A DNA stretch of 64,000 bases from Natranaeroarchaeum aerophilus (GTDB taxonomy: Archaea > Halobacteriota > Halobacteria > Halobacteriales > Natronoarchaeaceae): NCBI RefSeq assembly GCF_023638055.1, contig NZ_JAKRVY010000004.1:62001-126000 (forward strand), given 5' to 3'. The notes beneath the pieces were generated by a model. It saw only the letters and a program-made list of their open reading frames with translations. It was not told the DNA's origin and did not search any database. Positions within the stretch are counted from its first letter, which is position 1, and each line of letters opens with the position of its first letter. Made by a program: the position numbers and the translations under genes. Below are positions 1 to 64,000 of this stretch, piece by piece.

Positions 1-1
1 C

Positions 2-1354
2 GGCTGGAAGGGGATGGTCGTGACGCCAAGCCGTCGGTCGGCCGCGATGTACGGCGAACGCCTTCAGGAGCGCCGCGGTGAGGACGCTGTCGAGGTACTC
101 TACACAGCGACGAAGGACGACCCGGACCTCATCCAGCAGTTCCACACCGAAAACGAGGAACGCGACCAGATCGTCAAGCGATTCAAGGATCCAGACGAGA
201 ACCCGAGCCTGCTGGTCGTCCACGACATGCTGTTGACCGGGTTTGACGCCCCGATCCTGAAGACGATGTATCTCGACCGAAACCTCAAAAACCACAATCT
301 CATGCAGGCGATCGCCCGGACCAACCGGGTTGCCGAAAACAAGGAGAACGGCGAGATCGTTGATTTCCAGGGCGTCTTCGAGAACATCGACGAGGCCCTC
401 GATTACGACGCAGAGACGAAGGCCTACGCCGCTCGTGACAAGGAGGAGCTGTACGACGACCTGATCGATCAACTGGAGTCCGTCGTAGACATTTTCGATG
501 GCATTCCGATGGACGACTCGCAGGAAGCGACCAACGAGGCCGTCAACCGAATTAGCAAGCACCCCGAGCGACGGCAGTTCAAGCAGGGATTCCGCCGCCT
601 CCAGAATCTCTACGAATCCGTCGCGCCGGACCGCCGTCTGATCGAGGACGGGATTCAGGACCAGTACAAGTGGCTCAGCAAGATACAGGTCGCCTTCCAG
701 CGCACCACGTCGGGAACGGAGAGTCCTGAAGAGGATATGCAGGAGAAGACTCGCGAGATCCTCAACGAGAACGTTGACGTAGGCAAGATTCGCGACGACT
801 TTCCAACATACAAGCTCGGAGAGGAGTACCTCGAAGACGTCGAAGAACTCGACAATCCGGGGGTGAAAGCGTCCCAGATCGCACACGCCACACAGGACCA
901 TCTTCATCCGCGGATGGGGCAGAACCCACGGTATCAGCGACTTAGCGAGCGCGTTACCGAAATCGTTGAACGCTGGCAGGGGAAAGATCTCTCCGATCCT
1001 GAAGCGGTTGAGGCGCTGAAGTCCGTCGAGAAGGAGGTACTCGAAGTAGAGGAGGAAGCAGGTGAGGAGGCCGCTGAACGGGCGACCTATGCCATTGAAA
1101 CGCACCTGACCGAAGAATACGACGATGCTCTCGAAGACGACGAGAACGCCGCGGAGCTTGCGGCCGCTATCGTGGAAACCTTCGAGGACCGCATTGATTA
1201 CGGGTATCCCGGATGGGAGACGACACAGTCTACCGAACAGCAGATCACGAAACTCGTCTTCGACGTGGTGATCAAAGAGTTCGACCGTGCCGACCTCATT
1301 TCGGGATCGTTCGAGGACGATATTCGGACGTACCTGATCAGCAATTATGTCTGA
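2..1354 (+). CDS. hsdR: Type I restriction enzyme subunit R (HsdR), C-terminal part
   Basis: The frame is open from the window edge, so this is only the last ~450 residues of an HsdR, the ATP-driven translocase and nuclease subunit that works with HsdM and HsdS. Visible is the second RecA-like helicase lobe: DMLLTGFDAP near residue 75 (motif V region) and QAIARTNRV near residue 103 (motif VI), then a long acidic helical tail that in this family docks on the methylase core. The nuclease domain and first helicase lobe lie outside the window. The stop codon overlaps the next gene by 8 nt, so the two are probably co-translated. Assignment rests on these motifs and the Q-A-x-A-R-T-N-R spacing typical of type I enzymes. 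Confidence 0.9.
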   Translation, partial: GWKGMVVTPSRRSAAMYGERLQERRGEDAVEVLYTATKDDPDLIQQFHTENEERDQIVKRFKDPDENPSLLVVHDMLLTGFDAPILKTMYLDRNLKNHNLMQAIARTNRVAENKENGEIVDFQGVFENIDEALDYDAETKAYAARDKEELYDDLIDQLESVVDIFDGIPMDDSQEATNEAVNRISKHPERRQFKQGFRRLQNLYESVAPDRRLIEDGIQDQYKWLSKIQVAFQRTTSGTESPEEDMQEKTREILNENVDVGKIRDDFPTYKLGEEYLEDVEELDNPGVKASQIAHATQDHLHPRMGQNPRYQRLSERVTEIVERWQGKDLSDPEAVEALKSVEKEVLEVEEEAGEEAAERATYAIETHLTEEYDDALEDDENAAELAAAIVETFEDRIDYGYPGWETTQSTEQQITKLVFDVVIKEFDRADLISGSFEDDIRTYLISNYV

Positions 1355-2069
1355 GTCCACCCAGGGTGAGGCCACGCTTCTCGGGAAGACCGTACCGTAT
1401 GAGGTACGTCGGAGCAAGGAGGCGACCGAACCCCGGATCGACGTGGATATTCACGGCGTCCGAGTCGTGGTTCCTGAGGGCTCTTCAGCGGATCCAGAGA
1501 CCCTTCTCGCCGAGAACGGGGCGTGGGTCGTCGAGAAACAGTCCAAGTACGAACGGTTTCGCGAACAGGTCCCCGATCGAGAGTTTGCAGTCGGTGAAGC
1601 GTTTCCATATCGAGGGGAGCCCCACGAGATCGTCGTTGAGAAACGGCCCACCTCACGAGTGGTCGATAGAGAGTTCCGTCTCGCAAAACACCACGTCGAA
1701 CAGACCTCTATCAAACGGGCCCTGGAAACGCTGTATCGCCGTAAAGCTCGCGAGTGGTTCAAGGACCGAGCTGATCACTTCGCCGAGGAGATGGGTGTTG
1801 AGTACGAACAGATCGATATCCGGAATCAACGAACGAAGTGGGGGAGCTGTTCAACGTCGGGGACGCTCGGCCTCAACTGGCGGTTGATGATGGCCCCAGA
1901 AGAGGTTGCAGAGTATATTGTTGTCCACGAATTGGCGCATCTCCGCGAACAGAACCACACCGAGGAGTACTGGTCACTGGTCGCTGTACACGATCCCGAG
2001 TACGAATCTCACGCAGCTTGGCTCGAATCGAACAGTGCCCGTCTCGTCTTTTCGCAGGAGGACCTGTGA
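1347..2069 (+). CDS. SprT/YgjP-like zinc metallopeptidase
   Basis: A 240-residue protein with the zincin motif HELAH at about residues 194-198, a further His in REQNH just after it, and the upstream block RNQRTKWGSCS that is diagnostic of the YgjP (DUF45, M48-like) family. The two motif histidines, with the downstream His, should bind one zinc ion, and the motif Glu is the general base. The ATG lies inside the hsdR reading frame (8-nt overlap). Genes of this family commonly sit next to type I restriction subunits, where a proteolytic role in controlling or recycling the enzyme has been suggested; that role is inference here. No signal peptide is seen, so it should be cytoplasmic. Confidence 0.85.
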   Translation: MSESTQGEATLLGKTVPYEVRRSKEATEPRIDVDIHGVRVVVPEGSSADPETLLAENGAWVVEKQSKYERFREQVPDREFAVGEAFPYRGEPHEIVVEKRPTSRVVDREFRLAKHHVEQTSIKRALETLYRRKAREWFKDRADHFAEEMGVEYEQIDIRNQRTKWGSCSTSGTLGLNWRLMMAPEEVAEYIVVHELAHLREQNHTEEYWSLVAVHDPEYESHAAWLESNSARLVFSQEDL

Positions 2070-2410
2070 TCTAGGCTGTTCGGTGCCCACTGCACAGCTC
2101 ACACCTTGCGTGGTGGGGAGTATTTTTCAGAATAATACGTCGGCCGGGAGTTTGCTGAGCGAAGCAAACATTGATCGACTCTGTCGATCAGGAGTGAGCA
2201 AACGCGGTTTGTTTGCGAACTACGGGCGACGCACGACCGCAGAGAGTGCACCGGAAGACTCACACTGTTCGTCTTCCGAGCCCAGCCTCGCTTCGCTCGG
2301 CTGGACATCGGCCAGGGATTTGAACCCGAGGCAAACGCTCACTCCGTTCGCGTTTGCGTGATTCAAATCCCTCTGACGATTTCACTGCTCACTGTGGTTC
2401 ACAGTAGAAA
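2070..2410. other. Gene-poor, palindrome-rich island edge
   Basis: No convincing gene. The stretch holds several short inverted repeats: TGATCGA/TCGATCA (2172-2190), GCAAACA/TGTTTGC (2164-2216), CCAGCC/GGCTGG (2282-2304), and the larger element at 2315-2371. It also holds a partial match to the 3' end of the adjacent tRNA-Gly (TCGGCC then GGGATTTGAACCCG near 2309-2329, against the tRNA copy at 2415-2434). Such degenerate sequence between a restriction gene and a tRNA is what is left at the edge of an integrated element. No integrase gene is visible here. Confidence 0.5.
2315..2371. repeat. Nested inverted repeat with tRNA T-arm-like ends
   Basis: Outer arms GGGATTTGAA (2315-2324) and TTCAAATCCC (2362-2371) are perfect inverse copies, and inner arms GCAAACGC (2331-2338) and GCGTTTGC (2350-2357) are also perfect. 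Between them is TCACTCCGTTC. The outer arms read as a tRNA T-arm on each strand. The structure could form a cruciform in DNA or a hairpin in RNA. It may be an attachment-site relic or a member of a dispersed palindromic element. Confidence 0.6.
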
Positions 2411-2481
2411 TGCGTCGGCCGGGATTTGAACCCGGGCCATGAGCTTGGAAGGCTCAGGTCCTGCCACTAGACCACCGACGC
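2411..2481 (-). tRNA. tRNA-Gly (anticodon TCC)
   Basis: On the minus strand a complete cloverleaf can be drawn in 71 nt: acceptor GCGTCGG pairing with CCGACGC, discriminator A at 2411, D-arm GGTC...GACC, anticodon stem TGAGC/GCTCA with loop CTTCCAA (anticodon TCC, glycine GGA codon and wobble), and T-arm CCGGG TTCAAAT CCCGG. No CCA is encoded, which is usual in archaea. The 3' end faces the degenerate region and restriction genes, the usual side for integration into a tRNA. Confidence 0.96.
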
Positions 2482-2528
2482 GCACATGGTGAAACGCATC
2501 GGGAGTCAAGACCCGATACGCTGTACCG

Positions 2529-2545
2529 GTGGGCCGTAGGCCCAC
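2529..2545 (-). terminator. Perfect 7-bp hairpin downstream of the methyltransferase
   Basis: GTGGGCC, loop GTA, GGCCCAC forms a perfect compact stem-loop 34 nt past the methyltransferase stop on the minus strand. There is no strong T-run after it, so a terminator role is only one option; RNA 3'-end stabilisation or separation from the tRNA gene is equally possible. Confidence 0.35.
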
Positions 2546-2578
2546 ACCAGCGTGCACCCTATCGTAATCCGCCGTCCA

Positions 2579-3226
2579 TTAAGGGCGTTTCCCTTTCGGT
2601 CCGACGACTGCGTAGCAGTTGCCACTGGAGAGGAAGACGTCGAGTGGATCGAGCGCGCTCCGGTCGAGATCAGCGCGGAACTCTTCGGGATCGTAGATGT
2701 GGTAGAATCGGTCGACTGCCTCGCCACCGGGAAGCGTCCACTCGACCGTTGTATCGAAGCCCTCGTCGGCGTCAAACGTGTCGTGTGCCGTGCTCCACGC
2801 CGAGACGAGCGCCCTGCCGTCGGGGGCAAGCACCCGCGCCAGTTCGTCGAGACTGGCGACCCGATCCGTCCGGGTGGGCACGTGATGGAGCGTGGCGACG
2901 TAGACGGCGAGGTCCACTGCACTGGTCGTGAGGGGAAGCCGCGATGCGTCGCCCTGTACGAGTTCGACGTCGAAGCCACGCTCGCGGCGGCGATCACGCG
3001 CAGTTTCGAGCAGCCCACGGCTCACGTCGACGCCGAGCACGCGGTCGACATGCGCCGTGAGCGCTTCGGCGTGACGGCCGTTTCCACAGCCGAGATCAAG
3101 CCCGACGGAACCCGTGCGGTCGGAAAGAAACTCCTCGATTTCCGGCCAGGCGTACTCGCGAGTCTTGGCGAAATGGCTCGCGATCTCGTCGTAGGTGTCG
3201 CGAACGTCGGCCGTCGAGCGGTCCAT
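2579..3226 (-). CDS. Class I SAM methyltransferase, Trm9/ALKBH8-like
   Basis: 215 residues with the SAM-binding motif I GLDLGCGNGRH near residue 45, an acidic motif II, and a post-motif block LHHVPT. Near the C-terminus is RFYHIYDPEEF, resembling the RYYHLY..GEL block of Trm9/ALKBH8 enzymes, which methylate 5-carboxymethyluridine at the tRNA wobble position with the zinc protein Trm112. The ATG at 3226 is chosen because the protein begins MDRSTADVRDTYDEIA, the usual N-terminal helix; the frame stays open upstream but that part reads as antisense of the pilus gene. Cytoplasmic. The tRNA substrate is inferred from similarity and not proven; a general SAM methyltransferase is the safe call. Confidence 0.75.
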   Translation of the reverse strand: MDRSTADVRDTYDEIASHFAKTREYAWPEIEEFLSDRTGSVGLDLGCGNGRHAEALTAHVDRVLGVDVSRGLLETARDRRRERGFDVELVQGDASRLPLTTSAVDLAVYVATLHHVPTRTDRVASLDELARVLAPDGRALVSAWSTAHDTFDADEGFDTTVEWTLPGGEAVDRFYHIYDPEEFRADLDRSALDPLDVFLSSGNCYAVVGPKGKRP

Positions 3227-3264
3227 ACCCGAAGAAGGATCGGTATCGACAAAACAGCGACGGC

Positions 3265-5367
3265 TCAGAGGAAGAGGAAGACGAGGTAGGCGATCGAGAG
3301 CAACACGGCGGCGTGTTTCGCGCCGTCTTTGATCGACCCGCCACTCATCTGTCCGGCGATCAGCCCCGAGAAAACGGCCTGGATTGCGGTCGTGTGGAAG
3401 AACACGAGCGTGTAGGCAGTCTCGTTGACCGAGCCGAGTTCGTCGAGGACGCCGCCGAAGCCGACCTGTCCGGCGGCACCGGTCGATTCCGGAAGGACGC
3501 TGTCGTCCGGGAGGCTGGGGATGAGTACCAGATCCAGCGCGGCGATGATGACGAGGAAGACGCCGAAGGCGACGTAGACGACGACAACGTAGGTGAGCAT
3601 CTCCTGGGTCCGTGCTCGCTGGAGACGACGGTCGGCTTTCGCCTGTCCGGCCGCGATCCGGAGGACGCGGGCGAGGTCGCCACTCGCGTTCATCGCGTGC
3701 ACGATGAGTGTCACGGTTCGAGAAACGGTCTTCGTTCGGACGCGCGTCTCGAACCGTCGGAGCGCCGTGGTGACGTTCGCGCCCCACTGGATGTCCGCCC
3801 AGACGCGGTCGAGTTCGTTGTTGAGCGCACCCAGATCGCTCCCGCGGACGCGGCCGAGGCTCTCGATAACCGTCATTCCGGCGTCGTTGACGCTTGCCAG
3901 CCGATCCATCAGATCGGGGATGATGGCCTCGATTGCCGCGATCCGGCGGCGATGAATCTCGTAGACGATGGCGAAGCTCCCGATAACGAACAGCGCCGAC
4001 TGAATGAGGATGTCGTCGAGCACCACCACCAGCGGAATGCCGAGTGATACCGTCCAGTAGAGCCGGAGGACGCCGACGACAACCACAAACGGGACAGTCA
4101 CCCAGAGGACGGTCACCGGCCGGTCGATCGCCGTTCGTACCGGTTGTCCGAGCACGTCCCGGAGCCAGCGGAGTTGCCGGTACAACTGCACGTTGCGGAG
4201 GTTCTCTGCGCGCTGGTCGTTCCGGGAAGCGGTCCGTCCTCCGTCCGTACGGGCAGTGTCAGCAGCGCTCTGGCGGATTCCAGATAGGTGTTCGACCGAC
4301 GAAGCAATCCCGCTGACGGCATCTCCGGCCGACTGTTCGCCCATCACTGTCGTCAGGTAGAGCATGAACCCGAGATTCGCGAGCGGCAAGAGCACGTAGA
4401 CGAACAGCCGGAGGAAATCGAGTGTGTCGGTGACGGCGATGCCGATGACGACGAGGATCGTGATCAAAAAGAGTGGTCCGGCAACAAGCACCGTAACGTA
4501 GGCCTCTGCGAGCGTGGCCAGCTCGTTGAGCAGCTGTTCTTGCTGGGCCTCGGCTTCCTCCTGAAACGACTCGTGTTCTCCTTCGAGAAATTCAGCAAGG
4601 CTCTGTCCGCTCTTGAGGACGCTCGCCAGGTTCTCACAGAACTCTTTGAACTGCGGGCTGGGCGTCTGCTCGCCCATCGTCTGGATCGCCGTCACGACGT
4701 CCTTGCCGAACAGGTCCATGTGGCGCACGCCGACGGCAAACTCCTCGGCGGCGGCATCGTAGACGTGCTCGGTCTCGGCGAGAATTCGCATTACCTGTGG
4801 GAGCTCCATACCGCTTCGGGAGAGTGCGTACATGAACGCGACCGCCTGTGGCAGGTTGGCCTCGATCCGTGCACTGCGTGCGTCCGCCACGTTGGTCGGA
4901 TACCACCAGCGGAACCAGTAGACACCCCCCGCGAACAGCGCGCCGACGAGTAGACAGCTGATCACGAGGATCGTCGCCCACTGTACTGTCGGCAACTCGG
5001 CACTACCGCCAATACCTGCCAGGAAGTGGAGTGCTGCAGGGAGCTCGGCTACGAGGGCCTCCGGACTGGTCGTCAGGAGACGTCGGACTCCCCGTGCGAC
5101 GTGAATGCCGAGGACCACGCCGACCAGCCCGCCGAGAACCGCATACAGAACCGTCTTGACGGCGTAGATCCGATACGTGGTGGCGAACTGTGCCTGCCTG
5201 AGCCGACGCTCGTGGCGGAGACGTTTTCTGCCAGCCATGTCGAGACGGTCCGCGAACGCAACGATCGAGAGCCGTGTCACGACCCGGTTTGCCCGTTCGC
5301 TGAGGATGGCAAACAGTGGCGGTGCAGTCAACAGCGCCACGAGCGCGACCGAGAGAGAGACCCACAT
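3265..5367 (-). CDS. pilC: Type IV pilus/TadC-family membrane assembly protein (PilC-like)
   Basis: A 700-residue membrane protein that starts with a transmembrane segment and has two copies of the T2SS F fold, each an acidic helical bundle followed by paired membrane helices (around residues 170-340 and 480-690). This is the inner-membrane platform of archaeal type IV pilus and archaellum machines, which binds the assembly ATPase and extrudes pilin subunits. It follows the ATPase gene with a 4-nt gap, an order conserved in haloarchaeal PilB-PilC pairs. The double-domain length matches haloarchaeal PilC proteins. No pilin with a class III signal peptide lies nearby, so substrates are probably encoded elsewhere. 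Confidence 0.85.
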   Translation of the reverse strand: MWVSLSVALVALLTAPPLFAILSERANRVVTRLSIVAFADRLDMAGRKRLRHERRLRQAQFATTYRIYAVKTVLYAVLGGLVGVVLGIHVARGVRRLLTTSPEALVAELPAALHFLAGIGGSAELPTVQWATILVISCLLVGALFAGGVYWFRWWYPTNVADARSARIEANLPQAVAFMYALSRSGMELPQVMRILAETEHVYDAAAEEFAVGVRHMDLFGKDVVTAIQTMGEQTPSPQFKEFCENLASVLKSGQSLAEFLEGEHESFQEEAEAQQEQLLNELATLAEAYVTVLVAGPLFLITILVVIGIAVTDTLDFLRLFVYVLLPLANLGFMLYLTTVMGEQSAGDAVSGIASSVEHLSGIRQSAADTARTDGGRTASRNDQRAENLRNVQLYRQLRWLRDVLGQPVRTAIDRPVTVLWVTVPFVVVVGVLRLYWTVSLGIPLVVVLDDILIQSALFVIGSFAIVYEIHRRRIAAIEAIIPDLMDRLASVNDAGMTVIESLGRVRGSDLGALNNELDRVWADIQWGANVTTALRRFETRVRTKTVSRTVTLIVHAMNASGDLARVLRIAAGQAKADRRLQRARTQEMLTYVVVVYVAFGVFLVIIAALDLVLIPSLPDDSVLPESTGAAGQVGFGGVLDELGSVNETAYTLVFFHTTAIQAVFSGLIAGQMSGGSIKDGAKHAAVLLSIAYLVFLFL

Positions 5368-5371
5368 ACTG

Positions 5372-7063
5372 TCACTCGGCGGGAGGTGTTGGCCGATCCA
5401 TTTCGTCGTTCTCTATGCGCTCGATTACGGCATCAGGGTCGGCGTAGTAGTCGTTGACTAGCGCGGTGAACCGCCGGTAGCCGCTGATATCGTTCTCCCA
5501 GAGGTACTCCAGGAAGGTCCGTCGGTTTCGTAACTCCGATAGCAACTGTGACTGTGACCAAGCGCGGTCTTCCCGGATCTCTTCCAGAACAATACTGCTC
5601 CCGCTTTCGGTAAACGTGTCGTCGCTCGCGTCCCATCTGTAGCTCGTCGAGTAGTCGAGTTCGCCGGTGCGCTGGTCGACGCCCTCGATCTCGGCGATCG
5701 TCTTGTTCCGTCGGACCCGCTCGTCGTCAAACCTGGTCAGTGTCTGTACGCAGAGGACGTCGAGGGACTGGACCATCGACCGGGGGACGTTTATTGGATC
5801 GTTCTCCAGTCTGTTGATCACCGTCTGTACCGAGTCGGCGTGCATCGTCGAGTAGGTCGTGTGGCCGGTGTTCATCGCCTGGAAAAGCGTGATCGCCTCG
5901 TCGCCACGCACCTCCCCAACGATGATGTACTCCGGCCGATGTCGGAGTGCGGAGCGCAACAGGTCGTACATCGTGATGTCGTTGCCCTCGTGGATCCGCT
6001 CTCTCGTGACGCTTGACAGCCAGTTATCGTGGTACAGCGTCAGTTCGCGGGTGTCCTCGATCGAGAGTACTTTCGAGCGCGGCGGGATGAACATCGAGAT
6101 GGCGTTCATCGAGGTGGTTTTCCCCGAGGCAGTCCCACCGGCGAAGATCAGCGACTTGTTGTGCTCGATCGCAAGCCAGAGAAAGGCCATCTGGTCGACG
6201 TTGAAGGTGCCGTACTCCAGCAGATCGATCGGCGTGAACGGCTCCTCGGAGTACTTGCGGATGGTAAACGCCGAGCCGCGAGGTGTCACTTCCTCGCCGA
6301 GTGCGAGTTCTGCCCGACTCCCGTCGGGGAGTGTGCTCTCGACCATCGGCTCGCCGACGCTGATGTGCCGCCCTGACTGCTGGGCAAGGCGGGTCACGAA
6401 GTTATCGAGCGCCCCTTTCTCGAAGGAGACGTTCGTCTCGATGTCGGTGTAGTCGTCGTGATAGACGAAGATCGGTAGTTCGTACCCATCACATGAAATA
6501 TCCTCGATATGCGGGTCGTGGATAATCGGATCGATCTTGCCGTAACCTCGGAACGATCGATAGAGGTAGTAAAACAGTCTGTAGAAGCCGACAGTATCGA
6601 TCTCGACGCCGTATCGTTCGAGGTGGTCGCGGAGCTCCTCGACCAGCACCGCCTCGACGTTTTCGGTGTCGATATCACCCCGATAGACGAGTGGGTCGCG
6701 GATATCGTCGAACAGCGTTTCGAGCAGCTCGTACTCGTCGTCGTCCAGTTCGGGTTCGACGACGTGGTAGCGCTTGCGGTTGCGCTCCCGGTCGTGGTTG
6801 ATCGAGACGAAGGCGAAGGGGGCGTTCACCCAGTATCGGTCGATTTCGTCGTACCCGTCGAGTCCGGTAAAGGACAGTAATGGGCCATGCTCTCCCGGCC
6901 GATATCGATCGACATCGATCGTCGACCCTTTCAGCAGATCGAGGGCTCGTCGCAGTCGCTGCCCGAGTGACTCCTGGGTTGCGCTCCCGTCCGCGGTAGC
7001 GTCCGCTGTCGGTACGTCGTCCATTCCGAGCGGGATCGAACCGGGGTCAGTATCGTCTGTCAT
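5372..7063 (-). CDS. pilB: Type II/IV secretion ATPase (PilB-like)
   Basis: 563 residues. The C-terminal ATPase core has Walker A GGTASGKTTS near residue 303, the box SIEDTREL, and a Walker B-like IIVGEVRGDEA near residue 376, with the HTTYSTMHADS block of VirB11/GspE ATPases after it. The N-terminal ~230 residues form the archaeal-specific acidic domain. It powers pilus assembly through the PilC-like protein encoded directly downstream. An A/T-rich TTTAAG element around 7128-7136 is a plausible TATA box, giving a leader of roughly 40 nt. The pair resembles haloarchaeal PilB3-PilC3; the paralogue number is not something sequence alone can settle. Confidence 0.88.
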   Translation of the reverse strand: MTDDTDPGSIPLGMDDVPTADATADGSATQESLGQRLRRALDLLKGSTIDVDRYRPGEHGPLLSFTGLDGYDEIDRYWVNAPFAFVSINHDRERNRKRYHVVEPELDDDEYELLETLFDDIRDPLVYRGDIDTENVEAVLVEELRDHLERYGVEIDTVGFYRLFYYLYRSFRGYGKIDPIIHDPHIEDISCDGYELPIFVYHDDYTDIETNVSFEKGALDNFVTRLAQQSGRHISVGEPMVESTLPDGSRAELALGEEVTPRGSAFTIRKYSEEPFTPIDLLEYGTFNVDQMAFLWLAIEHNKSLIFAGGTASGKTTSMNAISMFIPPRSKVLSIEDTRELTLYHDNWLSSVTRERIHEGNDITMYDLLRSALRHRPEYIIVGEVRGDEAITLFQAMNTGHTTYSTMHADSVQTVINRLENDPINVPRSMVQSLDVLCVQTLTRFDDERVRRNKTIAEIEGVDQRTGELDYSTSYRWDASDDTFTESGSSIVLEEIREDRAWSQSQLLSELRNRRTFLEYLWENDISGYRRFTALVNDYYADPDAVIERIENDEMDRPTPPAE

Positions 7064-7149
7064 GCATCGGGCTCTCGCTGTCGTCTATCGACACGGCGTT
7101 GTCTGTCGCGGTACAATGTAGCCGACTCCCTTAAATTGGGCGGGCGAAC

Positions 7150-7668
7150 TCAGGCAAGGTCGACGGTCAACAGTATCCACGAGAGCGCCCCGAGTACGAC
7201 CAGACCGATCGGAATCGGGAGTCCACCGCCGAACTCGCCGTGTGTGATGATAGCGACCGTCGACGCCGACAGCGCGATCGTCGCTCCGGCGAGCAACGCC
7301 CCCATGACCCGGACCGGACTTCGCGGGAGCCGCTCGGTTACCCACTTCTCGCGGAGGTACATGACGACGCTGAGCCCGACCGCAGCGAGAACGAACAGCG
7401 CGCCGACGATCCAGAGGTTGTACACCATCATGGGGTCTCCTTCTACCAGACTTCGGGCAGCCATCGGGTGATCGATGGAGAGCCCCTCATCGCCCGGTAG
7501 CTCGACGCCCAACAAATACCGTAGCTGGACGAACGGGAATCGAATCGAGAGGATAGTGACCTCGCCCTCGATAATCGTCGCGTACGTCACGTTCCACGGC
7601 AGCAGTGCCGCGAGCCACGCGGAGACGACTGCCAGTTCACCGGCGTATTCAGAGCGGACCCAGGCCAT
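7150..7668 (-). CDS. Conserved haloarchaeal four-helix membrane protein
   Basis: 172 residues, recognisable as a haloarchaeal family opening with a short MAWVRSEYAGELAVVSAW-type start, then hydrophobic segments around residues 12-32, 93-118, 130-150 and 153-172. A periplasm-facing loop with FPFVQLRY follows the first helix. No catalytic motif is visible and function is unknown. It lies upstream of pilB on the same strand with an 86-nt gap containing its own promoter-like element, so a link to pili is only positional. A TTTTATG box near 7693-7699 lies about 27 nt before the ATG, consistent with a leaderless transcript divergent from the next gene. Confidence 0.7.
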   Translation of the reverse strand: MAWVRSEYAGELAVVSAWLAALLPWNVTYATIIEGEVTILSIRFPFVQLRYLLGVELPGDEGLSIDHPMAARSLVEGDPMMVYNLWIVGALFVLAAVGLSVVMYLREKWVTERLPRSPVRVMGALLAGATIALSASTVAIITHGEFGGGLPIPIGLVVLGALSWILLTVDLA

Positions 7669-7797
7669 GCAGGAGGACGCTGCGGAGCGTACATAAAATC
7701 AACCATCACGCTCCAGTGACCCTTGCCGTGGGGTGGTCGTGGTATTCCCCGCAGGCGTTACGTTCATTGCCAGCGAGGACATATCGCTCGACAGGGA

Positions 7798-8271
7798 ATG
7801 AGGCGCGACTACTTTACACTGGAGGCGAAGAACATCGACTGGATCGACGACGACGGCGAGCCCGCCCAGCCGCAGGTAACGATCGATTTCGATGGGCCAG
7901 GGACGACACTCCGAGAGCGCCTCACGGACGTAAACGGTGACCTGCTCGCCGCCGAAGACACTGACGTCGCCTTCCGGCTTCAATCGCCACCCGATGCCGA
8001 GGACGCGGCTGGCGTCGTTAGCGTGACGAACCGGACGACTGGCGACTTCGTCCTCGAACTCAACGAGGACGCCGACGATGTCCTGGCGTTCATTCGGGCT
8101 GCACGACGCTACGGCGAGCACGACCCGGACAGTGACGGTCGATACGGTGTCCGATTACGGATCGACGGGGACGAACTGCTGTCATATGATAAAGAGACGT
8201 TCCTCGTCTACAACGAGGAGGGGAACTTGCTGCGAAAGCACAGTCTCATCCCGAGCGGCGTCGAGCTGTAG
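7798..8271 (+). CDS. DUF5793-like haloarchaeal protein
   Basis: 157 residues starting MRRDYFTLEAKNIDW, a start typical of a small acidic haloarchaeal family (DUF5793 by recall). It is all soluble, Asp/Glu rich, with alternating short beta strands and a final block LLSYDKETFLVYNEEGNLL. No metal or nucleotide motif is visible. The ATG at 7798 is preferred over an upstream in-frame start because homologues recalled begin at this methionine. Divergent from the upstream membrane protein and convergent with the glycosylase gene 17 nt downstream. Function unknown. Confidence 0.7.
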   Translation: MRRDYFTLEAKNIDWIDDDGEPAQPQVTIDFDGPGTTLRERLTDVNGDLLAAEDTDVAFRLQSPPDAEDAAGVVSVTNRTTGDFVLELNEDADDVLAFIRAARRYGEHDPDSDGRYGVRLRIDGDELLSYDKETFLVYNEEGNLLRKHSLIPSGVEL

Positions 8272-8288
8272 GACGACTTTTTCCGCGC

Positions 8289-8921
8289 TCACCGACCCCG
8301 CCGCCCTTTCGTCTGCCGGTAATCGCTCGCCATTAGCTCGGCAAAGGCTTCGACGAACGCCTGTGTCTGCGCGTCGGTCTGCCTGTCGGGGTCGATCATC
8401 GGCATCAACTCGAACCCTCTGCCGCGGATCCGACTGGCGTGATCCGCGACGATATCGAGCTCTTCGACCGGCGTTGTCGTATATTCGGTGCCGATCTCTT
8501 CGAGGGCTCGCTCGCCGACTGGAACGATGATCTCGGGGTTGATCATTCTGATCTCGGCGTTGAGATAGGGTTCGCAGTTCCCGAGTTCCTCGTCGGTCGG
8601 TGCCCGCTCGGGGTGGCGACAGCGAGCCGTGTAGGTGAGAAACGTGTTTCCGAGTCTGGGCTCCTCGCTGTCCGGTTCCGAGCCACAGAGGCCGAGCCGT
8701 CGGAGAATCGAGAGGAGGGCTCGCCCCGTCTCGTCACCGGTGAACGGAACGCCAGTGCGGTCGGGACCCTCGCCGGACACCTCGCCGACGAACAGGAAAT
8801 CGCCGCCGACGTCGCCGTATCCATGCACTACCTGCTCGCGCGTCTCACAGAGCGCCGGGCAGTTCCGGCAGTCCTCGTCCATCCCGAACGGGTTCGAGAG
8901 CACGTCCTGATTTGCGTCCAC
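8289..8921 (-). CDS. Uracil-DNA glycosylase superfamily protein (variant family 4)
   Basis: About 210 residues if started at the GTG coding for the residue before DANQDVLSNPFGMDEDC; an ATG 60 nt upstream is the alternative. Four cysteines in the pattern C-x2-C-x3-C (CRNCPALC) plus ARCRHP and GNCEPYL fit the [4Fe-4S] site of family 4/5 uracil glycosylases, and NTFLTYTARCRHPERAP is the typical central block. Motif 1 reads GEVSGEGPDRTGVPF, and where HPS is expected near the C-terminus there is MIDPDRQ, so the catalytic motifs differ from the canonical ones. Expected role is base-excision repair of uracil in DNA, but activity of this variant is uncertain. Confidence 0.78.
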   Translation of the reverse strand: MDANQDVLSNPFGMDEDCRNCPALCETREQVVHGYGDVGGDFLFVGEVSGEGPDRTGVPFTGDETGRALLSILRRLGLCGSEPDSEEPRLGNTFLTYTARCRHPERAPTDEELGNCEPYLNAEIRMINPEIIVPVGERALEEIGTEYTTTPVEELDIVADHASRIRGRGFELMPMIDPDRQTDAQTQAFVEAFAELMASDYRQTKGRRGR

Positions 8922-8965
8922 ACATCGAGGATGGTTGGGGGGCGACAAAAGCGTCTCGTTGCACG

Positions 8966-10018
8966 CTAGTTTTCGCCCCACTCCAGCCCCGACGGTTCAG
9001 CCGGGGGCGAAAGCGGACTTGTCGGATGGCCCGCCGAGGGCTCGGGATCGTTGTACGCCCGCGGAGCCACGTCGTTCGGTGCGTCGGGGTAAAACAGCGA
9101 CGCGATAGCGTGGATATGCTGGCGACCCACACCCAGCTCGAACTGGCCGCCGCCGTACAGTTCGATCCCGCGATCCAGGCAGTGTCCGATACTCGTGAGC
9201 AGTGACTCGACGGAGCCAAACCGTGAGGGCTTGATGTTGAGCCAGTCGGGCTCCCGGTCGAGGTCGCGGATGCTCTCGACGCCGGTGATCGGGTAGTCCC
9301 ACGTAACCCGGTCCCAGTGCCCATCGAGTACCGCCCGCGTTGCCGGCGTCAACTCGGGGTCCTCGATGAGGGCATCGGTGAAGCCGCTTGCGACCCGCTC
9401 GTAGAGGTCGGGATCGGCTGGCTGGTCGACCTCGGTGCCCTTGTACTGGCCCTTGAGATCGAGGACGCGAACGACGTCACGCTCGGCGAGCGCGTCGACG
9501 AGCTCGACAGGCCACTCGCTCGTCGGGTCGAGCTTGAACTCCAGATCGGGGTATAGCTCCAGCCAGCGTTCGACGCGGTCGATCGACGGTGGATCACCCA
9601 GTCGCGTGCTGACGACAAATCGTACCGGATCGTACTCCCGGCCGAGCGCGTCGGCCAGCGTCTCGCCGCGCTGCTTGAGTCCGAGGTCGAGCGCCGCGCT
9701 CTCGAAGGCCCACCGGCGGTAGTTGTGCGAGGCCGTCTGCACCGGCGGCTCCGGAAACAGCTCGACATCGTCGAGGAGCGTGGAGAACTCCGCGTGAGTG
9801 TACTCGCCCGCAAGGGTGGGCGGGCCAGCCTCGTGCAGCGCGTCGTGATCCGGCGTCTCGTAGGTGACGTCCTCGCCACGGCCCACGACACCGTCGCCGT
9901 GGAGTTCGACCGTCGTGCTCACGCGGGTGAAGCCGCTGGAGGTATCGCGCTCACGTCGCTGAAACGTGCACTCGTCGATGTCGACGGGGAGTGTCCCGAG
10001 TGGATCATACAGGTCCAT
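8966..10018 (-). CDS. Enolase-superfamily enzyme (o-succinylbenzoate synthase/dipeptide epimerase-like)
   Basis: 350 residues from the ATG at 10018 (MDLYDPLGTLPV). The superfamily layout is visible: an N-terminal capping domain with DTSSGFTR, then a barrel with EFKLDPTS (candidate KxD acid-base strand), LDLKGQ, ALIEDPEL (Mg-binding acidic strand), NIKPSRFGSVES (second Lys) and YGGGQFELGVGRQH. Reaction would be Mg-dependent abstraction of an alpha proton, in menaquinone synthesis or sugar/amino acid racemisation; substrate cannot be read from sequence. Upstream is a hairpin (10089-10131) and the heptamer array (10150-10181), so it is probably the regulated target. Ends 45 nt from the glycosylase start on the same strand. 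Confidence 0.75.
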   Translation of the reverse strand: MDLYDPLGTLPVDIDECTFQRRERDTSSGFTRVSTTVELHGDGVVGRGEDVTYETPDHDALHEAGPPTLAGEYTHAEFSTLLDDVELFPEPPVQTASHNYRRWAFESAALDLGLKQRGETLADALGREYDPVRFVVSTRLGDPPSIDRVERWLELYPDLEFKLDPTSEWPVELVDALAERDVVRVLDLKGQYKGTEVDQPADPDLYERVASGFTDALIEDPELTPATRAVLDGHWDRVTWDYPITGVESIRDLDREPDWLNIKPSRFGSVESLLTSIGHCLDRGIELYGGGQFELGVGRQHIHAIASLFYPDAPNDVAPRAYNDPEPSAGHPTSPLSPPAEPSGLEWGEN

Positions 10019-10088
10019 ACAGAGTGGTTGGTAGCCTGCCTCAAACCAGTACCGACGAAGCGTCCGCAAGCCGAGCTGCAGCCGAAAT

Positions 10089-10131
10089 GGGGTGGGACAG
10101 GAGCAGTCAATGCTCCCGGTTGTGCCACCCC
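10089..10131 (-). promoter_or_regulatory. Two-step stem-loop in the leader of the enolase-like gene
   Basis: GGGGTGG (10089-10095) pairs with CCACCCC (10125-10131) and, inside it, GGAGCA (10100-10105) pairs with TGCTCC (10111-10116) over a 5-nt loop. On the minus strand it lies between the heptamer array and the gene start at 10018. It could be the terminator of the mrp operon or a leader structure controlling the enolase-like gene. No U-run follows. Confidence 0.45.
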
Positions 10132-10149
10132 GCCGCTGTCTGCGATGTT

Positions 10150-10181
10150 ACAATGTTACATTGTGCACAATGTGATATTGT
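10150..10181. promoter_or_regulatory. Array of four alternating ACAATGT/ACATTGT heptamers (putative operator)
   Basis: Four heptamers lie head to head: ACAATGT (10150-10156), ACATTGT (10158-10164), ACAATGT (10167-10173) and ATATTGT (10175-10181, one mismatch). Start-to-start spacing is 8, 9, 8 nt. The centre, 10158-10173, is a perfect 16-bp palindrome. It lies in the only upstream space of the enolase-like gene, so a dimeric regulator binding twice is the natural reading. A degenerate copy with the same spacing is at 56167-56199. Confidence 0.7.
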
Positions 10182-10189
10182 GTACGGAC

Positions 10190-10420
10190 TCAGGGCTCCC
10201 GCCCACCCTGTGCCTTGATCTGCATGATCGTCTCGACGTTTCGGTAGATCTCGATGGGATCGGTCTGTTCGTCCTCGTCATAGAGATCGCTGACCCGATA
10301 GAGGATCGCCGCGAGCTGGCGGCTTTCCGAGGAGTCCCCGCGGACGTCATCCGCAATCTCGCGCAGGGCGTCGACGCGTTCGGAGTCGGCGTCGAACCGC
10401 TCGGCTGGGTTCTCCGACAT
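10190..10420 (-). CDS. Small acidic protein downstream of mrp
   Basis: 76 residues (MSENPAERFDADSERVDALREI...), soluble, predicted mostly helical, with the block LYDEDEQTDPIEIYRNVETIMQ. It starts 3 nt after the stop of the Mrp-type ATPase, so both are surely one transcript. No cysteine or nucleotide motif. The coupling suggests a role with the iron-sulfur carrier, but there is no direct sign of one; function unknown. The codon before the ATG is GTG, which could also start it. Confidence 0.65.
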   Translation of the reverse strand: MSENPAERFDADSERVDALREIADDVRGDSSESRQLAAILYRVSDLYDEDEQTDPIEIYRNVETIMQIKAQGGREP

Positions 10421-10423
10421 CAC

Positions 10424-11458
10424 TCACTGCTGGGTACGGCGACGGATGATCCCCGCGTTGTTCGCCGCTCCACGTGCGATGTGTCTGAACGCCTCGCCGG
10501 TGTCACTGTCCTTGTCGAGGACGATCGGCTTGCCCGCGTCGCCGCCGCTCCGGACTGCGGGGTCGAGGGGGATCGAGCCAAGCAGCGGCATGTCGTGAAC
10601 GTCGGCGAAGCGTTTCCCGCCGTCGGCCCCGAAGATGTCGTGCTCGCCGCCACAGTCCGGACATTTGAACGTCGCCATGTTCTCGGCGATGCCCAGCACC
10701 GGCGTGTCGTGTTTGCCGAACATCTCCAGACCCTTCCGCGCGTCGTCGAGCGCGACATCCTGGGGCGTCGTGACGATCACTGCGCCGGTGACCGGGACCG
10801 TCTGGAGCAGGGTAAGCTGGGTGTCGCCGGTTCCTGGCGGCAGGTCGATCACCATGTAATCGAGCTGGCCCCACTCGACATCCTCCCAGAGCTGGGTAAG
10901 CACTTTGTGAACCATCGGTCCCCGCCAGATGACCGGGTCGTCCTCGCCGACGAGGAAGGCCATGCTCATCAGCTTCATGCCGTACTGCTCGGGTGGGACG
11001 AGCGTCTCGTCTTCGGTCGCCTGTGGGGGCTCGTCGGCGTCGACCATCCGCGGCACGTTCGGGCCGTAGATGTCGGCGTCGAAGAGGCCAACGCGAGCGC
11101 CCATATCGGCGAGTCCGGCAGCGAGGTTCACCGCGACGGTGCTCTTGCCGACGCCGCCCTTGCCGGAGGCGACCGCGATGACGTTCTCGACGCCGGGGAA
11201 CACCTGCTCATCGGCACTGATCCCCTCGTCGACGTTCGCGGAGAGGTCGACCTCCAGTCCCGCGTCACCGAGCACCTGTCGTACTTCGTCGGCGATCGCG
11301 GTCTCGGTCGGCGAGTACGGCGCACCCAGCGCGAGCGAGACGTGTACTGACTTACCGTCGAGTTCGATCCCGTTGACGAGGTTCAACGAGACGATGTCGT
11401 CGTCCAGATCCGGGTCTTCGACCTCCCGAAGGAGATCGCGGACAGCGTCTTCGTCCAT
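10424..11458 (-). CDS. Mrp/NBP35-family P-loop ATPase, iron-sulfur carrier
   Basis: 344 residues. Residues 1-80 form a MIP18/DUF59 domain (DLLREVEDPDLDDDIVSL), followed by a deviant Walker A SGKGGVGKST near residue 100, DADIYGPNVPRM (switch I), DLPPGTGDTQ (Walker B) and a CPDC pair near residue 255 that binds a bridging [4Fe-4S] cluster in dimers. Family members carry clusters to apo-proteins; some archaeal ones serve specific enzymes. The ATG at 11458 gives the usual MDEDAVRDLL start; upstream frame is without family similarity. It heads a two-gene unit and is divergent from rpl21e. Confidence 0.92.
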   Translation of the reverse strand: MDEDAVRDLLREVEDPDLDDDIVSLNLVNGIELDGKSVHVSLALGAPYSPTETAIADEVRQVLGDAGLEVDLSANVDEGISADEQVFPGVENVIAVASGKGGVGKSTVAVNLAAGLADMGARVGLFDADIYGPNVPRMVDADEPPQATEDETLVPPEQYGMKLMSMAFLVGEDDPVIWRGPMVHKVLTQLWEDVEWGQLDYMVIDLPPGTGDTQLTLLQTVPVTGAVIVTTPQDVALDDARKGLEMFGKHDTPVLGIAENMATFKCPDCGGEHDIFGADGGKRFADVHDMPLLGSIPLDPAVRSGGDAGKPIVLDKDSDTGEAFRHIARGAANNAGIIRRRTQQ

Positions 11459-11583
11459 ATGTCTACGTAGAGTTCGTGTCGGGCGAAAAGCATTGCGAAG
11501 CCATTGGGAGCAGTTCGCACGCGGGCTCGCGGGACGGGAACGCACCTTTTATTACGCCAAGCGGTCTAGGCCGGGATACGACT

Positions 11584-11874
11584 ATGCCAAACTCCAAAGG
11601 ACCCCGCCAAGGAACCCGGAACAAGCTGTCGAACAGTCCGCGTGACCGCGGCGCGTCGCCGCCACAGCGCTCGATTCAAGAATTCGACGAGGGCCAGAAG
11701 GTCCACCTCGCGATCGACCCCAGCACCCCAAAAGGTCGGTTCCACCCGCGATTCAACGGCCACACTGGAACCGTCGTCGGCAAGCAGGGTCGCTCGTTCC
11801 AGGTCGAGATCAGCGACAAGGGTAAATCGAAGACCCTGCTCGCGAACCCAGCACACCTGTCGGCCCAGGAGTAA
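11584..11874 (+). CDS. rpl21e: Ribosomal protein L21e
   Basis: 96 residues, basic N-terminus MPNSKGPRQGTRNKLS, then the SH3-like core HPRFNGHTGTVVGKQGRSF typical of L21e in the archaeal/eukaryotic large subunit. Length is normal. It is the first gene of the conserved unit L21e, Rpo4, DUF655, KsgA; the stop is 3 nt before the next ATG. A T/A-rich TTTTATTACG stretch near 11547-11556 is a plausible TATA box, about 30 nt before the ATG. Confidence 0.97.
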   Translation: MPNSKGPRQGTRNKLSNSPRDRGASPPQRSIQEFDEGQKVHLAIDPSTPKGRFHPRFNGHTGTVVGKQGRSFQVEISDKGKSKTLLANPAHLSAQE

Positions 11875-11877
11875 GCG

Positions 11878-12234
11878 ATGACGATCTTCAAAGAGAAGAT
11901 CAGCGAGGAGTATCTCACCGTCTCCGAGACCAAGGAACTGCTTTCCGAGGTCGAAGCGGAGCGCGCCGAGGATCCGGACCGGGAGATGCGCTACGAGCTG
12001 GCACGGGCGATCGAGCACGCCAATCGGTTTGCCGTGCTCGAACCCGAGGAGTCACGCGAACTCGTCACGGAGCTTCAGGAACTCGACAAGGTCGACGAGT
12101 CGACGGCATACAAGATCACCAACCTGCTTCCACAGGACCGCGACGAACTCCGAACGGTGTACGCAAAGGAGCGATACTCGCTTTCTGGCGACGAACTCGA
12201 TACCATTCTCGACATTGTCGCGAAGTACGCCTGA
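11878..12234 (+). CDS. rpo4: DNA-directed RNA polymerase subunit Rpo4 (RpoF)
   Basis: 118 residues with the HRDC-like helical fold of Rpo4/RPB4: KEKISEEYLTVSETKELL at the start and KITNLLPQDRDELRTVYAKE near residue 85. It pairs with Rpo7 to form the polymerase stalk that binds nascent RNA and helps open complex formation. Three nucleotides separate it from L21e, so the two are co-transcribed. Length is normal for the archaeal subunit. Confidence 0.95.
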   Translation: MTIFKEKISEEYLTVSETKELLSEVEAERAEDPDREMRYELARAIEHANRFAVLEPEESRELVTELQELDKVDESTAYKITNLLPQDRDELRTVYAKERYSLSGDELDTILDIVAKYA

Positions 12235-12244
12235 TGTGCCGACT

Positions 12245-12251
12245 CTTTAAG
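12245..12251 (+). promoter_or_regulatory. TATA box for the DUF655 gene
   Basis: CTTTAAG lies about 27-30 nt before the ATG at 12279, the spacing of a leaderless haloarchaeal promoter. It gives DUF655 its own start site inside the ribosomal unit. Confidence 0.5.
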
Positions 12252-12278
12252 TGACAGGTCGCCTTACACCTACGTACG

Positions 12279-12860
12279 ATGAGCGACGCCACTGGCGACG
12301 AGTCGACGTTACGTCACGCGGTCGTACTCGATCACCTGCCACACGGTTTGCCAGGTGACGATCGACCACAGTACGAGACGCCCTCGGCAGCGTACGCCCT
12401 CGGCGAGCGGGACTTCTATCTCTACGAGCTCCTCTTCGAGGACGAGGCCGACGTGAGTATCGGTGATCGGATCGTCGTCTCCCCCGCCGAGGAACGGAGA
12501 TCCATCCAGCAGCTCCGGACCGTGGAGTACGAGGACCTTTCCAGCGGTGCGACGTCCGAACTCGACTACGTCGTCGAAGAGATCGTCGAGGCAAACGAAG
12601 GGCGGTTCGTCGATTTCTACAACGACGCACAGCCGATCACCCTCCGACTCCACCAGCTGAACTTGCTTCCGGGGATCGGGAAGAAGCTCCGAAACACGAT
12701 CCTCGACGAGCGAAAGCGAAAACCGTTCGAGAGCTTCGAGGAGGTCGAAGAGCGTGTCAGCGGCCTCCACGATCCAGAGGGTGTGATCGTCGAGCGGATC
12801 ATCGAAGAACTCCGCGAGGACGACCTGAAGTACCGGCGGTTCGTCGGTGGCGACGACTGA
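12279..12860 (+). CDS. DUF655 nucleic-acid-binding protein
   Basis: 193 residues. The middle has an S1/OB-like strand region and the C-terminal third has a helix-hairpin-helix block LLPGIGKKLRNTIL followed by KPFESFEEVEERVSGLHDPE, the archaeal DUF655 signature. The fold suggests RNA or DNA binding, and the fixed position between rpo4 and ksgA in euryarchaea suggests a role in ribosome maturation; that is inference. The stop codon coincides with the first arm of the long inverted repeat at 12860-12940. Confidence 0.9.
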   Translation: MSDATGDESTLRHAVVLDHLPHGLPGDDRPQYETPSAAYALGERDFYLYELLFEDEADVSIGDRIVVSPAEERRSIQQLRTVEYEDLSSGATSELDYVVEEIVEANEGRFVDFYNDAQPITLRLHQLNLLPGIGKKLRNTILDERKRKPFESFEEVEERVSGLHDPEGVIVERIIEELREDDLKYRRFVGGDD

Positions 12861-12940
12861 TAGTGTTTACTCTCACTGGTTACCGGTGATCGTCCGTACC
12901 GGTCCGACGATCGACCGTAAATGACGAGAGTAAACACTAT
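12860..12940. repeat. Long inverted repeat between DUF655 and ksgA
   Basis: ATAGTGTTTACTCTC (12860-12874) and GAGAGTAAACACTAT (12926-12940) are perfect 15-bp inverse copies. Inside, TTACCGGTGATCGTC and GACGATCGACCGTAA (12880-12921) pair at 12 of 15 positions, so almost the whole 81 nt can fold into one hairpin. A T-run (CTTTTT, 12955-12960) follows 14 nt later, and CGGGACGTCCCG (12965-12976) is a perfect 12-bp palindrome. It could be an operon-internal terminator or a MITE-like insertion with terminal inverted repeats. Confidence 0.7.
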
Positions 12941-13029
12941 GCGCGGCCACAACGCTTTTTCCGACGGGACGTCCCGCTCGATCACAAGCCAATGCGTTTA
13001 CACGCACGGGTGCCATACCGGTCGAACCA

Positions 13030-13878
13030 ATGAGAGATCCTGATGGGTTGCTCGCGCGGGCAGGCGTCCGGGGGAACCCCGACCGCGACCAGCACTTTCT
13101 GATCGACGATCGCGTGCTCGATCGAGTGCCCGAGCATCTCGATGCCGACACCGACCGTAGCCACATCCTCGAAATCGGTGCCGGAACTGGCGCGCTCACC
13201 GACCGGTTGCTCGCAGTCGCCGATCACGTTACTGCGATCGAACAGGACGGTAAGCTCGTATCGTTTCTCCGCCAGGAGTTCGCCGACGAGATCGATGCGG
13301 GTCGGCTAACGGTGATCGAGGGGGACGCGCTGAACGTCGAATTCCCCGAGTACACCGCGTCCGTCTCGAACCTTCCGTACGGCGCGTCCAGCGAGTTCGC
13401 CTTTCGGCTGTTGCCGCGGGCAAAGCCGACCGTCCTCATGTTTCAGCGGGAGTTCGCCGAGCGGATGGCGGCCGCGGCGGGCACTGACGAGTACGGCCGC
13501 CTCTCCGTGAGCGCCCAGCATTACGCCGATATCGAGATCGTCGAGACAGTTCCCCGTGAGGCGTTTTCGCCGCCACCGGAGGTCGAAAGCGCGATCGTCC
13601 GAACCATACCTCGTGAACCGGAGTACGAGGTCGCCGACGAGGAGTTCTTCCTCGGGTTCGTCACGGCCGTGTTCACCCAGCGACGCAAGACCTTGCGCAA
13701 CGCGATCCGCAACACGGTCCACATCTCGGGGATCGACGACGCGGCGGCAGTGATCGACCAACTCGACGAGGACCTGCTCCGTCGACGACCGGGCAAGCTC
13801 CCGCCGAGCATATTTGCGGAGATTGCGACTGTCGCACTCGAGTACGGTATGGATCCCGGAACCAGGGGGGGTACGTGA
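13030..13878 (+). CDS. ksgA: 16S rRNA (adenine-N6,N6)-dimethyltransferase KsgA/Dim1
   Basis: 282 residues. Motif I is LEIGAGTGALTDRLL near residue 45, the DQHFLID start block precedes it, and the catalytic motif IV is NLPYGASSEF near residue 115. The enzyme dimethylates two adjacent adenines in helix 45 of 16S rRNA late in small-subunit assembly. The C-terminal helical domain (QRRKTLRNAIRNTV) is normal. The stop overlaps the GTG of the next gene by 4 nt. Upstream is the inverted repeat at 12860-12940. Confidence 0.95.
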   Translation: MRDPDGLLARAGVRGNPDRDQHFLIDDRVLDRVPEHLDADTDRSHILEIGAGTGALTDRLLAVADHVTAIEQDGKLVSFLRQEFADEIDAGRLTVIEGDALNVEFPEYTASVSNLPYGASSEFAFRLLPRAKPTVLMFQREFAERMAAAAGTDEYGRLSVSAQHYADIEIVETVPREAFSPPPEVESAIVRTIPREPEYEVADEEFFLGFVTAVFTQRRKTLRNAIRNTVHISGIDDAAAVIDQLDEDLLRRRPGKLPPSIFAEIATVALEYGMDPGTRGGT

Positions 13879-15026
13879 TCGTGCTGAGTGGGAGTATCGA
13901 GTTTGCGTGGCTGTTCCTGGTCATGGGCGTGACCGGGCTCGCCGAAGAGGTCGCATCGACGGAAGGAAAGATTCTCGTCACGCTGCTTGCGATCCTCGGT
14001 GCCGTGCTTGCGAGCTGGTTTGCCCGTCGAGCCCAGTCCCAGCTAAAACGGTTCGTCTCCCCGACGGTCGCCGATCTGATCGCGTCGGTCGTCGTGATCG
14101 GCGTCTTTGCAACAGCGGTCGGTCTTCTCGTCGAGCTGTGGGGCCTGAGCAACGACGTACTGGCGGAGATCGAAGCGTTCGAGCTGTCGGCGGTGATTCC
14201 ACAGCTTATCGTCACTGTACTGGTCCTCGTCGGTGCGCAGGTGTTTACGGGCGTGATCCGTCGCCTGCTCGACGATCTGATGGGATCGAGTGACGCCGTC
14301 ACCCGCCACCAGCGTCAGGTGACCTACCGGCTCTCGCAGTTGCTTATCTGGACGTTTGCACTCTTCGTCGTGCTGGGCGTCTGGCAGGTCAACGTCAGCG
14401 GACTCCTCGTCGGTGCTGGTTTCCTCGGGATCGTGGTTGGTATGGCCGCCAGACAGACCCTCGGTTCGCTGCTCGCTGGCTTCGTGCTGATGTTCTCCCG
14501 GCCGTTCGAGATCGGCGACTGGGTCCAGGTCGGGCGAGACGATCAGGAAGGGATCGTCACCGATATAACGATGATGAACACCCGCATCGAGACCGTTGAC
14601 GGGGAGTACGTGATGGTGCCAAACGACGTCATCTCCAGTCAGGCGATCGTCAATCGGAGCCGCAAGGGGCGACTTCGAGTCGATATCGAGGTCGGTGTCG
14701 ACTACGATACCGATCTCGAACGGGCCAAAGAGCTTGCGCTCGATGCCGTCGAAGACGTCGAGGACGCCGAAGATGCACCGACGCCACAGGTCGTCTCGAA
14801 GCGCTTTGGCGACTCGGCGATCCTGCTTGGGGTCCGGTTCTGGATCGACTCCCCGAGCGCGCGCCGGTACAACCGCGCACGCACGCAGGCGATCGGATCG
14901 ATCAAGGACCGTTACGACGAGGCGGGAATCACGATCCCGTTCCCACAGCGGACCGTTGGTCGTCGAAGCGGGGCCACCGAGGCCGTCGACTTCGTCTCCG
15001 AGCCCTCGCCCGGTGGTGACGAGTGA
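13875..15026 (+). CDS. MscS-family mechanosensitive channel
   Basis: 383 residues, GTG start overlapping the ksgA stop by 4 nt. Five hydrophobic segments precede the conserved pore-lining region, followed by the MscS beta domain with FSRPFEIGDWVQV and ITMMNTRIETVDGEYVMVPN near residues 210-255, and a C-terminal alpha/beta part. The protein should sit in the cytoplasmic membrane and release solutes on hypo-osmotic shock, which matters for a halophile. It is inserted between ksgA and the HemK2-like gene, overlapping both by 4 nt, so translation of all three is coupled. The true start could be an internal methionine, but the GTG gives the expected topology. Confidence 0.88.
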   Translation: MIVLSGSIEFAWLFLVMGVTGLAEEVASTEGKILVTLLAILGAVLASWFARRAQSQLKRFVSPTVADLIASVVVIGVFATAVGLLVELWGLSNDVLAEIEAFELSAVIPQLIVTVLVLVGAQVFTGVIRRLLDDLMGSSDAVTRHQRQVTYRLSQLLIWTFALFVVLGVWQVNVSGLLVGAGFLGIVVGMAARQTLGSLLAGFVLMFSRPFEIGDWVQVGRDDQEGIVTDITMMNTRIETVDGEYVMVPNDVISSQAIVNRSRKGRLRVDIEVGVDYDTDLERAKELALDAVEDVEDAEDAPTPQVVSKRFGDSAILLGVRFWIDSPSARRYNRARTQAIGSIKDRYDEAGITIPFPQRTVGRRSGATEAVDFVSEPSPGGDE

Positions 15027-15598
15027 CTGATCTCGCCGAGCGCCGGGGCGTCGAAACCGATGTGTACCAGCCAGCCGAGGATTCACACCTGCTTGCAACC
15101 GTCGCGGCCGAACAGGTCGGGCAAGACGACCTCGTGCTCGAAGTCGGGACAGGCTCGGGCTACGTTGCCGAGCACGTCGCCACTGAATCGGGTGCGCGCG
15201 TGGTCGCGAGCGATCTGAACCCGCACGCCTGTCGGTCGGCCAGAGAGCGCGGTGTTGAGACAGTCCGTGCAGATCTGGTGTCGCCATTTCGTGACGACGC
15301 CTTCGACGCCGTCCTGTTCAACCCGCCCTATCTGCCGACCGACGAATCCGAGGCGTGGGACGACTGGATGGAAGTCGCACTGTCCGGCGGCGAGACGGGC
15401 CGGGCGGTGATCGACCCGTTTTTGCGAGCTGTCGGGCGCGTCCTGGCCCCCGACGGCCGCGTCCTTTTGCTTGTGAGCAGTCTCACTGGCGTCGACGAAG
15501 TCGTCGACACGGCGGCGACGGAGGGGTTCAGCGCTGCCGCGCTCCGGGACGAGTCCTATCCGTTCGAGTCGTTGACCGTACTGAAGTTGCTGCGGTGA
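15023..15598 (+). CDS. HemK2/Mtq2-like protein methyltransferase
   Basis: 191 residues, GTG start overlapping the previous stop by 4 nt. The N-terminal VYQPAEDSHLLAT, motif I LEVGTGSGYVAE near residue 40 and the substrate motif LFNPPYLP near residue 98 define the HemK/PrmC group; the short form without an N-terminal domain matches archaeal and eukaryotic Mtq2. Mtq2 methylates the Gln of the GGQ motif in release factor aRF1, working with Trm112. In euryarchaea this gene follows ksgA. Substrate assignment is from family; sequence supports N-methylation of a Gln or Asn side chain through the NPPY motif. Confidence 0.88.
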   Translation: MTDLAERRGVETDVYQPAEDSHLLATVAAEQVGQDDLVLEVGTGSGYVAEHVATESGARVVASDLNPHACRSARERGVETVRADLVSPFRDDAFDAVLFNPPYLPTDESEAWDDWMEVALSGGETGRAVIDPFLRAVGRVLAPDGRVLLLVSSLTGVDEVVDTAATEGFSAAALRDESYPFESLTVLKLLR

Positions 15599-15654
15599 GA
15601 TCCCGGACAGATCAGATCAAGCCTCTTATTACCACCAGGTGAAAAAACCGGGTA

Positions 15655-16785
15655 ATGGATAGACGACGATTTATCGCTGCGATCGGTGGTACTGCCGGTG
15701 CTGGACTGGCTGGCTGCATCTCGCGCGATGATGGCGATGATAGTGAACCGACTGTAGACGATAGCTCGGACGATACCGATGACGCTGGATCGGAGAACGG
15801 CTCGGCTGAACGGACTCTCACCGTTGCGACCTACGATTCGTTCCTGGATGCACCGAGCACAGCCCCCGGCGAATGGGTCAAATCGGAGTTCGAGAGTCAA
15901 CACGAGAACGTCACGATAGAGTGGAAGACCCCCGAAAGCGGACTGAACCACTACATCCAGCGGTTCGACGAGGACGTCGCGTTCGACGCGGATATCTACC
16001 TCGGCCTCAACGTCGATGATCTGATCCGCGCGGACGATCAGCTGGATGACTCGTTATTTCAGGAGCTCGACCGGGACGCCGTCGACAACGCGGAGCACGT
16101 CCGGCCCGACCTCGAATTTGACCCGCACGACCGAGTGCTACCCTTCGACACGGGCTACATCAGCATGGTATACGACGAGAACGAGCTCTCGACCCCCGAG
16201 ACGTTCGAGCAGTTGACTCAGGACGAGTTCGGGGGCACCTTGCTCGCACAGAACGCCCAGCAGAGCGATCCGGGGCAGGCGTTCTTGCTGTGGACGATCC
16301 ACGAGTTCGGCGAGGACGGTTATCTGGAGTACTGGCGTGATCTTCAGGAAAACGACGTTCAAATTCTCGGCTCCTGGTGGGACACGTACAGCGCCTATCT
16401 CGAGGAGGAACGCCCGATGGTCGTCTCGTACTCGACCGATCAGGTGTTTGCAAACCGCGACGGGAACGATATGTCCCGTCACCAGCTCGGCTTCCTCGAG
16501 GATCAGGGCTACGCCAACCCGGAGGCGATGGCCGTGTTTGCCGGTGCTGACGAGGGAACGAACACGCTGGCACACGAATTCTTCGACTTCCTGCTATCAC
16601 CCGAGGCACAGGGACAGATCGCCAAATTGAACGTGCAGTTCCCGGCGACCGACAACGCCGATCTCGACGACGAGTATACGGAGTTCGCACAGGAGCCGCC
16701 CGAAACCGTCTTCTTCGATTACGAGGAGCTTCAGGGGAACCTCGACGGCTGGGTCGAGGACTGGGCCCGCGAGATCGCGGGATAA
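15655..16785 (+). CDS. Thiamine-type ABC transporter, substrate-binding lipoprotein
   Basis: 376 residues with a Tat lipoprotein signal (MDRRRF then GLAGC, lipobox Cys near residue 21) and a Thr/Asp-rich linker. The mature part matches the ThiB/TbpA group: TLTVATYDSFLDAPS start, SWWDTYSAYLEEERPMVVSYSTD, and QGYANPEAMAVFAGA. It would bind thiamine or a phosphate ester outside the cell and deliver it to the permease encoded 1 nt downstream. No TPP riboswitch precedes it. Ligand is by family; the three-gene order ThiB-ThiP-ThiQ supports it. Confidence 0.85.
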   Translation: MDRRRFIAAIGGTAGAGLAGCISRDDGDDSEPTVDDSSDDTDDAGSENGSAERTLTVATYDSFLDAPSTAPGEWVKSEFESQHENVTIEWKTPESGLNHYIQRFDEDVAFDADIYLGLNVDDLIRADDQLDDSLFQELDRDAVDNAEHVRPDLEFDPHDRVLPFDTGYISMVYDENELSTPETFEQLTQDEFGGTLLAQNAQQSDPGQAFLLWTIHEFGEDGYLEYWRDLQENDVQILGSWWDTYSAYLEEERPMVVSYSTDQVFANRDGNDMSRHQLGFLEDQGYANPEAMAVFAGADEGTNTLAHEFFDFLLSPEAQGQIAKLNVQFPATDNADLDDEYTEFAQEPPETVFFDYEELQGNLDGWVEDWAREIAG

Positions 16786-16786
16786 C

Positions 16787-18628
16787 ATGCCCTCACCGAG
16801 GGCGGATCCACCGGCGTGGATCACCACGTCTCAGCACCTGTCTCGCTGGGTAATCCGTCGGATACTCCCGCTCTCGGCCGTCGCTGCTGGAGCCGTCCTC
16901 CTCGTTGTGTTCTATTTCCCCACTGGAATCGTCTTTCTGGAGGCGGTCGTTCCCGACGGGACACCATCGCTTGGCCCGTTACGCTCGGTGTTGACTGATC
17001 CGTTCTACGTTGGCGTCCTCGCCGATTTGTTCGCCAGGCCGACAGCGGTCGGAGAGCATCTATCCTCGCTCGCGGGATGGATCGCGGCTGGCTTCCCCCG
17101 ACCGTCGCTGGGGCTCATTGGGTTTACTGCGTATCAGGCCGTGCTCTCGACGATCGCCAGTGTGGCGATCGGCCTTCCCGGTGCGTATATACTGTCCCGG
17201 TACGAGTTCCGGGGGCGACGACTCCTTCGCTCGCTGACCATCCTCCCGTTCGTCCTCCCGGGAATCATGGTCGCGATCGGGTTCTTCGCTATGTTCAGCA
17301 GGGACGGGCCGTTCAACCAGCTTCTCGGGCTGGTCGGCCTCGGACCCGTCGAGCTGCTGTTCACGCTGGAGGTGATCGTTCTCGCGCACGCCTTCTACAA
17401 CGCCCCACTGGTCGCCCGCCTTGTGACCGCCGCCTGGGAGAGCGTCGACGCACGAACGGTCGAAACTGCCCGGAGTCTGGGGGCGAGTCCGCCCCGGGCG
17501 TTTCTGGACGTGATCGCACCGCAACTGGCCCCGGCGGTGCTTGCGGGTGCAGTGTTGACGTTCGTGTTCACCTTTCGGACGTTTCCGATCGTTCTGGCCC
17601 TCGGCGGCCTCGAGATGGCGACGATCGAAGTGTGGATCTTCAGTCGCATCCGACAGCTCGATCTGACCGCGGCCGCGGCGCTGGCCGTCGTCGAAACCAT
17701 CATTTCGATCGGCGTCTTGCTTCTGTACCTCCGGTTCGAGGCCAGCCGCTACGGTACAGGATCGGCACCAACGCCGCTGGACCGACGGCCGCTGTTGCCC
17801 TCGCTGCGAGCTATGCTCCGGCCAAGCCGTCTTGCCATTGGCGCGTACAGCGTCTTCGTCCTCGTCCTGTTCGTCGGTCCGATGGCGAGTATGGTCGTAG
17901 AGAGCCTGACCGGGCCGAACGGATTCACCACGAGCCACTACGCGTTTCTGCTCGATCGTCAGGTCGGTGGGCAGGCGTTCCAGATCAGACCGTGGCCAGC
18001 TGTCCGTAACTCTCTGCTGTTTGCAGGGGCAACGCTGGCGCTCGCGCTGCCAACAGGGATCGTTATTGCAGTTCGACGCGTCCGCGGCGACCGGGGCGGG
18101 ATTCTACTCGATGCGCTTGCGACGGCGCCACTGGCAGTCAGCGGCATCGTCCTCGGGATCGGACTGCTCCGCGGACTCGTGTTCGGGATCCCACTGCCCG
18201 GCGGATTTCGGATACAGGTGACCGGTGCGCTCGCCATCATCGCGGCCCACGCAGCGGCGACTTACCCGTTCGTCGTCCGCAACGTCGCCCCGGCAGTCGG
18301 TCGCGTCGATCGGTCTCTCGTCGAGTCTGCCAGAGCGCTCGGGGCGTCGCGGGTCCGAGCGATGGTGGATATCGAGCTCCCGCTGGCGACTGCGGGTATC
18401 GTCGCCGGAGCGGCCTTCGCGTTCGCGATTAGTATCGGCGAATTTAACTCGACGGTGATCCTGGCCGAAGGCGGTGACTATTACACGATGCCGGTCGCAG
18501 TCGAACGATACCTCGGGGATCGGACGCTCGGGCCGGCAACGGCGATGGGGACTATCCTCCTGGCGGTGACGAGCGCCAGTTTCGTGATTATCGATCGCGT
18601 CGGCTCCGGGCGGGGTGATCGACTGTGA
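16787..18628 (+). CDS. Thiamine-type ABC transporter permease (ThiP-like, duplicated)
   Basis: 613 residues made of two fused permease modules, each with about six transmembrane helices. The coupling-helix EAA motif is visible in both halves: SLGASPPRAFLDVIAPQLAP near residue 230 and ALGASRVRAMVDIELPLA near residue 518. A single polypeptide with two modules is the usual ThiP design. It sits 1 nt after the binding protein and overlaps the ATPase start by 4 nt, so stoichiometric synthesis is expected. Located in the cytoplasmic membrane. Confidence 0.88.
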   Translation: MPSPRADPPAWITTSQHLSRWVIRRILPLSAVAAGAVLLVVFYFPTGIVFLEAVVPDGTPSLGPLRSVLTDPFYVGVLADLFARPTAVGEHLSSLAGWIAAGFPRPSLGLIGFTAYQAVLSTIASVAIGLPGAYILSRYEFRGRRLLRSLTILPFVLPGIMVAIGFFAMFSRDGPFNQLLGLVGLGPVELLFTLEVIVLAHAFYNAPLVARLVTAAWESVDARTVETARSLGASPPRAFLDVIAPQLAPAVLAGAVLTFVFTFRTFPIVLALGGLEMATIEVWIFSRIRQLDLTAAAALAVVETIISIGVLLLYLRFEASRYGTGSAPTPLDRRPLLPSLRAMLRPSRLAIGAYSVFVLVLFVGPMASMVVESLTGPNGFTTSHYAFLLDRQVGGQAFQIRPWPAVRNSLLFAGATLALALPTGIVIAVRRVRGDRGGILLDALATAPLAVSGIVLGIGLLRGLVFGIPLPGGFRIQVTGALAIIAAHAAATYPFVVRNVAPAVGRVDRSLVESARALGASRVRAMVDIELPLATAGIVAGAAFAFAISIGEFNSTVILAEGGDYYTMPVAVERYLGDRTLGPATAMGTILLAVTSASFVIIDRVGSGRGDRL

Positions 18629-19698
18629 GTGAGCTCGAACTCACTGATATCACGAAATCCTATGGGAAGACACGCGCACTCGATGGGGTCTCCCTGCGCG
18701 TCCGTGACGGGGAGTTTTTTACCCTCGTCGGCCCCTCGGGCTGTGGAAAGACGACGACCCTGCGGACCGTTGCCGGGTTCGAGTCGTCGGACGCTGGCGA
18801 GGTTCGGATCGGCGGCCAGTCGGTTGCCGATGTTCCGCCGGAGGATCGCGATATCGGCGTCGTGTTTCAGAACTACGCGCTCTTTCCCCACATGACCGTG
18901 GCGGAAAACGTCGCCTACGGGCTTCGGTTTCGTGACCCACCGGGGGGCGTCTCCCGCGACGAGCGCGTCAGCGAACTCCTCTCGCTGGTGGATCTCGACG
19001 GGTTCGAGGAGCGTGAACCGGACGAACTCTCGGGTGGACAGCGCCAGCGGATCGCCCTCGCTCGGGCACTGGCACCCGGACCGGATCTACTCTTGCTGGA
19101 CGAGCCGATGAGCGCACTGGACGCGCGCTTGCGAAAGAGCCTCCGCCGCCAGCTCCAGACGATCCAGTCCGATCTTGGAGTGACGACGCTGTACGTCACC
19201 CACGATCAGAACGAGGCGCTGGCGATCAGCGATCGACTGGCGGTGATGAACGGCGGCCGGATCGAACAGGTCGGATCGCCCAGAGACGTGTATCGTCGAC
19301 CGGAGACACCGTTCGTTGCGGAATTCATCGGCGATAACAACGTCTTTGCGGGAGCGGTCTCGCAGGCTTCGGCTCCCGAGGACCGATCCGTGCTCGATTT
19401 TGCGGGAACCCCGATCGAGCTCCCCCGGATCGACGCCGACAGCGCGCTTGTCTGCGTTCGGCCGGAGGCGCTCCGTCTGGGCAGTGGAACGAACCAGCTC
19501 ACAGCGAACATCGTTGCCAGCGAGTATCTCGGCGGCTCTGTTCGTCTTCACCTCCGCTGGGGCGATCAAGAGCTGGTTGCACTGACCGACCGTGCGCCCC
19601 CGGACGAGCAGATCGTCATCGGGTTCGAGCCGGAGGATATCCACGTCGTCACGACAGACCCAGATTCGGAGGCCGTAGTATCGCTGCGCACAGAGTAA
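18625..19698 (+). CDS. ABC transporter ATPase (ThiQ/PotA-like)
   Basis: 357 residues, GTG start overlapping the permease stop by 4 nt. Walker A GPSGCGKTTT, Q-loop FQNYALFPH, signature LSGGQRQR, Walker B LLLLDEPMSALD and the H-loop YVTHDQNEA are all intact. The last ~120 residues form a TOBE domain, which in this subgroup can bind ligand or sense it. It energises the upstream permease and binding protein. The TOBE length is like that of PotA/CysA-type ATPases rather than the short bacterial ThiQ. Confidence 0.9.
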   Translation: MSELELTDITKSYGKTRALDGVSLRVRDGEFFTLVGPSGCGKTTTLRTVAGFESSDAGEVRIGGQSVADVPPEDRDIGVVFQNYALFPHMTVAENVAYGLRFRDPPGGVSRDERVSELLSLVDLDGFEEREPDELSGGQRQRIALARALAPGPDLLLLDEPMSALDARLRKSLRRQLQTIQSDLGVTTLYVTHDQNEALAISDRLAVMNGGRIEQVGSPRDVYRRPETPFVAEFIGDNNVFAGAVSQASAPEDRSVLDFAGTPIELPRIDADSALVCVRPEALRLGSGTNQLTANIVASEYLGGSVRLHLRWGDQELVALTDRAPPDEQIVIGFEPEDIHVVTTDPDSEAVVSLRTE

Positions 19699-19798
19699 TC
19701 TCACGCATCAACGGAAGCGTATGGTCTGGTGACAATCACCGTCGCTGCCCCCCCGTGACTCTCCGGAGAACATTACCTTGACGAATATATCGAAAGAG

Positions 19799-19810
19799 GA
19801 AATATTAAAG
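19799..19810 (+). promoter_or_regulatory. TATA box of the metE pair
   Basis: GAAATATTAAAG is centred about 27 nt before the expected start at 19832-19835, so the first MetE-like gene is probably leaderless. This argues against the longer in-frame start at 19778, which lies upstream of the box. Confidence 0.55.
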
Positions 19811-19834
19811 CCCGTCATTACGTTCTATCGAACG

Positions 19835-20830
19835 ATGACAGAACTCGTAGCCACGTCCCCCGGTCTGTATCCGCTCCCTGACTGGGCAAAGGACGAACTC
19901 GGCGACCTGAAAGGCCACCAGAAACACGACCTCATCAGCGGTGATGAGGGCGAAGAGATCGTCGACGTGTACGAGCGCGCCCGCGCCGAAGTCGTCGACG
20001 TCCAGGAGTCGGCCGGACTCGACCGGATCGTCGAGGGACAGCTTCGCTGGGACGATATGCTTGCACACCCCCTGGCAGTCCACGACAACGTCGACACGCA
20101 GGGGATCGTCCGCTACTACGACAACAACAACTTCTATCGCGATCCGGTCGTTCAGGGCGAGTTGAACTTCGATGGCGACATCGCCGCCGAACTGGAGGCG
20201 ACCGCCGAGCTGACCGACGCGCCGCTGCAGGCCGTCCTGCCGGGTCCGTACTCGCTCGCGGATCTCGCCACCGACGACCACTACGGCGACGACGCAGAAT
20301 TCCTCGGCGCTATCGCGGAGTTCCTCGCAGGTGAGGCCGACGCCTTCCCGGACGTCGAGACGCTGTTCCTGCTCGAACCGTCGCTGACCGAGAACGCGCC
20401 CGACGAGGGTGAGGACGAGCGCGCCAGCGAAGCGATCGACGCTGTCGCGAACGCCATCGACGCCGATGTCGTCGTCAACACCTACTGGGGTGCCCTGGAG
20501 GAGAAGGTCCACGCACACCTGCTCGATGCCGACATCGACGCCGTGGGCTACGACTTCGTCGCCAACAAAGAGGAGAACCTCTACAACATCAACGAGTACG
20601 GCACGAAAGACGAGATCGCACTCGGTCTCGTCGACGGCCAGAACACGCTCGTCGAGGAGCCCGAGACGATCCGCGAGCGCGTCCAGTGGGTCGACGACCA
20701 GACGCCAAGTGCCGAATTCGAGAAAGCGTATCTCACGACGAACACGGAGCTGTTCTATTTGCCCGTGAACAAGTTCGAGGCCAAACTCGAAGCGCTTGCG
20801 GCCGCCGCAACCACGGAGGTGGAAGCATGA
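19835..20830 (+). CDS. MetE-like protein lacking zinc ligands (partner of methionine synthase)
   Basis: 331 residues of the UROD/MetE-like barrel fold: TSPGLYPLPDWAK start, VEGQLRWDDMLAH, LPGPYSLADLA. Cobalamin-independent methionine synthases bind zinc through an H-x-C pair, a Glu and a late Cys; none of these is visible here, while all are in the next gene. It therefore looks like a folate- or methyl-donor-binding partner, or a non-catalytic half, of a two-protein enzyme. The stop overlaps the downstream ATG by 4 nt (ATGA), ensuring equal expression. Start chosen from the TATA spacing. Confidence 0.75.
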   Translation: MTELVATSPGLYPLPDWAKDELGDLKGHQKHDLISGDEGEEIVDVYERARAEVVDVQESAGLDRIVEGQLRWDDMLAHPLAVHDNVDTQGIVRYYDNNNFYRDPVVQGELNFDGDIAAELEATAELTDAPLQAVLPGPYSLADLATDDHYGDDAEFLGAIAEFLAGEADAFPDVETLFLLEPSLTENAPDEGEDERASEAIDAVANAIDADVVVNTYWGALEEKVHAHLLDADIDAVGYDFVANKEENLYNINEYGTKDEIALGLVDGQNTLVEEPETIRERVQWVDDQTPSAEFEKAYLTTNTELFYLPVNKFEAKLEALAAAATTEVEA

Positions 20831-21894
20831 CAAACGAGAACAGAGACCAGTTCAAACCGGAGGACCACCCGAACGATCACTTCATCATGACATCCGTCGT
20901 CGGGAGCTACCCGAAGCCCAAGTGGCTCAACCGGATGAATGACCTCTACGAGCAAGACGACGGTCCAGTCGACGAGGAGGACCTGCAGGAGGCCGAAGAC
21001 GACGCCGCGCGCCTGATCACGAACGAACACGAACGCGCCGGACTCGACACCGTCGTCGACGGCGAGATGCGGCGCAACGAGATGGTCGAGTTCTTCGCCG
21101 ACCGGATCGAGGGGTACGAGTTCAACGGCCCTGTGAAGGTCTGGGGACACAACACCTTCGACAAGCCAAGCGTCGCCAGCGAGGTCGAGTACGACGAGTC
21201 CTGGCTGGTCGACGAGTACAAATTCACTGCCAGCGTCACCGACAGGCCCGTCAAGGTGCCGATCACCGGCCCCTACACCCTCGCCTCGTGGTCGTTCAAC
21301 GAGGCCTACGAGGACGAGGAAGCACTCGCCTACGACCTCGCCGAACTCGTCAACGAGGAGATCGAAAAGCTCGTCGACGCCGGTGCCCGGTACATCCAGA
21401 TCGACGAGCCCGCGCTCGCGACGACGCCCGATGACCACCAGATCGTCGGCGACTGTCTCGAACGCATCGTCGCCGACATTCCCGAGGACGTCCGAATCGG
21501 CCTGCACGTCTGTTACGGCGACTACTTCCGGATCTACCCCGACATCCTCGAGTTCCCCGTCGACGAGTTCGATCTCGAACTCGCCAACGGCGACTACGAA
21601 CAGCTCGACGTGTTCAAAGACCCCGAGTTCACGAAGGACCTCGCGCTGGGCGTCACCGACGTTCACGTCGCGGAAGTAGAGAGCGTCGAGGAGATCAAGG
21701 AGAATATCAAAAAGGGCCTGGAGGTCGTCCCGCCGGAGCGACTCGTCGTCAGCCCGGACTGTGGGGTCAAACTCCTTCCGCGAGAGGTCGCCTACGGCAA
21801 GATGGAGAACATGGTCTTGGCGGCTCGTGAAGTCGAAGCCGAACTCGATGCGGGCGAGATTGAGATAGACGCCCCGACGCCGGCCGACGACTGA
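20827..21894 (+). CDS. metE: Methionine synthase, cobalamin-independent (MetE catalytic-type)
   Basis: 355 residues matching the C-terminal catalytic barrel of MetE. Start block TSVVGSYPKPKWL, IDEPAL near residue 196, zinc ligands HVCYGD (H-x-C) near residue 227, and SPDCGVKLLPRE near residue 317 supply the substrate-activating zinc site. It transfers a methyl group to homocysteine to make methionine. Archaeal MetE proteins lack the bacterial N-terminal domain and may use a corrinoid or a folate donor; the upstream paralogue probably supplies the missing function. Coupled to it by a 4-nt overlap. Confidence 0.88.
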   Translation: MTNENRDQFKPEDHPNDHFIMTSVVGSYPKPKWLNRMNDLYEQDDGPVDEEDLQEAEDDAARLITNEHERAGLDTVVDGEMRRNEMVEFFADRIEGYEFNGPVKVWGHNTFDKPSVASEVEYDESWLVDEYKFTASVTDRPVKVPITGPYTLASWSFNEAYEDEEALAYDLAELVNEEIEKLVDAGARYIQIDEPALATTPDDHQIVGDCLERIVADIPEDVRIGLHVCYGDYFRIYPDILEFPVDEFDLELANGDYEQLDVFKDPEFTKDLALGVTDVHVAEVESVEEIKENIKKGLEVVPPERLVVSPDCGVKLLPREVAYGKMENMVLAAREVEAELDAGEIEIDAPTPADD

Positions 21895-21897
21895 GCC

Positions 21898-23613
21898 TCA
21901 CGCGATTTTGCTCTCGGCCGTTTCTGCGCCCACGTTTGCCCGCGGAACTCTGATCCGAACGGTCGTTCCCTCGTCCGTATCTATCGAGACCGAGCCGCCC
22001 GAGGCTGTTACTGACCAGTTGACGAGCCAGAGCCCCAGACCGCTCCCGTGTTCGAGCGGCGTCTCTCGACCGCGATCGAGGACGTCGCGCTCCATTGCTG
22101 GAAGTCCTGACCCGTCGTCAGAGATGCTGATCGTCACCCACTCGTCCTCGACCTCGGCACTCACTGTGACGGACGGCTCGTCGCTGTCGTTGTGTCTGAT
22201 AGCGTTGTCGATGATCTCGTACAGCGCCTTCTCGATCGAGGTATGACAGCGGATAGTTTCGCTGGTGGGAACGTCGGCGTCGATCTCTGCCCCGGGATGA
22301 GTCCGTGTTGCGTCTTCAAGGATCGCATCGATCGTCGACTCGACTTCGAACACCCGCTTCTCGTCGGCGTCCGGACCGAGCGTACGATCGATCGACCGGG
22401 CCTTCGTACTCCATTCGATCAGGCTGTGTGCCGCACGGTTGATCGCATCGGCGTGCTCACTCTTTTCGTCCCCATCGACCTCGTCTTCGAGGAACTCCGT
22501 GTAGCCGAGTATCTTGTTCGTCTCCTGTCGCACATTGTGCCGAAGCACGCGCTGGAGGACGTCGAGTCGCTGCTCGCGAAGGCGCTGGTCCGTGATGTCG
22601 TCCATAGTGAGCAACGTCCCGATCTTCCGGTCCGAGCGGCGACGGATCGGCGTCGATGTCACTTTGAGATAGCGACGCGGCTCCGTCGATAGCGACAGTT
22701 CGTCAGTCACCGTCTCACCATCTCGCTTCGATAGCTGCTCTGCGAACGACGGAATAACGTCCTCGAGGCGCTTGCCGTCGGGATCACTCGGCAGGTCCAG
22801 CAACTCCGTCGCCGCATCGTTGTGGTCAACCACGTACCCACCAGCATCGAGAATCAGCACGCCGTTGTCGGTCTGATCGAAGACGATCGTATGGGCGACC
22901 TTCGGTGCGACCGGTGGGACATCGAACAGTTCGTGACCGAACAGCGCCCAGCCAAACACCAGCCCGGAGACGGCAAACGCGTACGGAGCGGGATCGACCG
23001 GCAGCGAGAGCACGCCGACCAGATAGAGGAGGTTGGAGACCAGTGGAGCGGCGATTGCAACCAGAACGGCCACAATACGGACCCGGTAGCGCTTCGGAGC
23101 CGTAATCAGGAGATGGACGAGCATCGCGGAGCCGACCAGAATGAACAGATACGCCCACGTGACCATTGCGTAGAACAGTGGCCCGTACGGCATGCCTGCA
23201 ATCGAGGCCGATGCGACAGTCTCGGTGGTCGTTGGATCGTAAAACAGCCGGTGGAGATCGTTCGTCCAGAGAGCGACCAGCGTCCCGACTGGCAACACCG
23301 AGAGGATGGCGATCGTCGAGGGCGTGATCCACCGGTCTCGTGAGGTGTAATCCAGTGCAAACACGAGCCACGCCGGAGGGAGCAACACGATACCGAAATA
23401 CTGGAACAGGGACCAGAACAGTTCAGTTGTCGGGCCCGGAGTCGTCCGAATACCGAGGACTGCGACTGCCCAGAGTCCACCACCGAACATGAATGCACTG
23501 AACGAGGACGCCCCCGGAACCGGCCGCTTTCGCCAGCCGTAGATGGCCATGGCCAGACAGATACCGATGGCCGGAATCAACGTCACTGTCAGTGTTGTCT
23601 GTGAGAGGCTCAC
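21898..23613 (-). CDS. Membrane sensor histidine kinase (7TM-PAS-HisKA-HATPase)
   Basis: 571 residues. The first ~220 contain seven hydrophobic helices (histidine kinase N-terminal 7TM region), then a PAS domain (residues ~225-340) with GVLILDAGGYVVDHNDAA, a dimerisation helix with the phosphorylatable His in VLRHNVRQETNK near residue 356, and an ATPase domain with N-box DNAIRHN, G1 ISDDGSGLP and G2 GSGLGLWLVN. It should sense a membrane or extracellular cue and phosphorylate a response regulator not encoded here. Convergent with metE, 3 nt away. Confidence 0.9.
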   Translation of the reverse strand: MSLSQTTLTVTLIPAIGICLAMAIYGWRKRPVPGASSFSAFMFGGGLWAVAVLGIRTTPGPTTELFWSLFQYFGIVLLPPAWLVFALDYTSRDRWITPSTIAILSVLPVGTLVALWTNDLHRLFYDPTTTETVASASIAGMPYGPLFYAMVTWAYLFILVGSAMLVHLLITAPKRYRVRIVAVLVAIAAPLVSNLLYLVGVLSLPVDPAPYAFAVSGLVFGWALFGHELFDVPPVAPKVAHTIVFDQTDNGVLILDAGGYVVDHNDAATELLDLPSDPDGKRLEDVIPSFAEQLSKRDGETVTDELSLSTEPRRYLKVTSTPIRRRSDRKIGTLLTMDDITDQRLREQRLDVLQRVLRHNVRQETNKILGYTEFLEDEVDGDEKSEHADAINRAAHSLIEWSTKARSIDRTLGPDADEKRVFEVESTIDAILEDATRTHPGAEIDADVPTSETIRCHTSIEKALYEIIDNAIRHNDSDEPSVTVSAEVEDEWVTISISDDGSGLPAMERDVLDRGRETPLEHGSGLGLWLVNWSVTASGGSVSIDTDEGTTVRIRVPRANVGAETAESKIA

Positions 23614-23691
23614 GAGAGATTGATCGATGAATTTCGATCCTTCGTAGAATACTCGGGGATGTTTATAAAGTGCTTCCGGCAGATACGGTGC

Positions 23692-25143
23692 TCAGTTACC
23701 GTTTCCGTCACCGCTCTCGACGCCCATCGCGTCGAACAGCTTGGTCTTTACCGCTTCCTCGGTCAACTGGAGCAGCGTGTCTCGATTATCCTCGTTGGTC
23801 TCGATTCCGGTGAAGATACCCAGTGGGATCTCCGCACTGGCCTGCGTCGAGTGGCCAGCGGCCTCCCCGATCTCGCCATAGGCGTCCTGGAGCACTTTCC
23901 CGATGTTCATCCGGATATCCTTCGAGCGTGCCGCGAGGTAGATTTTGTCGTCGGCCAGCCCGAAGACGCCGGTTGTCGTGATCCCCTCCAGATTGAGGAG
24001 ATGCTGGGCTGCCTGTGCGAGCGCCTCACGATCCCGAATAAACCCGGCGTTCGAGACGAGATGGCTCCCCTGTACCTCCCTGTTCGTGATGGCCTCCGCG
24101 AGGACGTCCAGCGTCTCGGGCGACATCGACGGCGACTCGACCTGTTCGAGCGTATCGTGGTTGGCAAAGGGGTACAGATACGCCGCCGCAGTGAGGTCCG
24201 CAGGGTTCGTATCCCGTTTGAAATCGAGCGTCTCGGCGCGGATGCCGTACAGCAACGCTGTCGCGACCGCCTCACCGACGTTCATGTCGAACTCCTGGAT
24301 GTACTTCGTCAGGATCGTCGAGGTCGAGGACATGTTCGGCCGGATGTCGGCAAACGTCGGTTCGTACTCGGCGTCGGACTCCGTATGATCGATGATGATA
24401 TCCGGATCCCACGAGGTCTCGGATTCGGCTGCCCGGGCGTGATCGACCAGCGCGATCGTATCGTACTCGACGTCGTGGTCGCGCTCGTGCCAGTCGTTGA
24501 GCTCGATCCCGAGCAGATTAACGAATGCACGGTTCTCCTGATGACCGATGTCCCCGAGATAGAAGATGTCGGCGTCGACACCGTGATGTTCGGCGACCGC
24601 CTGCAGCGCCGTGGCGCTGGCGATGGAGTCCGGATCGGGATTATCGTGGGTGAGAACCGCCATCCGATCATTGGTCTCCGAGATAACTTCGGCTAGCTGG
24701 CGTGCCTTGTACTCCAGCTCGCCAGATTCGAGCGAACGAAGCGCAAAGTCGGCGATCACCGCAGACGGGTTGATCACCACGTCGGCTCCCAGCTCGTCCA
24801 GTTCGTCGGCCGAGACGGGATCGCTTGCCCGGGCGATGGTGAACTGATCGCCGTTCTGACCGCGGATGTTCTCGACTGCCGCCTTGTTCGCCTCGACGTC
24901 GGAGGACAGGATCATCACTACCTCGCGATCCGCGATGGTATCCGTAACATCGACATCGCGAATATCTGCGGTCTGGGCGTTCAGATCCTGATCGCGCAGT
25001 GCCTCGACGCGTCCCTCATCCCGGTCGATAATCAGGACGTCCTTGTCCTGTTCGACCAGTTCCTCCGCGACGACGTGACCGACACTCCCACAGCCCAGAA
25101 TAGCGTAGTCCGCCATCGACGATATCGTGACCCCGGCGCTCAT
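23692..25143 (-). CDS. TrkA-N domain fused to DHH-type phosphoesterase
   Basis: 483 residues from the ATG at 25143 (MSAGVTISSMADYAILG), which a TATA box at 25168-25176 supports. Residues 1-130 form a Rossmann TrkA-N domain with GCGSVGHVVAEEL, a nucleotide (NAD or c-di-AMP type) site. The rest is a DHH/DHHA1 phosphoesterase: HDNPDPDS near residue 168, LVDHARAAE near residue 233, and IIDHTESD in place of the usual DHH. Such proteins hydrolyse oligonucleotides or cyclic dinucleotides. The altered third motif (DHT) leaves activity uncertain. Cytoplasmic. Confidence 0.82.
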   Translation of the reverse strand: MSAGVTISSMADYAILGCGSVGHVVAEELVEQDKDVLIIDRDEGRVEALRDQDLNAQTADIRDVDVTDTIADREVVMILSSDVEANKAAVENIRGQNGDQFTIARASDPVSADELDELGADVVINPSAVIADFALRSLESGELEYKARQLAEVISETNDRMAVLTHDNPDPDSIASATALQAVAEHHGVDADIFYLGDIGHQENRAFVNLLGIELNDWHERDHDVEYDTIALVDHARAAESETSWDPDIIIDHTESDAEYEPTFADIRPNMSSTSTILTKYIQEFDMNVGEAVATALLYGIRAETLDFKRDTNPADLTAAAYLYPFANHDTLEQVESPSMSPETLDVLAEAITNREVQGSHLVSNAGFIRDREALAQAAQHLLNLEGITTTGVFGLADDKIYLAARSKDIRMNIGKVLQDAYGEIGEAAGHSTQASAEIPLGIFTGIETNEDNRDTLLQLTEEAVKTKLFDAMGVESGDGNGN

Positions 25144-25167
25144 GTGAGCAAAGCGTTGCGCGGGACG

Positions 25168-25176
25168 ATACTTAAG
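25168..25176 (-). promoter_or_regulatory. TATA box for the TrkA-DHH gene
   Basis: CTTAAGTAT on the minus strand is centred about 27 nt before 25145, so transcription starts 2 nt before the ATG at 25143. It rules out the longer frame starting at 25179, which begins upstream of the box. Confidence 0.55.
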
Positions 25177-25238
25177 CATCCCGAAGGTAGCAAGCAGCTA
25201 TCGGCAGGCTGATCGCTACCTGACGGACGGTAGCGGTC

Positions 25239-25523
25239 TCAAACCGTGAACAGGTGCCCATCGGTCGGCACGTCGAACAGTCCCACTCTCGCGCCAGCGT
25301 CCAGCCACGCATGACCGTACGAGAAGGCCGCAAGGGCGTTCACGAGGTCGTCATCCGCCCGAAAGTGCCGGCCGTCCTCCAGATACGATTCGGCCATCTC
25401 CAGACACTCCGCAGCAGCGTCGCCCATCGGCGTCTCGGCGGGCGGCGAAACCTCTGCAGCCTCGAGTGCCTCCGCGAGCAGTCCCTCGTAGCGGTCCGTC
25501 TTTTCGGCGAGATCGGCGGGCAT
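25239..25523 (-). CDS. DUF357 small helical protein
   Basis: 94 residues forming two long helices, with AAECLEMAESYLEDGRHF and ALAAFSYGHAWLDAGARVGLF, the archaeal DUF357 pattern of a helical hairpin. No catalytic residues. In other archaea it is a conserved protein of unknown role. It has its own spacing (95 nt) before the TrkA-DHH gene on the same strand and is divergent from trxB. Confidence 0.8.
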   Translation of the reverse strand: MPADLAEKTDRYEGLLAEALEAAEVSPPAETPMGDAAAECLEMAESYLEDGRHFRADDDLVNALAAFSYGHAWLDAGARVGLFDVPTDGHLFTV

Positions 25524-25691
25524 GGTCGAGTGATCGGCCGAACGCGGTGTAACTCTGTCGGAGCACTTCGGTCTGGTGGCTGTGCCGTCGCGTGGAGCTA
25601 CGTACCGCTATGTATGTGAATAGCGACGAACGTGCGGAACCACTCCCCGACAGCGCAAACTAAATACCGATTCGGACGCGTATTCGTATTC

Positions 25692-26750
25692 ATGAGTGAT
25701 CAGCCGAGCGCCGAGGACGAGTTCGTCGAACACAGAAAATTACTCATCGCTGGAACCGGGATCGCGGGCCTGACGGCCGCGATCTATGCCGGGCGATCGA
25801 ACAACGATCCGCTCGTGATCGAGGGCGACGAACCCGGCGGCCAGCTCACTCTCACTACGGATGTAGCGAACTACCCCGGGTTCCCCGAGGGGATCAGCGG
25901 CCCGGACCTGATCAACCGCATGAAAGAGCAGGCCCGGAAGTTCGGCGCGGAGACGAAAAACGGCATCGTCGAGTCGGTCGACGACTCAGAGCGCCCGTTC
26001 CGCGTCGAGATGCGTAACGGCGACGTCTACACCGCCGATGCCGTGATCGCTGCCAGCGGTGCGAGCGCCCGAACGCTCGGGATTCCCGGCGAGGACGAGC
26101 TAATGGGCTATGGACTCTCGACCTGTGCGACCTGTGATGGTGCCTTCTTCCGCGACGAGGACATGATCGTCGTCGGGGGCGGCGACGCCGCGATGGAGGA
26201 AGCCAACTTCCTGACGAAGTTCGCCGATACGGTCTACATCGTCCACCGACGCGAGGAGTTCCGCGCGGAGGACTACTGGATCGATCGCGTTCAGGAGAAA
26301 GCCGACACGGGCGACATCGAGATCGTCCGCAACACAGAGGTCACCGAGCTGCACGGAACGCCCGAGGACGGCGTCGAGTCGGTGACGATGGTCACGCACC
26401 CGGAGGGCCATCCCACCGACAAGCTCGACGATCCGGACACCGAGGAGTACGAACAGGAGATCGGCGCGGTCTTTTATGCCATCGGCCACACGCCGAACAC
26501 CGAGTACCTCGCCGACACGGACGTCGTCACCGACGAGGAGGGGTATATCAGTACTGCTGGCGGCTTCGACGGCGGCCAGACGGCAACGGACGTCCCCGGC
26601 ATCTTCGGTGCGGGCGACGTCGTCGACTACCACTACCAGCAGGCGATCACGGCGGGCGGGATGGGCTGTAAGGCAGCCATCGACGCCGACGAGTATCTCG
26701 AGGAGCACGCCACCGAGCACGCGCCTGCGGAAGCCGTCGCGGACGACTGA
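25692..26750 (+). CDS. trxB: Thioredoxin reductase
   Basis: 352 residues from the ATG MSDQPSAEDEF. The FAD site is GTGIAGLTAAIYAGR (a GxGxxG variant) near residue 22, the redox-active pair is CATC near residue 145 followed by DG, the NADPH site is GGGDAAMEEA near residue 163, and the second FAD block is IFGAGDVVD near residue 305. It reduces thioredoxin using NADPH or a related donor. The 20-residue acidic N-terminal extension is a halophilic feature. A T/A-rich element about 27 nt before the ATG suggests a leaderless transcript. Confidence 0.92.
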   Translation: MSDQPSAEDEFVEHRKLLIAGTGIAGLTAAIYAGRSNNDPLVIEGDEPGGQLTLTTDVANYPGFPEGISGPDLINRMKEQARKFGAETKNGIVESVDDSERPFRVEMRNGDVYTADAVIAASGASARTLGIPGEDELMGYGLSTCATCDGAFFRDEDMIVVGGGDAAMEEANFLTKFADTVYIVHRREEFRAEDYWIDRVQEKADTGDIEIVRNTEVTELHGTPEDGVESVTMVTHPEGHPTDKLDDPDTEEYEQEIGAVFYAIGHTPNTEYLADTDVVTDEEGYISTAGGFDGGQTATDVPGIFGAGDVVDYHYQQAITAGGMGCKAAIDADEYLEEHATEHAPAEAVADD

Positions 26751-26797
26751 CTGCCGTAACGACATATAACCCAATTTTAAACCCTCTCTCCCTATAC

Positions 26798-26860
26798 TTC
26801 ATTCTTCGAAGCGTATTACTATTGTTCTCGAAGCATTACACTACAGTTCTCGAAGTATAC
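26798..26860. repeat. Three imperfect tandem 22-nt repeats upstream of a small gene
   Basis: Three units share GTTCTCGAAG followed by an A/T-rich ATTACACTA-like part: one starting near 26798 (TTCTTCGAAGCGTATTACTA), one at 26822 (TTGTTCTCGAAGCATTACAC), one at 26844 (CAGTTCTCGAAGTATACG). TATACTTC (26793-26800) and GAAGTATA (26852-26859) are perfect inverse copies. They end about 30 nt before the TATA box of the gene at 26914, so they look like activator or repressor sites. Confidence 0.55.
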
Positions 26861-26884
26861 GCGTCCACGCACGACAAAGCCGGG

Positions 26885-26890
26885 CTTATA
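26885..26890 (+). promoter_or_regulatory. TATA box of the 95-residue gene
   Basis: CTTATA, centred about 26 nt before the ATG at 26914, so the transcript is leaderless. Confidence 0.55.
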
Positions 26891-26913
26891 CGTCCACGCG
26901 ACAAGCAGATTGC

Positions 26914-27201
26914 ATGGCAAACGAAACGGTCACTGTGACGGTCGAGGCAGACGACGAATCGGTCGACGAGTTCGAGGTCCCCGCAGCGCTGCTCGATCTC
27001 CTCTCGGAGGGCGAGGAGCCGGCGGCGACAGTCGTCTCCGATATGGCGATGATCAGCCTGGCACAGCGGATCCACGGCGCGGTCCACCACGCACAGGGCG
27101 AACCGGACGACGAGATTCAGGCCATCGAGGAGCAGACGATGGAGCTCTTCGAGGCGCGCTTCGGCGCGACGTTCGCCGAGCTGACTGGGCACGACCACTG
27201 A
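26914..27201 (+). CDS. Small conserved haloarchaeal protein (DUF7545-like)
   Basis: 95 residues (MANETVTVTVEADDES...). It has a beta-strand N-terminus, then EFEVPAALLDLLSEGEE and two helices ending in a His-rich GHDH tail. I recall it as a haloarchaeal conserved protein of unknown function. No motif. It has its own TATA box and lies downstream of the tandem repeats at 26798-26860, which may control it; the next gene follows after 72 nt with another promoter. Confidence 0.6.
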   Translation: MANETVTVTVEADDESVDEFEVPAALLDLLSEGEEPAATVVSDMAMISLAQRIHGAVHHAQGEPDDEIQAIEEQTMELFEARFGATFAELTGHDH

Positions 27202-27273
27202 CGGGCCGACCCGATCGGCACGTATCCGCATTCTTTTATACCGAAAACGAGGCAACTTACACGAGAGTACTCG

Positions 27274-29520
27274 ATGCCAGAGGACGCCTTCGGAGCGGAT
27301 GTCGGTTTGCTCGGCGCGCTGACGATCGGTGTCGGGACGATGATCGGTGCCGGGATCTTCGTGTTGCCGTCGGTCGCCGCGGAGGCGGCCGGCGGCCAGC
27401 TCGTCCTCGTGTTCGCGCTCGGCGGCGCGATAGCGCTGTTGAACGCGCTGGTCGTGAGCGAACTCGGCTCGGGGATCCCGGCTTCGGGCGGCGCGTACTA
27501 CTGGATCGATCGGACGCTTGGTCCACTCGCCGGTACAGTCGCGGGCATCAGTGACTGGATCGGCCTCGTCGCCGCGTCGGCCTTCTACGTGCTCGGCTTC
27601 GGAACCTACTTCGGCTATCTCGTGGCACTCCCGGAGGTCGGGTTGCTGGTCGTCACGCTTTCGCCCGAGCAGTTCGGCGCGATGCTCGCGGCTGGCGTGG
27701 TCGTCCTGTTGCACTACCTCGGCGCGCGCGAGCTGGGTGGCGTCCAGACGGCCGTGGTCGGCGGGCTGGTCGGCGTGCTCACGCTGTTCGTCCTCGTGGG
27801 GCTGTTCAGCTCGGGTGCACAGCCACCGGGCGAGACGCCGACGACGCCCGGCCAGGGCGGCGAGCTGTTCGGCGCGACCGCGCTGATCTTCGTCTCCTAT
27901 CTTGGCTACGCGAAAGTCGCCACGGTGGGCGCGGAGCTTCGCTCGCCCGAGCGGACGCTCCCCCGTGCCGTGATCGGAAGCGTGGTCTTCGTGACGGTGC
28001 TGTATGTCGGTATCGCGTCGGTCGTCTCTGGTGTGTTGCCAGTCGAGCCGGCGACGACTGACCCCGCGATGATCACCGCCGCGGACGGGCTCCTCGGGAC
28101 GACCGGGGTCCTCGTCGTTGCGGTCACGGGGCTGGTCGCGACCGCAACCAGCGCCAACCTCTCGATCCTCTCGACTGTCCGCATCAGCTTCACGATGGGA
28201 CGTGACCGGCTTGTCGTCGACTGGCTCAATAACCTTCATAGACGGTTTGCGACGCCGTACCGGTCCCTGCAGGTCACCGGACTGCTGGTCATCGTCGCCG
28301 TGCTGGTCGGCGACCTCGTTACGCTCGCGCTGATCGCCGTCGGGCTCCACCTCGTCGTCTACGGACTGACGACCGTCTCGTTGTTCGTGCTCCGGCTCAC
28401 CGACCCCGACGAGTACGAACCGCCCTTCACTGTCCCGCTGTACCCCCTTGTTCCGGCCGCGGCGCTCGCGCTGACCGGTGCGCTCTTTCTCGCACTCCCC
28501 GGAATGGTACAGCTGTTCGCCGCACTCGTCGTGTTCGGGGCTGGTCTGTGGTATGCTCTCTACGGCCGCCGCCACGTCGACAGGGAGGGAATCCTGAGCG
28601 AGTACCTGCTCGGCCGGGCGGCGGAGCTTCCTGATCCTGCCGTGGCCGCGGCGCGGGCAGCCCGTCCCGAGCAGGCGGAGTACCGCGTGATGGTGCCGCT
28701 CTCGAACCCGAACACCGCAGAGCAGTTGACTACAGTCGCAGCCGGGATCGCGGCCGAGCGCAACGGGACGGTCGTCGCGACACACGTCATCGAGGTGCCC
28801 GATCAGCTCCCGCTCGATCGCGCCCCCGAATACCTGCGGATGGCCGATCCGGAGCCGATCACCGACGATCTGGTCGAGACGGCCCGCGAAACGGCCGCCG
28901 GATTCGACGTCGAGGTCGAATCGCGCGTCGTCTACTCGCATCAGGCGCTCGAAGAAGTGTTCGATGCGGCGCGCCGCTGGAACGTCGACGCCGTCGTGAT
29001 GGGCTGGTGGGGCCGCGAGCCGGCGGTTGGCGGCCGCACGGAAAGCAGTCTCGACGAACTCGCGCACAACCTGCCGTGTGACGTCTTCGTGCTCCGCGAC
29101 CGCGACTTCGATCCCGCGCGGATCGTGATCCCGACCGCGGGAACGCCAAACGACGACCTCTGTGCGACCGTTGCGACCCGTTTTGCGGAGACCTTCGACA
29201 GCGAGATCACGCTCTTGCACGTCGTCGGCGGGGAAAGCGCCCGCGGCGGGGGCGAGCGATTCCTCGAAGACTGGGCCGAGCGGATGGACCTCGACGACGC
29301 CAGGCTCGAAGTCGTCGTCTCGCCGGATCTCGAGGCAGCCATCGGGGCGGCGGCGGACGAACACACGCTGCTCCTGATCGGGGCGTCCGAACGGGGGCTG
29401 CTCTCGCGGCTCGTCCGCCGATCGCTGATCTACGACGTCGTCGAGCGCGTCGACAGTTCGGTCCTGCTCGCCGAGACGAAACAGGATCGGTCGCTACTCG
29501 ACAGACTGATCGGGCGGTGA
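27274..29520 (+). CDS. APC-family permease fused to universal-stress-protein domains
   Basis: 748 residues. The first ~430 form an amino acid-polyamine-organocation transporter with about 12 helices, starting GTMIGAGIFVLPSVAAE in the first unwound helix and ISDWIGLVAASAFYVLGF next. The C-terminal ~280 residues are two tandem universal stress protein domains (RVMVPLSNPNTAEQLTTVAA near residue 472; RIVIPTAGTPND near residue 613), which bind ATP in many members and may gate transport. Substrate is probably an amino acid or other cation; it cannot be read. TATA box CTTTTATAC at 27232-27240. Ends overlapping the next gene by 27 nt. Confidence 0.88.
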   Translation: MPEDAFGADVGLLGALTIGVGTMIGAGIFVLPSVAAEAAGGQLVLVFALGGAIALLNALVVSELGSGIPASGGAYYWIDRTLGPLAGTVAGISDWIGLVAASAFYVLGFGTYFGYLVALPEVGLLVVTLSPEQFGAMLAAGVVVLLHYLGARELGGVQTAVVGGLVGVLTLFVLVGLFSSGAQPPGETPTTPGQGGELFGATALIFVSYLGYAKVATVGAELRSPERTLPRAVIGSVVFVTVLYVGIASVVSGVLPVEPATTDPAMITAADGLLGTTGVLVVAVTGLVATATSANLSILSTVRISFTMGRDRLVVDWLNNLHRRFATPYRSLQVTGLLVIVAVLVGDLVTLALIAVGLHLVVYGLTTVSLFVLRLTDPDEYEPPFTVPLYPLVPAAALALTGALFLALPGMVQLFAALVVFGAGLWYALYGRRHVDREGILSEYLLGRAAELPDPAVAAARAARPEQAEYRVMVPLSNPNTAEQLTTVAAGIAAERNGTVVATHVIEVPDQLPLDRAPEYLRMADPEPITDDLVETARETAAGFDVEVESRVVYSHQALEEVFDAARRWNVDAVVMGWWGREPAVGGRTESSLDELAHNLPCDVFVLRDRDFDPARIVIPTAGTPNDDLCATVATRFAETFDSEITLLHVVGGESARGGGERFLEDWAERMDLDDARLEVVVSPDLEAAIGAAADEHTLLLIGASERGLLSRLVRRSLIYDVVERVDSSVLLAETKQDRSLLDRLIGR

Positions 29521-30777
29521 CGACTCCGCGCTGTGTTCGACATCCTCGTAGACGACCGTCACGGCCAGTTGCTCGCCCGTCTCGGCCTCGATCCGATCAC
29601 GTATCTCCTCGGCCATCCCGCGTTGCTGGGTATCGACGTACACCGTGACGCCGGTCTGGGACTGTGTCAACAGGTCCGCCCGGTAGTCGAACTCGATATC
29701 CAGTACGTTCCCGTCAACCGTCGCCTCGATCTCGTTCTCGACCGTTTGCTCGAACGTCATGTTGTCCCGCGCGTCGAACGAACTCGTCGCCAGAAACGAG
29801 GTCAAAAGCAGAATGACGACGACGAAGGCCGCGAACCGCTCCAGGGTCGCCCGTCTCGCCCGCCGCTCGTCGAACCAGTGTGTCGGCCGATACCGCTTGG
29901 CCCAGATCGTCACGATACCGGCCGCGTTGATCGACAGCAGGTTGACCAGCACGAGGATCCCCGCGCCGCCCGCGATCACCGGATCGGCGTATGCGATCCC
30001 GAGGCCGACGCTCGCGGCCGGTGGCATCAACGCCACGGCGATCATGACACCGACCAGCGCTTCGTCGGCCCCCGATGTCAGTGAGAGCGCGCCTGCGACG
30101 CCAGCGCCGAGTGCGACCGCAAGCGCCAGCAGGCCGGGATGGACCCGTTCCGCGACCTGCTGGATCAAGAGCAGATCGACTTCGGGCGCGAGCAACAGGC
30201 GATAGGAAAGCGCAAACAGCGTCGCACTGAGGACTGCCACGCCGATCCCGAGCGCCTGCGAGCGGATCCCTTCCCAGAAGAGGTCGTCGTCGTTGATCAC
30301 CGTCCCCACACACGAGGCCATCGCCGGACCGATCAGGGGCGCGATCACCATCGATCCGACGACGACCGCGGCGCTGTCTTCGAGCAATCCCGCGGTAGCG
30401 ACGATCGCACTGACGATCGTAAAGACGATGTAGTTCGTCGTCGACCGCGAGAGGTTGTGGGCTTTCGTCGATAGCTCCTCCCGAGAGATCCGTTCGTCGT
30501 CCGTGAGCTCGTCGCTCTCGCTTTGCTCCTCGAACCGCTCGGAGACGATCGTCTCGACGTCGCTGACTACCATGTACCCCTCACGCTCGACCCCGACGTC
30601 GCGGAGCTGATCAAGTATCCCCTCCACGTCGTCCGAGTCGGTCGGGATGTAGAGGACGTCGCTGTACCCCTGCTCGGACGTCTCCCTGGTCATCGCGTAG
30701 TCGATCTCGGCGTCGTTCAGAACGCCGATAACGACATCGCGTTTTCCCTCCGGGACGAGGGTCTGGATCAGGCGCAC
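29494..30777 (-). CDS. DUF389/TIGR00341 family membrane protein
   Basis: 427 residues, GTG start (MRLIQTLVPEGKRDVVIGVL). The N-terminal ~80 residues form an alpha/beta (ferredoxin-like) domain, then about six membrane helices with the family block VVGSMVIAPLIGPAMA near residue 140 and VALMPPAASVGLGIA near residue 240. The C-terminal ~80 residues are a soluble alpha/beta tail. Function is unknown. Its 3' end overlaps the end of the APC gene by 27 nt on the other strand, both stop codons lying inside the neighbour's coding sequence. Confidence 0.85.
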   Translation of the reverse strand: MRLIQTLVPEGKRDVVIGVLNDAEIDYAMTRETSEQGYSDVLYIPTDSDDVEGILDQLRDVGVEREGYMVVSDVETIVSERFEEQSESDELTDDERISREELSTKAHNLSRSTTNYIVFTIVSAIVATAGLLEDSAAVVVGSMVIAPLIGPAMASCVGTVINDDDLFWEGIRSQALGIGVAVLSATLFALSYRLLLAPEVDLLLIQQVAERVHPGLLALAVALGAGVAGALSLTSGADEALVGVMIAVALMPPAASVGLGIAYADPVIAGGAGILVLVNLLSINAAGIVTIWAKRYRPTHWFDERRARRATLERFAAFVVVILLLTSFLATSSFDARDNMTFEQTVENEIEATVDGNVLDIEFDYRADLLTQSQTGVTVYVDTQQRGMAEEIRDRIEAETGEQLAVTVVYEDVEHSAESSPPDQSVE

Positions 30778-30844
30778 TTGCGGTCACCTCGGTTTCGACT
30801 CACGTAATAGACACCGTTTCCGGAAACGATTCGTCCGGATACCG

Positions 30845-31522
30845 TTAACTGTTCGGTTCACTCACGGGAACGCTCCATCGGAGCAGGACGCCGCCGTCCA
30901 TCCGCTCGACGCCGTCGAGCTGGAGCGCGGGGAACTCGTCAATAAACCCCTCGCCATCGGCCAGCGTCGGTGCGTCTCGACCGCCGATCACTGTCGGTCC
31001 CACGAAGACCGTCAGTTCGTCGACGAGATCGGCCGCGAACAGCGAGTGGATCAGTTCGCCCCCTCCCTCGACCATCAGTTGTTCGATACCTGCCGCTTCG
31101 AGCACATCCAGCGCGGCGTCGAGGTCGGTCCGTGTCTCGCCTGCGGTGACGATCTCTGCATCCGTGGCCGACAGCGCTTTGATCCGCTCGACAGGTGCGG
31201 CGCCGCTCACGAGCAGGTACGTCGTCGCGGCGTCGTCGACGATCCGGGCGTCCGGTGGCGTGCGTGCGCGTGAATCAGCGACGACTCGCGCTGGTTGGCG
31301 AGGGGTGCCATCGTCGCTTTGGGGCAACAGCTCCGTCTCGTCGACGGTGAGGCTCGGATCATCCGCCAGTACCGTACCGACGCCGACCATGACGGCGTCG
31401 CTGTCGGCACGCAGTCGGTCGACCCGCTCGAAGTCCTCGGACCCACTGATTTTGATCTGTTCCCGTCGCCGCGAGGAGAGCTTTCCATCCGCGCTCATGG
31501 CGGCATTGACGACGACGTGCAT
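30845..31522 (-). CDS. 2,5-diamino-6-(ribosylamino)-pyrimidinone 5'-phosphate reductase
   Basis: 225 residues of the RibD C-terminal (DHFR-like) fold: MHVVVNAAMSADGKLSSR start, SDAVMVGVGTVLADDPSLTV, and LMVEGGGELIHSLFAADLVDEL near residue 150. In archaea this reduces the ribosyl side chain of the pyrimidine intermediate before deamination in riboflavin and F420 biosynthesis. Length matches archaeal ArfC/RibD2. The ATG at 31522 begins at the conserved beta strand. 53 nt upstream on the same strand is a membrane protein gene. Confidence 0.9.
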   Translation of the reverse strand: MHVVVNAAMSADGKLSSRRREQIKISGSEDFERVDRLRADSDAVMVGVGTVLADDPSLTVDETELLPQSDDGTPRQPARVVADSRARTPPDARIVDDAATTYLLVSGAAPVERIKALSATDAEIVTAGETRTDLDAALDVLEAAGIEQLMVEGGGELIHSLFAADLVDELTVFVGPTVIGGRDAPTLADGEGFIDEFPALQLDGVERMDGGVLLRWSVPVSEPNS

Positions 31523-31575
31523 GAGTTCAGGTTCGACGGCACTGAGAAAACGTGTTTCGGTTGGAAGCTATCGAA

Positions 31576-32166
31576 TCAGTGCCCGACGTGTGTCTCCCAG
31601 AGAAGTCCGTAGCCGACTGCGACGACCGCGACCGCGAGGACGAGGCCCACGAGCGGATCGACATCGAGGCCAGCCATGTGTCCGGCCGCGTTAAGCAGGC
31701 CGCCAAGTTCGAGCACGAGACCCCGAAGCAGTTCGGCGAGCGTGTGATTGATAAGGTGATACGTGAGCCCGGAGCCGATATCACCCGAATCCGGAAGATA
31801 CCCCAGACTCATCAGGACAGCCGTCGACGTGATCACCGTCGCGCCGAGCCAGTAGCTCCCCACAGTACGGGGGGAAGGCCCTTCGAACACGAAGACCAGT
31901 AGGGCGACCAGCAGTGGGTAGACCACAACGAGTCCCGCGGCTTCTGCGGGGACGCCGAGGCCGATACTTCGGACGATTACGCCACCGACCGTTCCAAATA
32001 GCGATACCGGGAGTTCGACGAGTGCGAGTTCCATCGGTGCCTTCATCGCGCCGTGTGTCAGGATATCGTCGACGAGAAAGAGCCCTTTTTTCACGAGCAG
32101 TTTAACCGCGAGCAAAACAGAAACGAGGCCAAAAATACCGTGTTGGGTACCGTGCCGGAGAGACAT
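31576..32166 (-). CDS. Haloarchaeal membrane protein of unknown function
   Basis: 196 residues with five hydrophobic segments (around 10-30, 45-68, 73-95, 102-122 and 170-188). I do not recognise a family. HLINHTLAELLRGLVLE may be a short amphipathic helix on the cytoplasmic side. Preceded by an ATTTATATT TATA box near 32205-32213, so the leader is short. Same strand as the riboflavin-pathway reductase, spacing 53 nt; a functional link is not obvious. Confidence 0.65.
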   Translation of the reverse strand: MSLRHGTQHGIFGLVSVLLAVKLLVKKGLFLVDDILTHGAMKAPMELALVELPVSLFGTVGGVIVRSIGLGVPAEAAGLVVVYPLLVALLVFVFEGPSPRTVGSYWLGATVITSTAVLMSLGYLPDSGDIGSGLTYHLINHTLAELLRGLVLELGGLLNAAGHMAGLDVDPLVGLVLAVAVVAVGYGLLWETHVGH

Positions 32167-32279
32167 TGTGATCCTTGAACTGTTGTTGCAGTGTTATACT
32201 CTATTCAATATAAATAGTTGGACTCCAATGAATTCTGTTCACACAGGCGGCACGAGCACAGAGCCGACCTGCAGTGAGA

Positions 32280-32576
32280 TCACCGTGCGTACAGCGAGTA
32301 CGCGATGATCGCAAAGCCGACCAGCACCAGCAGGCTTTCGATGAGGATGCCGGCTGCCAGTGGGACGCCGAGGATATCGGTCGCTACACCGGCAAGGAAC
32401 GACCCCAATGTAATCGCACCGAATCCAAGCGCAAGGGCACCTAGCGCCGTGCTCTGGGTACGTCGATACGCTTTAAACGCGTAGTACGTGATGATCGTTC
32501 CGAGGATCAGTATGAGTGTCTTTACGATCGCCAGCGCTGTCGTTACCTCCGCTCCAGCTGTTTCGTGTGGGCTCAT
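32280..32576 (-). CDS. DUF7521-like three-helix membrane protein
   Basis: 98 residues with three transmembrane helices (residues ~10-30, 40-62, 67-92) and the polar start MSPHETAGAEVTTAL. It begins inside the regulator's stop codon (ATGA overlap). Homologues recalled in haloarchaea always follow a winged-helix gene. No catalytic residue. It could be a sensor partner that sequesters or signals to the regulator; that is inference from pairing. Confidence 0.7.
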   Translation of the reverse strand: MSPHETAGAEVTTALAIVKTLILILGTIITYYAFKAYRRTQSTALGALALGFGAITLGSFLAGVATDILGVPLAAGILIESLLVLVGFAIIAYSLYAR

Positions 32577-32950
32577 AGTTCTTTGCTGACCTCCGACCAC
32601 ATATCCGCCAGTCGTTCGTCCGGTGTTCGCGCAGGGCGGGAGACCTCGTACTCGAACTCCCGATCGTCTGTGAGGGCGATCCGTACGTCCTCGAACGCGA
32701 CCTCGTACCGCGTCGTATGGTGTCCGTCGCTCCGAACCTCCGTCAGCTCTTCGAGCAACGTCGCACTGGACAGGGTGTCGAGCTTTCGATAGATCGTCGA
32801 CTGTGGGATCTCACAGCGTTCGGAGAGTTCACCCGCCGTCATGGGCTCGTCGAGTTTCCGGATGATTGTCCGACAGTCGGAATCCTCCAGAGCTTCGAGA
32901 AGGGCCTGCACATCGGGTTTCTCTTCCTCCGCGAACGGATCCCGTACCAT
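32573..32950 (-). CDS. Winged-helix transcription regulator paired with a membrane protein
   Basis: 125 residues from the ATG at 32950 (MVRDPFAEEEKPD). The winged helix shows DCRTIIRKLDEPMTAGELSERCEIPQSTIYRKLD with recognition helix PQSTIYRKL. The TATA box ATTTATATG (32975-32983) is centred about 27 nt upstream, so an alternative start at 32977 would fall inside it. Ends in an ATGA overlap with a three-helix membrane protein. The pair recurs in haloarchaea; ligand and targets unknown. Confidence 0.82.
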   Translation of the reverse strand: MVRDPFAEEEKPDVQALLEALEDSDCRTIIRKLDEPMTAGELSERCEIPQSTIYRKLDTLSSATLLEELTEVRSDGHHTTRYEVAFEDVRIALTDDREFEYEVSRPARTPDERLADMWSEVSKEL

Positions 32951-32974
32951 TCTACCGTACATGAGCGATACATT

Positions 32975-32983
32975 CATATAAAT
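32975..32983 (-). promoter_or_regulatory. TATA box of the wHTH gene
   Basis: ATTTATATG, centred 27-29 nt before the ATG at 32950, fixing a leaderless start. Confidence 0.6.
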
Positions 32984-33112
32984 CGACTGTTGTTCGTCTC
33001 CTGAATCAGTTCAGCCACTGTGATATCGAGAATATCGTACCGTAGTCGAGCGATTCTCAGTGACTGAAAATGACGCACCCAGTATATGGCGGTTACACAC
33101 CAACGGTCGTGT

Positions 33113-33757
33113 ATGAGTGGTGGTGTTCGAGCACAGGTCGAAGTATCGTCCCCAGAAGACTGTCCCGTTGCTGGTGCGTCCTCGACGACAGGTACACGGA
33201 TCGACCGTGTCGACAGAGCCAGCGCGGATATAGACGGAACCGTCGGCGAGGAGTTCGTCGTCTCTGCGACAGCCAACGGCGACATCGACGCCAACGAGAT
33301 CACGTCAGACGGCACCCGGTCGGTGTACCGGTTCGACCGCGAACGCGAGAACGCATGTGCCTGCGACCTCGTCGAGACTGCAGGCCCACCCGTGGCGGAT
33401 GTCCGCGCGAATGATGGCTCGCTCTTTATCACCTTCCGTGCGGAGGACGTCGCTAACGTCCGAACCGTCATCGAGCGGCTCCGTGACCGCTACGACGGTG
33501 TCCGGCTCCAGACGCTCTCGAAGTTCGATCCGACAGAAGGCGAGGATATCGTACCGGTCGACCGCGGACAGCTCACCGACAAACAGCGGGAGGTTCTAGA
33601 ACGGGCCCACGATCTTGGCTACTTCGACTATCCCAAAGGAGCGAACGCAGGCGAGGTTGCTGACGACCTCGACATCGCCCGGTCGACGTTTTCCGAGCAT
33701 CTCTCTGCGGCCCAGTCGAAACTGCTCAACGCCGTCCTCGAATCGCCGACCCGATAG
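33113..33757 (+). CDS. Bat-type (HTH_10) transcription regulator
   Basis: 214 residues. The last ~55 form the haloarchaeal HTH_10 domain: LTDKQREVLERAHDLGYFDY, then ANAGEVADDLDIARSTFSEH with a clear helix-turn-helix. The N-terminal ~150 residues hold a BAT-like sensor region with a Cys-rich spot (ENACACDL). Such proteins activate genes for bacterioruberin, phototrophy or metabolism. Start at 33113 (MSGGVRAQVEV) is supported by TATATGG near 33083-33089, which puts the start site at about 33112. It is divergent from the wHTH gene. Confidence 0.83.
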   Translation: MSGGVRAQVEVSSPEDCPVAGASSTTGTRIDRVDRASADIDGTVGEEFVVSATANGDIDANEITSDGTRSVYRFDRERENACACDLVETAGPPVADVRANDGSLFITFRAEDVANVRTVIERLRDRYDGVRLQTLSKFDPTEGEDIVPVDRGQLTDKQREVLERAHDLGYFDYPKGANAGEVADDLDIARSTFSEHLSAAQSKLLNAVLESPTR

Positions 33758-33793
33758 GCACCTCTCACCCCGCAAATAACGGTTTCAACCGAT

Positions 33794-34285
33794 TCATCGG
33801 TCGGCGGCGAACGCACAATCCTCCTGACGAGCCGTGGGCGTCTCGCCGTCGAGCCGAATCCGCCAGCCGTGCAGCGCCCCGGGATCATTGAGTGCGTTCG
33901 TCAGAGTCGTCCTGACATCCAGCACGTCGACGCCGTAGTAGTCGTTCGGGACACCGTGAAGATACTGCAGGGCCGTCTCGAACAGCGAGCGCATCCCGTC
34001 GTCGTCCTTGAAGTCGAAGTGCTTGTAGGCTCCCGCTGCGACCTGAACCATTCCATGTGCGAAGGCACTTTCGGTGGTTCCGTTGCCGTAGTTATACCAC
34101 TCGTCTTCGAAGCAGTCGTGGGATTCGTGAAACTCCCCGCTGTTGTACAATCGGACTCCGTGGACGGTTGCCCGCCGGAGCGTTGCGTGTTCCCAGTGTC
34201 CGCCCGTGTGAGCTGTATCAGCGACCCATCCCGTCGGGTCACCGTCCGGTGGCGCGACTGAGGGATCCCGCGTGTGCTCGTCCAT
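33794..34285 (-). CDS. DUF309 family protein
   Basis: 163 residues. The central motif [16 protein letters not shown] (H-E-x-H...E-x-W) near residue 50 with [15 protein letters not shown] near residue 76 is the DUF309 helical bundle, whose His/Glu residues may bind a metal. Function unknown. The ATG at 34285 (MDEHTRDPS) avoids an upstream Tat-like tail of no similarity. Convergent with the Bat-type gene by 36 nt; 78 nt from the divergent MscS start. Confidence 0.8.
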
Positions 34286-34363
34286 AGCCGGACTTCGACC
34301 GCCAGCTACCTCCGTCTGTCGCCCGGACACAACGTTTATCGGCTCCGGCAGAATGCTTACAGT

Positions 34364-35380
34364 ATGCTCTCTGCAGTTCTTCTCCAATCTGTCGGAACCG
34401 AGCCCGGACTCTCAACAGCATCGCGGGCAGTCGACCCTACGATCGAGAATGTTCCGGCACGCGTCTGGGAGGTCGTCGGTGCAATCCTCGTGTTGGTCCT
34501 CGGCTGGTACGTCTCAAAGCTCGTCGTTCGCTCCGTCGGTCGTGCGATTGCCAGACAGTTCCAGCGACCCAGCATCACACAGACCGTACTGGGCGGAATC
34601 CGTGCCGGCGTTATCGTCGTCTTCGTCTTTATCGCGGCGAGGATCCTGCAGCTAGATACCGGTGATGTCCTGCTTTCCGGTGCCGTATTCGGTGCAGTAC
34701 TCGGTGTGATCCTCGCGCCGATCGTCGCTTCGGTTATCAGCGGGCTGTTCGTGCTCGCGGACCAGCCATTCGAGATCGGCGATATGATCGAACTCGTCGA
34801 TGAGGGACAGAAAGGCTTTGTCGACGATATCACACTCCGCTATACGAAGATGTTCACGCTCGACAACACCTTTATCGTCATCCCAAACTCGACGATCCGG
34901 GACCGGGACGTGATCAACTACTCCGCAGAGGACGAGCGAACCAGACGGTCCCTGGAACTGCTGGTCACGTACGAAAGTGATGTTGAAGCCGCACGGACGC
35001 TGGCCGAGCGGAGCGCTCGACGTGTCGAGGATGTCATCAGCGGCGGTCCGGACATCCGAATCGGCAAGACCCGGTTTCCGGCAGCCCCGACCTGTTTCAT
35101 CGAGGAGTACGCGGACAACGGCGTCCTGTTGATGCTCAGATACTGGGTCGAAGAGCCGTACAAGCTCCAGGCGATCGAGTCCGAAGTAAAAACGAATATC
35201 TGGAACGACCTCGATGATGCCGACGTCGAGATCGCATACCCGCATACGCATCTCGTCTTCGACGAGACGAGCGGGGAGGCACAGGTTGCTGTCTCACAGG
35301 GGGACCACTCGCCAGCAGTGACAGAGGGCAGTGAGATCGCCCCTGGCGAACCTTCGGTCGAAAATGATGGGGCTCAATAG
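34364..35380 (+). CDS. MscS-family mechanosensitive channel (second copy)
   Basis: 338 residues from [10 protein letters not shown]. About four helices precede the MscS pore and beta domain, with [19 protein letters not shown] near residue 125 and [18 protein letters not shown] near residue 165. The C-terminal ~50 residues are acidic and disordered. It is less like the copy at 13875, so they are paralogues with probably different tension thresholds. A TTTATC element near 34335 places the transcript start just before the ATG. Confidence 0.87.
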
Positions 35381-35397
35381 CTGGTCTGAGCGATCTG

Positions 35398-35808
35398 CTA
35401 CTCCGGCGCGTGAACGACGACGAGTTCACATTCCAGCCGCTGGCGGAGATAGCTCTCAATATCGGGATCGGAAACAAGCTTTCGGATCATGCGGCGCCAC
35501 CGACCTTCCTGTTTGTGGCCGATGACGACGACATCGGCGTCCTCGTTCGCAATCTCCTCCAGGATGGTCTCTTCGACAAGAAAGCCCTTGCGAACGATGT
35601 ATCGAGCGTTCTGTAGGGTCCCGAACTCCGCTTCGACGGACCGTTTGAGTTCAGCCCGGGAGATATCTCGACTGTCCTGATAGAGGTCAACGTGGAGAAC
35701 TGAAAGATCGCCGTCACGATCGTCGGCGAGCTCGATCGCCTGTGCCAGCGTCTCCTTGGAGTGGCTGCTGAGCGGGTACCGGACCGGAACGACCACGTGA
35801 CTCATCAT
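35398..35808 (-). CDS. Universal stress protein domain protein
   Basis: 136 residues with a UspA-like alpha/beta fold: HVVVPVRYPLSSHSKETLAQ start, DLSVLHVDLYQD, and ADVVVIGHKQEGRWRRM near residue 95, a degenerate ATP loop (G-x2-G-x9-G). Starts with two methionines. Adjacent MscS ends 17 nt away on the other strand. Could bind ATP or act as a signalling partner; target unknown. Confidence 0.85.
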   Translation of the reverse strand: MMSHVVVPVRYPLSSHSKETLAQAIELADDRDGDLSVLHVDLYQDSRDISRAELKRSVEAEFGTLQNARYIVRKGFLVEETILEEIANEDADVVVIGHKQEGRWRRMIRKLVSDPDIESYLRQRLECELVVVHAPE

Positions 35809-35841
35809 CTGTACTGATTGGGGCGACGAGGGTAAACGTTC

Positions 35842-37263
35842 TCACTTGTCGGCTGCAGGTATATCCGTATCTGACGAATCCGCATCTGACGATTCGCTAC
35901 GGTCGTCGCTCCAGCGTATTCGCCCGTCGATCGACGGATCGATCCCCACATCCCGGGCGTACTCGACGAGCACGTCGTACTGGATCGGTCCCTCGCTCAC
36001 GACGTGGCCTTCCGAAAGCGTGGGGAACTCGTGGTCGGTTACCGGCAGGTACGCGGAGGTGGCGAGCGTATACTCCCCCGTCGAATCTACAGGCTCTCCC
36101 CCGACATGGACGTCCACGAGCGACTCGTCCGTGCGGTCCCAGACGACCTCGGCCCCCGAAAGGTGTGCGTGCCACCAGTCCGGTTCCCCGATGTCGATTC
36201 GCTGTCCACTGGCTTCCCGACAGAGGTTGACGATCTCCGCCCCCGTCAACTCGGCCGTCACGATCGGTTCTTCGAACGGAACGATGCCGATCAGATCTGC
36301 GACAGTGACGCCTCCAGCAAGGGGTTCTCCACCACGGATCCCCCCGGCGTTCTGGAGGGCAATATCCGCGTCAGTGTACCAGCGATACGCATCGGCGACG
36401 AAGTTCCCGATTCGGCTCTCACCACGGTGGGTCGTTGCTTCCGTTCGCTCGATCGGTCGTTCGACCGTGGCGACAACCGTCTGGAGTCCCGCACGGCGCT
36501 TGCGCACTCGTAGTGCCTCCGTTACCTGTCTGGCAACCGGTGCATCGTCGACCGTGTGCCGGTTGACCGACGCCGTACCGTCGTCTTCGAGGACGATTTC
36601 GTACAGCGTGTTTCCGCCCGCTCTGGGGCGCGTCAGGAGGGTGTCGTCGAGCCGCCGGATCCGCTCCGCGTGGACGTGCCCGCCGAGGATGACGTCGACG
36701 TCACACTGGAGTGCGATCTGCTCGTCGTCTGCCAGATGTGCGAGAACGACGATCATGTCGACGCCGCGCTCGCGAAGCGTCGCGGTCGCGTTCGCCACCG
36801 CGGAGACTGGATCGGTAACTGTGAGATCTGCGGCAGGTGGCGTAATTGAAGGCGTCGTCGGCGTCGTGACACCGATCACGCCAATCCGATGGCCCGCACG
36901 TTCAATGACGGTCCAGGGGCGCATACCGACGTCCGAGCCAAACCGTTCGCCGTCGAGTTCGATGTTTGCACCCAGCCAGATCTGTGGCGAGGATTCTACA
37001 AGCCCTCTGAGCGCGTCGTATCCGTGATCGAAGTCGTGGTTCCCGGGGATGTCTGCGGCCGGCTCGACGGCCTCGAAGAAATCGAGCGATTGCTCCCCGT
37101 CCTCGGTCAGCGCCAGGACGCCGGGACCGGTGTTGTCGCCAGTTCCCGCAACGAGCGTTGTGTCGTCACGAAGCGAGTCTATCAACCCTGCGAGTCGACC
37201 GACTCGTTCGGGGTCGTCGTAGGCGTTTTCGAGATCAGAGTAGTGAAGCAGCCGCACGGACAT
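35842..37263 (-). CDS. 5'-nucleotidase-type metallophosphoesterase
   Basis: 473 residues with the two-domain UshA layout: the phosphoesterase domain has GTGDNTGPG, PGNHDFDHG, VLAHLADDEQ and GGHVHAE, and the C-terminal domain (residues ~275-440) has RGESRIGNFVADAYRWY and LQNAGGIRGGE. It lacks a signal peptide, so it is cytoplasmic, unlike bacterial UshA. The first motif normally D-x-H is HYSDLENAYDD here, so one metal ligand appears altered. Substrate probably a nucleotide or sugar phosphate. Confidence 0.82.
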   Translation of the reverse strand: MSVRLLHYSDLENAYDDPERVGRLAGLIDSLRDDTTLVAGTGDNTGPGVLALTEDGEQSLDFFEAVEPAADIPGNHDFDHGYDALRGLVESSPQIWLGANIELDGERFGSDVGMRPWTVIERAGHRIGVIGVTTPTTPSITPPAADLTVTDPVSAVANATATLRERGVDMIVVLAHLADDEQIALQCDVDVILGGHVHAERIRRLDDTLLTRPRAGGNTLYEIVLEDDGTASVNRHTVDDAPVARQVTEALRVRKRRAGLQTVVATVERPIERTEATTHRGESRIGNFVADAYRWYTDADIALQNAGGIRGGEPLAGGVTVADLIGIVPFEEPIVTAELTGAEIVNLCREASGQRIDIGEPDWWHAHLSGAEVVWDRTDESLVDVHVGGEPVDSTGEYTLATSAYLPVTDHEFPTLSEGHVVSEGPIQYDVLVEYARDVGIDPSIDGRIRWSDDRSESSDADSSDTDIPAADK

Positions 37264-37356
37264 ACCGGTAGCCGAGTCCCCGAGTGCGTATATACCCCGC
37301 GGACGGCCTCGGCCAGTGTCGAATCACATTTCAGGCTCTCCACCGAGGGAATACGT

Positions 37357-37596
37357 ATGAGAACGCATACGACGGAGGACGGTGAGACACTCTTCATTGC
37401 CGAGGACGAGGGCGACCGAGGATCGGACGGGCCGTTCTACGTCGCGTACGGAACAGCCGCTCGCGAGCAAAAGTACGGCTGGTTCTGTAGCAACTGTGAA
37501 TCGGTCGACAACGCCATGGACGCGATGGGTCGTATCCAGTGCAACCGCTGTGGCAACTTCCGGAAACCGACCGAGTGGGACGCCGCCCACGAGTAA
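37357..37596 (+). CDS. DUF5816 zinc-ribbon protein
   Basis: 79 residues with two CxxC pairs, CSNC and CNRC, spaced about 17 residues apart, making one zinc ribbon at the C-terminal half. N-terminus MRTHTTEDGETLFIAED is acidic beta. Starts with ATG at 37357 after ATACGT; divergent from the metallophosphoesterase. Conserved in haloarchaea; function unknown, probably nucleic acid or protein binding. Confidence 0.78.
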   Translation: MRTHTTEDGETLFIAEDEGDRGSDGPFYVAYGTAAREQKYGWFCSNCESVDNAMDAMGRIQCNRCGNFRKPTEWDAAHE

Positions 37597-37674
37597 CAGT
37601 CCTCGTACCGATCGTTCTCAGTTCCGAGGTGTCGCCAGTAGCTTTATTATGCCGGGTGTGGTACTGATAGGCGA

Positions 37675-37989
37675 ATGGGAACCGTTAGCAACCCACTTGC
37701 CCAAGAGGCGAGGTCCATCTTCGCAGAACTCGGGTACACGATCTCTGACCACGGCGACGAATTAACGGCTGAACGGGGCTGGAAAGTCGTTGAGGTTACG
37801 CCCATGCCCGAACCGAAATCACCACCCGCGTCGGGATCACTTCGATGTTTCGTTACATATCAACACAGTGTCCGCGACCTTCGCCAGCGAATTCGGCAGG
37901 CAAACCCCGAGTACGACTGGGCGATCATTACAGTTGAAGACGATGACTACGAGGTCGTACGAGCCCCGCCATGTGCTGAAGCAGCCTGA
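37675..37989 (+). CDS. DUF7116-like small protein
   Basis: 104 residues, soluble, with AELGYTISDHGDELTAERGWKVVEVTP, then SLRCFVTYQHSVRDLRQRI and a final EYDWAIITVEDDDYEVVRAPP. I recall it as a conserved haloarchaeal protein of unknown function. A TTTATTATG box at 37644-37652 lies about 27 nt before the ATG, so the transcript is leaderless. Confidence 0.7.
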   Translation: MGTVSNPLAQEARSIFAELGYTISDHGDELTAERGWKVVEVTPMPEPKSPPASGSLRCFVTYQHSVRDLRQRIRQANPEYDWAIITVEDDDYEVVRAPPCAEAA

Positions 37990-38080
37990 ATCCATTTTTT
38001 GCTGACAGGGTCTCGACACCGGACGAACAGGTCGTTCCAATGAGAAAACGGTAAGTCGTTGACTACGCTACCTGTTACTA

Positions 38081-39832
38081 ATGGTCCCCGGATCTGTCAG
38101 CTATCGTCGTCAGGTACTAGCTGGCCTGGGAGCGACAGCACTGGGAGCGAGTGCAGGCTGTCTTGACTTCTTCCGTGAAGTGGGAAGCACAGGTCCAACC
38201 CAACTCTCGGTCAATGTCACGACGCTCCCTGCTGACGACGATACTGCTAGTTCCCGCATCGCGCGTCAGCTCGTAGATAACCTCTCCGAGGCGGGGATCA
38301 ATGCGACAATTGACCCACGCGAGGACGAGCAGGCGCTTCGAGCACTACTGCTGGACAACGACTACGACATTTTTGTCGGCCGCCATCCCGCAATCACCGA
38401 TCCGGACGAACTTCGGACACTGCTCCATACACGATATAGCGAGGAAAAGGGTTGGCAAAACCCCTACGGAGTAACCATTCCGTCGCTTGACGACCTACTG
38501 GATCGTCAACGGAGCGAGTCCGGCGAACAGCGCATGCAGACGGTGACAGAACTCCAGAAGGAACTATTTGATCTCCACCCCCTGTCCGTAATCGCGTACC
38601 CCTCCAAACTAACAGCCGTACGTACAGATCTGGTCACTGATACTCTCCCTGGGGGACTCACTACGCGGAACGACTATCTACGACTCGAGGCTGCGAATCC
38701 TGAACGGGATCGTCTATTGGTGAGCCTCTTTCGGCCGACTGTGACCGAAAACCTGAATCCTCTCGTCCCTGAAACCGGACCCGACAGCGCAATTCTCGAT
38801 TGTATTTACGATCCGCTGTTCGAGTGGATCGATGGCGAACTGGTACCGTGGCTAGCCGAGGATGTCACATGGACGGAGGCCGAAAACACCGTCACGGCGA
38901 CAGTTCGGATACGACCTGCACTTCGGTGGCACGACGAAACCGCGTTGACGACGGCTGATATCGGGTTCACATACGACATGCTACGGGATACTACCATGGG
39001 CGACTCCGACTATGCGATCCCTGCCCCCCAGTTCCGTGGCCGTAGTTCGCTGGTCGACAGCGTCGATACACTCTCGAACAGAGAAATCACCCTGGAGTTC
39101 CCCGATACGAGTATCGAAACCGCCCGGCGTGCGCTTACCGTCCCGATACTTCCACAGCACGAGTGGGAAGATCGGACAGAACGGTCTGCAGACCATCTAA
39201 CGACGGCGATCGAAACATCCAATGAAGAGCCGATCGGTAGCGGCCCATTCATCTACGAGGACTCGACCGAGGACAGTGATCTGATCCTTTCGCGTAACGA
39301 GGATCACTTTCTGCTAGATCTTGAGGATCCACACGAACGACTCGAATCGTTACGTGGCGACACCACATTCGACGAAATCGAGTTCGAGGTGGGGGTGAAC
39401 GTCGGTGTTGTACTCAGCGATATCGACAGCGGTAACCGGGATATTACCGCAACTTCGATCCCCCCGGGCGACGTCGAGAGCGTCCAGAACAACTATGACA
39501 ATACCGAAGTACTCGTAGGAGAGGGACAGGAGTTCTTTGTTCTCGGCTTCAACACTCGACGCCATCCAATGGGGAATCACCGTTTCAGACAAACAGTTGC
39601 CCGTCTTGTCGATCGGAACTATATTGCTGAAACCGTTCTCGAGGGCTATGGACAGCCATCGGACACCCCGCTGAAGCGTACGGAGTTCGTTACGGACGAG
39701 TTCACGTGGACTGGTCAGAGCAGTCTCGGACTGTTTCCGGGTAAAGACGGAGCCGTGGATCCGGAGGCTGCGCGGGACACGTTCAGGGATGCTGGATTCC
39801 GCTTCGACGACGACGGCAATCTGGTCGTTTAA
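38081..39832 (+). CDS. Family 5 substrate-binding lipoprotein, apparently circularly permuted
   Basis: 583 residues with a Tat-like lipoprotein start (YRRQVLAGLG, then SAGC near residue 27). Residues ~40-205 look like the end of a usual SBP_bac_5 protein (LSVNVTTLPADDDT, DLHPLSVIAYPSKLTAVR), while residues ~210-583 look like its beginning (RPTVTENLNPLVPET, IGSGPFIYEDST near 383, HRFRQTVARLVDR near 500). The order is thus C-part then N-part. It would bind peptides, nickel or similar in the pseudo-periplasm. No permease lies nearby, so it is an orphan or shares a transporter. Confidence 0.78.
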   Translation: MVPGSVSYRRQVLAGLGATALGASAGCLDFFREVGSTGPTQLSVNVTTLPADDDTASSRIARQLVDNLSEAGINATIDPREDEQALRALLLDNDYDIFVGRHPAITDPDELRTLLHTRYSEEKGWQNPYGVTIPSLDDLLDRQRSESGEQRMQTVTELQKELFDLHPLSVIAYPSKLTAVRTDLVTDTLPGGLTTRNDYLRLEAANPERDRLLVSLFRPTVTENLNPLVPETGPDSAILDCIYDPLFEWIDGELVPWLAEDVTWTEAENTVTATVRIRPALRWHDETALTTADIGFTYDMLRDTTMGDSDYAIPAPQFRGRSSLVDSVDTLSNREITLEFPDTSIETARRALTVPILPQHEWEDRTERSADHLTTAIETSNEEPIGSGPFIYEDSTEDSDLILSRNEDHFLLDLEDPHERLESLRGDTTFDEIEFEVGVNVGVVLSDIDSGNRDITATSIPPGDVESVQNNYDNTEVLVGEGQEFFVLGFNTRRHPMGNHRFRQTVARLVDRNYIAETVLEGYGQPSDTPLKRTEFVTDEFTWTGQSSLGLFPGKDGAVDPEAARDTFRDAGFRFDDDGNLVV

Positions 39833-39942
39833 GACTGAGTCAGGCCAGTATCGATCAGTGTTCCCGGACAGATTCCTGATCGTCGCTGCGTAGGCGAAGT
39901 TTAAGTGATATCGCGTAAAAGGAAACGACGAGGGTTGATACA

Positions 39943-40143
39943 ATGGTATTCAAGAAAATCACGATGATCGGCACGAGCTCGGACAGTTTTGAGGACGCAA
40001 CCGACGACGCCCTCGACAGGGCGGAAGCGACACTGGAGAACATCCACTGGGCGGAAGTCGAGAACCTCGGCGTCGAAGTAGCATCTGCAGACGGTCGCGA
40101 GTATCAGGCAGAAGTCGAGATCGCGTTCGAACTCGAGGACTGA
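39943..40143 (+). CDS. Dodecin, flavin-storage protein
   Basis: 66 residues, MVFKKITMIGTSSDSFEDAT, with NIHWAEVENLGVEVASADGREYQAEVEIAFEL; the Trp in IHWAEV stacks on riboflavin or FMN in the 12-subunit shell. Dodecin buffers free flavin, preventing photodamage. It ends exactly where the convergent IscA-type gene ends (no gap). It may link with riboflavin enzymes elsewhere in the window. Confidence 0.93.
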   Translation: MVFKKITMIGTSSDSFEDATDDALDRAEATLENIHWAEVENLGVEVASADGREYQAEVEIAFELED

Positions 40144-40512
40144 TCAGGTACGGAACGACTCGCCACAGCCACACTCGCTGACGACGTTGGGGTTCTCGAC
40201 GTGGAACCCCTCCGCCTGCAGTCCGCTTTCGTAATCGACGACGCTACCTTCGATGTAGTTCTGGCTTGCCGGATCGACGAACACGCGTAGCCCGTTGTGT
40301 TCGGTTATCGTATCGTCTTCTTCCGGGGCATCGTCGAAGCGCATTCCGTACGAGAGTCCCGCGCAGCCGCCCTGCTGGACGAACAGTCGCAGTCCGGCGA
40401 CCCCCTCGTCGAGGCCTTCGCTGTCGAGTAGCGATAGCGCCTCATCTGCAGCCGCTTGCGTTACCTTGACGGTCCCCGATCCGTCCTTGCCCTGTGCGGT
40501 CTCGGTACTCAT
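40144..40512 (-). CDS. IscA/ErpA-type iron-sulfur cluster carrier
   Basis: 122 residues. The three conserved Cys are in VQQGGCAGLSYGM near residue 50 and ECGCGES near the C-terminus (C-G-C). They bind a cluster or Fe in a dimer and transfer it to client enzymes. N-terminus STETAQGKDGSGT is a polar halophilic extension. Convergent with dodecin. Confidence 0.93.
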   Translation of the reverse strand: MSTETAQGKDGSGTVKVTQAAADEALSLLDSEGLDEGVAGLRLFVQQGGCAGLSYGMRFDDAPEEDDTITEHNGLRVFVDPASQNYIEGSVVDYESGLQAEGFHVENPNVVSECGCGESFRT

Positions 40513-40608
40513 AACACATCATATGATGGGTACGCAGATAATACTGACGGCGACTTCCGGTGCCTGTATCTCGAAGCCGTTTTCGTGGGTGGCGTCACAG
40601 ACAACCTA

Positions 40609-40815
40609 CTACTGAGGCGTGAACGAATTGCCGATTTTTGTCTGATCCGTGCGCGAACACCCGCCCTGAAAGTGACGCAGTAGATCACTGGATATTTGTT
40701 CGTTGTTCTCCCGGTCAGCGGTACTTGCGGTGGCCCGTAGCATACCCATCGCGAGACGGGCGCCACTCCTGATCGTCAGGTATTCGACAAGTTGCCCGTC
40801 AGTGATGAATGACAT
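40609..40815 (-). CDS. Putative small protein in an AT-rich gap
   Basis: 68 residues from the ATG at 40815 (MSFITDGQLVEYLTIRSGARL...). Support is positional: TTTAAATG at 40845-40852 lies about 27 nt before a start site near 40821, a few nt before the ATG. The product has one predicted helix with LVEYLTIRSGARLAMGMLRA and a polar tail. No similarity recognised. It could be spurious; a small gene with a real promoter is the alternative. Confidence 0.4.
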   Translation of the reverse strand: MSFITDGQLVEYLTIRSGARLAMGMLRATASTADRENNEQISSDLLRHFQGGCSRTDQTKIGNSFTPQ

Positions 40816-40844
40816 CCGACGTGATTCTGTGAATGTCACACAAC

Positions 40845-40852
40845 CATTTAAA
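40845..40852 (-). promoter_or_regulatory. TATA box before the 68-residue ORF
   Basis: CATTTAAA on the plus strand, TTTAAATG on the minus strand, in the region between the IscA gene and the beta-helix gene. Spacing fits the ATG at 40815. Confidence 0.4.
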
Positions 40853-41019
40853 AAAGTAGTAGAATCACCCTAACGACAGGCACAGCGCTCGTACAGAGTC
40901 TTGCTGCGTCCACAGTAGCACGTAAATATAGTGTGACTCATCATGTGGTAACTAAACAACTATAAAAAATTGTTTCTGGATACTATTCACAGTGAAGATA
41001 TTTTATACAGCAATAAGAA

Positions 41020-41028
41020 TTATTTAAG
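41020..41028 (+). promoter_or_regulatory. TATA box of the beta-helix gene
   Basis: TTATTTAAG centred about 27 nt before the ATG at 41049; leaderless start inferred. Confidence 0.5.
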
Positions 41029-41048
41029 TAACCTGCTCTTACCGTTAC

Positions 41049-42848
41049 ATGGACCGAAAGTCTGAGCAGACTGATGCACAGAAGGATATAACTACTACTA
41101 CAAGTACAGAGCAAACTTTTAGTAAGAATAGCTTACGCGGAGATAATTCAGAGTACGGACGAAGAAAATATCTAAAGCTACTGGGAGCTTCCACGATTAC
41201 AGCAGCTGGGCTCGGTACAGCTTCAACTGTGCTTGCCGACGATTACAGAACAATTACTGTAGATTCCGGCGCAACTCGGGTAATCAGAGTCAACAGCGAT
41301 GAAACACTCGAGAACCTGCTGGTCGATATCTCCGCGGATGGCGCTGACGCACGAATCGTGGCGCAAGGAAACAACTGGACAATTCGCAATGTTGGCTTCC
41401 ACGGAGTGGCCTCACAATCATCGCTTTCGAACTGTATTGCCGCGAGTGGTACCGGGACGATCGAACGGTGTTATTTTGGCGATGGTATCCCACTCGATGC
41501 CAGCTGGAGCAAAGGATGTATCGGCGTGAGCCACACCCATAGCGGAGAAATTAACGTCCACGACACCTACATCAGCGGCTGGGAGGACAACGCCGTCTAC
41601 GCTGCTGGTGCGGCTCGGGATACTGATGGCGGCGGTGGAACTATCAACTTCTACAACTGTTATTTCCGTGACAACAACATCAGCCACCTTCGCGTTGCAA
41701 CCGACGGAACAGTTATTGAAGACTGTGTGTTCCATAACGACTCAGAGGTTCGACAGGGCGGCTCTTCGGCGATTAATTCTCGGGGGATTTACACAGGCTA
41801 CGGTGATCCCTCACAGACAGTTACTGTGCGAAATTGCGACGTCGATATCGGCAGTCATAACACGAACGGTGCAGGATCGGCGTTCGTCTCCGGAACCCAC
41901 GATATTCAGGGACCACTCACCACTATCCGAGTTCAAGATTCGGAAGTACGTGGAGAAACCCACGGAGAGTACGTCGAGTACGACAACGTTGGCAGCGATC
42001 CCACGATCAGAGTTCCAGAGGGTGTTCCAACCGATGCAGAGACTGCTGCAACGGGCAGACCTGAGGACACGACCGAGGAGGAAGAACCCGCAGAAAACCT
42101 CCCAGAGATGGAGCCACATCTACTGACATTTATTTCCACGGACGACGACGACCGAATGGAATACCAGTTCATGGCTGATGGGCCGGTCGAAGCCCTCACA
42201 GAATCCCCATACATGAGCCCTAGCGGGAACGATATCCGGGCAACGAGTAATTTCCAGATCGATCAAGAGGATGACGACTATGTCATCCAGGGGCACACCG
42301 GAAACGGTTATGGTGATGCGTTCGAAGTCTACGGATCTGTTACCGAAGCGACAGTCGACTCCGACGAGATGATCATCGAACTGGACGGCGACCGTATCAA
42401 CGAAGCGGAACTCGTTAAACGGACAGGCGATCAGAACGTCAGTGAAAGCGAGGACGATGACGAACGGGAATCCACCACAGAACGGTCAGCGGACACCGAC
42501 GACGGAAACGAGAACATCACATCAGATAGTGGTGACGATACCGAACAAAGGTCGTCGACATCGACGGGTGCCAATGAGGGAGATCTTCCGAACGACCTCA
42601 TTATCGACGGGTCGGACAACGGCACAGTAAGTCAGTACGAAGTGTCCGTCTCGGGCGAAATAGTGCCTGACGAAGAGCTCTCATCTGTAGTCAACCAGGG
42701 CCTGGCCTGGGATACGCTCCCCTCTACCATCTCGGACGGGACGGTGGTCGGCGTCGTTGGCCACGGGAAAGACGGCTACCGGTATTCGGGTAACATCATT
42801 AGCGTCGAGATCCGTGGCGACGCTGGACTCGATATTGAAAGATCATAA
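41049..42848 (+). CDS. Tat-exported right-handed beta-helix protein
   Basis: 599 residues with a long polar N-region and a Tat motif RRKYLKLLGASTITAAG near residue 39, signal cleavage after VLA (near 62). Residues ~80-330 repeat short strands (NVGFHGVAS, YFGDGIP, NCDVDIGSH) of a parallel beta-helix, as in pectate-lyase-like and exopolysaccharide-processing proteins. The rest is a beta-sandwich with a highly acidic, Ser/Thr-rich linker. Genes for a glycosyltransferase and a flippase follow, so a cell-surface polysaccharide role is likely. The last residues and stop codon lie in the TnpB remnant. Base composition is lower in GC than the flanks. Confidence 0.78.
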   Translation: MDRKSEQTDAQKDITTTTSTEQTFSKNSLRGDNSEYGRRKYLKLLGASTITAAGLGTASTVLADDYRTITVDSGATRVIRVNSDETLENLLVDISADGADARIVAQGNNWTIRNVGFHGVASQSSLSNCIAASGTGTIERCYFGDGIPLDASWSKGCIGVSHTHSGEINVHDTYISGWEDNAVYAAGAARDTDGGGGTINFYNCYFRDNNISHLRVATDGTVIEDCVFHNDSEVRQGGSSAINSRGIYTGYGDPSQTVTVRNCDVDIGSHNTNGAGSAFVSGTHDIQGPLTTIRVQDSEVRGETHGEYVEYDNVGSDPTIRVPEGVPTDAETAATGRPEDTTEEEEPAENLPEMEPHLLTFISTDDDDRMEYQFMADGPVEALTESPYMSPSGNDIRATSNFQIDQEDDDYVIQGHTGNGYGDAFEVYGSVTEATVDSDEMIIELDGDRINEAELVKRTGDQNVSESEDDDERESTTERSADTDDGNENITSDSGDDTEQRSSTSTGANEGDLPNDLIIDGSDNGTVSQYEVSVSGEIVPDEELSSVVNQGLAWDTLPSTISDGTVVGVVGHGKDGYRYSGNIISVEIRGDAGLDIERS

Positions 42849-43030
42849 CGCCGCTCGGAATATTGGGTCGCGTCTTGTCCAGCACTGGCTCAAGTCTGGT
42901 GCTGGACGCGCCAACAGTCAGGTGGCGCTGAAGTCAGGGACAGTGAACGCGAATGGTCGATTCCGACCGACTGCCCTTCGCAGTTAGAGCGGGAGTCCAC
43001 TGACAAGCCCACGACTTCAGTCGTGGGTTC
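42841..43030 (+). mobile_element. Decayed IS200/IS605-group end with TnpB C-terminal fragment
   Basis: In frame from 42841 to the stop at 42985-42987 the product reads DHNAARNIGSRLVQHWLKSG and on to NANGRFRPTALRS, the last ~48 residues of a TnpB (OrfB) with the RuvC III Asp in DHNAARNI. The N-terminal part and the left end are gone. After it, CCCACGAC (43008-43015), TTCA, GTCGTGGG (43020-43027) is the terminal hairpin of such elements. The remnant touches the coding ends of both neighbours. Confidence 0.82.
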
Positions 43031-44195
43031 CCGACAACTGAGCTTGCGGTCGGACGAATCGCTCGTTGTCCGTAGTGGATTCCGCCACAGTTCCAATGTT
43101 GTTGATACAGAATTCCTCCAGCCGGGCCGCCTGTTGTTCCCAGCTGAACTCCAGCGCCGTCTCGCGTCCACGCTCACCCAGCGCGGCCCGGAGCTCTGTT
43201 GAATCGAGAAGTCTGGAGATGGCGTTCGATATGGCGACGGTATCTCCGGGCTCGACTAACAGCCCGTTCTCTTTATTCGTGATATACGACCGAATCGCTT
43301 CCAGATCAGCGGTCACAACCGGGGTCCCACAGGCCATAGCTTCGAGATTCACCATGCCAAAGCCCTCCGAGTACGACGGAAGACAAAACACATCTGCTGC
43401 TGCGTAATAGTTGGGGAGTTCATGATGCGGAATTTCCCCGAGTATCGTTGTTGAGTCCCAGACACCATGTCGCTCACACTGGCCTCGAATAACTTCCTCA
43501 TTGCCACGACCGATGATGCACAATCGGGCGTCGCTATCGAGAGTGGCGAATGCCTCGATAAGATCGAAGATCCCTTTTTGCTCGGTAGCCCGGCCAACAA
43601 ATAGTATAACCGGATCATCACTGATAAACGCTGGCGAAGCACTCGGCAAAAACGCGTCAGTGTCCACGCCTGGATAGATTACGTCCTCTACGTCGTACCC
43701 GAGCGTTTCTCTCACGGCCGTTGCGGTGTCATGCGAGTTCGCCAGTACAAACTCGGTGTCCGACAGTGTTTCACGTAGCTTGACTCCAACTCCTGTGTTG
43801 GCGAGCCCATGGTACTGAAACACAGTGGGAATGTCGATGGCGTTCGAGAGCAACACGTCGTCCAGCCACTGGAACGTACACAGCACATCCAGATTATCGT
43901 TCATCTGCTGGATGACGTCGCTTCGAGCCGACCAGATCGCCATCGCCAGTTTTGCCCAGTTCTGGTCGCTGATCGGTGTATACGATCCAAGGGCGTCCGG
44001 AATACGGTTCGAAAAGGACGGTACCTCGATGATGTCGATATCTGACGAGCGAACAAGTTCTGTGAACTCCCCGGATTGCGTGTAGAGAGATACCTCGTTG
44101 CGCTTCGAGAGTTCAGCTGCCATCCATTGTGCGTAGATAGCAACACCACCTGCGTGGCGTGTTCCTGCCGAATCGTGATACAACCCGATCTCCAT
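43017..44195 (-). CDS. GT4-family glycosyltransferase
   Basis: 392 residues with two Rossmann-like domains. The N-terminal GTRHAGGVAIYAQWMAAEL is the acceptor-binding part; the C-terminal has VILFVGRATEQKGIFDLIEA near residue 195 and the donor block EGFGMVNLEAMACGTPVV near residue 280 (E-x7-E). It would transfer a sugar from a nucleotide or lipid donor to a surface glycan. The last four residues (GTHD) and stop codon are encoded by the IS remnant's hairpin, so the original C-terminus has been replaced. Divergent from the flippase. Confidence 0.87.
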   Translation of the reverse strand: MEIGLYHDSAGTRHAGGVAIYAQWMAAELSKRNEVSLYTQSGEFTELVRSSDIDIIEVPSFSNRIPDALGSYTPISDQNWAKLAMAIWSARSDVIQQMNDNLDVLCTFQWLDDVLLSNAIDIPTVFQYHGLANTGVGVKLRETLSDTEFVLANSHDTATAVRETLGYDVEDVIYPGVDTDAFLPSASPAFISDDPVILFVGRATEQKGIFDLIEAFATLDSDARLCIIGRGNEEVIRGQCERHGVWDSTTILGEIPHHELPNYYAAADVFCLPSYSEGFGMVNLEAMACGTPVVTADLEAIRSYITNKENGLLVEPGDTVAISNAISRLLDSTELRAALGERGRETALEFSWEQQAARLEEFCINNIGTVAESTTDNERFVRPQAQLSGTHD

Positions 44196-44500
44196 ACCGA
44201 CAAGTTGTCCATCGTTTGCTTAGTTATATCTCGTATTATTAACGATGAATCCAGATAAAGAACGTATAGTAGCGAGTAGAAATTGACTACGGTTCAGAAG
44301 CTACCTGAATATTCTCTTATAAACCGCTGCACTACCCTTTCGTTGCCTGATGGATACAGCTTGTCGTTATTGAAAGTATAACTATACATCGTTTCCTCTT
44401 GACAAGCAGTGTGGATCGCCTGCCGTCTCCGTAATAGCAGTTTGATCAATTAACACGTGGAGTTGAGCGCTATGAAAACGCACAGCACATCTCTGGAGTG
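44196..44500. other. AT-rich divergent region between glycosyltransferase and flippase
   Basis: No gene. It contains TATA-like stretches for both directions (TTATATC near 44223 for the glycosyltransferase), a GTATAACTATAC palindrome near 44379-44390, and an AATTAACAC stretch near 44448. I see no repeat or RNA structure beyond these. Confidence 0.5.
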
Positions 44501-45979
44501 ATGTCGGTTCCTGATCGCATCGTACACGGACTGAAAGCAACACTCGTAGCCCGCCTCTGCAAGATGATTGTCAACGGGCTACTTCTCCTGTTACTCGCAC
44601 GTGTTCTTCTGACACCGACCGAATATGGCTTACTCTTTCTTGCTATTTCGATCGTTGGGGTAGCAAAGATGTTCGGCGACCTTGGTCTCTCTCGGTCTGC
44701 AGCATATTACGTGACCAAATTCAAAGAAGCAGAGCCAGCAAAGGTCCCCTCCGTCCTTCGTATTGCAATACAATACCGACTATTGCTACTGTGTCTCGTC
44801 GGTACTCTACTCGTGGTTGGTAGTGGTCTAATCGCTACCGTTCTGGACGAGCCCGAACTGGCCCCAGTACTCGTTATCGGTGCCGGATATCTCGTCACGC
44901 TGTCGTTACATTCGTTTGTAGGGACCATGTTTCAGGGGTTCAATCGAGTATCTCTGACGGCAGTGATCGATATTGTCCACAACGTCTCCAGGCTGCTACT
45001 CGTTGTCGGGTTCCTCGTACTCGGGTTTGGAGTTGCTGGAGCGATGGCTGGTTACTTGATCGGGGCACTCATTTCTGCTACTATCGGATTCGTTATACTA
45101 TATATAAGATTCTACTCGAACTACGACGGTACGGAGCCAACAAAGACGCTGCGGAACCGAATGTTACGATACAGTGTTCCACTGACCGCCACACAGGCCG
45201 CAAACGTGGTCGACAAGCGGGTTGATACTATCCTGATCGGCTTCTTTCTCAACCCCGTGGCAGTAGGCTACTACGTACTTAGCAAGCAGATCACGGAATT
45301 TATTCTTGTGCCAGCGGGCTCGCTCGGCTTCTCCGTCTCTCCGACGTACGGTGAGCAAAAGGCGACGGGGTCACTTGAAGGAGGCGCTCGAATCTATGAA
45401 ACGACCCTCAGATACGTCATGTTGCTGTACCTGCCAGCCGCAGTCGGGCTGTTTTTGGTTGCTGAGCCTGCTGTTCGACTTATTTTTGGAGCAGACTACC
45501 TGGGTGCGGTTCCGGTTCTACAGATCTTTGGCCTGTACGTCGTCTTTCATGCCATCACCAACGTGACAACCCAGAGTCTCGATTATCTTGGACGTGCGAA
45601 GGATCGAGCGATAGCCAAAGGTATCACCTCCATCGCCAATCTCCTGTTGAATCTACTTCTGATCCCACTGTATGGGGTTGTTGGAGCGGCGTTCGCTACG
45701 CTGGCCACGTATGGGGTGTACACGGCGGTGAATCTATACATTATGCAAGCCGAACTTCCTCTGAACACCCGATCCGTTGTTCGATCCATCGTTCCTATTA
45801 TTGGAATCAGCCTCTGTATGGGCCTCGTCGTCTCCTGGATCCTTCCATACGTCTCGGGCCTCCTGATGCTTGTACTGACGATTTTCTGTGGTGTAGCTGT
45901 CTGGGGTGTGCTGGCAATTACCATCGGACTACTTGATCCCCACGAGGCAGTCGCTCAGCTGAGATCCTCATCCGGCTAG
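44501..45979 (+). CDS. Polysaccharide flippase (Wzx/MATE-like)
   Basis: 492 residues with 12-14 hydrophobic helices, starting KATLVARLCKMIVNGLLLLLLARVLLT, and the typical loop RYSVPLTATQAANVVDKRVDTILIG near residue 222. It should flip lipid-linked glycan units across the membrane for S-layer glycosylation or exopolysaccharide. The ATG at 44501 follows a GTG that could also start it. It faces the glycosyltransferase across an AT-rich gap. Lower GC than neighbours suggests transfer. Confidence 0.85.
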   Translation: MSVPDRIVHGLKATLVARLCKMIVNGLLLLLLARVLLTPTEYGLLFLAISIVGVAKMFGDLGLSRSAAYYVTKFKEAEPAKVPSVLRIAIQYRLLLLCLVGTLLVVGSGLIATVLDEPELAPVLVIGAGYLVTLSLHSFVGTMFQGFNRVSLTAVIDIVHNVSRLLLVVGFLVLGFGVAGAMAGYLIGALISATIGFVILYIRFYSNYDGTEPTKTLRNRMLRYSVPLTATQAANVVDKRVDTILIGFFLNPVAVGYYVLSKQITEFILVPAGSLGFSVSPTYGEQKATGSLEGGARIYETTLRYVMLLYLPAAVGLFLVAEPAVRLIFGADYLGAVPVLQIFGLYVVFHAITNVTTQSLDYLGRAKDRAIAKGITSIANLLLNLLLIPLYGVVGAAFATLATYGVYTAVNLYIMQAELPLNTRSVVRSIVPIIGISLCMGLVVSWILPYVSGLLMLVLTIFCGVAVWGVLAITIGLLDPHEAVAQLRSSSG

Positions 45980-46063
45980 GTGCCTGTTAACACAATGGCC
46001 ATTCGCATCTTGCACGTTGTCTCGCAGCACCAACGGGTTAGGCGGCGTCTGAGCTGGCTGCTC

Positions 46064-47335
46064 CTACTCTTCGAGCCGCGTCCGGACGCTCTCTGCGTGT
46101 GCTTCCAGTCCTTCGGCTTCCGCAAGCGTCGTGATCGTCCCCCCCAGGTCCGCCAACGCTTCCCGATCGAGTCGCTGAACGGTCGTCGATCGAACGAACG
46201 TGTCGACGGAGAGCCCCCCGGTCAGTTTTGCGCCGCCCCCGGTCGGGAGGACGTGGTTCGTCCCACTGGCGTAATCGCCCGCTGCGACGGGCGTATACGG
46301 GCCCAGAAAGACGCTCCCGGCGCTGTCGATCCGATCGAGCACCGCTTCGTCGTCCTCGGCGACGATCGAGAGGTGTTCGGCAGCATACTCCTCGGCGAAG
46401 AGTATCGCCTCGCTCATCGATCGGGCGTGAAGGATCGCGCTTTCGTCACCGGCCAGCGCGTCGCGGATCACGTCCGATCGGGCGCGTTCGTCGATCCCTG
46501 CCTCGACTGCCTCGCCGATCGCTTCGGCAAGGGATTCGTCATCCGTCACTGCGACGACTGATGCGTTGGGATCGTGTTCGGCCTGTGCGAGCAGGTCCGC
46601 CGCAATGTACTCGGGATCTGCTGTCCCGTCCGCGATGACGAGAATCTCGCTCGGCCCTGCGAGGAAGTCGATGTCGACGTCACCACGTACTTCGGCTTTG
46701 GCTGCGGTAACCCATCGATTACCCGGCCCGACGACCTTCCCAACGCGCTCAATGGACTCGGTACCGTATGCGAGCGCGGCGATCGCCTGAGCCCCGCCCA
46801 CACTGTAGACCCGATCCGCACCTGCCGCGTGGATCGCTGCGAGTGTCGCCGGATTGATCTCGTCGGCCGGCGGCGTCGCGACGGCGACGTCCTCCACACC
46901 TGCGACCTTCGCGGGGACGACACCCATAATCGCACTGGATGGGTACGCCGCAGTACCACCGGGGGCGTAGACGCCGACGCTGTCGATCGGCCGGAACCGA
47001 CGACCCAGCTCTCGCCCGTCGAACTCGTCTCGCCAGTCTTCGGGGACCTGTGCCTCGTGGAACTCGCTGACGTTAGCGACGGCCGTATCGATCGCCCCCC
47101 GGAGCTCGTCGTCGATCTCCTCGTACGCGTGCTCGACCCGATCGGTGATCTCCAGACTGCCGACCTGAACGTCGTCAAATTCCCGGCAGAACTCCCGTAC
47201 TGCGACGTCTCCTTCCTCCTCGACGCGTCCGACGATTTCGGCGACGTCGGAGCGAATCTCGTCGACCCCCGAATCGCGGTCGAACAGACTCGTCCGCTCG
47301 CCAGGTGAGAGGTCCGCGACTGCTTTGTAGTTCAT
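46064..47335 (-). CDS. hisD: Histidinol dehydrogenase
   Basis: 423 residues from the ATG at 47335 (MNYKAVADLSPGERTSL). Family blocks: SVGVYAPGGTAAYPSSAIMG near residue 118, VGPGNRWVTAAKAEV near 215, AGPSEILVIADG near 232, AEHLSIVAEDDE near 335, and SGTNHVLPTGG near 370 with catalytic and Zn-binding His. It oxidises L-histidinol to L-histidine in two NAD-dependent steps, ending histidine biosynthesis. No other his genes are adjacent. Upstream is the structured RNA at 47398-47580. Confidence 0.95.
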   Translation of the reverse strand: MNYKAVADLSPGERTSLFDRDSGVDEIRSDVAEIVGRVEEEGDVAVREFCREFDDVQVGSLEITDRVEHAYEEIDDELRGAIDTAVANVSEFHEAQVPEDWRDEFDGRELGRRFRPIDSVGVYAPGGTAAYPSSAIMGVVPAKVAGVEDVAVATPPADEINPATLAAIHAAGADRVYSVGGAQAIAALAYGTESIERVGKVVGPGNRWVTAAKAEVRGDVDIDFLAGPSEILVIADGTADPEYIAADLLAQAEHDPNASVVAVTDDESLAEAIGEAVEAGIDERARSDVIRDALAGDESAILHARSMSEAILFAEEYAAEHLSIVAEDDEAVLDRIDSAGSVFLGPYTPVAAGDYASGTNHVLPTGGGAKLTGGLSVDTFVRSTTVQRLDREALADLGGTITTLAEAEGLEAHAESVRTRLEE

Positions 47336-47397
47336 ACAAGGTGTTACGATGGGTGAGCAAAACCGTTTTCCGTATCGATCGCTCTCGTCGTGAAGAA

Positions 47398-47580
47398 TGT
47401 CGCCCGGAACACTAACGGCCGGTATCATTGCTGGCGGCGTGCCGTCTCAACCGGGAAACCCTCGTGCCGGGCTGGCACTGCGGCAGGTGCCTGTGTTTTG
47501 TGCCGCGTGTCGCATGCCTGGGTTCGCCGCGCGTCATCGCGTCCGTGTGGACGTACTCGGGCGGGGACAAAGGCACGCAC
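47398..47580 (-). ncRNA. Putative double-hairpin H/ACA guide RNA
   Basis: Two hairpins read on the minus strand, each followed by ACA. Hairpin 1: lower stem TGCGTGCCT (47579-47571) with AGGCATGCG (47519-47511), 9 bp including two wobbles, then ACA at 47510-47508; upper stem CCGC/GCGG; apical GTCC-ACAC-GGAC. Hairpin 2: lower stem GCCCGG/CCGGGC, then G-ACA at 47400-47398; upper stem CCGGT/ACCGG; apical GGC-ACGCC-GCC. Both carry GAG on the 5' side and ATGA on the 3' side, as in k-turns. The unpaired pockets are TTGTCC plus CGAACCC in hairpin 1. A T-rich element near 47601-47609 lies ~25 nt upstream. Would guide pseudouridine formation with Cbf5. Target not identified. Confidence 0.45.
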
Positions 47581-47624
47581 TGGGTCTATGCCCGGCAGTT
47601 CAAAAAGGGTGTCGTCACGGGGTG

Positions 47625-47840
47625 CTATTCGTTCTCCAGTTCAATCGCACCGACTTTGCCCAGTACTGAGAGGACAAAGACGAGCGCAGCGAGTACGAAT
47701 CCACCGGCAAACAGCGGCGCCGCAACGGTCTGGGCGGTCTCAAAGCCAAGGACCAGTCGCGTGGTTCCGAGTACCAGAAAGCTTCCCACCGCGAGGAGAC
47801 CGGCGAGTGCCGCGAGTTTGAGTATCGTCTGCTCGTGCAC
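47625..47840 (-). CDS. Two-helix membrane protein of unknown function
   Basis: 71 residues (MHEQTILKLAALAGLLAVGSF...) with two hydrophobic helices (residues ~7-30 and 40-62) and an acidic ELENE tail. Small haloarchaeal membrane proteins of this shape are common. It lies 70 nt downstream of the beta-propeller gene on the same strand, so may belong to that unit. No motif. Confidence 0.6.
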   Translation of the reverse strand: MHEQTILKLAALAGLLAVGSFLVLGTTRLVLGFETAQTVAAPLFAGGFVLAALVFVLSVLGKVGAIELENE

Positions 47841-47909
47841 TCTCGATGCGAGGGGCCACTGGCTATTAGTAGTAGTGCTCGAAAAAAATCGGTTCGGATC
47901 GGGGTGCGC

Positions 47910-49175
47910 CTAGTTCGGGAACTGGTCGAGGTCGGAGAGGACGAGCTCTTGACCCATCTCGAACTCCTCGGCTTCGAGGTCAGCCTCGATTTCGACGAAC
48001 TTCTCGTCACCGATCACATCGACGAGGATCGTCTCGTCGCCGGGGTTCCAGCCAGCGAAGTGCGATCCTGCACCCGTGTCGAGCTCTTTGACAACCTCGT
48101 AGTCGTCGACAGTAACGATCTGGGTCTTTGCGCCGCCCGTGCTCGGGATTGCAGCGTAGCGATACTCACTGTCGAAGTCGACCATGTGTGGGACCTCCTC
48201 GGTACCCTCGCCAAGACTGACCTCGTTTTGAACCTCGATGGAGCCTTCGCCGTCCGGATGAAGGATGTACAGGTTCGCAACGCCCTGATCGAGCGCCCAG
48301 ACCTCGTAATCGTCGTCGCCGTCGCCGGGGACAACGCCGATTCCGTGGAAGTCAGGGGTCGGCTGATCGGGGTCCTCACGATCATCGTCATCGTAGTTGT
48401 CGATCGGGTCGGGTTCGACGACCTCGACCAGTTCGCGGCTCTCGACGTTGATGACGGCCACGCCGGGGGTATCACCTGCGATCTGGTGTGGGCCGGACTG
48501 CTGTTCGGGGCCACGGGTCGAAGCGAACATCAGCTCGCCATCTGGGGAGGCTGCGAGAATGTCGGGAGACTCGCCGACTTCGTCGATCTCCTCGATGACC
48601 TCGTCGGTCTCCGGATCGATGATGACGCCGTCGTCGGTGTCGCGGTTGACCATCCACAGCTCCTCGTTATCAGGGGTGAACATGACGCCGTGTGCGTCGT
48701 AGCCCTCGGTGCTGCGGGTGTCACCAATCATCTCGTGGCTCTCGGTATCGAAGACCCACCAGTCACCGGCTCCGTCGGCTTCGTCCGTGTCCGCGCTTCC
48801 GGCATTGACGTAGAACTTCTCCTCGGTCGGGTGGGCGAGCGTCCCACAGTTCGCGGGGATCTCCGGGAACTCCTCGGTAATCTCGAACGATTCGGGGTCG
48901 AATACGATCAGCCCGCCGTCAGCGTAGCTGGGACCGAGCGTAACGTACGCCTCGCCATCGTGCGTGTAGTCGTGGCAAACCGGACTGGCACTGGCGAAGG
49001 CCGCTGCCTCTTCACCGTCTTCGTCGCCGTTCTCGTCGCCGTTTTCGTCTCCATTTTCGTCGCCGTTCTCCGCTCCGTTCTCGTCATCGTCGCCGCCGAG
49101 GCAGCCAGCGAGTGCAATACCGCCTGCGACCGCACTCGTCTGCAGGAATCGACGTCGAGTTTCTCGGGTCGTCAT
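47910..49175 (-). CDS. Tat-exported YVTN-type beta-propeller lipoprotein
   Basis: 421 residues from the ATG at 49175 with Tat signal RRRFLQTSAVAGG and lipobox ALAGC near residue 27, then an Asp/Asn/Glu repeat linker (GDENGDENGDE) and a seven-bladed propeller with repeating blocks GDWWVFDTESHEMIGD, GVMFTPDNEELWMVNRD, GVAVINVESRELVEV. Such propellers resemble the D1 domain of nitrite reductase or nitrous-oxide enzymes but lack the heme-binding His pattern I would expect. Probably a scaffold or binding protein outside the cell. Divergent from the Dyp-like gene; TTTTATTGT near 49197-49205 is its TATA box. Confidence 0.8.
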   Translation of the reverse strand: MTTRETRRRFLQTSAVAGGIALAGCLGGDDDENGAENGDENGDENGDENGDEDGEEAAAFASASPVCHDYTHDGEAYVTLGPSYADGGLIVFDPESFEITEEFPEIPANCGTLAHPTEEKFYVNAGSADTDEADGAGDWWVFDTESHEMIGDTRSTEGYDAHGVMFTPDNEELWMVNRDTDDGVIIDPETDEVIEEIDEVGESPDILAASPDGELMFASTRGPEQQSGPHQIAGDTPGVAVINVESRELVEVVEPDPIDNYDDDDREDPDQPTPDFHGIGVVPGDGDDDYEVWALDQGVANLYILHPDGEGSIEVQNEVSLGEGTEEVPHMVDFDSEYRYAAIPSTGGAKTQIVTVDDYEVVKELDTGAGSHFAGWNPGDETILVDVIGDEKFVEIEADLEAEEFEMGQELVLSDLDQFPN

Positions 49176-49364
49176 ACTGGCTCTTACAGTAATTCTACAA
49201 TAAAAGACCTCCGTTATGAGGGCGTCAGAGTTGCAAAAATCGGCATCTGACCTAGATAGCGGCAACAACATATTTGTATCCATAACAGAGGGTTTTGTTG
49301 CTGGTATCTGTGACGGCACGAGGCGTTCGGTACAAGTATCATCGGGAACTAGTTCGAGTAACAA

Positions 49365-50678
49365 ATGTCGCTTCCGGACCCAGAGGGACTGTCCCGCCGC
49401 GAGTACGTGAAATCGGTCGTTGCAGTTGGTGGTGCAGGGGCTCTGTCAGCCTGTCTCGGTGAGGACGACGATATCGAAATACCATCTGGTACGGACGAAT
49501 TCGACGATCTCCCTATGGGACAGCACGAGTGGAACTCGTTTTTCGAGGCGGACGAGCACGGGAACGTCCGACTGCCGCGACATCACGTACTGGCGTATCT
49601 CGAACTGGACGGCGAACCGACCGATACCGATCGTGAAGCGGTTGAGTCAGCGTTGCAAACCCTCGAACGTGCCTACGAGTGGAGCAACGACGGCCTCGTG
49701 TTCACGATCGGATACTCCCCATCGTACTTCGATCGGTACGAGGAATCGCTGCCCGATGGTGTGGATCTCCCAGACCCGACCAGCCTGACATCCCTGGAGG
49801 ACCTCGACGATGACGATCTGGATACGTACGATGCGCTCGTCCACTTCGCCAGTGACGAGCCCGTCGCGCTGCTCGAAGCCGAACTGGCGATGTTCGGCGA
49901 CACCGACACGCTCAGCGGATCGGACGCCGAGCCCCAGAATACGGATTCTGACACTGTGAACGGGGTCGCCGTGGAGGATCGGCTCTCCGATGTCTTCGAG
50001 CTTGCAGACCGTCGGACGGGCTTTTTCGGAGCTGGACTACCCACCGAGAACACCGACGCGACCGGAATCCCGGACGACTATCCGATTCCCGAGGAAGCAC
50101 CGATGTTTATGGGGTTTCGCGGTCGCTTCACAAAGAGCCAGCCAAGCGAGGAGCGGGTAACGATTCAGGACGGCCCCTTTGCTGGCGGCACAACGCAGCA
50201 CGTCTCGAAGATCCGCCAGCAACTCGATCAGTGGTGGGAACAGGACAGCCAGTCGGTCCGAGTCGCGAAGATGTTCAGTCCCACTCACGAACGCGAGGAC
50301 CGCGTCGGCGAGTACGGTGAGAAGCTCACCGACTCCCCCGAAATCGAGGACGTTGTCGAACAGACTGAAGCAGACGCTTCCGGGGGGATGGTCGGCCACG
50401 CACAGAAAACAGCCAGGGCACGGGAGGACGGCTCGCCGATCATCTACCGACGCGACTTTGACACGACCGACGACGATATCGCCGGACTCCACTTCGTTTC
50501 GCTGCAGCGTGAGATCGGGGACTTCGTGAAAACACGAGAAGCGATGACTGGCTCCGACTTGCCGATCGGTTCGATACTGAATAACGGCATCCTGCAGTAC
50601 ATCTCCGTCCGTCGACGTGGGAACTTCCTTATCCCTCCGCGCGAGTATCGCGCGCTTCCATCGCCGCGTCCCGAATAA
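49365..50678 (+). CDS. Tat-exported Dyp-peroxidase-like lipoprotein (DUF7405)
   Basis: 437 residues with a Tat signal SRREYVKSVVAVGGAGALSAC (lipobox Cys near residue 30). The rest follows the ferredoxin-like double fold of Dyp-type peroxidases/EfeB: PRHHVLAYLEL near residue 66, FTIGYSPSYFDRYE near residue 105, GFRGRFTKSQPSEERVTI near 247 and GTTQHVSKIRQQLDQWW near 270, whose His could be the heme ligand. The GxxDG motif of true Dyp enzymes is not seen. May bind heme or act as a deferrochelatase-like protein outside the membrane. Confidence 0.72.
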   Translation: MSLPDPEGLSRREYVKSVVAVGGAGALSACLGEDDDIEIPSGTDEFDDLPMGQHEWNSFFEADEHGNVRLPRHHVLAYLELDGEPTDTDREAVESALQTLERAYEWSNDGLVFTIGYSPSYFDRYEESLPDGVDLPDPTSLTSLEDLDDDDLDTYDALVHFASDEPVALLEAELAMFGDTDTLSGSDAEPQNTDSDTVNGVAVEDRLSDVFELADRRTGFFGAGLPTENTDATGIPDDYPIPEEAPMFMGFRGRFTKSQPSEERVTIQDGPFAGGTTQHVSKIRQQLDQWWEQDSQSVRVAKMFSPTHEREDRVGEYGEKLTDSPEIEDVVEQTEADASGGMVGHAQKTARAREDGSPIIYRRDFDTTDDDIAGLHFVSLQREIGDFVKTREAMTGSDLPIGSILNNGILQYISVRRRGNFLIPPREYRALPSPRPE

Positions 50679-50754
50679 GTGTCTGCTCTGGGGTCGGAGT
50701 ATCCACAGTCGTCCTGCGTCATTGACGGCGGGTGTATCCCCCGATATCACGGGG

Positions 50755-50765
50755 TATAAATATTT
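50755..50765 (+). promoter_or_regulatory. TATA box of the His-rich protein gene
   Basis: TATAAATATTT lies 26-30 nt before the ATG at 50787, so that methionine, not the one at 50769 (only 4 nt past the box), is the start. Confidence 0.65.
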
Positions 50766-50786
50766 CAGATGCCCAACTACCACAGG

Positions 50787-52079
50787 ATGAAACGCCGTCG
50801 ATTCATATACACTGGAGCGACTGCCGCAGGGCTGGCAGGACTGGCTGGCTGCCTTGGTGGTGACGACGACACCGAGGACACTGACGATACTGAGGGCGAA
50901 CCGGGCAACGAGGAAGCCGCGTTTGATGCGATGCCCCGGGTCGAGAACCCACCGGATGCGGTCTATCTCCCATCTCACCGCGACGGTATGGTGATGCTCG
51001 ACACCGAAACCGCCGGCGACGTTGCCGTTTCGCCGATGCTTTCGATCCCACACTTCTTCTGGATCGTCGAGACCGGGATCGGTGAGGGATACACCGTCGA
51101 CCGCGTCGATCCACCGGAGGGTGATTCGGTCCACTTCATGGCGACTGTCTGGGACACCGAAACCGAGGTCGTCCTGCCCGTCGACAGTGGGCTCTCGATC
51201 GAGATCGAGAAGGACGGCCAGCTCGTCGATTCGCGCACACCGTGGCCGATGATCTCGCAGGGCATGGGCTTTCATTTCGGGGATAACTACGAGCTCGACG
51301 GCGACGGCGAGTACACTGCCACCATCTCGACCGGATCGATGGAGGATGTCCGTCTGACCGGCGAGATGGAGGGCCGATTCCAGACCTCGGAAACCGTCAC
51401 CGTCGAATTCGAGATGGACGCCGAACGCCGACAGCACCTCGTCGATTCCGTCGAACTGTTCGACGAGGACCGATGGGGGAATCGTGAGGCGGTCCCGCCG
51501 ATGGATCACGGCGATCACGACGACGGCCACGATCACGGAGACGACCATGACGACGATCACAATCATGGAGACGACCATGACGACGGTCACAACCACGACG
51601 ACGATCACAACCACGACGACGACCACGGCCACGACGACGACCATGGGCACGGTGATCACCATATGCCGTACTCGTCCCTGCCCGAACCGGAACACCTCCT
51701 CGGGAACCTGCTCGGCACGCCGACGTTCGACGATGCTGTCTATGCGACGACGCTCGTGGAGGCTGGCTCGCGGTTCGTCGAGGGCGACGATCAGTATCTT
51801 GTCGTCTCGCCCCGAACGCCGTACAACCGGTGTGTACTTCCACAAATGTCGGTTTCGGCGACGATCGAACGGGACGGCGAAACGGTCGATCTTGGTAGCC
51901 TACAGCCAACACTGGATCACGAACTCGAGTTCCACTACGGGACGCCAGTCGAGGAGTTACAGAATGGAGACGAACTCGTTCTTTCGATCGATTCGGTCAC
52001 GCAGGCCTCCCGTCATCAGGGCTACGAGACGGCGTTTACCGAAACCGGAGAGGTTCGGATCGAGATCGAGGATCTATAG
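50787..52079 (+). CDS. Tat-exported P19/Tp34-like lipoprotein with His-rich linker (DUF7350-like)
   Basis: 430 residues from MKRRRFIYTGATAAG with lipobox GLAGC near residue 22 and an acidic linker. The first domain (residues ~55-200) resembles P19/Tp34 iron-binding proteins, with HFFWIVETGIGEGY and MISQGMGFHFGDNYELDGDG, the HFG-x-N pattern near residue 165. A His/Asp-rich segment (residues ~238-292, 23 His) follows, then a second, similar beta domain (SLPEPEHLLG on). The protein probably binds Fe, Cu or Zn outside the membrane. Between the Dyp-like and cohesin genes, 2 nt before the latter. Confidence 0.78.
   Translation: MKRRRFIYTGATAAGLAGLAGCLGGDDDTEDTDDTEGEPGNEEAAFDAMPRVENPPDAVYLPSHRDGMVMLDTETAGDVAVSPMLSIPHFFWIVETGIGEGYTVDRVDPPEGDSVHFMATVWDTETEVVLPVDSGLSIEIEKDGQLVDSRTPWPMISQGMGFHFGDNYELDGDGEYTATISTGSMEDVRLTGEMEGRFQTSETVTVEFEMDAERRQHLVDSVELFDEDRWGNREAVPPMDHGDHDDGHDHGDDHDDDHNHGDDHDDGHNHDDDHNHDDDHGHDDDHGHGDHHMPYSSLPEPEHLLGNLLGTPTFDDAVYATTLVEAGSRFVEGDDQYLVVSPRTPYNRCVLPQMSVSATIERDGETVDLGSLQPTLDHELEFHYGTPVEELQNGDELVLSIDSVTQASRHQGYETAFTETGEVRIEIEDL
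51499..51663 (+). repeat. Degenerate in-frame His/Asp codon repeats
   Basis: The coding stretch repeats GACGAC/CACAAC-type units that spell D-H-D-D and D-H-N-H blocks, with ~23 histidines. Composition-driven repeat of a metal-binding tail, not a CRISPR array. Confidence 0.85.
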
Positions 52080-52081
52080 GG

Positions 52082-52762
52082 ATGAACTGGACACACGGAT
52101 TCGTCATCGTCGTCGTGTGTTTGTTCGCCACCGCAGGGCTCGCCGGTGCTATCGGAACCTCCGGTGCGAGTGATAGCGTGACGATTCTGGAGGTCGATCC
52201 CGGGACGAACGAAGCGCCGCCCGGTGAGACGGTTCATGTTGGCGTGACGATGACAAGCGACGGCGGCTACGGCGACATCGGCGTGGACAACGCATCTGTT
52301 GCGATGGAGTACGACTCGGAGGCCCTGACGCTCGAATCAGTCGACCGCGGCCCGTGGATGGAGCAGGGTAACGAGACGGAGATCGCCACCGAGACGACTA
52401 TCGACGAGGAGGCGGGCTACGCCTGGATCGGTCAGGACCGTGATCCCCACGAAGGCGGCGCAACGGGTCAGGATCGCCTCGTTACGTTTACCTTCACCGT
52501 CGACGAGGATGCCGACGAAGGCGAGTACGATCTCGAACTTACCGACGCTTCTTCGTCGCTGACCAACGAGTGGCCACAGCAGGTGTTCCTCCATCACGGA
52601 ACGCTCGTGGTGGACGAGGATGCGTCAGTAGTTGACGCCGGACCGCCGGAGGGGTACGAGGATAGCGCTGGAGAGGACTCGATGCCCGGCTTCGGGATCG
52701 GGATCGCGATGATCGCAGTGGTGCTCGTGGCGGTAGTCCGGAGTCGGTTCGACAGGCGCTAG
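52082..52762 (+). CDS. Cohesin-domain surface protein with PGF-CTERM-like anchor
   Basis: 226 residues with a Sec signal (VVVCLFATAGLAGAIG). Residues ~35-175 form a cohesin-like beta-sandwich: VTILEVDPGTNEAPPGETVHV, SVAMEYDSEALTLESV, LVTFTFTVDEDADEGEYDLEL. The C-terminus MPGFGIGIAMIAVVLVAVV followed by RSRFDRR is a PGF-CTERM-type anchor for archaeosortase A processing. It starts 2 nt after the previous gene and is probably its partner. It shares a 4-nt convergent overlap with the reductase gene. Confidence 0.8.
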   Translation: MNWTHGFVIVVVCLFATAGLAGAIGTSGASDSVTILEVDPGTNEAPPGETVHVGVTMTSDGGYGDIGVDNASVAMEYDSEALTLESVDRGPWMEQGNETEIATETTIDEEAGYAWIGQDRDPHEGGATGQDRLVTFTFTVDEDADEGEYDLELTDASSSLTNEWPQQVFLHHGTLVVDEDASVVDAGPPEGYEDSAGEDSMPGFGIGIAMIAVVLVAVVRSRFDRR

Positions 52763-54117
52763 ATATCGTACTTCGACTCGGGGAACTGCACGTATTTTCC
52801 GTTGCGATAGCTGAATTTTGTCCGCTTGTATGTGCTCAGTAGTTTCATCGCACTGAAGCCGGAGCGTAGCTCCCAGTCGATCAGTTTCCCCTCGTCGGGT
52901 GCGGTCAGATCACTGGCGACGGAGAAGGTCCTGTCCCAGTCGGCCGGCCCGTACTCCTCGACGATATCTGCAAAGGTGACGTTCCGAGTGATTTCATCGC
53001 CGATCGCCGCCTTCCACCGGTCATTGTACGCGCTGATGTCGCCGTTAGCTGCCAACTCGCCGGCGATCTTCCCCGTCCGAATGGCGACGTGGTCGCCCCC
53101 TTCGTGGAACGCCGACGTCGTCCCCATTGCCCCACCGGCGACGAGGATTCCAGCCCCGGTGGGCGAGTCGATCGGTCGGGTCGACGAGATCGGATACGTT
53201 TCCGTCCCGTTCTGTTTGCCTCTGTCCTCGACGACCGGGAAGTCGGTCTCGACGTCGTACTCGTGTTCGAGCAGTCGTCGAAGATACTCCCGTGGGGAGG
53301 GTAGCTGCTCGTCGTCCTCGTCGACGAGGACGTAGTCCGTCGGATTCTCGACATCGTCGATACCAAGTCCGATGGGCATAGTCAGCCCGACACGGGCGAC
53401 CCTACCGTCGTTCGGGAACACCCACGGATAGGCCGTCTCGCCGGGGATGTAGCCCCACCAGAATTTCAATCGTGATTCGTCGAACAGCTCCTCGGGAATC
53501 TCCCGGTACTCCTGATAGGCGATGTGGTTCGCATGGGTAGTGCCGAGATAGTCGGTAATCGACTCCTCGGCGGGCATATATCGGTCGAGAACCCGGTTGG
53601 TAACCTGTCGCTGTGGCCCATCCGCGAGGATCAGGAAGTCCGCACCGATCTCGTCGCCGTCACGCAGTTCGACCAGATGTCTGGGACCATCCCCACGGTT
53701 CGTCTCGACGTCGACGACGCTCACGCCGACCCGATATTCCGCGCCCGCGCTCTCGGCTTCGTCGCGGAGCCAGTCGTCGAATCGGGCGCGGTGGAACGTG
53801 AATCCGAAGTTCGGGTACGACGAGTCGATCCCGGTTGTGTCCATCGCGAACTCCTCGGACGGGCCGATGAAATCAGTCCCATCGAGTTGGCGGTGGATCA
53901 CCTCGTCGGGGATCCGCTCGTACTCGATGTTCATAATGTCAACCCAGTAATCGAGTATACCCGCTGCGTCCGTCGAGTCGGGGCCGAGCCGGTCGCGATC
54001 CTCGCGGGGAACTCCTTTTTCGAGGGTAACTGCCTCGGCACCGCGTCTTGCGGCTTCCCAGGCTGCGCTCATCCCGGCGGGACCTCCACCGACGACGGCT
54101 ACATCATACCGCTCCAT
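52759..54117 (-). CDS. Geranylgeranyl reductase-family flavoprotein
   Basis: 452 residues. FAD site VAVVGGGPAGMSAAWEAARR near residue 5, GD motif region GILVAGGAMGTTSAFHEGGD near residue 330, and the family block WWGYIPGETAYPWVFP near residue 218. Relatives saturate the isoprenoid chains of archaeal lipids or of menaquinone. Which substrate is used is not readable; there are several paralogues in haloarchaea. Start MERYDVAVV at 54117. It is convergent with the cohesin gene. Confidence 0.85.
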   Translation of the reverse strand: MERYDVAVVGGGPAGMSAAWEAARRGAEAVTLEKGVPREDRDRLGPDSTDAAGILDYWVDIMNIEYERIPDEVIHRQLDGTDFIGPSEEFAMDTTGIDSSYPNFGFTFHRARFDDWLRDEAESAGAEYRVGVSVVDVETNRGDGPRHLVELRDGDEIGADFLILADGPQRQVTNRVLDRYMPAEESITDYLGTTHANHIAYQEYREIPEELFDESRLKFWWGYIPGETAYPWVFPNDGRVARVGLTMPIGLGIDDVENPTDYVLVDEDDEQLPSPREYLRRLLEHEYDVETDFPVVEDRGKQNGTETYPISSTRPIDSPTGAGILVAGGAMGTTSAFHEGGDHVAIRTGKIAGELAANGDISAYNDRWKAAIGDEITRNVTFADIVEEYGPADWDRTFSVASDLTAPDEGKLIDWELRSGFSAMKLLSTYKRTKFSYRNGKYVQFPESKYDI

Positions 54118-54215
54118 ACACCGATTGGCCCAGCCCAGCGATATTAATCCCCCGGATATTGACGCTCCCCCACCCTGCGTGAAGGTTTTTCTCCCCGGAG
54201 AGCACACGTACCAGT

Positions 54216-55025
54216 ATGGCAACTGACGAGTTCAGCGCCGAGTACGAGCACGTGAGCGTCGAGCGGGAGGGTGCGGTCGGCTATCTCCGGATGGATCGGG
54301 CCGACGCGTACAACGCGATGAACGAGATGATGGCCGGGGAGATCAGGGACGCCTCGATCGAGCTGATGGAAACTGACGACGACGTACGCTGTACCGTTCT
54401 GACCGGCGCTGGCGAGTGGTTCAACACCGGGGCTGATCTCTCGCAACTGGAGGGTGACGAGTCCGACGGCCGCCGCCTCCGGGATCTCGCGTCCCGAATT
54501 CATACTGCTGTTCAGCACATCGCTACCGCGCCCAAACCAGCCGTTGCGGGAGTCAACGGCGTCGCAGCGGGGGCTGGGTTTGGCCTCGCGATGGCGGCCG
54601 ATCTCGTCGTCGTCAGTGAGGACGCCCGGTTCGAGTTTGCGTACCCTCGTCTTGGCCTCTCCGGCGATGGCGGCATTACACACTTCCTGCCGGAGCTCGT
54701 CGGCCATCGTCGCGCCCGCGAAATCGCCCTGCTCGACGAACCGATCGATGCCGAGAAGGCCGTCGAGTTGGGGCTGGCGACAGAGGTCGTCCCCGCGAGC
54801 TCGTTTGACGACCGCCTCGATGAACTGGCTTCGGAACTCGCGAACGGTCCGACACGCGCGTTCGGCGCGACAAAACGGCTACTGACGAACAGCCACACCC
54901 GATCGCTCGACGACCATCTCGACGCCGAGACCAACACGATTGCACGCCTTGCCGGTACCGATGACTACGCGCGTGGTCACGAGGCGTTTTTCGCGGAGTC
55001 CGAGCCGGAGTTTGAGGGGAACTGA
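54216..55025 (+). CDS. Enoyl-CoA hydratase/isomerase
   Basis: 269 residues of the crotonase fold: YLRMDRADAYNAMNEMM, TGAGEWFNTGADLSQL and VAGVNGVAAGAGFGLAMAAD (oxyanion hole). RFEFAYPRLGLSGDGGITH supplies the position where hydratases have a catalytic Glu; here it is Asp/Gly, so isomerase or hydratase cannot be separated. Acts in fatty acid or amino acid degradation. Divergent from the reductase. Confidence 0.88.
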   Translation: MATDEFSAEYEHVSVEREGAVGYLRMDRADAYNAMNEMMAGEIRDASIELMETDDDVRCTVLTGAGEWFNTGADLSQLEGDESDGRRLRDLASRIHTAVQHIATAPKPAVAGVNGVAAGAGFGLAMAADLVVVSEDARFEFAYPRLGLSGDGGITHFLPELVGHRRAREIALLDEPIDAEKAVELGLATEVVPASSFDDRLDELASELANGPTRAFGATKRLLTNSHTRSLDDHLDAETNTIARLAGTDDYARGHEAFFAESEPEFEGN

Positions 55026-55109
55026 GCGGATTCTCGGCTGTCTTCGTGCTCGCGCGCGAACCGCGATCGGTTAGCCAAACATAAACCACCGTAGTTCGTT
55101 CCTCCGAAC

Positions 55110-56081
55110 ATGACGGATACACCGACTGACGTGCTCGTCCTTCGGAAGGACACACACGGCGTTCCGACAACCGAGTACGCGGACGCACTCCGTGCCCGTC
55201 TCCCCGAGAACGACGTGACACTCGCCCGAACGCCCGGTGAAGAACGGGAGTTGATCGAAGACGCCGAGTTCGTCGCCGGGATGGTGCTGGACGAAGCACT
55301 GGTCGATCACGCCACCGAGATGAAGGTGTTCGCCTGCGCGTATGCGGGAGTCGGCCACCTCCCACTCGACACATTGCGCGAAAAAGGCGTCACCGTGACC
55401 AACGCGTCGGGCGTCCACGGGCCGAACATGGGTGAACACGTGCTCGGGAACATCCTGACGTTCGCCAGACGGTTTCACAGGGGTTTCCGTCAGCAGCAAC
55501 GGCGTGAGTGGCGTCACTACCAGACCCACGAACTACAGGGTTCGACGGTTACGATCGTCGGCCTCGGGCCGATCGGACAGGCCGCGGCGGAGCGACTGGA
55601 CGCCTTCGGCGTCGAGACGATCGGCGTCCGGTACACGCCCGAGAAGGGCGGTCCGACTGACGAAGTAATCGGCTTCGGCGGCGACGCGTTCGACGACGCG
55701 CTTGCCCGCTCGGACTACGTCGTCCTCGCATGTCCGCTTACCGACGAAACCGAGGGACTGATCGGCCGTGACGAACTGATGACGCTGCCGCCTCACGCCG
55801 TCCTCGTTAACGTGGCCCGCGGGAAAGTTGTCGACACGGACGCCCTGGTCTCGGCGCTGCGTAGCAACACGATCCGTGGGGCTGCACTCGACGTCACCGA
55901 TCCCGAACCACTCCCGGAAGACCACCCGCTCTGGAACCTCGGCAACGTCCAGATCACGCCACACAACGCCGGGCACACGCCCAAGTACTACGAACGCCTC
56001 GCAGACATCGTCGCCGAGAACGTCCGCCGGGTCGACGAGACTGGCGAGTACGACGGGCTTCGTAATCAGATCGAACCCTGA
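55110..56081 (+). CDS. D-2-hydroxyacid dehydrogenase
   Basis: 323 residues. NAD site VGLGPIGQAAAERL near residue 149. Catalytic residues are visible: Arg in NVARGKVVD near 234, Glu in DVTDPEPLP near 265, His in TPHNAGHT near 287. The product could be glyoxylate, pyruvate or phosphoglycerate derivative. Its 3' region is convergent with asd and holds the second heptamer array 86 nt later. Confidence 0.88.
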   Translation: MTDTPTDVLVLRKDTHGVPTTEYADALRARLPENDVTLARTPGEERELIEDAEFVAGMVLDEALVDHATEMKVFACAYAGVGHLPLDTLREKGVTVTNASGVHGPNMGEHVLGNILTFARRFHRGFRQQQRREWRHYQTHELQGSTVTIVGLGPIGQAAAERLDAFGVETIGVRYTPEKGGPTDEVIGFGGDAFDDALARSDYVVLACPLTDETEGLIGRDELMTLPPHAVLVNVARGKVVDTDALVSALRSNTIRGAALDVTDPEPLPEDHPLWNLGNVQITPHNAGHTPKYYERLADIVAENVRRVDETGEYDGLRNQIEP

Positions 56082-56323
56082 GCGGTCGACCGGCCAGAGC
56101 CGTAACGAGAGGACGGGCGGCGATGGCGTACTGGACCGCTACTGGACGCTCCGGGATACCCCTGTAACATTATTTACAACGTTACATCTAGCACATTGTG
56201 ACACGGCTTCTCGGTCCGGGGTTGTCGAACTGTCACCGGTGCAGTATCGATTCCGAACTCGGTCGGGGCGTGACAGCTCGCTGCCCGATCGTATTCGGCT
56301 GAAAAACGACGAGAGTGCGCGCG
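56082..56323. other. Convergent intergenic region
   Basis: No gene. Besides the heptamer array it holds TCGGG/CCCGA (56263-56288), a stem-loop that could end either transcript. Nothing else is evident. Confidence 0.5.
56167..56199. promoter_or_regulatory. Degenerate second heptamer array
   Basis: ACATTAT (56167-56173), ACAACGT (56176-56182), ACATCTA (56184-56190) and ACATTGT (56193-56199). The last three keep the 8 and 9 nt spacing of the array at 10150-10181, though two have one or more mismatches. It lies between the convergent ends of the hydroxyacid dehydrogenase and asd, so the controlled gene is not obvious. Confidence 0.45.
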
Positions 56324-57358
56324 TTACAGGTACCCTTCTTCGAGCAGCAGTTCGCCGTTCAGCACGCTCGCACCGGCTGCTCCGCGGATGGTGTTGTGGG
56401 CGAGGCAGTTGTACTGGAGTCCAAATGTGGACTCGCGGAGACCGCCCGCGGCGATGGACATCCCGTCACCAAGGGTTCGGTCCATCCGGGGCTGTGGTCG
56501 ATCCGGCTCCTCGAAGACGTGGATGAGCTGCTCGGGCGACGAGCGAAGATCGAGCGAGGGGTACTCGCGCATCGCCTCGGCTGCCGCGTCGGGCGTCAGA
56601 TCGTCTTCGGCCTCGACCCAGACGTTCTCCAGATGTCCGTCGATCGTCGGGATGCGGTTACACGAGGCGGCGACGTCGACGCCATCGTGTGAGAGCGACG
56701 CACCGTCGAACTCGCCGAGCAGTTTGCGGGATTCGTTTTCGAGTTTGTCCTCCTCGCTGCCGATGTAGGGGATCGCGTTGTCGATGATCTCCATCGAGGT
56801 GACGCCGTCGTAGCCCGCGCCGGAGACGGCCTGCAGGGTCGCCACGTGAACCCGTTCGAGGCCGTACTCGGCGAGCGCGGCGAGCGTGGGAACGAACGTG
56901 ATCGTCGAGCAGTTCGGGTTCTTGACCATTGCGCCGTCCCAGCCTCGCTCGTCGCGCTGGACTTCGAGAAGGTCGAGGTGGTCGGCGTTCACTTCCGGGA
57001 TGACGAGCGGGATATCGTTGTCCATCCGGCCGTTCGAGGAGTTCGAGGACATGACGTAGCCCGCCTCACAGAACGCCGGCTCGACCTCCGCACCGACGCT
57101 CGACGGGAGCGAGGAGAATAGCAGGTCGACGTCGTCCGGAACGGCGTCGGGGTCGGTTGCAGCAACTGTCGTATCAGCCACCTCGTCCGGGATCGGCGAG
57201 TCGACGCGCCACTTCGCAGCGTCGCGATACGCCTTGCCCTCGCTCGATTCGCTCGCGGTGAGGGCCGCGATTTCGAACTCTGGGTGGGGGTCGAGTAGCT
57301 GAATAAGTCGCTGTCCGACGGCTCCGGTTGCGCCGAGGATTCCAACGCGTACAGACAT
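56324..57358 (-). CDS. asd: Aspartate-semialdehyde dehydrogenase
   Basis: 344 residues from MSVRVGILGATGAVGQRL (GxTGxxG NADP site). The catalytic Cys is in VKNPNCSTITF near residue 148, and GAGYDGVTSMEI and the His region RIPTIDGHLENVWVE follow. It reduces aspartyl phosphate to the semialdehyde, the branch point to Thr, Met and Lys. ATG at 57358 follows CAT with no room for a leader; it is divergent in position from S17e upstream on the same strand. Confidence 0.93.
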   Translation of the reverse strand: MSVRVGILGATGAVGQRLIQLLDPHPEFEIAALTASESSEGKAYRDAAKWRVDSPIPDEVADTTVAATDPDAVPDDVDLLFSSLPSSVGAEVEPAFCEAGYVMSSNSSNGRMDNDIPLVIPEVNADHLDLLEVQRDERGWDGAMVKNPNCSTITFVPTLAALAEYGLERVHVATLQAVSGAGYDGVTSMEIIDNAIPYIGSEEDKLENESRKLLGEFDGASLSHDGVDVAASCNRIPTIDGHLENVWVEAEDDLTPDAAAEAMREYPSLDLRSSPEQLIHVFEEPDRPQPRMDRTLGDGMSIAAGGLRESTFGLQYNCLAHNTIRGAAGASVLNGELLLEEGYL

Positions 57359-57478
57359 ATGAGTTGGTCGGATTCGGGCGCTCAAAACGGTTTGGATCCG
57401 CGTCTATCAGCCCGCTCGAACGCGATTCAGCGAGAGCGTTGTAACTGCTCGAATACGCTCTGAAACGGTGAAAACCAG

Positions 57479-57667
57479 TTACGCTGCCTGTCCGGCCTTC
57501 TTCCGGGAGATGAATCCGGCGACGCGGTTACGGACGTCTTTGGATTCGATGTTCGTGAGCGTGTCGACGCCCTTTTTGTTGTGCTCGAAGTCCTCCGAGA
57601 ACGCGTCGGGGTACCGCTCCAGTAGTATGTGACCCGTCTTCTTGACGTATCCAGGTTTGATTGGCAT
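57479..57667 (-). CDS. rps17e: Ribosomal protein S17e
   Basis: 62 residues MPIKPGYVKKTGHILLERYP, with HNKKGVDTLTNIESKDVRNRVAGFIS, matching the archaeal/eukaryotic S17e fold. Length normal. Start 57667 is the conserved MPIKP. 120 nt upstream of asd on the same strand, so may be co-transcribed or not. Confidence 0.95.
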   Translation of the reverse strand: MPIKPGYVKKTGHILLERYPDAFSEDFEHNKKGVDTLTNIESKDVRNRVAGFISRKKAGQAA

Positions 57668-57729
57668 ATCTGATCTCTTGTCCACTCGGTGCCTAAAAGG
57701 GTTCGATTCCGCTCCCGCAGGCGTCGATT

Positions 57730-58338
57730 TCAATCGGCGTCGCGCCACTCCACCAGCGCCGAGAGTCGGTCGAACGCGGCCCGCTCTGACGGGCCGCCAC
57801 AGGTCTCGACGACGTCCTCAAAGTACGACAATCGGTCGACCAGCGTCGCGGTATCGTAGGCATCGACGTCGAGTCGGGACGCGGCGACTGTCGCCTCGAT
57901 GACCGCGTAGTAGCCCCGGTTCGTGGTATGGGGTCGAGCATCGACGACCGTACAGTCGACCGGGTGGAGCGCCCACTCCTCTTTCTGCGTACCTCCCTCG
58001 TTCTCGACGCCAAGCGATTCGACAGCAACCTCAGCCCACGCGTCGGCTTCATCCAGAACTGGTTTCGCGCGCTCCTCGATGGACAGGGCTGCCTCCACGA
58101 ACAGTTCAGGATCCGGCGTAAACTGGACGTAGCCACGACCGGTCCGCCGGAAGTTCCGCCAGGTCCGGGTTCGGCCGAACGTCGTCGCCGTGACCGGATC
58201 GCCCGCGTGAAGCCCGAGCGCCGCGAGGTTCCACAGGTCGTTCGGCCCGAGGGTCGTGACGAGCGACTCGGTGACGCCGACGAGGTCGACCGGCCACCCG
58301 TCGGTTGCGGTACTCCCGGAGCGATCCTCCCCACTCAC
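57730..58338 (-). CDS. DUF447 flavin-binding-type protein
   Basis: 202 residues: VTESLVTTLGPNDLWNLAALGLH start and GRGYVQFTPDPELFVEAAL; TVVDARPHTTNRGYYAVIEATV near residue 140. DUF447 members have a split-barrel FMN-like fold. The ATG overlaps the CitG-like stop by 4 nt. Both genes pair in archaea and in methylotrophs with H4MPT-type cofactors, suggesting cofactor synthesis; role unproven. Confidence 0.82.
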   Translation of the reverse strand: MSGEDRSGSTATDGWPVDLVGVTESLVTTLGPNDLWNLAALGLHAGDPVTATTFGRTRTWRNFRRTGRGYVQFTPDPELFVEAALSIEERAKPVLDEADAWAEVAVESLGVENEGGTQKEEWALHPVDCTVVDARPHTTNRGYYAVIEATVAASRLDVDAYDTATLVDRLSYFEDVVETCGGPSERAAFDRLSALVEWRDAD

Positions 58339-59177
58339 AGCTCGATCCCGTCCCGTTCGAGCGCGATGTAGAGTCCTCCGGCCGTCAGGTCGGCCGTCGT
58401 TCCGGGGTTGATCCCGGATCGCAACAGCGATTCCGAGAACGCTTCGACCAGCTCTGGGCCACCCTCACGTGCCTCCTGAGCCCGAACCATCACGCTTCGA
58501 GCGGTACCTTTCCCGTGTTTCTTTGCGACGTGCTGGTCCGGCTCTCGCGAGAGCAGGTACAGAAACGTCGCCGCAGCGCGGTCCGGGACCGATCCCTTGC
58601 GCCTGACAATCTCGTCGGCCGCCTCGAAGGTCCGCTCGAAGCCCGTTGCCCACTCGCGGGCCACGCCGTCGTGGTCGGCGCTCTCTTCCATCAGTTCGCC
58701 GAGCGTCACGCCGCGCTCTCTGACAGCCGGCACCGCATCGCTCCCCCGGCGGACGTCGAGGTCATCGAGTTCCTCCGGCGGTTCGCCCGCCCTGACATCG
58801 ACGTGGTCGAACGCCCGGTAGAACGCTGTGGCGTCCTCGACCGTCGTCTCTTCGACTACCGCCCGGACGCCCGCTCGCGTCAGGTCGTGTTCGACCGTCG
58901 CTCGCACCAGCGGAATCAGTACCAGCAACGCGCCAAACTGGGTGTTGCCGCCCGACTGGTCGGCCATCCCCTCGATCGCGCGCTCGAACGCCTCGCCGAT
59001 ACCGACGTCCGAATCGAGGGCCATCCGTAACCCGTTCTGTGCACCCACAGCACCAGCAAGGAAGTGTTCGAATCGCAGCCCCGGCAGGTCGTGCTGGCGG
59101 TCGACATTGCCCGGTTTGGGCGTCCCGGCGACCTCCAGCAGGAGCGCGAGTTCGGCGTTCTGGGCGGGCGTTCGCAT
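58335..59177 (-). CDS. CitG/MdcB-like triphosphoribosyl-dephospho-CoA synthase family
   Basis: 280 residues: ALLLEVAGTPKPGNVDRQHD start, GGNTQFGALLVLIPL near residue 94, and the block PGTTADLTAGGLYIAL at the C-terminus. Bacterial CitG builds the citrate lyase prosthetic group from ATP and dephospho-CoA; no citrate lyase is here, so the archaeal relative probably makes a related ribosyl cofactor. Paired with DUF447 by a 4-nt overlap. Confidence 0.82.
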   Translation of the reverse strand: MRTPAQNAELALLLEVAGTPKPGNVDRQHDLPGLRFEHFLAGAVGAQNGLRMALDSDVGIGEAFERAIEGMADQSGGNTQFGALLVLIPLVRATVEHDLTRAGVRAVVEETTVEDATAFYRAFDHVDVRAGEPPEELDDLDVRRGSDAVPAVRERGVTLGELMEESADHDGVAREWATGFERTFEAADEIVRRKGSVPDRAAATFLYLLSREPDQHVAKKHGKGTARSVMVRAQEAREGGPELVEAFSESLLRSGINPGTTADLTAGGLYIALERDGIEL

Positions 59178-59236
59178 ACCTGTACGTGGTCGCTTCGGCT
59201 ACTTATATGATGGCGGAGTTGCAGTCCGAGACCCGG

Positions 59237-59683
59237 TCAACGCTCGTGTTCGCGTTCGCGCTCGTTCGGAGCGGACGGTTCGGCGTCGACATCCGGCTCC
59301 TCCGACGCGTCGAACTCGAGTTCCGCGCCATCGTCGAGAAACGCCTCCAGACGGCGCTCGAATGTCGCTTCGTTGATCTCGCCGTCGAGATACTGCGCCC
59401 TGAGTTCGTCGACCGTGTCGCCCTCGTCGTCCACTGGATGATCGACATCGTCGCCCATGACCCACCACGCGACCACGAGAAACGGGACGGCAAAGACGGC
59501 GAGTCCGAGCGTCCCGGCGAGGTGTCCGGCGATTACGCTTCCCGTCTCGACGCCGATGGCGATCGCGGCGAACACGACCCCGAGCGCCATCGATGCGGCC
59601 GTCATAACGGCCAGCAGTCCGAGCAGGACGACCACGACGGTCGCCCACGCCGGAAGATCCTCGAACCAGTCGGGTGGCGCCAT
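59237..59683 (-). CDS. Membrane protein with SHOCT domain
   Basis: 148 residues. Two hydrophobic helices (15-40 and 52-76) then a SHOCT-type tail TVDELRAQYLDGEINEATFE and an acidic end. SHOCT tails are short oligomerisation helices on otherwise unrelated proteins. No other motif. 45 nt from the DUS gene on the same strand. Confidence 0.78.
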   Translation of the reverse strand: MAPPDWFEDLPAWATVVVVLLGLLAVMTAASMALGVVFAAIAIGVETGSVIAGHLAGTLGLAVFAVPFLVVAWWVMGDDVDHPVDDEGDTVDELRAQYLDGEINEATFERRLEAFLDDGAELEFDASEEPDVDAEPSAPNEREREHER

Positions 59684-59727
59684 ACGCTAGCATCCCCGTG
59701 ATACCGCTTGAACCTTGGCCCGGAACC

Positions 59728-60462
59728 TCACCTGTCGAACCACTCGTCGGTCGCCGAGCGAACGCGCCGGAGCACCGTGGGGTCATCACTGGGTCGACCG
59801 ACGCTAACTGCGTCGGCACCGTAGTCGAGATACTCGTGGGCCGAAGTCCGATCACGGACCTCGTTGTTTGCGATCACGAACAGATCAGTTGCCTCGGCGA
59901 CCCTTTCGACTATCGGCTCGGAATCCATCGCGTCGACGTGTACGAACGATCCGCCAGCAGTCTCGATAGCCCTGGCCGTCTCGACGAGGTCGACGCCCTC
60001 GACTTCGGCCCGGACTTTGACGCCGACGGTCGCTCCCACATCGGTCGCCGCGGTCACGTACTCGGCGAGCCGGTCGGTGTTGGCCAGCAGGGTCTCGCCG
60101 CAGCCGACCGCACACAGTTCGTCCTGTCGGCAGTGCGCGTTGATCTCCAGCAGGGCGTCGTGACGAACACAGATCTTTGCTGCCTCCCGCAACGGTTCGA
60201 CGCTCGTCGTCCGGACGTTCCAGCCGGGCTGGATCAGCTCGTCGGACAGCGCCCGTAGCTCTCCATCCATGAACTCGTGGGGGTCCGCTGGCAGGAACTC
60301 CTCCCGGTCGCGCTCAGTCAGGGCCCGTGCGGCCTCCCGGCTGGCGTCGTCGAGTGCGATCCCGCCGAGAAACGCCGCTCCGGCGTACTCGGCACCGCCG
60401 GTGGCCCAGTCGGCGTCTGCTCGCCCGCTCAGGCTGGCCAGAGCAACCCTCGGTGTGAACAC
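59728..60462 (-). CDS. DUS-like TIM-barrel protein
   Basis: 244 residues related to the archaeal DUS group: MFTPRVALASLSGRADADW, VRTTSVEPLREAAK, INAHCRQDELCAVGCGE, with VKVRAEVEGVDLVE and HEYLDYGADAVSVGRPS at the end (FMN phosphate). The Cys in HCRQDELC is in the position of the catalytic loop. It may reduce uridine in tRNA; substrate not certain. Starts 3 nt after cofD's stop, so it is co-transcribed with the F420 gene. Confidence 0.8.
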   Translation of the reverse strand: MFTPRVALASLSGRADADWATGGAEYAGAAFLGGIALDDASREAARALTERDREEFLPADPHEFMDGELRALSDELIQPGWNVRTTSVEPLREAAKICVRHDALLEINAHCRQDELCAVGCGETLLANTDRLAEYVTAATDVGATVGVKVRAEVEGVDLVETARAIETAGGSFVHVDAMDSEPIVERVAEATDLFVIANNEVRDRTSAHEYLDYGADAVSVGRPSDDPTVLRRVRSATDEWFDR

Positions 60463-60465
60463 CTC

Positions 60466-61458
60466 CTATCGGACCTCCACAAGTGCGCGTTCGACGGCTT
60501 CCGTTACGCGGGCGGCGTCCGAGCGCTCGTCGATCCGGATATCCGTCTCGACAGTGGGCTTCTCGAACTCGGTGTCGTCGCCCTCGTCGACGACGAACGC
60601 GTCGGCGAACGGGAACGCGGTTTCAAGCCCTGCGGAACCGGGCTCCGCCCCGACCGCCTGCATGAGCTTTGCGGCGGGTCCGGAGAACGCTTCGCTCCCG
60701 ATAAACGGCGAGACGACCACGACGTTCGTCGCCCAGAGTGCGTCTCCGATCCCCGGAACCGAAAGCATCGGCCCGATACTCGTGACGGGGTTCGACGGGC
60801 CGATCACCACATCGTCTTCGAGCGCCTCCAGTACGCCGGGTGCGGGTTCGGCGTCCGAGGAGCCACGGAACTCGACGCTATCGACCGCAGGCTCGCCGTC
60901 CCTGCCGACCCAGAACTCCTGGAAGTGCATCAGGCCGTCCGGCGTGTGTAGCAGGCTTGCCACGGGATCGTCGCTCATCGGGAGGATGTCGATCTCGATC
61001 CCGAAGCCAGCCGCCAGCTGCGCGGTCACCTCCGAGAGCGTCTTGCCCTGATCGAGAAGACTCGTCCGTGTGATGTGAACCGCCCGGTCCCGGTCGCCGA
61101 TCTCCATGAACTCCGCAGCACCCGAAAATCGACGCCAGTTCGCCAGTTCACGTCCCGCAGTCTGTTGTGCTTCCGAAAGATACACCGGCTCGTCGTCGAT
61201 CCCCATCGCGTCGCCGAGGTCGTGTAACGCGGTGTGGGTTCCTGTGGTGTCGTTTTTGATTCCCCACCATCGCTCGCGGTCGAGGATGCCACCACCCTGA
61301 AACAGGAGCGTGTCGATATCCGGACAGACGAACAGTCCGCCGAGCTCGACGTCGTCGCCGGTGTTCGCAATCACTGTCGTTTCGTCGGGAGAGAACGAGG
61401 CGGCGGCACCGTCCAGTAGCTTCGGCGTCCCGGTGCCACCCGAGAGGAACGTGACCAT
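60466..61458 (-). CDS. cofD: 2-phospho-L-lactate transferase (F420 biosynthesis)
   Basis: 330 residues from [17 protein letters not shown]. The GTP/EPPG-binding start, [18 protein letters not shown] near 35, and [18 protein letters not shown] near 185 are the CofD blocks. It transfers lactyl phosphate to FO to form F420-0. A TATA-like element at 61481-61487 puts the start at 61458, not 61467. It leads a unit with the DUS-like gene. Confidence 0.93.
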
Positions 61459-61480
61459 ACCACCCATACAGACTGGGGGG

Positions 61481-61487
61481 ATAATAG
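61481..61487 (-). promoter_or_regulatory. TATA box of cofD
   Basis: CTATTAT on the minus strand, centred about 26 nt before 61458; leaderless. Confidence 0.5.
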
Positions 61488-61541
61488 TAGTGACGAGAGC
61501 GGAGAACCGGTACAGACGGACACGGACTCCTGTACTGGTGA

Positions 61542-63110
61542 CTACCGGTCGTCGACCCAGTCGGTAAAGCTCCCGTCGATCAGCGAGTCGCGCTGGCGCT
61601 CGATGTATCTGCGTTGCATTCCGTGGACGGCGGCCTCAAAGTCGTCACCGTCGTCGAGGCGATCCGCGACCTGTTGTCGCTTCCAGTCTGCTGGCGTGAT
61701 TCCGTGTCTGGCGCGCTGTCTGAGCGGCCAGAGATACGTCTCGACCTGTTCCTCGGTGAGTCCCCGACCCCGAAGCCCTTCTGCCGCGTGTTCCAGCAGG
61801 TCAGCGTACAGAGCCTTCGTCTCAGTCGTGTGCTCGCCGCCGTTGGTGATCCACTGCAACTCGGCGTCTAGACCGTTCTGCATCGCGGCGTAGAAGTTGT
61901 CGCGGGCGACCTCCCAGTCCAGTTCGGCGACCGGGTGTTCGACCTGTGGGAGACTCTCCAGTAGCCCCGCGAAGGCAGCGAGAAACGCTACAGAGTCCCT
62001 GACCGTCGGCTGTGCTGCAATCGGGCGAAACTCGATTCGGGCGTTTGCCTCCGATCGGGTCGGCCCGCCGAAGACTGGCCGAACCCATCGCCAATAGGTT
62101 CCGTGTTTGCGCCGGAAGTGGGCAAATTCGTCGTCGAAGCGGTTCCCTGTCTCGACCGGCATTGGGACGATCGTCTCGTCGGTCGCAATCCGTTCGACGG
62201 CCTGTGAGACGGAGTCGAGATCTCGCGGAAACCGTACCTTGCCTTCTCGCCGGGGCGTCTCGGGGGGGTTGAGTACGGATTCGAAGACGGCGATCCGGTT
62301 CTCCATCCAGCCGTCATCGAGGATTTCCTCGGCGGTCGCGTCCTCGTCGTACAGGTCCGGCGGGAAAAACGGGGAGTTGACGCCCAGTGCGAGCAGTGGC
62401 CCGGCGATCCGGATGGCGTACCGGAAGTACTCGGGGAGATCGATAGCCTGTGGCACCTGATAGTGGGGCTGAATGGACGTAATGAGGCTCTCGGGCATCA
62501 CCGTGTCGGCCGACAGCGAGACGTTCGGGGCCTCGATCCGCATTCCGGCGTCGGTGGTCCCCTCCGCGTTGGCCATTGCGTGGTACCGGCCGGCATCGCT
62601 CATGTTCGTCGCGATCCGGATCCCGTTGTCGTCGACGCTGTCCGTGAGATACTCCCTCGCCGACTCGCCCTCCGGCGGGATCGTCCAGATCCCGTCGCTG
62701 ACGAGGTCGATTCCTTCCGGCCGGGTACAGTCGAGAGCGGCAGCGAGTCGCCCCCTGATCTCGGACTCCTGTGCGTTGAGGCCGTGGGCGTTGAGCGGCT
62801 GTGGGCTCGTGGTCATCTCCGCGTTGTGCAGCCCGAGTTCCTTCTCGAAGCCGACCAGCGAGAGCAGGCGGCGCGGGACTCGACGAAGCGTCCCGACCGC
62901 GTCGTCGACGCCAGCCCACGGATCGCTATCCGGGCGCGCGACGGCGTAGAACTCGTACTCGAAGCCGACGATGGCCTGTGAGTTGTCGAACGTCCCCTCC
63001 CTGAGTTCCTCTTTGATGACCTCGGTGTCGGTTTCGACCGCCGCCTGAAACTCCTCGGCGTCGACCGACAGTAGCTCCGCCACGTTCGTGGCGAGTTGGG
63101 CCTCCGGCAT
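61542..63110 (-). CDS. Glutamate-cysteine ligase-like protein
   Basis: 522 residues of the GCS/GshA ATP-grasp-like fold. [12 protein letters not shown] near residue 49 has the Glu-x-Glu metal pair, [13 protein letters not shown] near 93 and [15 protein letters not shown] near 358 continue it. Haloarchaea make gamma-glutamylcysteine, so it could be GshA; but other GCS-like carboxylate-amine ligases exist and the substrate is not certain. Divergent from DNA ligase. Confidence 0.8.
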
Positions 63111-63198
63111 ACCCCTCCCTGCAACGGCGACACTCTTGAAACCCGCGGCTGAGACCGGTCCGGGTCGTTTATAAAACGGCCGGGCGTACCGGCGGGCG

Positions 63199-64000
63199 AT
63201 GGAGTTCAGGGAGTTCGCTGCGTATGCCGACCGGATCGAGGACGAGCCTGCGGATCTCGAAACTGTCTTGCTGGTAACGGAGCTGCTATCCGACGGCCAC
63301 GGCGATCTCCCGATTATCGCCCGGTTCGCCCAGGGCCGGATCTTCCCTGCCTGGGACTCGACGACGCTCGATATCGGGCCGAACTACCTCTACGAGGCGA
63401 TCGCCCGCGCTGCCGGGCAGAACGTCACCGCAGCGGACGTCGAATCCGAACTGGCCGAGGTCGGCGAGATCGGCGCGGTCGCGGCGAGCTACGAGTTCGG
63501 CGGTCAGCGCGGCCTCGCCGCGTTTGGTGCGGGTGGCAGCGATGATGCCCTGACCGTCGGCGAAGTGTTCGACGAACTCGATACCCTCGCCGCGATCTCG
63601 GGCGACGGGAGTCAGGGCACGAAGATCGACCTCCTGTTTGGCCTCCTGAACCGCTGTGAGCCGATCGAGGCGCGCTATCTCGCCCGACTCGTCCTCTCGG
63701 AGATGCGCATCGGCGTCGGCGAAGGGACTGTGAGAGACGCTATCGCCGAGGCGTTCGCAGTGCCCGTCGCAGACGTCGAGCGAGCGTTGCAGGTCTCGAA
63801 CGACTACGGGCTGGTCGCCAGAACCGCACGCGAGGGGGGAACCGATGGGCTCGCCGACATCACGCTGGAGATCGGCCGCCCAGTACAGGCGATGCTCGCG
63901 CAGGCTGGATCGGTGACTGACGCTCTGGAGGAGTGGGACGAAGCCGCCATCGAGTGGAAGTACGACGGTGCCCGCGTCCAGTTGCACCATGATCCGGACG
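63199..64000 (+). CDS. lig: ATP-dependent DNA ligase, N-terminal part (runs off the window)
   Basis: 267 residues from MEFREFAAYADRIED. The DNA-binding helical domain (GPNYLYEAIARAAG, LVLSEMRIGVGEGT) precedes the adenylation motif I EWKYDGAR, with the adenylated Lys at about residue 254. The rest is past the window end. It joins Okazaki fragments and repairs nicks. It starts 88 nt from the glutamate-cysteine ligase-like gene, divergently, with a TTTATAAAACGG box near 63168-63178. Confidence 0.95.
   Translation, partial: MEFREFAAYADRIEDEPADLETVLLVTELLSDGHGDLPIIARFAQGRIFPAWDSTTLDIGPNYLYEAIARAAGQNVTAADVESELAEVGEIGAVAASYEFGGQRGLAAFGAGGSDDALTVGEVFDELDTLAAISGDGSQGTKIDLLFGLLNRCEPIEARYLARLVLSEMRIGVGEGTVRDAIAEAFAVPVADVERALQVSNDYGLVARTAREGGTDGLADITLEIGRPVQAMLAQAGSVTDALEEWDEAAIEWKYDGARVQLHHDPD

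Follow-up and report, generated by a model that had tools for sequence, protein, structure and literature searches.

Haloarchaeal H/ACA guide RNAs with two hairpins, designated HP1/HP2 (Hvo1/Hvo2), have been reported in H. volcanii, H. marismortui, H. salinarum and H. walsbyi (PMC2584109, PMC4652768), and the Haloferax motifs are listed as experimentally validated (PMC4652768). The haloarchaeal hairpins are described as homologs of stems II and III of Pf7, separated by a long spacer (Grosjean et al. 2008, PMC2584109). The HgcG/Pab40/Pf7 RNA (RF00064) of Pyrococcus and other archaea resembles the haloarchaeal RNA in its hairpins 2 and 3 and in the targeting of helix 69 by its last hairpin; however, it consists of three adjacent hairpins, whereas the haloarchaeal RNA lacks the first one and has a spacer. 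The equivalent pair of pseudouridines in helix 69 is guided in eukaryotes by the H/ACA snoRNAs U19 and snR191 (PMC2584109), which are comparable by target site but have the eukaryotic H-box/ACA architecture.

The locus studied here lies in a stretch of 64,000 nucleotides (the window) of Natranaeroarchaeum aerophilus contig NZ_JAKRVY010000004.1; positions are those of the window and all features are on the minus strand unless otherwise stated. It is almost certainly the haloarchaeal two-hairpin H/ACA guide RNA HP1/HP2. It has in common with HP1/HP2 of Haloferax volcanii the two hairpins, the long spacer and the targets Psi2621, Psi1956 and Psi1958 (Haloarcula numbering); only the sequence details and the gene neighbourhood differ, the RNA being located here directly upstream of hisD. 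The Haloferax volcanii RNA is named sR-h45 in later work. The identity with the HP1/HP2 of PMC2584109 is based on the targets, the two-hairpin layout, the long spacer and the named species. The RNA is thus already known in haloarchaea (2008, 2015) and is not a new kind. The original prediction of an archaeal H/ACA guide agrees with the covariation, the invariant pockets and ACA, the three targets, the homology to HgcG and the protein machinery: Cbf5, Nop10, Gar1 and L7Ae are all found in the genome, over the curated cut-offs.

The gap between the start of hisD and a small membrane ORF of 71 aa (47625-47840) is 289 nt, the same length as first noted. The hisD ORF, which is the downstream neighbour, extends from 46064 to 47335, with its start ATG at 47335. 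The longest hisD ORF begins at 47428 (46064-47428) and overlaps hairpin 2; the true start is likely 47335 (MNYKAVADLSPGERTS) rather than 47428. Across haloarchaea the hisD neighbourhood of the RNA is partly conserved: hisD is found within a few kb of it in about 20 loci (including L036, L071, L072, L101, L119, L133 and that of Halobacterium salinarum), and is not adjacent to it in most of the loci fetched.

Each of the two hairpins comprises a lower stem, a pocket, an upper stem, K-turn letters and an ACA; the double H/ACA-type hairpin first read at 47398-47580 is seen at 47508-47580 and 47398-47473. Hairpin 1 (HP1, Hvo1-like; 47508-47580) has its ACA at 47508-47510 and hairpin 2 (HP2, Hvo2-like; 47398-47473) at 47398-47400; both are supported by covariation and a target scan, and by the models R1 and R2, respectively. 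In hairpin 1, the 5′ guide strand GUC (47566-47568) is invariant in 85 sequences and pairs with the target GAC, and the 3′ guide strand AACCCAG (47518-47524), of which AACCC is invariant, forms 7 bp with the target CUGGGUU. Its K-turn and apical stem-loop (47534-47558) contain GAG (47556-47558) with GAUGA (47534-47538); GAG and AUGA are invariant in the 85 sequences and the G-C pair of the K-turn (alignment A1, columns 26/50) is present in 85/85. In hairpin 2, the 5′ guide strand GAGGGUU (47457-47463) pairs with GACCCUC of helix 69; AGGGTT is invariant in 74 sequences, and at least 90% have the leading G. The 3′ guide strand GUUAGUG (47410-47416) is invariant in the same number of sequences. 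The K-turn and apical stem-loop of hairpin 2 (47425-47448) contain GA (47447-47448) with AAUGA (47425-47429), where UGA is invariant, GA nearly so, and the apical stem is 100% paired. The box 3′ of the lower stem is ACA or ATA in nearly all aligned sequences, and the last A of the ACA varies barely or never, like the letters of the pocket and the K-turn. The upper stem of hairpin 1 has an extra closing C-G pair past a bulged C/A (A1 columns 17/65, 85/85). The 16 nt originally counted between the upper stem and the ACA of this hairpin is correct as a count; the functional distance is 14 nt, because this conserved pair closes the upper stem.

The pairing search of the pockets against rRNA, proposed earlier as a check, matched three known 23S pseudouridine sites. 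Hairpin 1 is a predicted guide for the equivalent of E. coli 2586 in 23S rRNA: its target in the organism's own 23S is CUGGGUU-[U]A-GAC (core GGGUU-UA-GAC), with 10 bp. Within GGGUUU the target uridine is the third U, at position 2604 on the reverse complement of L032; PMC2584109 and the sequence make it the counterpart of E. coli 2586 and Haloarcula Psi2621. In the conserved register the only 10-bp match in 16S plus 23S is this known Psi site, and none of 3000 shuffled pockets matched a known site equally well. Under relaxed registers, two more 10-pair matches are found in the 23S locus (3063 and 938), 13 and 16 nt from the ACA, respectively; both require misplaced pockets. The target string GGGTTCG-UN-GGACAA given at first is incorrect, because the top of the pocket had been placed too deep in the upper stem, by 2 nt on the 3′ side and 1 nt on the 5′ side, and hairpin 1 with those boundaries yields no known target. 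Concerning hairpin 2, a scan of all registers gives 10 Watson-Crick pairs solely at the helix-69 uridines corresponding to E. coli 1915 and 1917 (Haloarcula Psi1956 and Psi1958), for which it is a predicted guide. The ACA distance is 16 nt for 1915 (GUUA) and 14 nt for 1917 (UAGU), and 1 of 3000 shuffled pockets matched a known site equally well. Two alternative folds of Hvo2 have been described for this pair of sites (PMC4652768).

The minimum free energy (MFE) of the 201-nt region is unremarkable (z = -1.10; 27 of 200 shuffled sequences fold equally well). Folding energy alone is no evidence for an RNA here, as it is not unusual for the base composition, and comparative evidence was therefore needed. 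In a DNA search of 59 relatives, the region is found in almost every good haloarchaeal genome (E about 1e-9 to 1e-99), and the conserved DNA forms two separate blocks, divided by a stretch that varies. About 150 haloarchaeal loci contain both hairpins. More than 100 loci were retrieved from public genomes by an exact-pattern scan; almost all are on contigs with haloarchaeal names, among them Haloferax marinum, Haloferax profundi, Halobacterium salinarum, Haloquadratum walsbyi and Natrinema as well as several Haloarcula. One pattern-scan locus (L105) is on a MAG contig labelled Halobacteroidaceae bacterium. In another MAG contig (L042, PXSV01000010.1), near its end, HP2 is located at about 119-195 on the plus strand and HP1 at about 580-653 on the minus strand; this split arrangement is probably a misassembly or an inversion.

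Non-redundant alignments of 85 HP1 and 74 HP2 sequences were used, with the H/ACA structure written by hand. The cells of the paired columns are paired in 96.1% (HP1) and 96.3% (HP2) of cases. Changes on both sides of a pair, which had been suggested as a test, occur in 141 cells of HP1 and 55 of HP2, numbers reached by 0 of 500 shuffles; slid controls gave at most 21 and 10, respectively. Lower stem, pocket and upper stem are kept by base pairing.

The Rfam search of the window and the region gave no H/ACA match; the window contains a tRNA match only, and the C/D-box matches were regarded as chance. Searched against the organism's own genome, RF00064 has no match at the locus (best score 11.8 bits, elsewhere; cut-off 77). 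The models R1 and R2, built on haloarchaeal sequences of HP1 and HP2, score 80.8 bits (E 1.4e-16) at hairpin 1 and 94.5 bits (E 1.5e-19) at hairpin 2, the latter being the sole match of R2 in the genome. Both models also match other archaea of the phylum: of 15 stretches taken from such genomes, 14 contain both hairpins, which are adjacent in most. The Rfam HgcG (Pab40) model matches 5 of these 15 stretches, 3 of them over its cut-off. HP1 and HP2 fall on the second and third hairpins of HgcG, and R1 and R2 lie inside the RF00064 matches in L167, L168 and L171, which reproduces the homology to stems II and III of Pf7 stated in PMC2584109.

Upstream of hairpin 1, a promoter (47587-47615) consists of a BRE/TATA-like element, ACGACACCCTTTTTGAA (47599-47615), whose TTTTT is at 47602-47606, and a -10 WW element, TA (47587-47588). 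Among 125 loci, the region upstream of HP1 has A-rich letters, a TTTAA-like box and, about 16 nt further on, an AT pair; these AT peaks keep a fixed distance to hairpin 1. The motifs fit the description of haloarchaeal promoters (CGAAA/TTWT/WW; PMC4983044), and the T-rich element noticed upstream of the 5′ end at the outset is a conserved promoter element. Just past the second ACA, T is richer (3.9 vs 2.1 per 10 nt). The spacer (47474-47507) contains a small hairpin of its own (GCGGCA 47501-47506, UGCCGC 47480-47485). In 122 loci it is 0-253 nt long and its sequence is unconserved; a small hairpin, or two of them, forms in nearly every spacer (mononucleotide shuffles: mean z -2.45, n=109). In an early-branching relative placed in the same order (L170, G018:C16), HP1 and HP2 adjoin with no spacer. 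Since the hairpins are adjacent in this relative and in other archaea, the spacer probably arose within haloarchaea. That this self-folding spacer has its own role, e.g. separating the two RNPs under high-salt conditions or base-pairing with pre-rRNA, is an unlikely though conceivable idea.

Other explanations of the region were also considered. A hisD leader or regulatory element (attenuator or riboswitch-like), instead of an independent guide RNA, would fit the position directly upstream of hisD in the genus and the roughly 20 loci with hisD nearby; however, most of the fetched loci have no adjoining hisD, the element has its own promoter, about 63 nt separate its 3′ ACA from the hisD start, and the pockets fit known rRNA sites, all of which make such a leader very improbable. 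Open frames do span the element in the present genome, and it could be coding, either as the ORF 47390-47821 on the plus strand or as an N-terminally longer hisD reaching 47428. Against this, no reading frame at all stays open through 31 of 122 homologous elements, the spacers vary between 0 and 253 nt, and conservation tracks base pairs rather than codons; a conserved ORF, named in advance as a finding that would count against the RNA, fails on the first two of these points, and a coding origin is extremely improbable. Chance folding of GC-rich intergenic DNA would account for the MFE z of only -1.1 and for the lack of an Rfam match at the locus, but it is refuted by the conservation, the covariation, the invariant pockets, the targets and the shuffled-pocket test, and its probability is practically nil.

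As an HP1/HP2 guide RNA, the element would be transcribed from its own promoter, as the Haloferax literature suggests. L7Ae would be expected to bind the K-turns, and Cbf5-Nop10-Gar1 the pocket and the ACA. GUC and AACCCAG of hairpin 1 would then pair on either side of U2586 (E. coli) of 23S rRNA, and Cbf5 would form a pseudouridine in the peptidyl-transferase loop. GAGGGUU and GUUAGU of hairpin 2 would bind helix 69 in either of two registers that overlap, bringing U1915 or, in the other register, U1917 to the active site; a single hairpin may thus produce both pseudouridines. We infer from the Haloferax literature that the RNA modifies these 23S sites.

The present analysis contributes the genome-specific targets and the corrected pocket boundary of hairpin 1, together with the covariation statistics, the promoter and, for HP2, the two-register count. 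A real, usually unannotated gene is thereby settled, and the targets which could not be named at first are assigned. The haloarchaeal form is missed by the Rfam HgcG model, so the RNA will frequently lack annotation; a haloarchaeal model such as R1/R2 would annotate it in the many genomes for which the Rfam HgcG model fails. For the annotation of hisD, gene callers may stretch the ORF into the RNA gene. The two-register pocket (16 and 14 nt) offers a simple explanation, open to test, of how a single hairpin may serve two uridines that are two bases apart.
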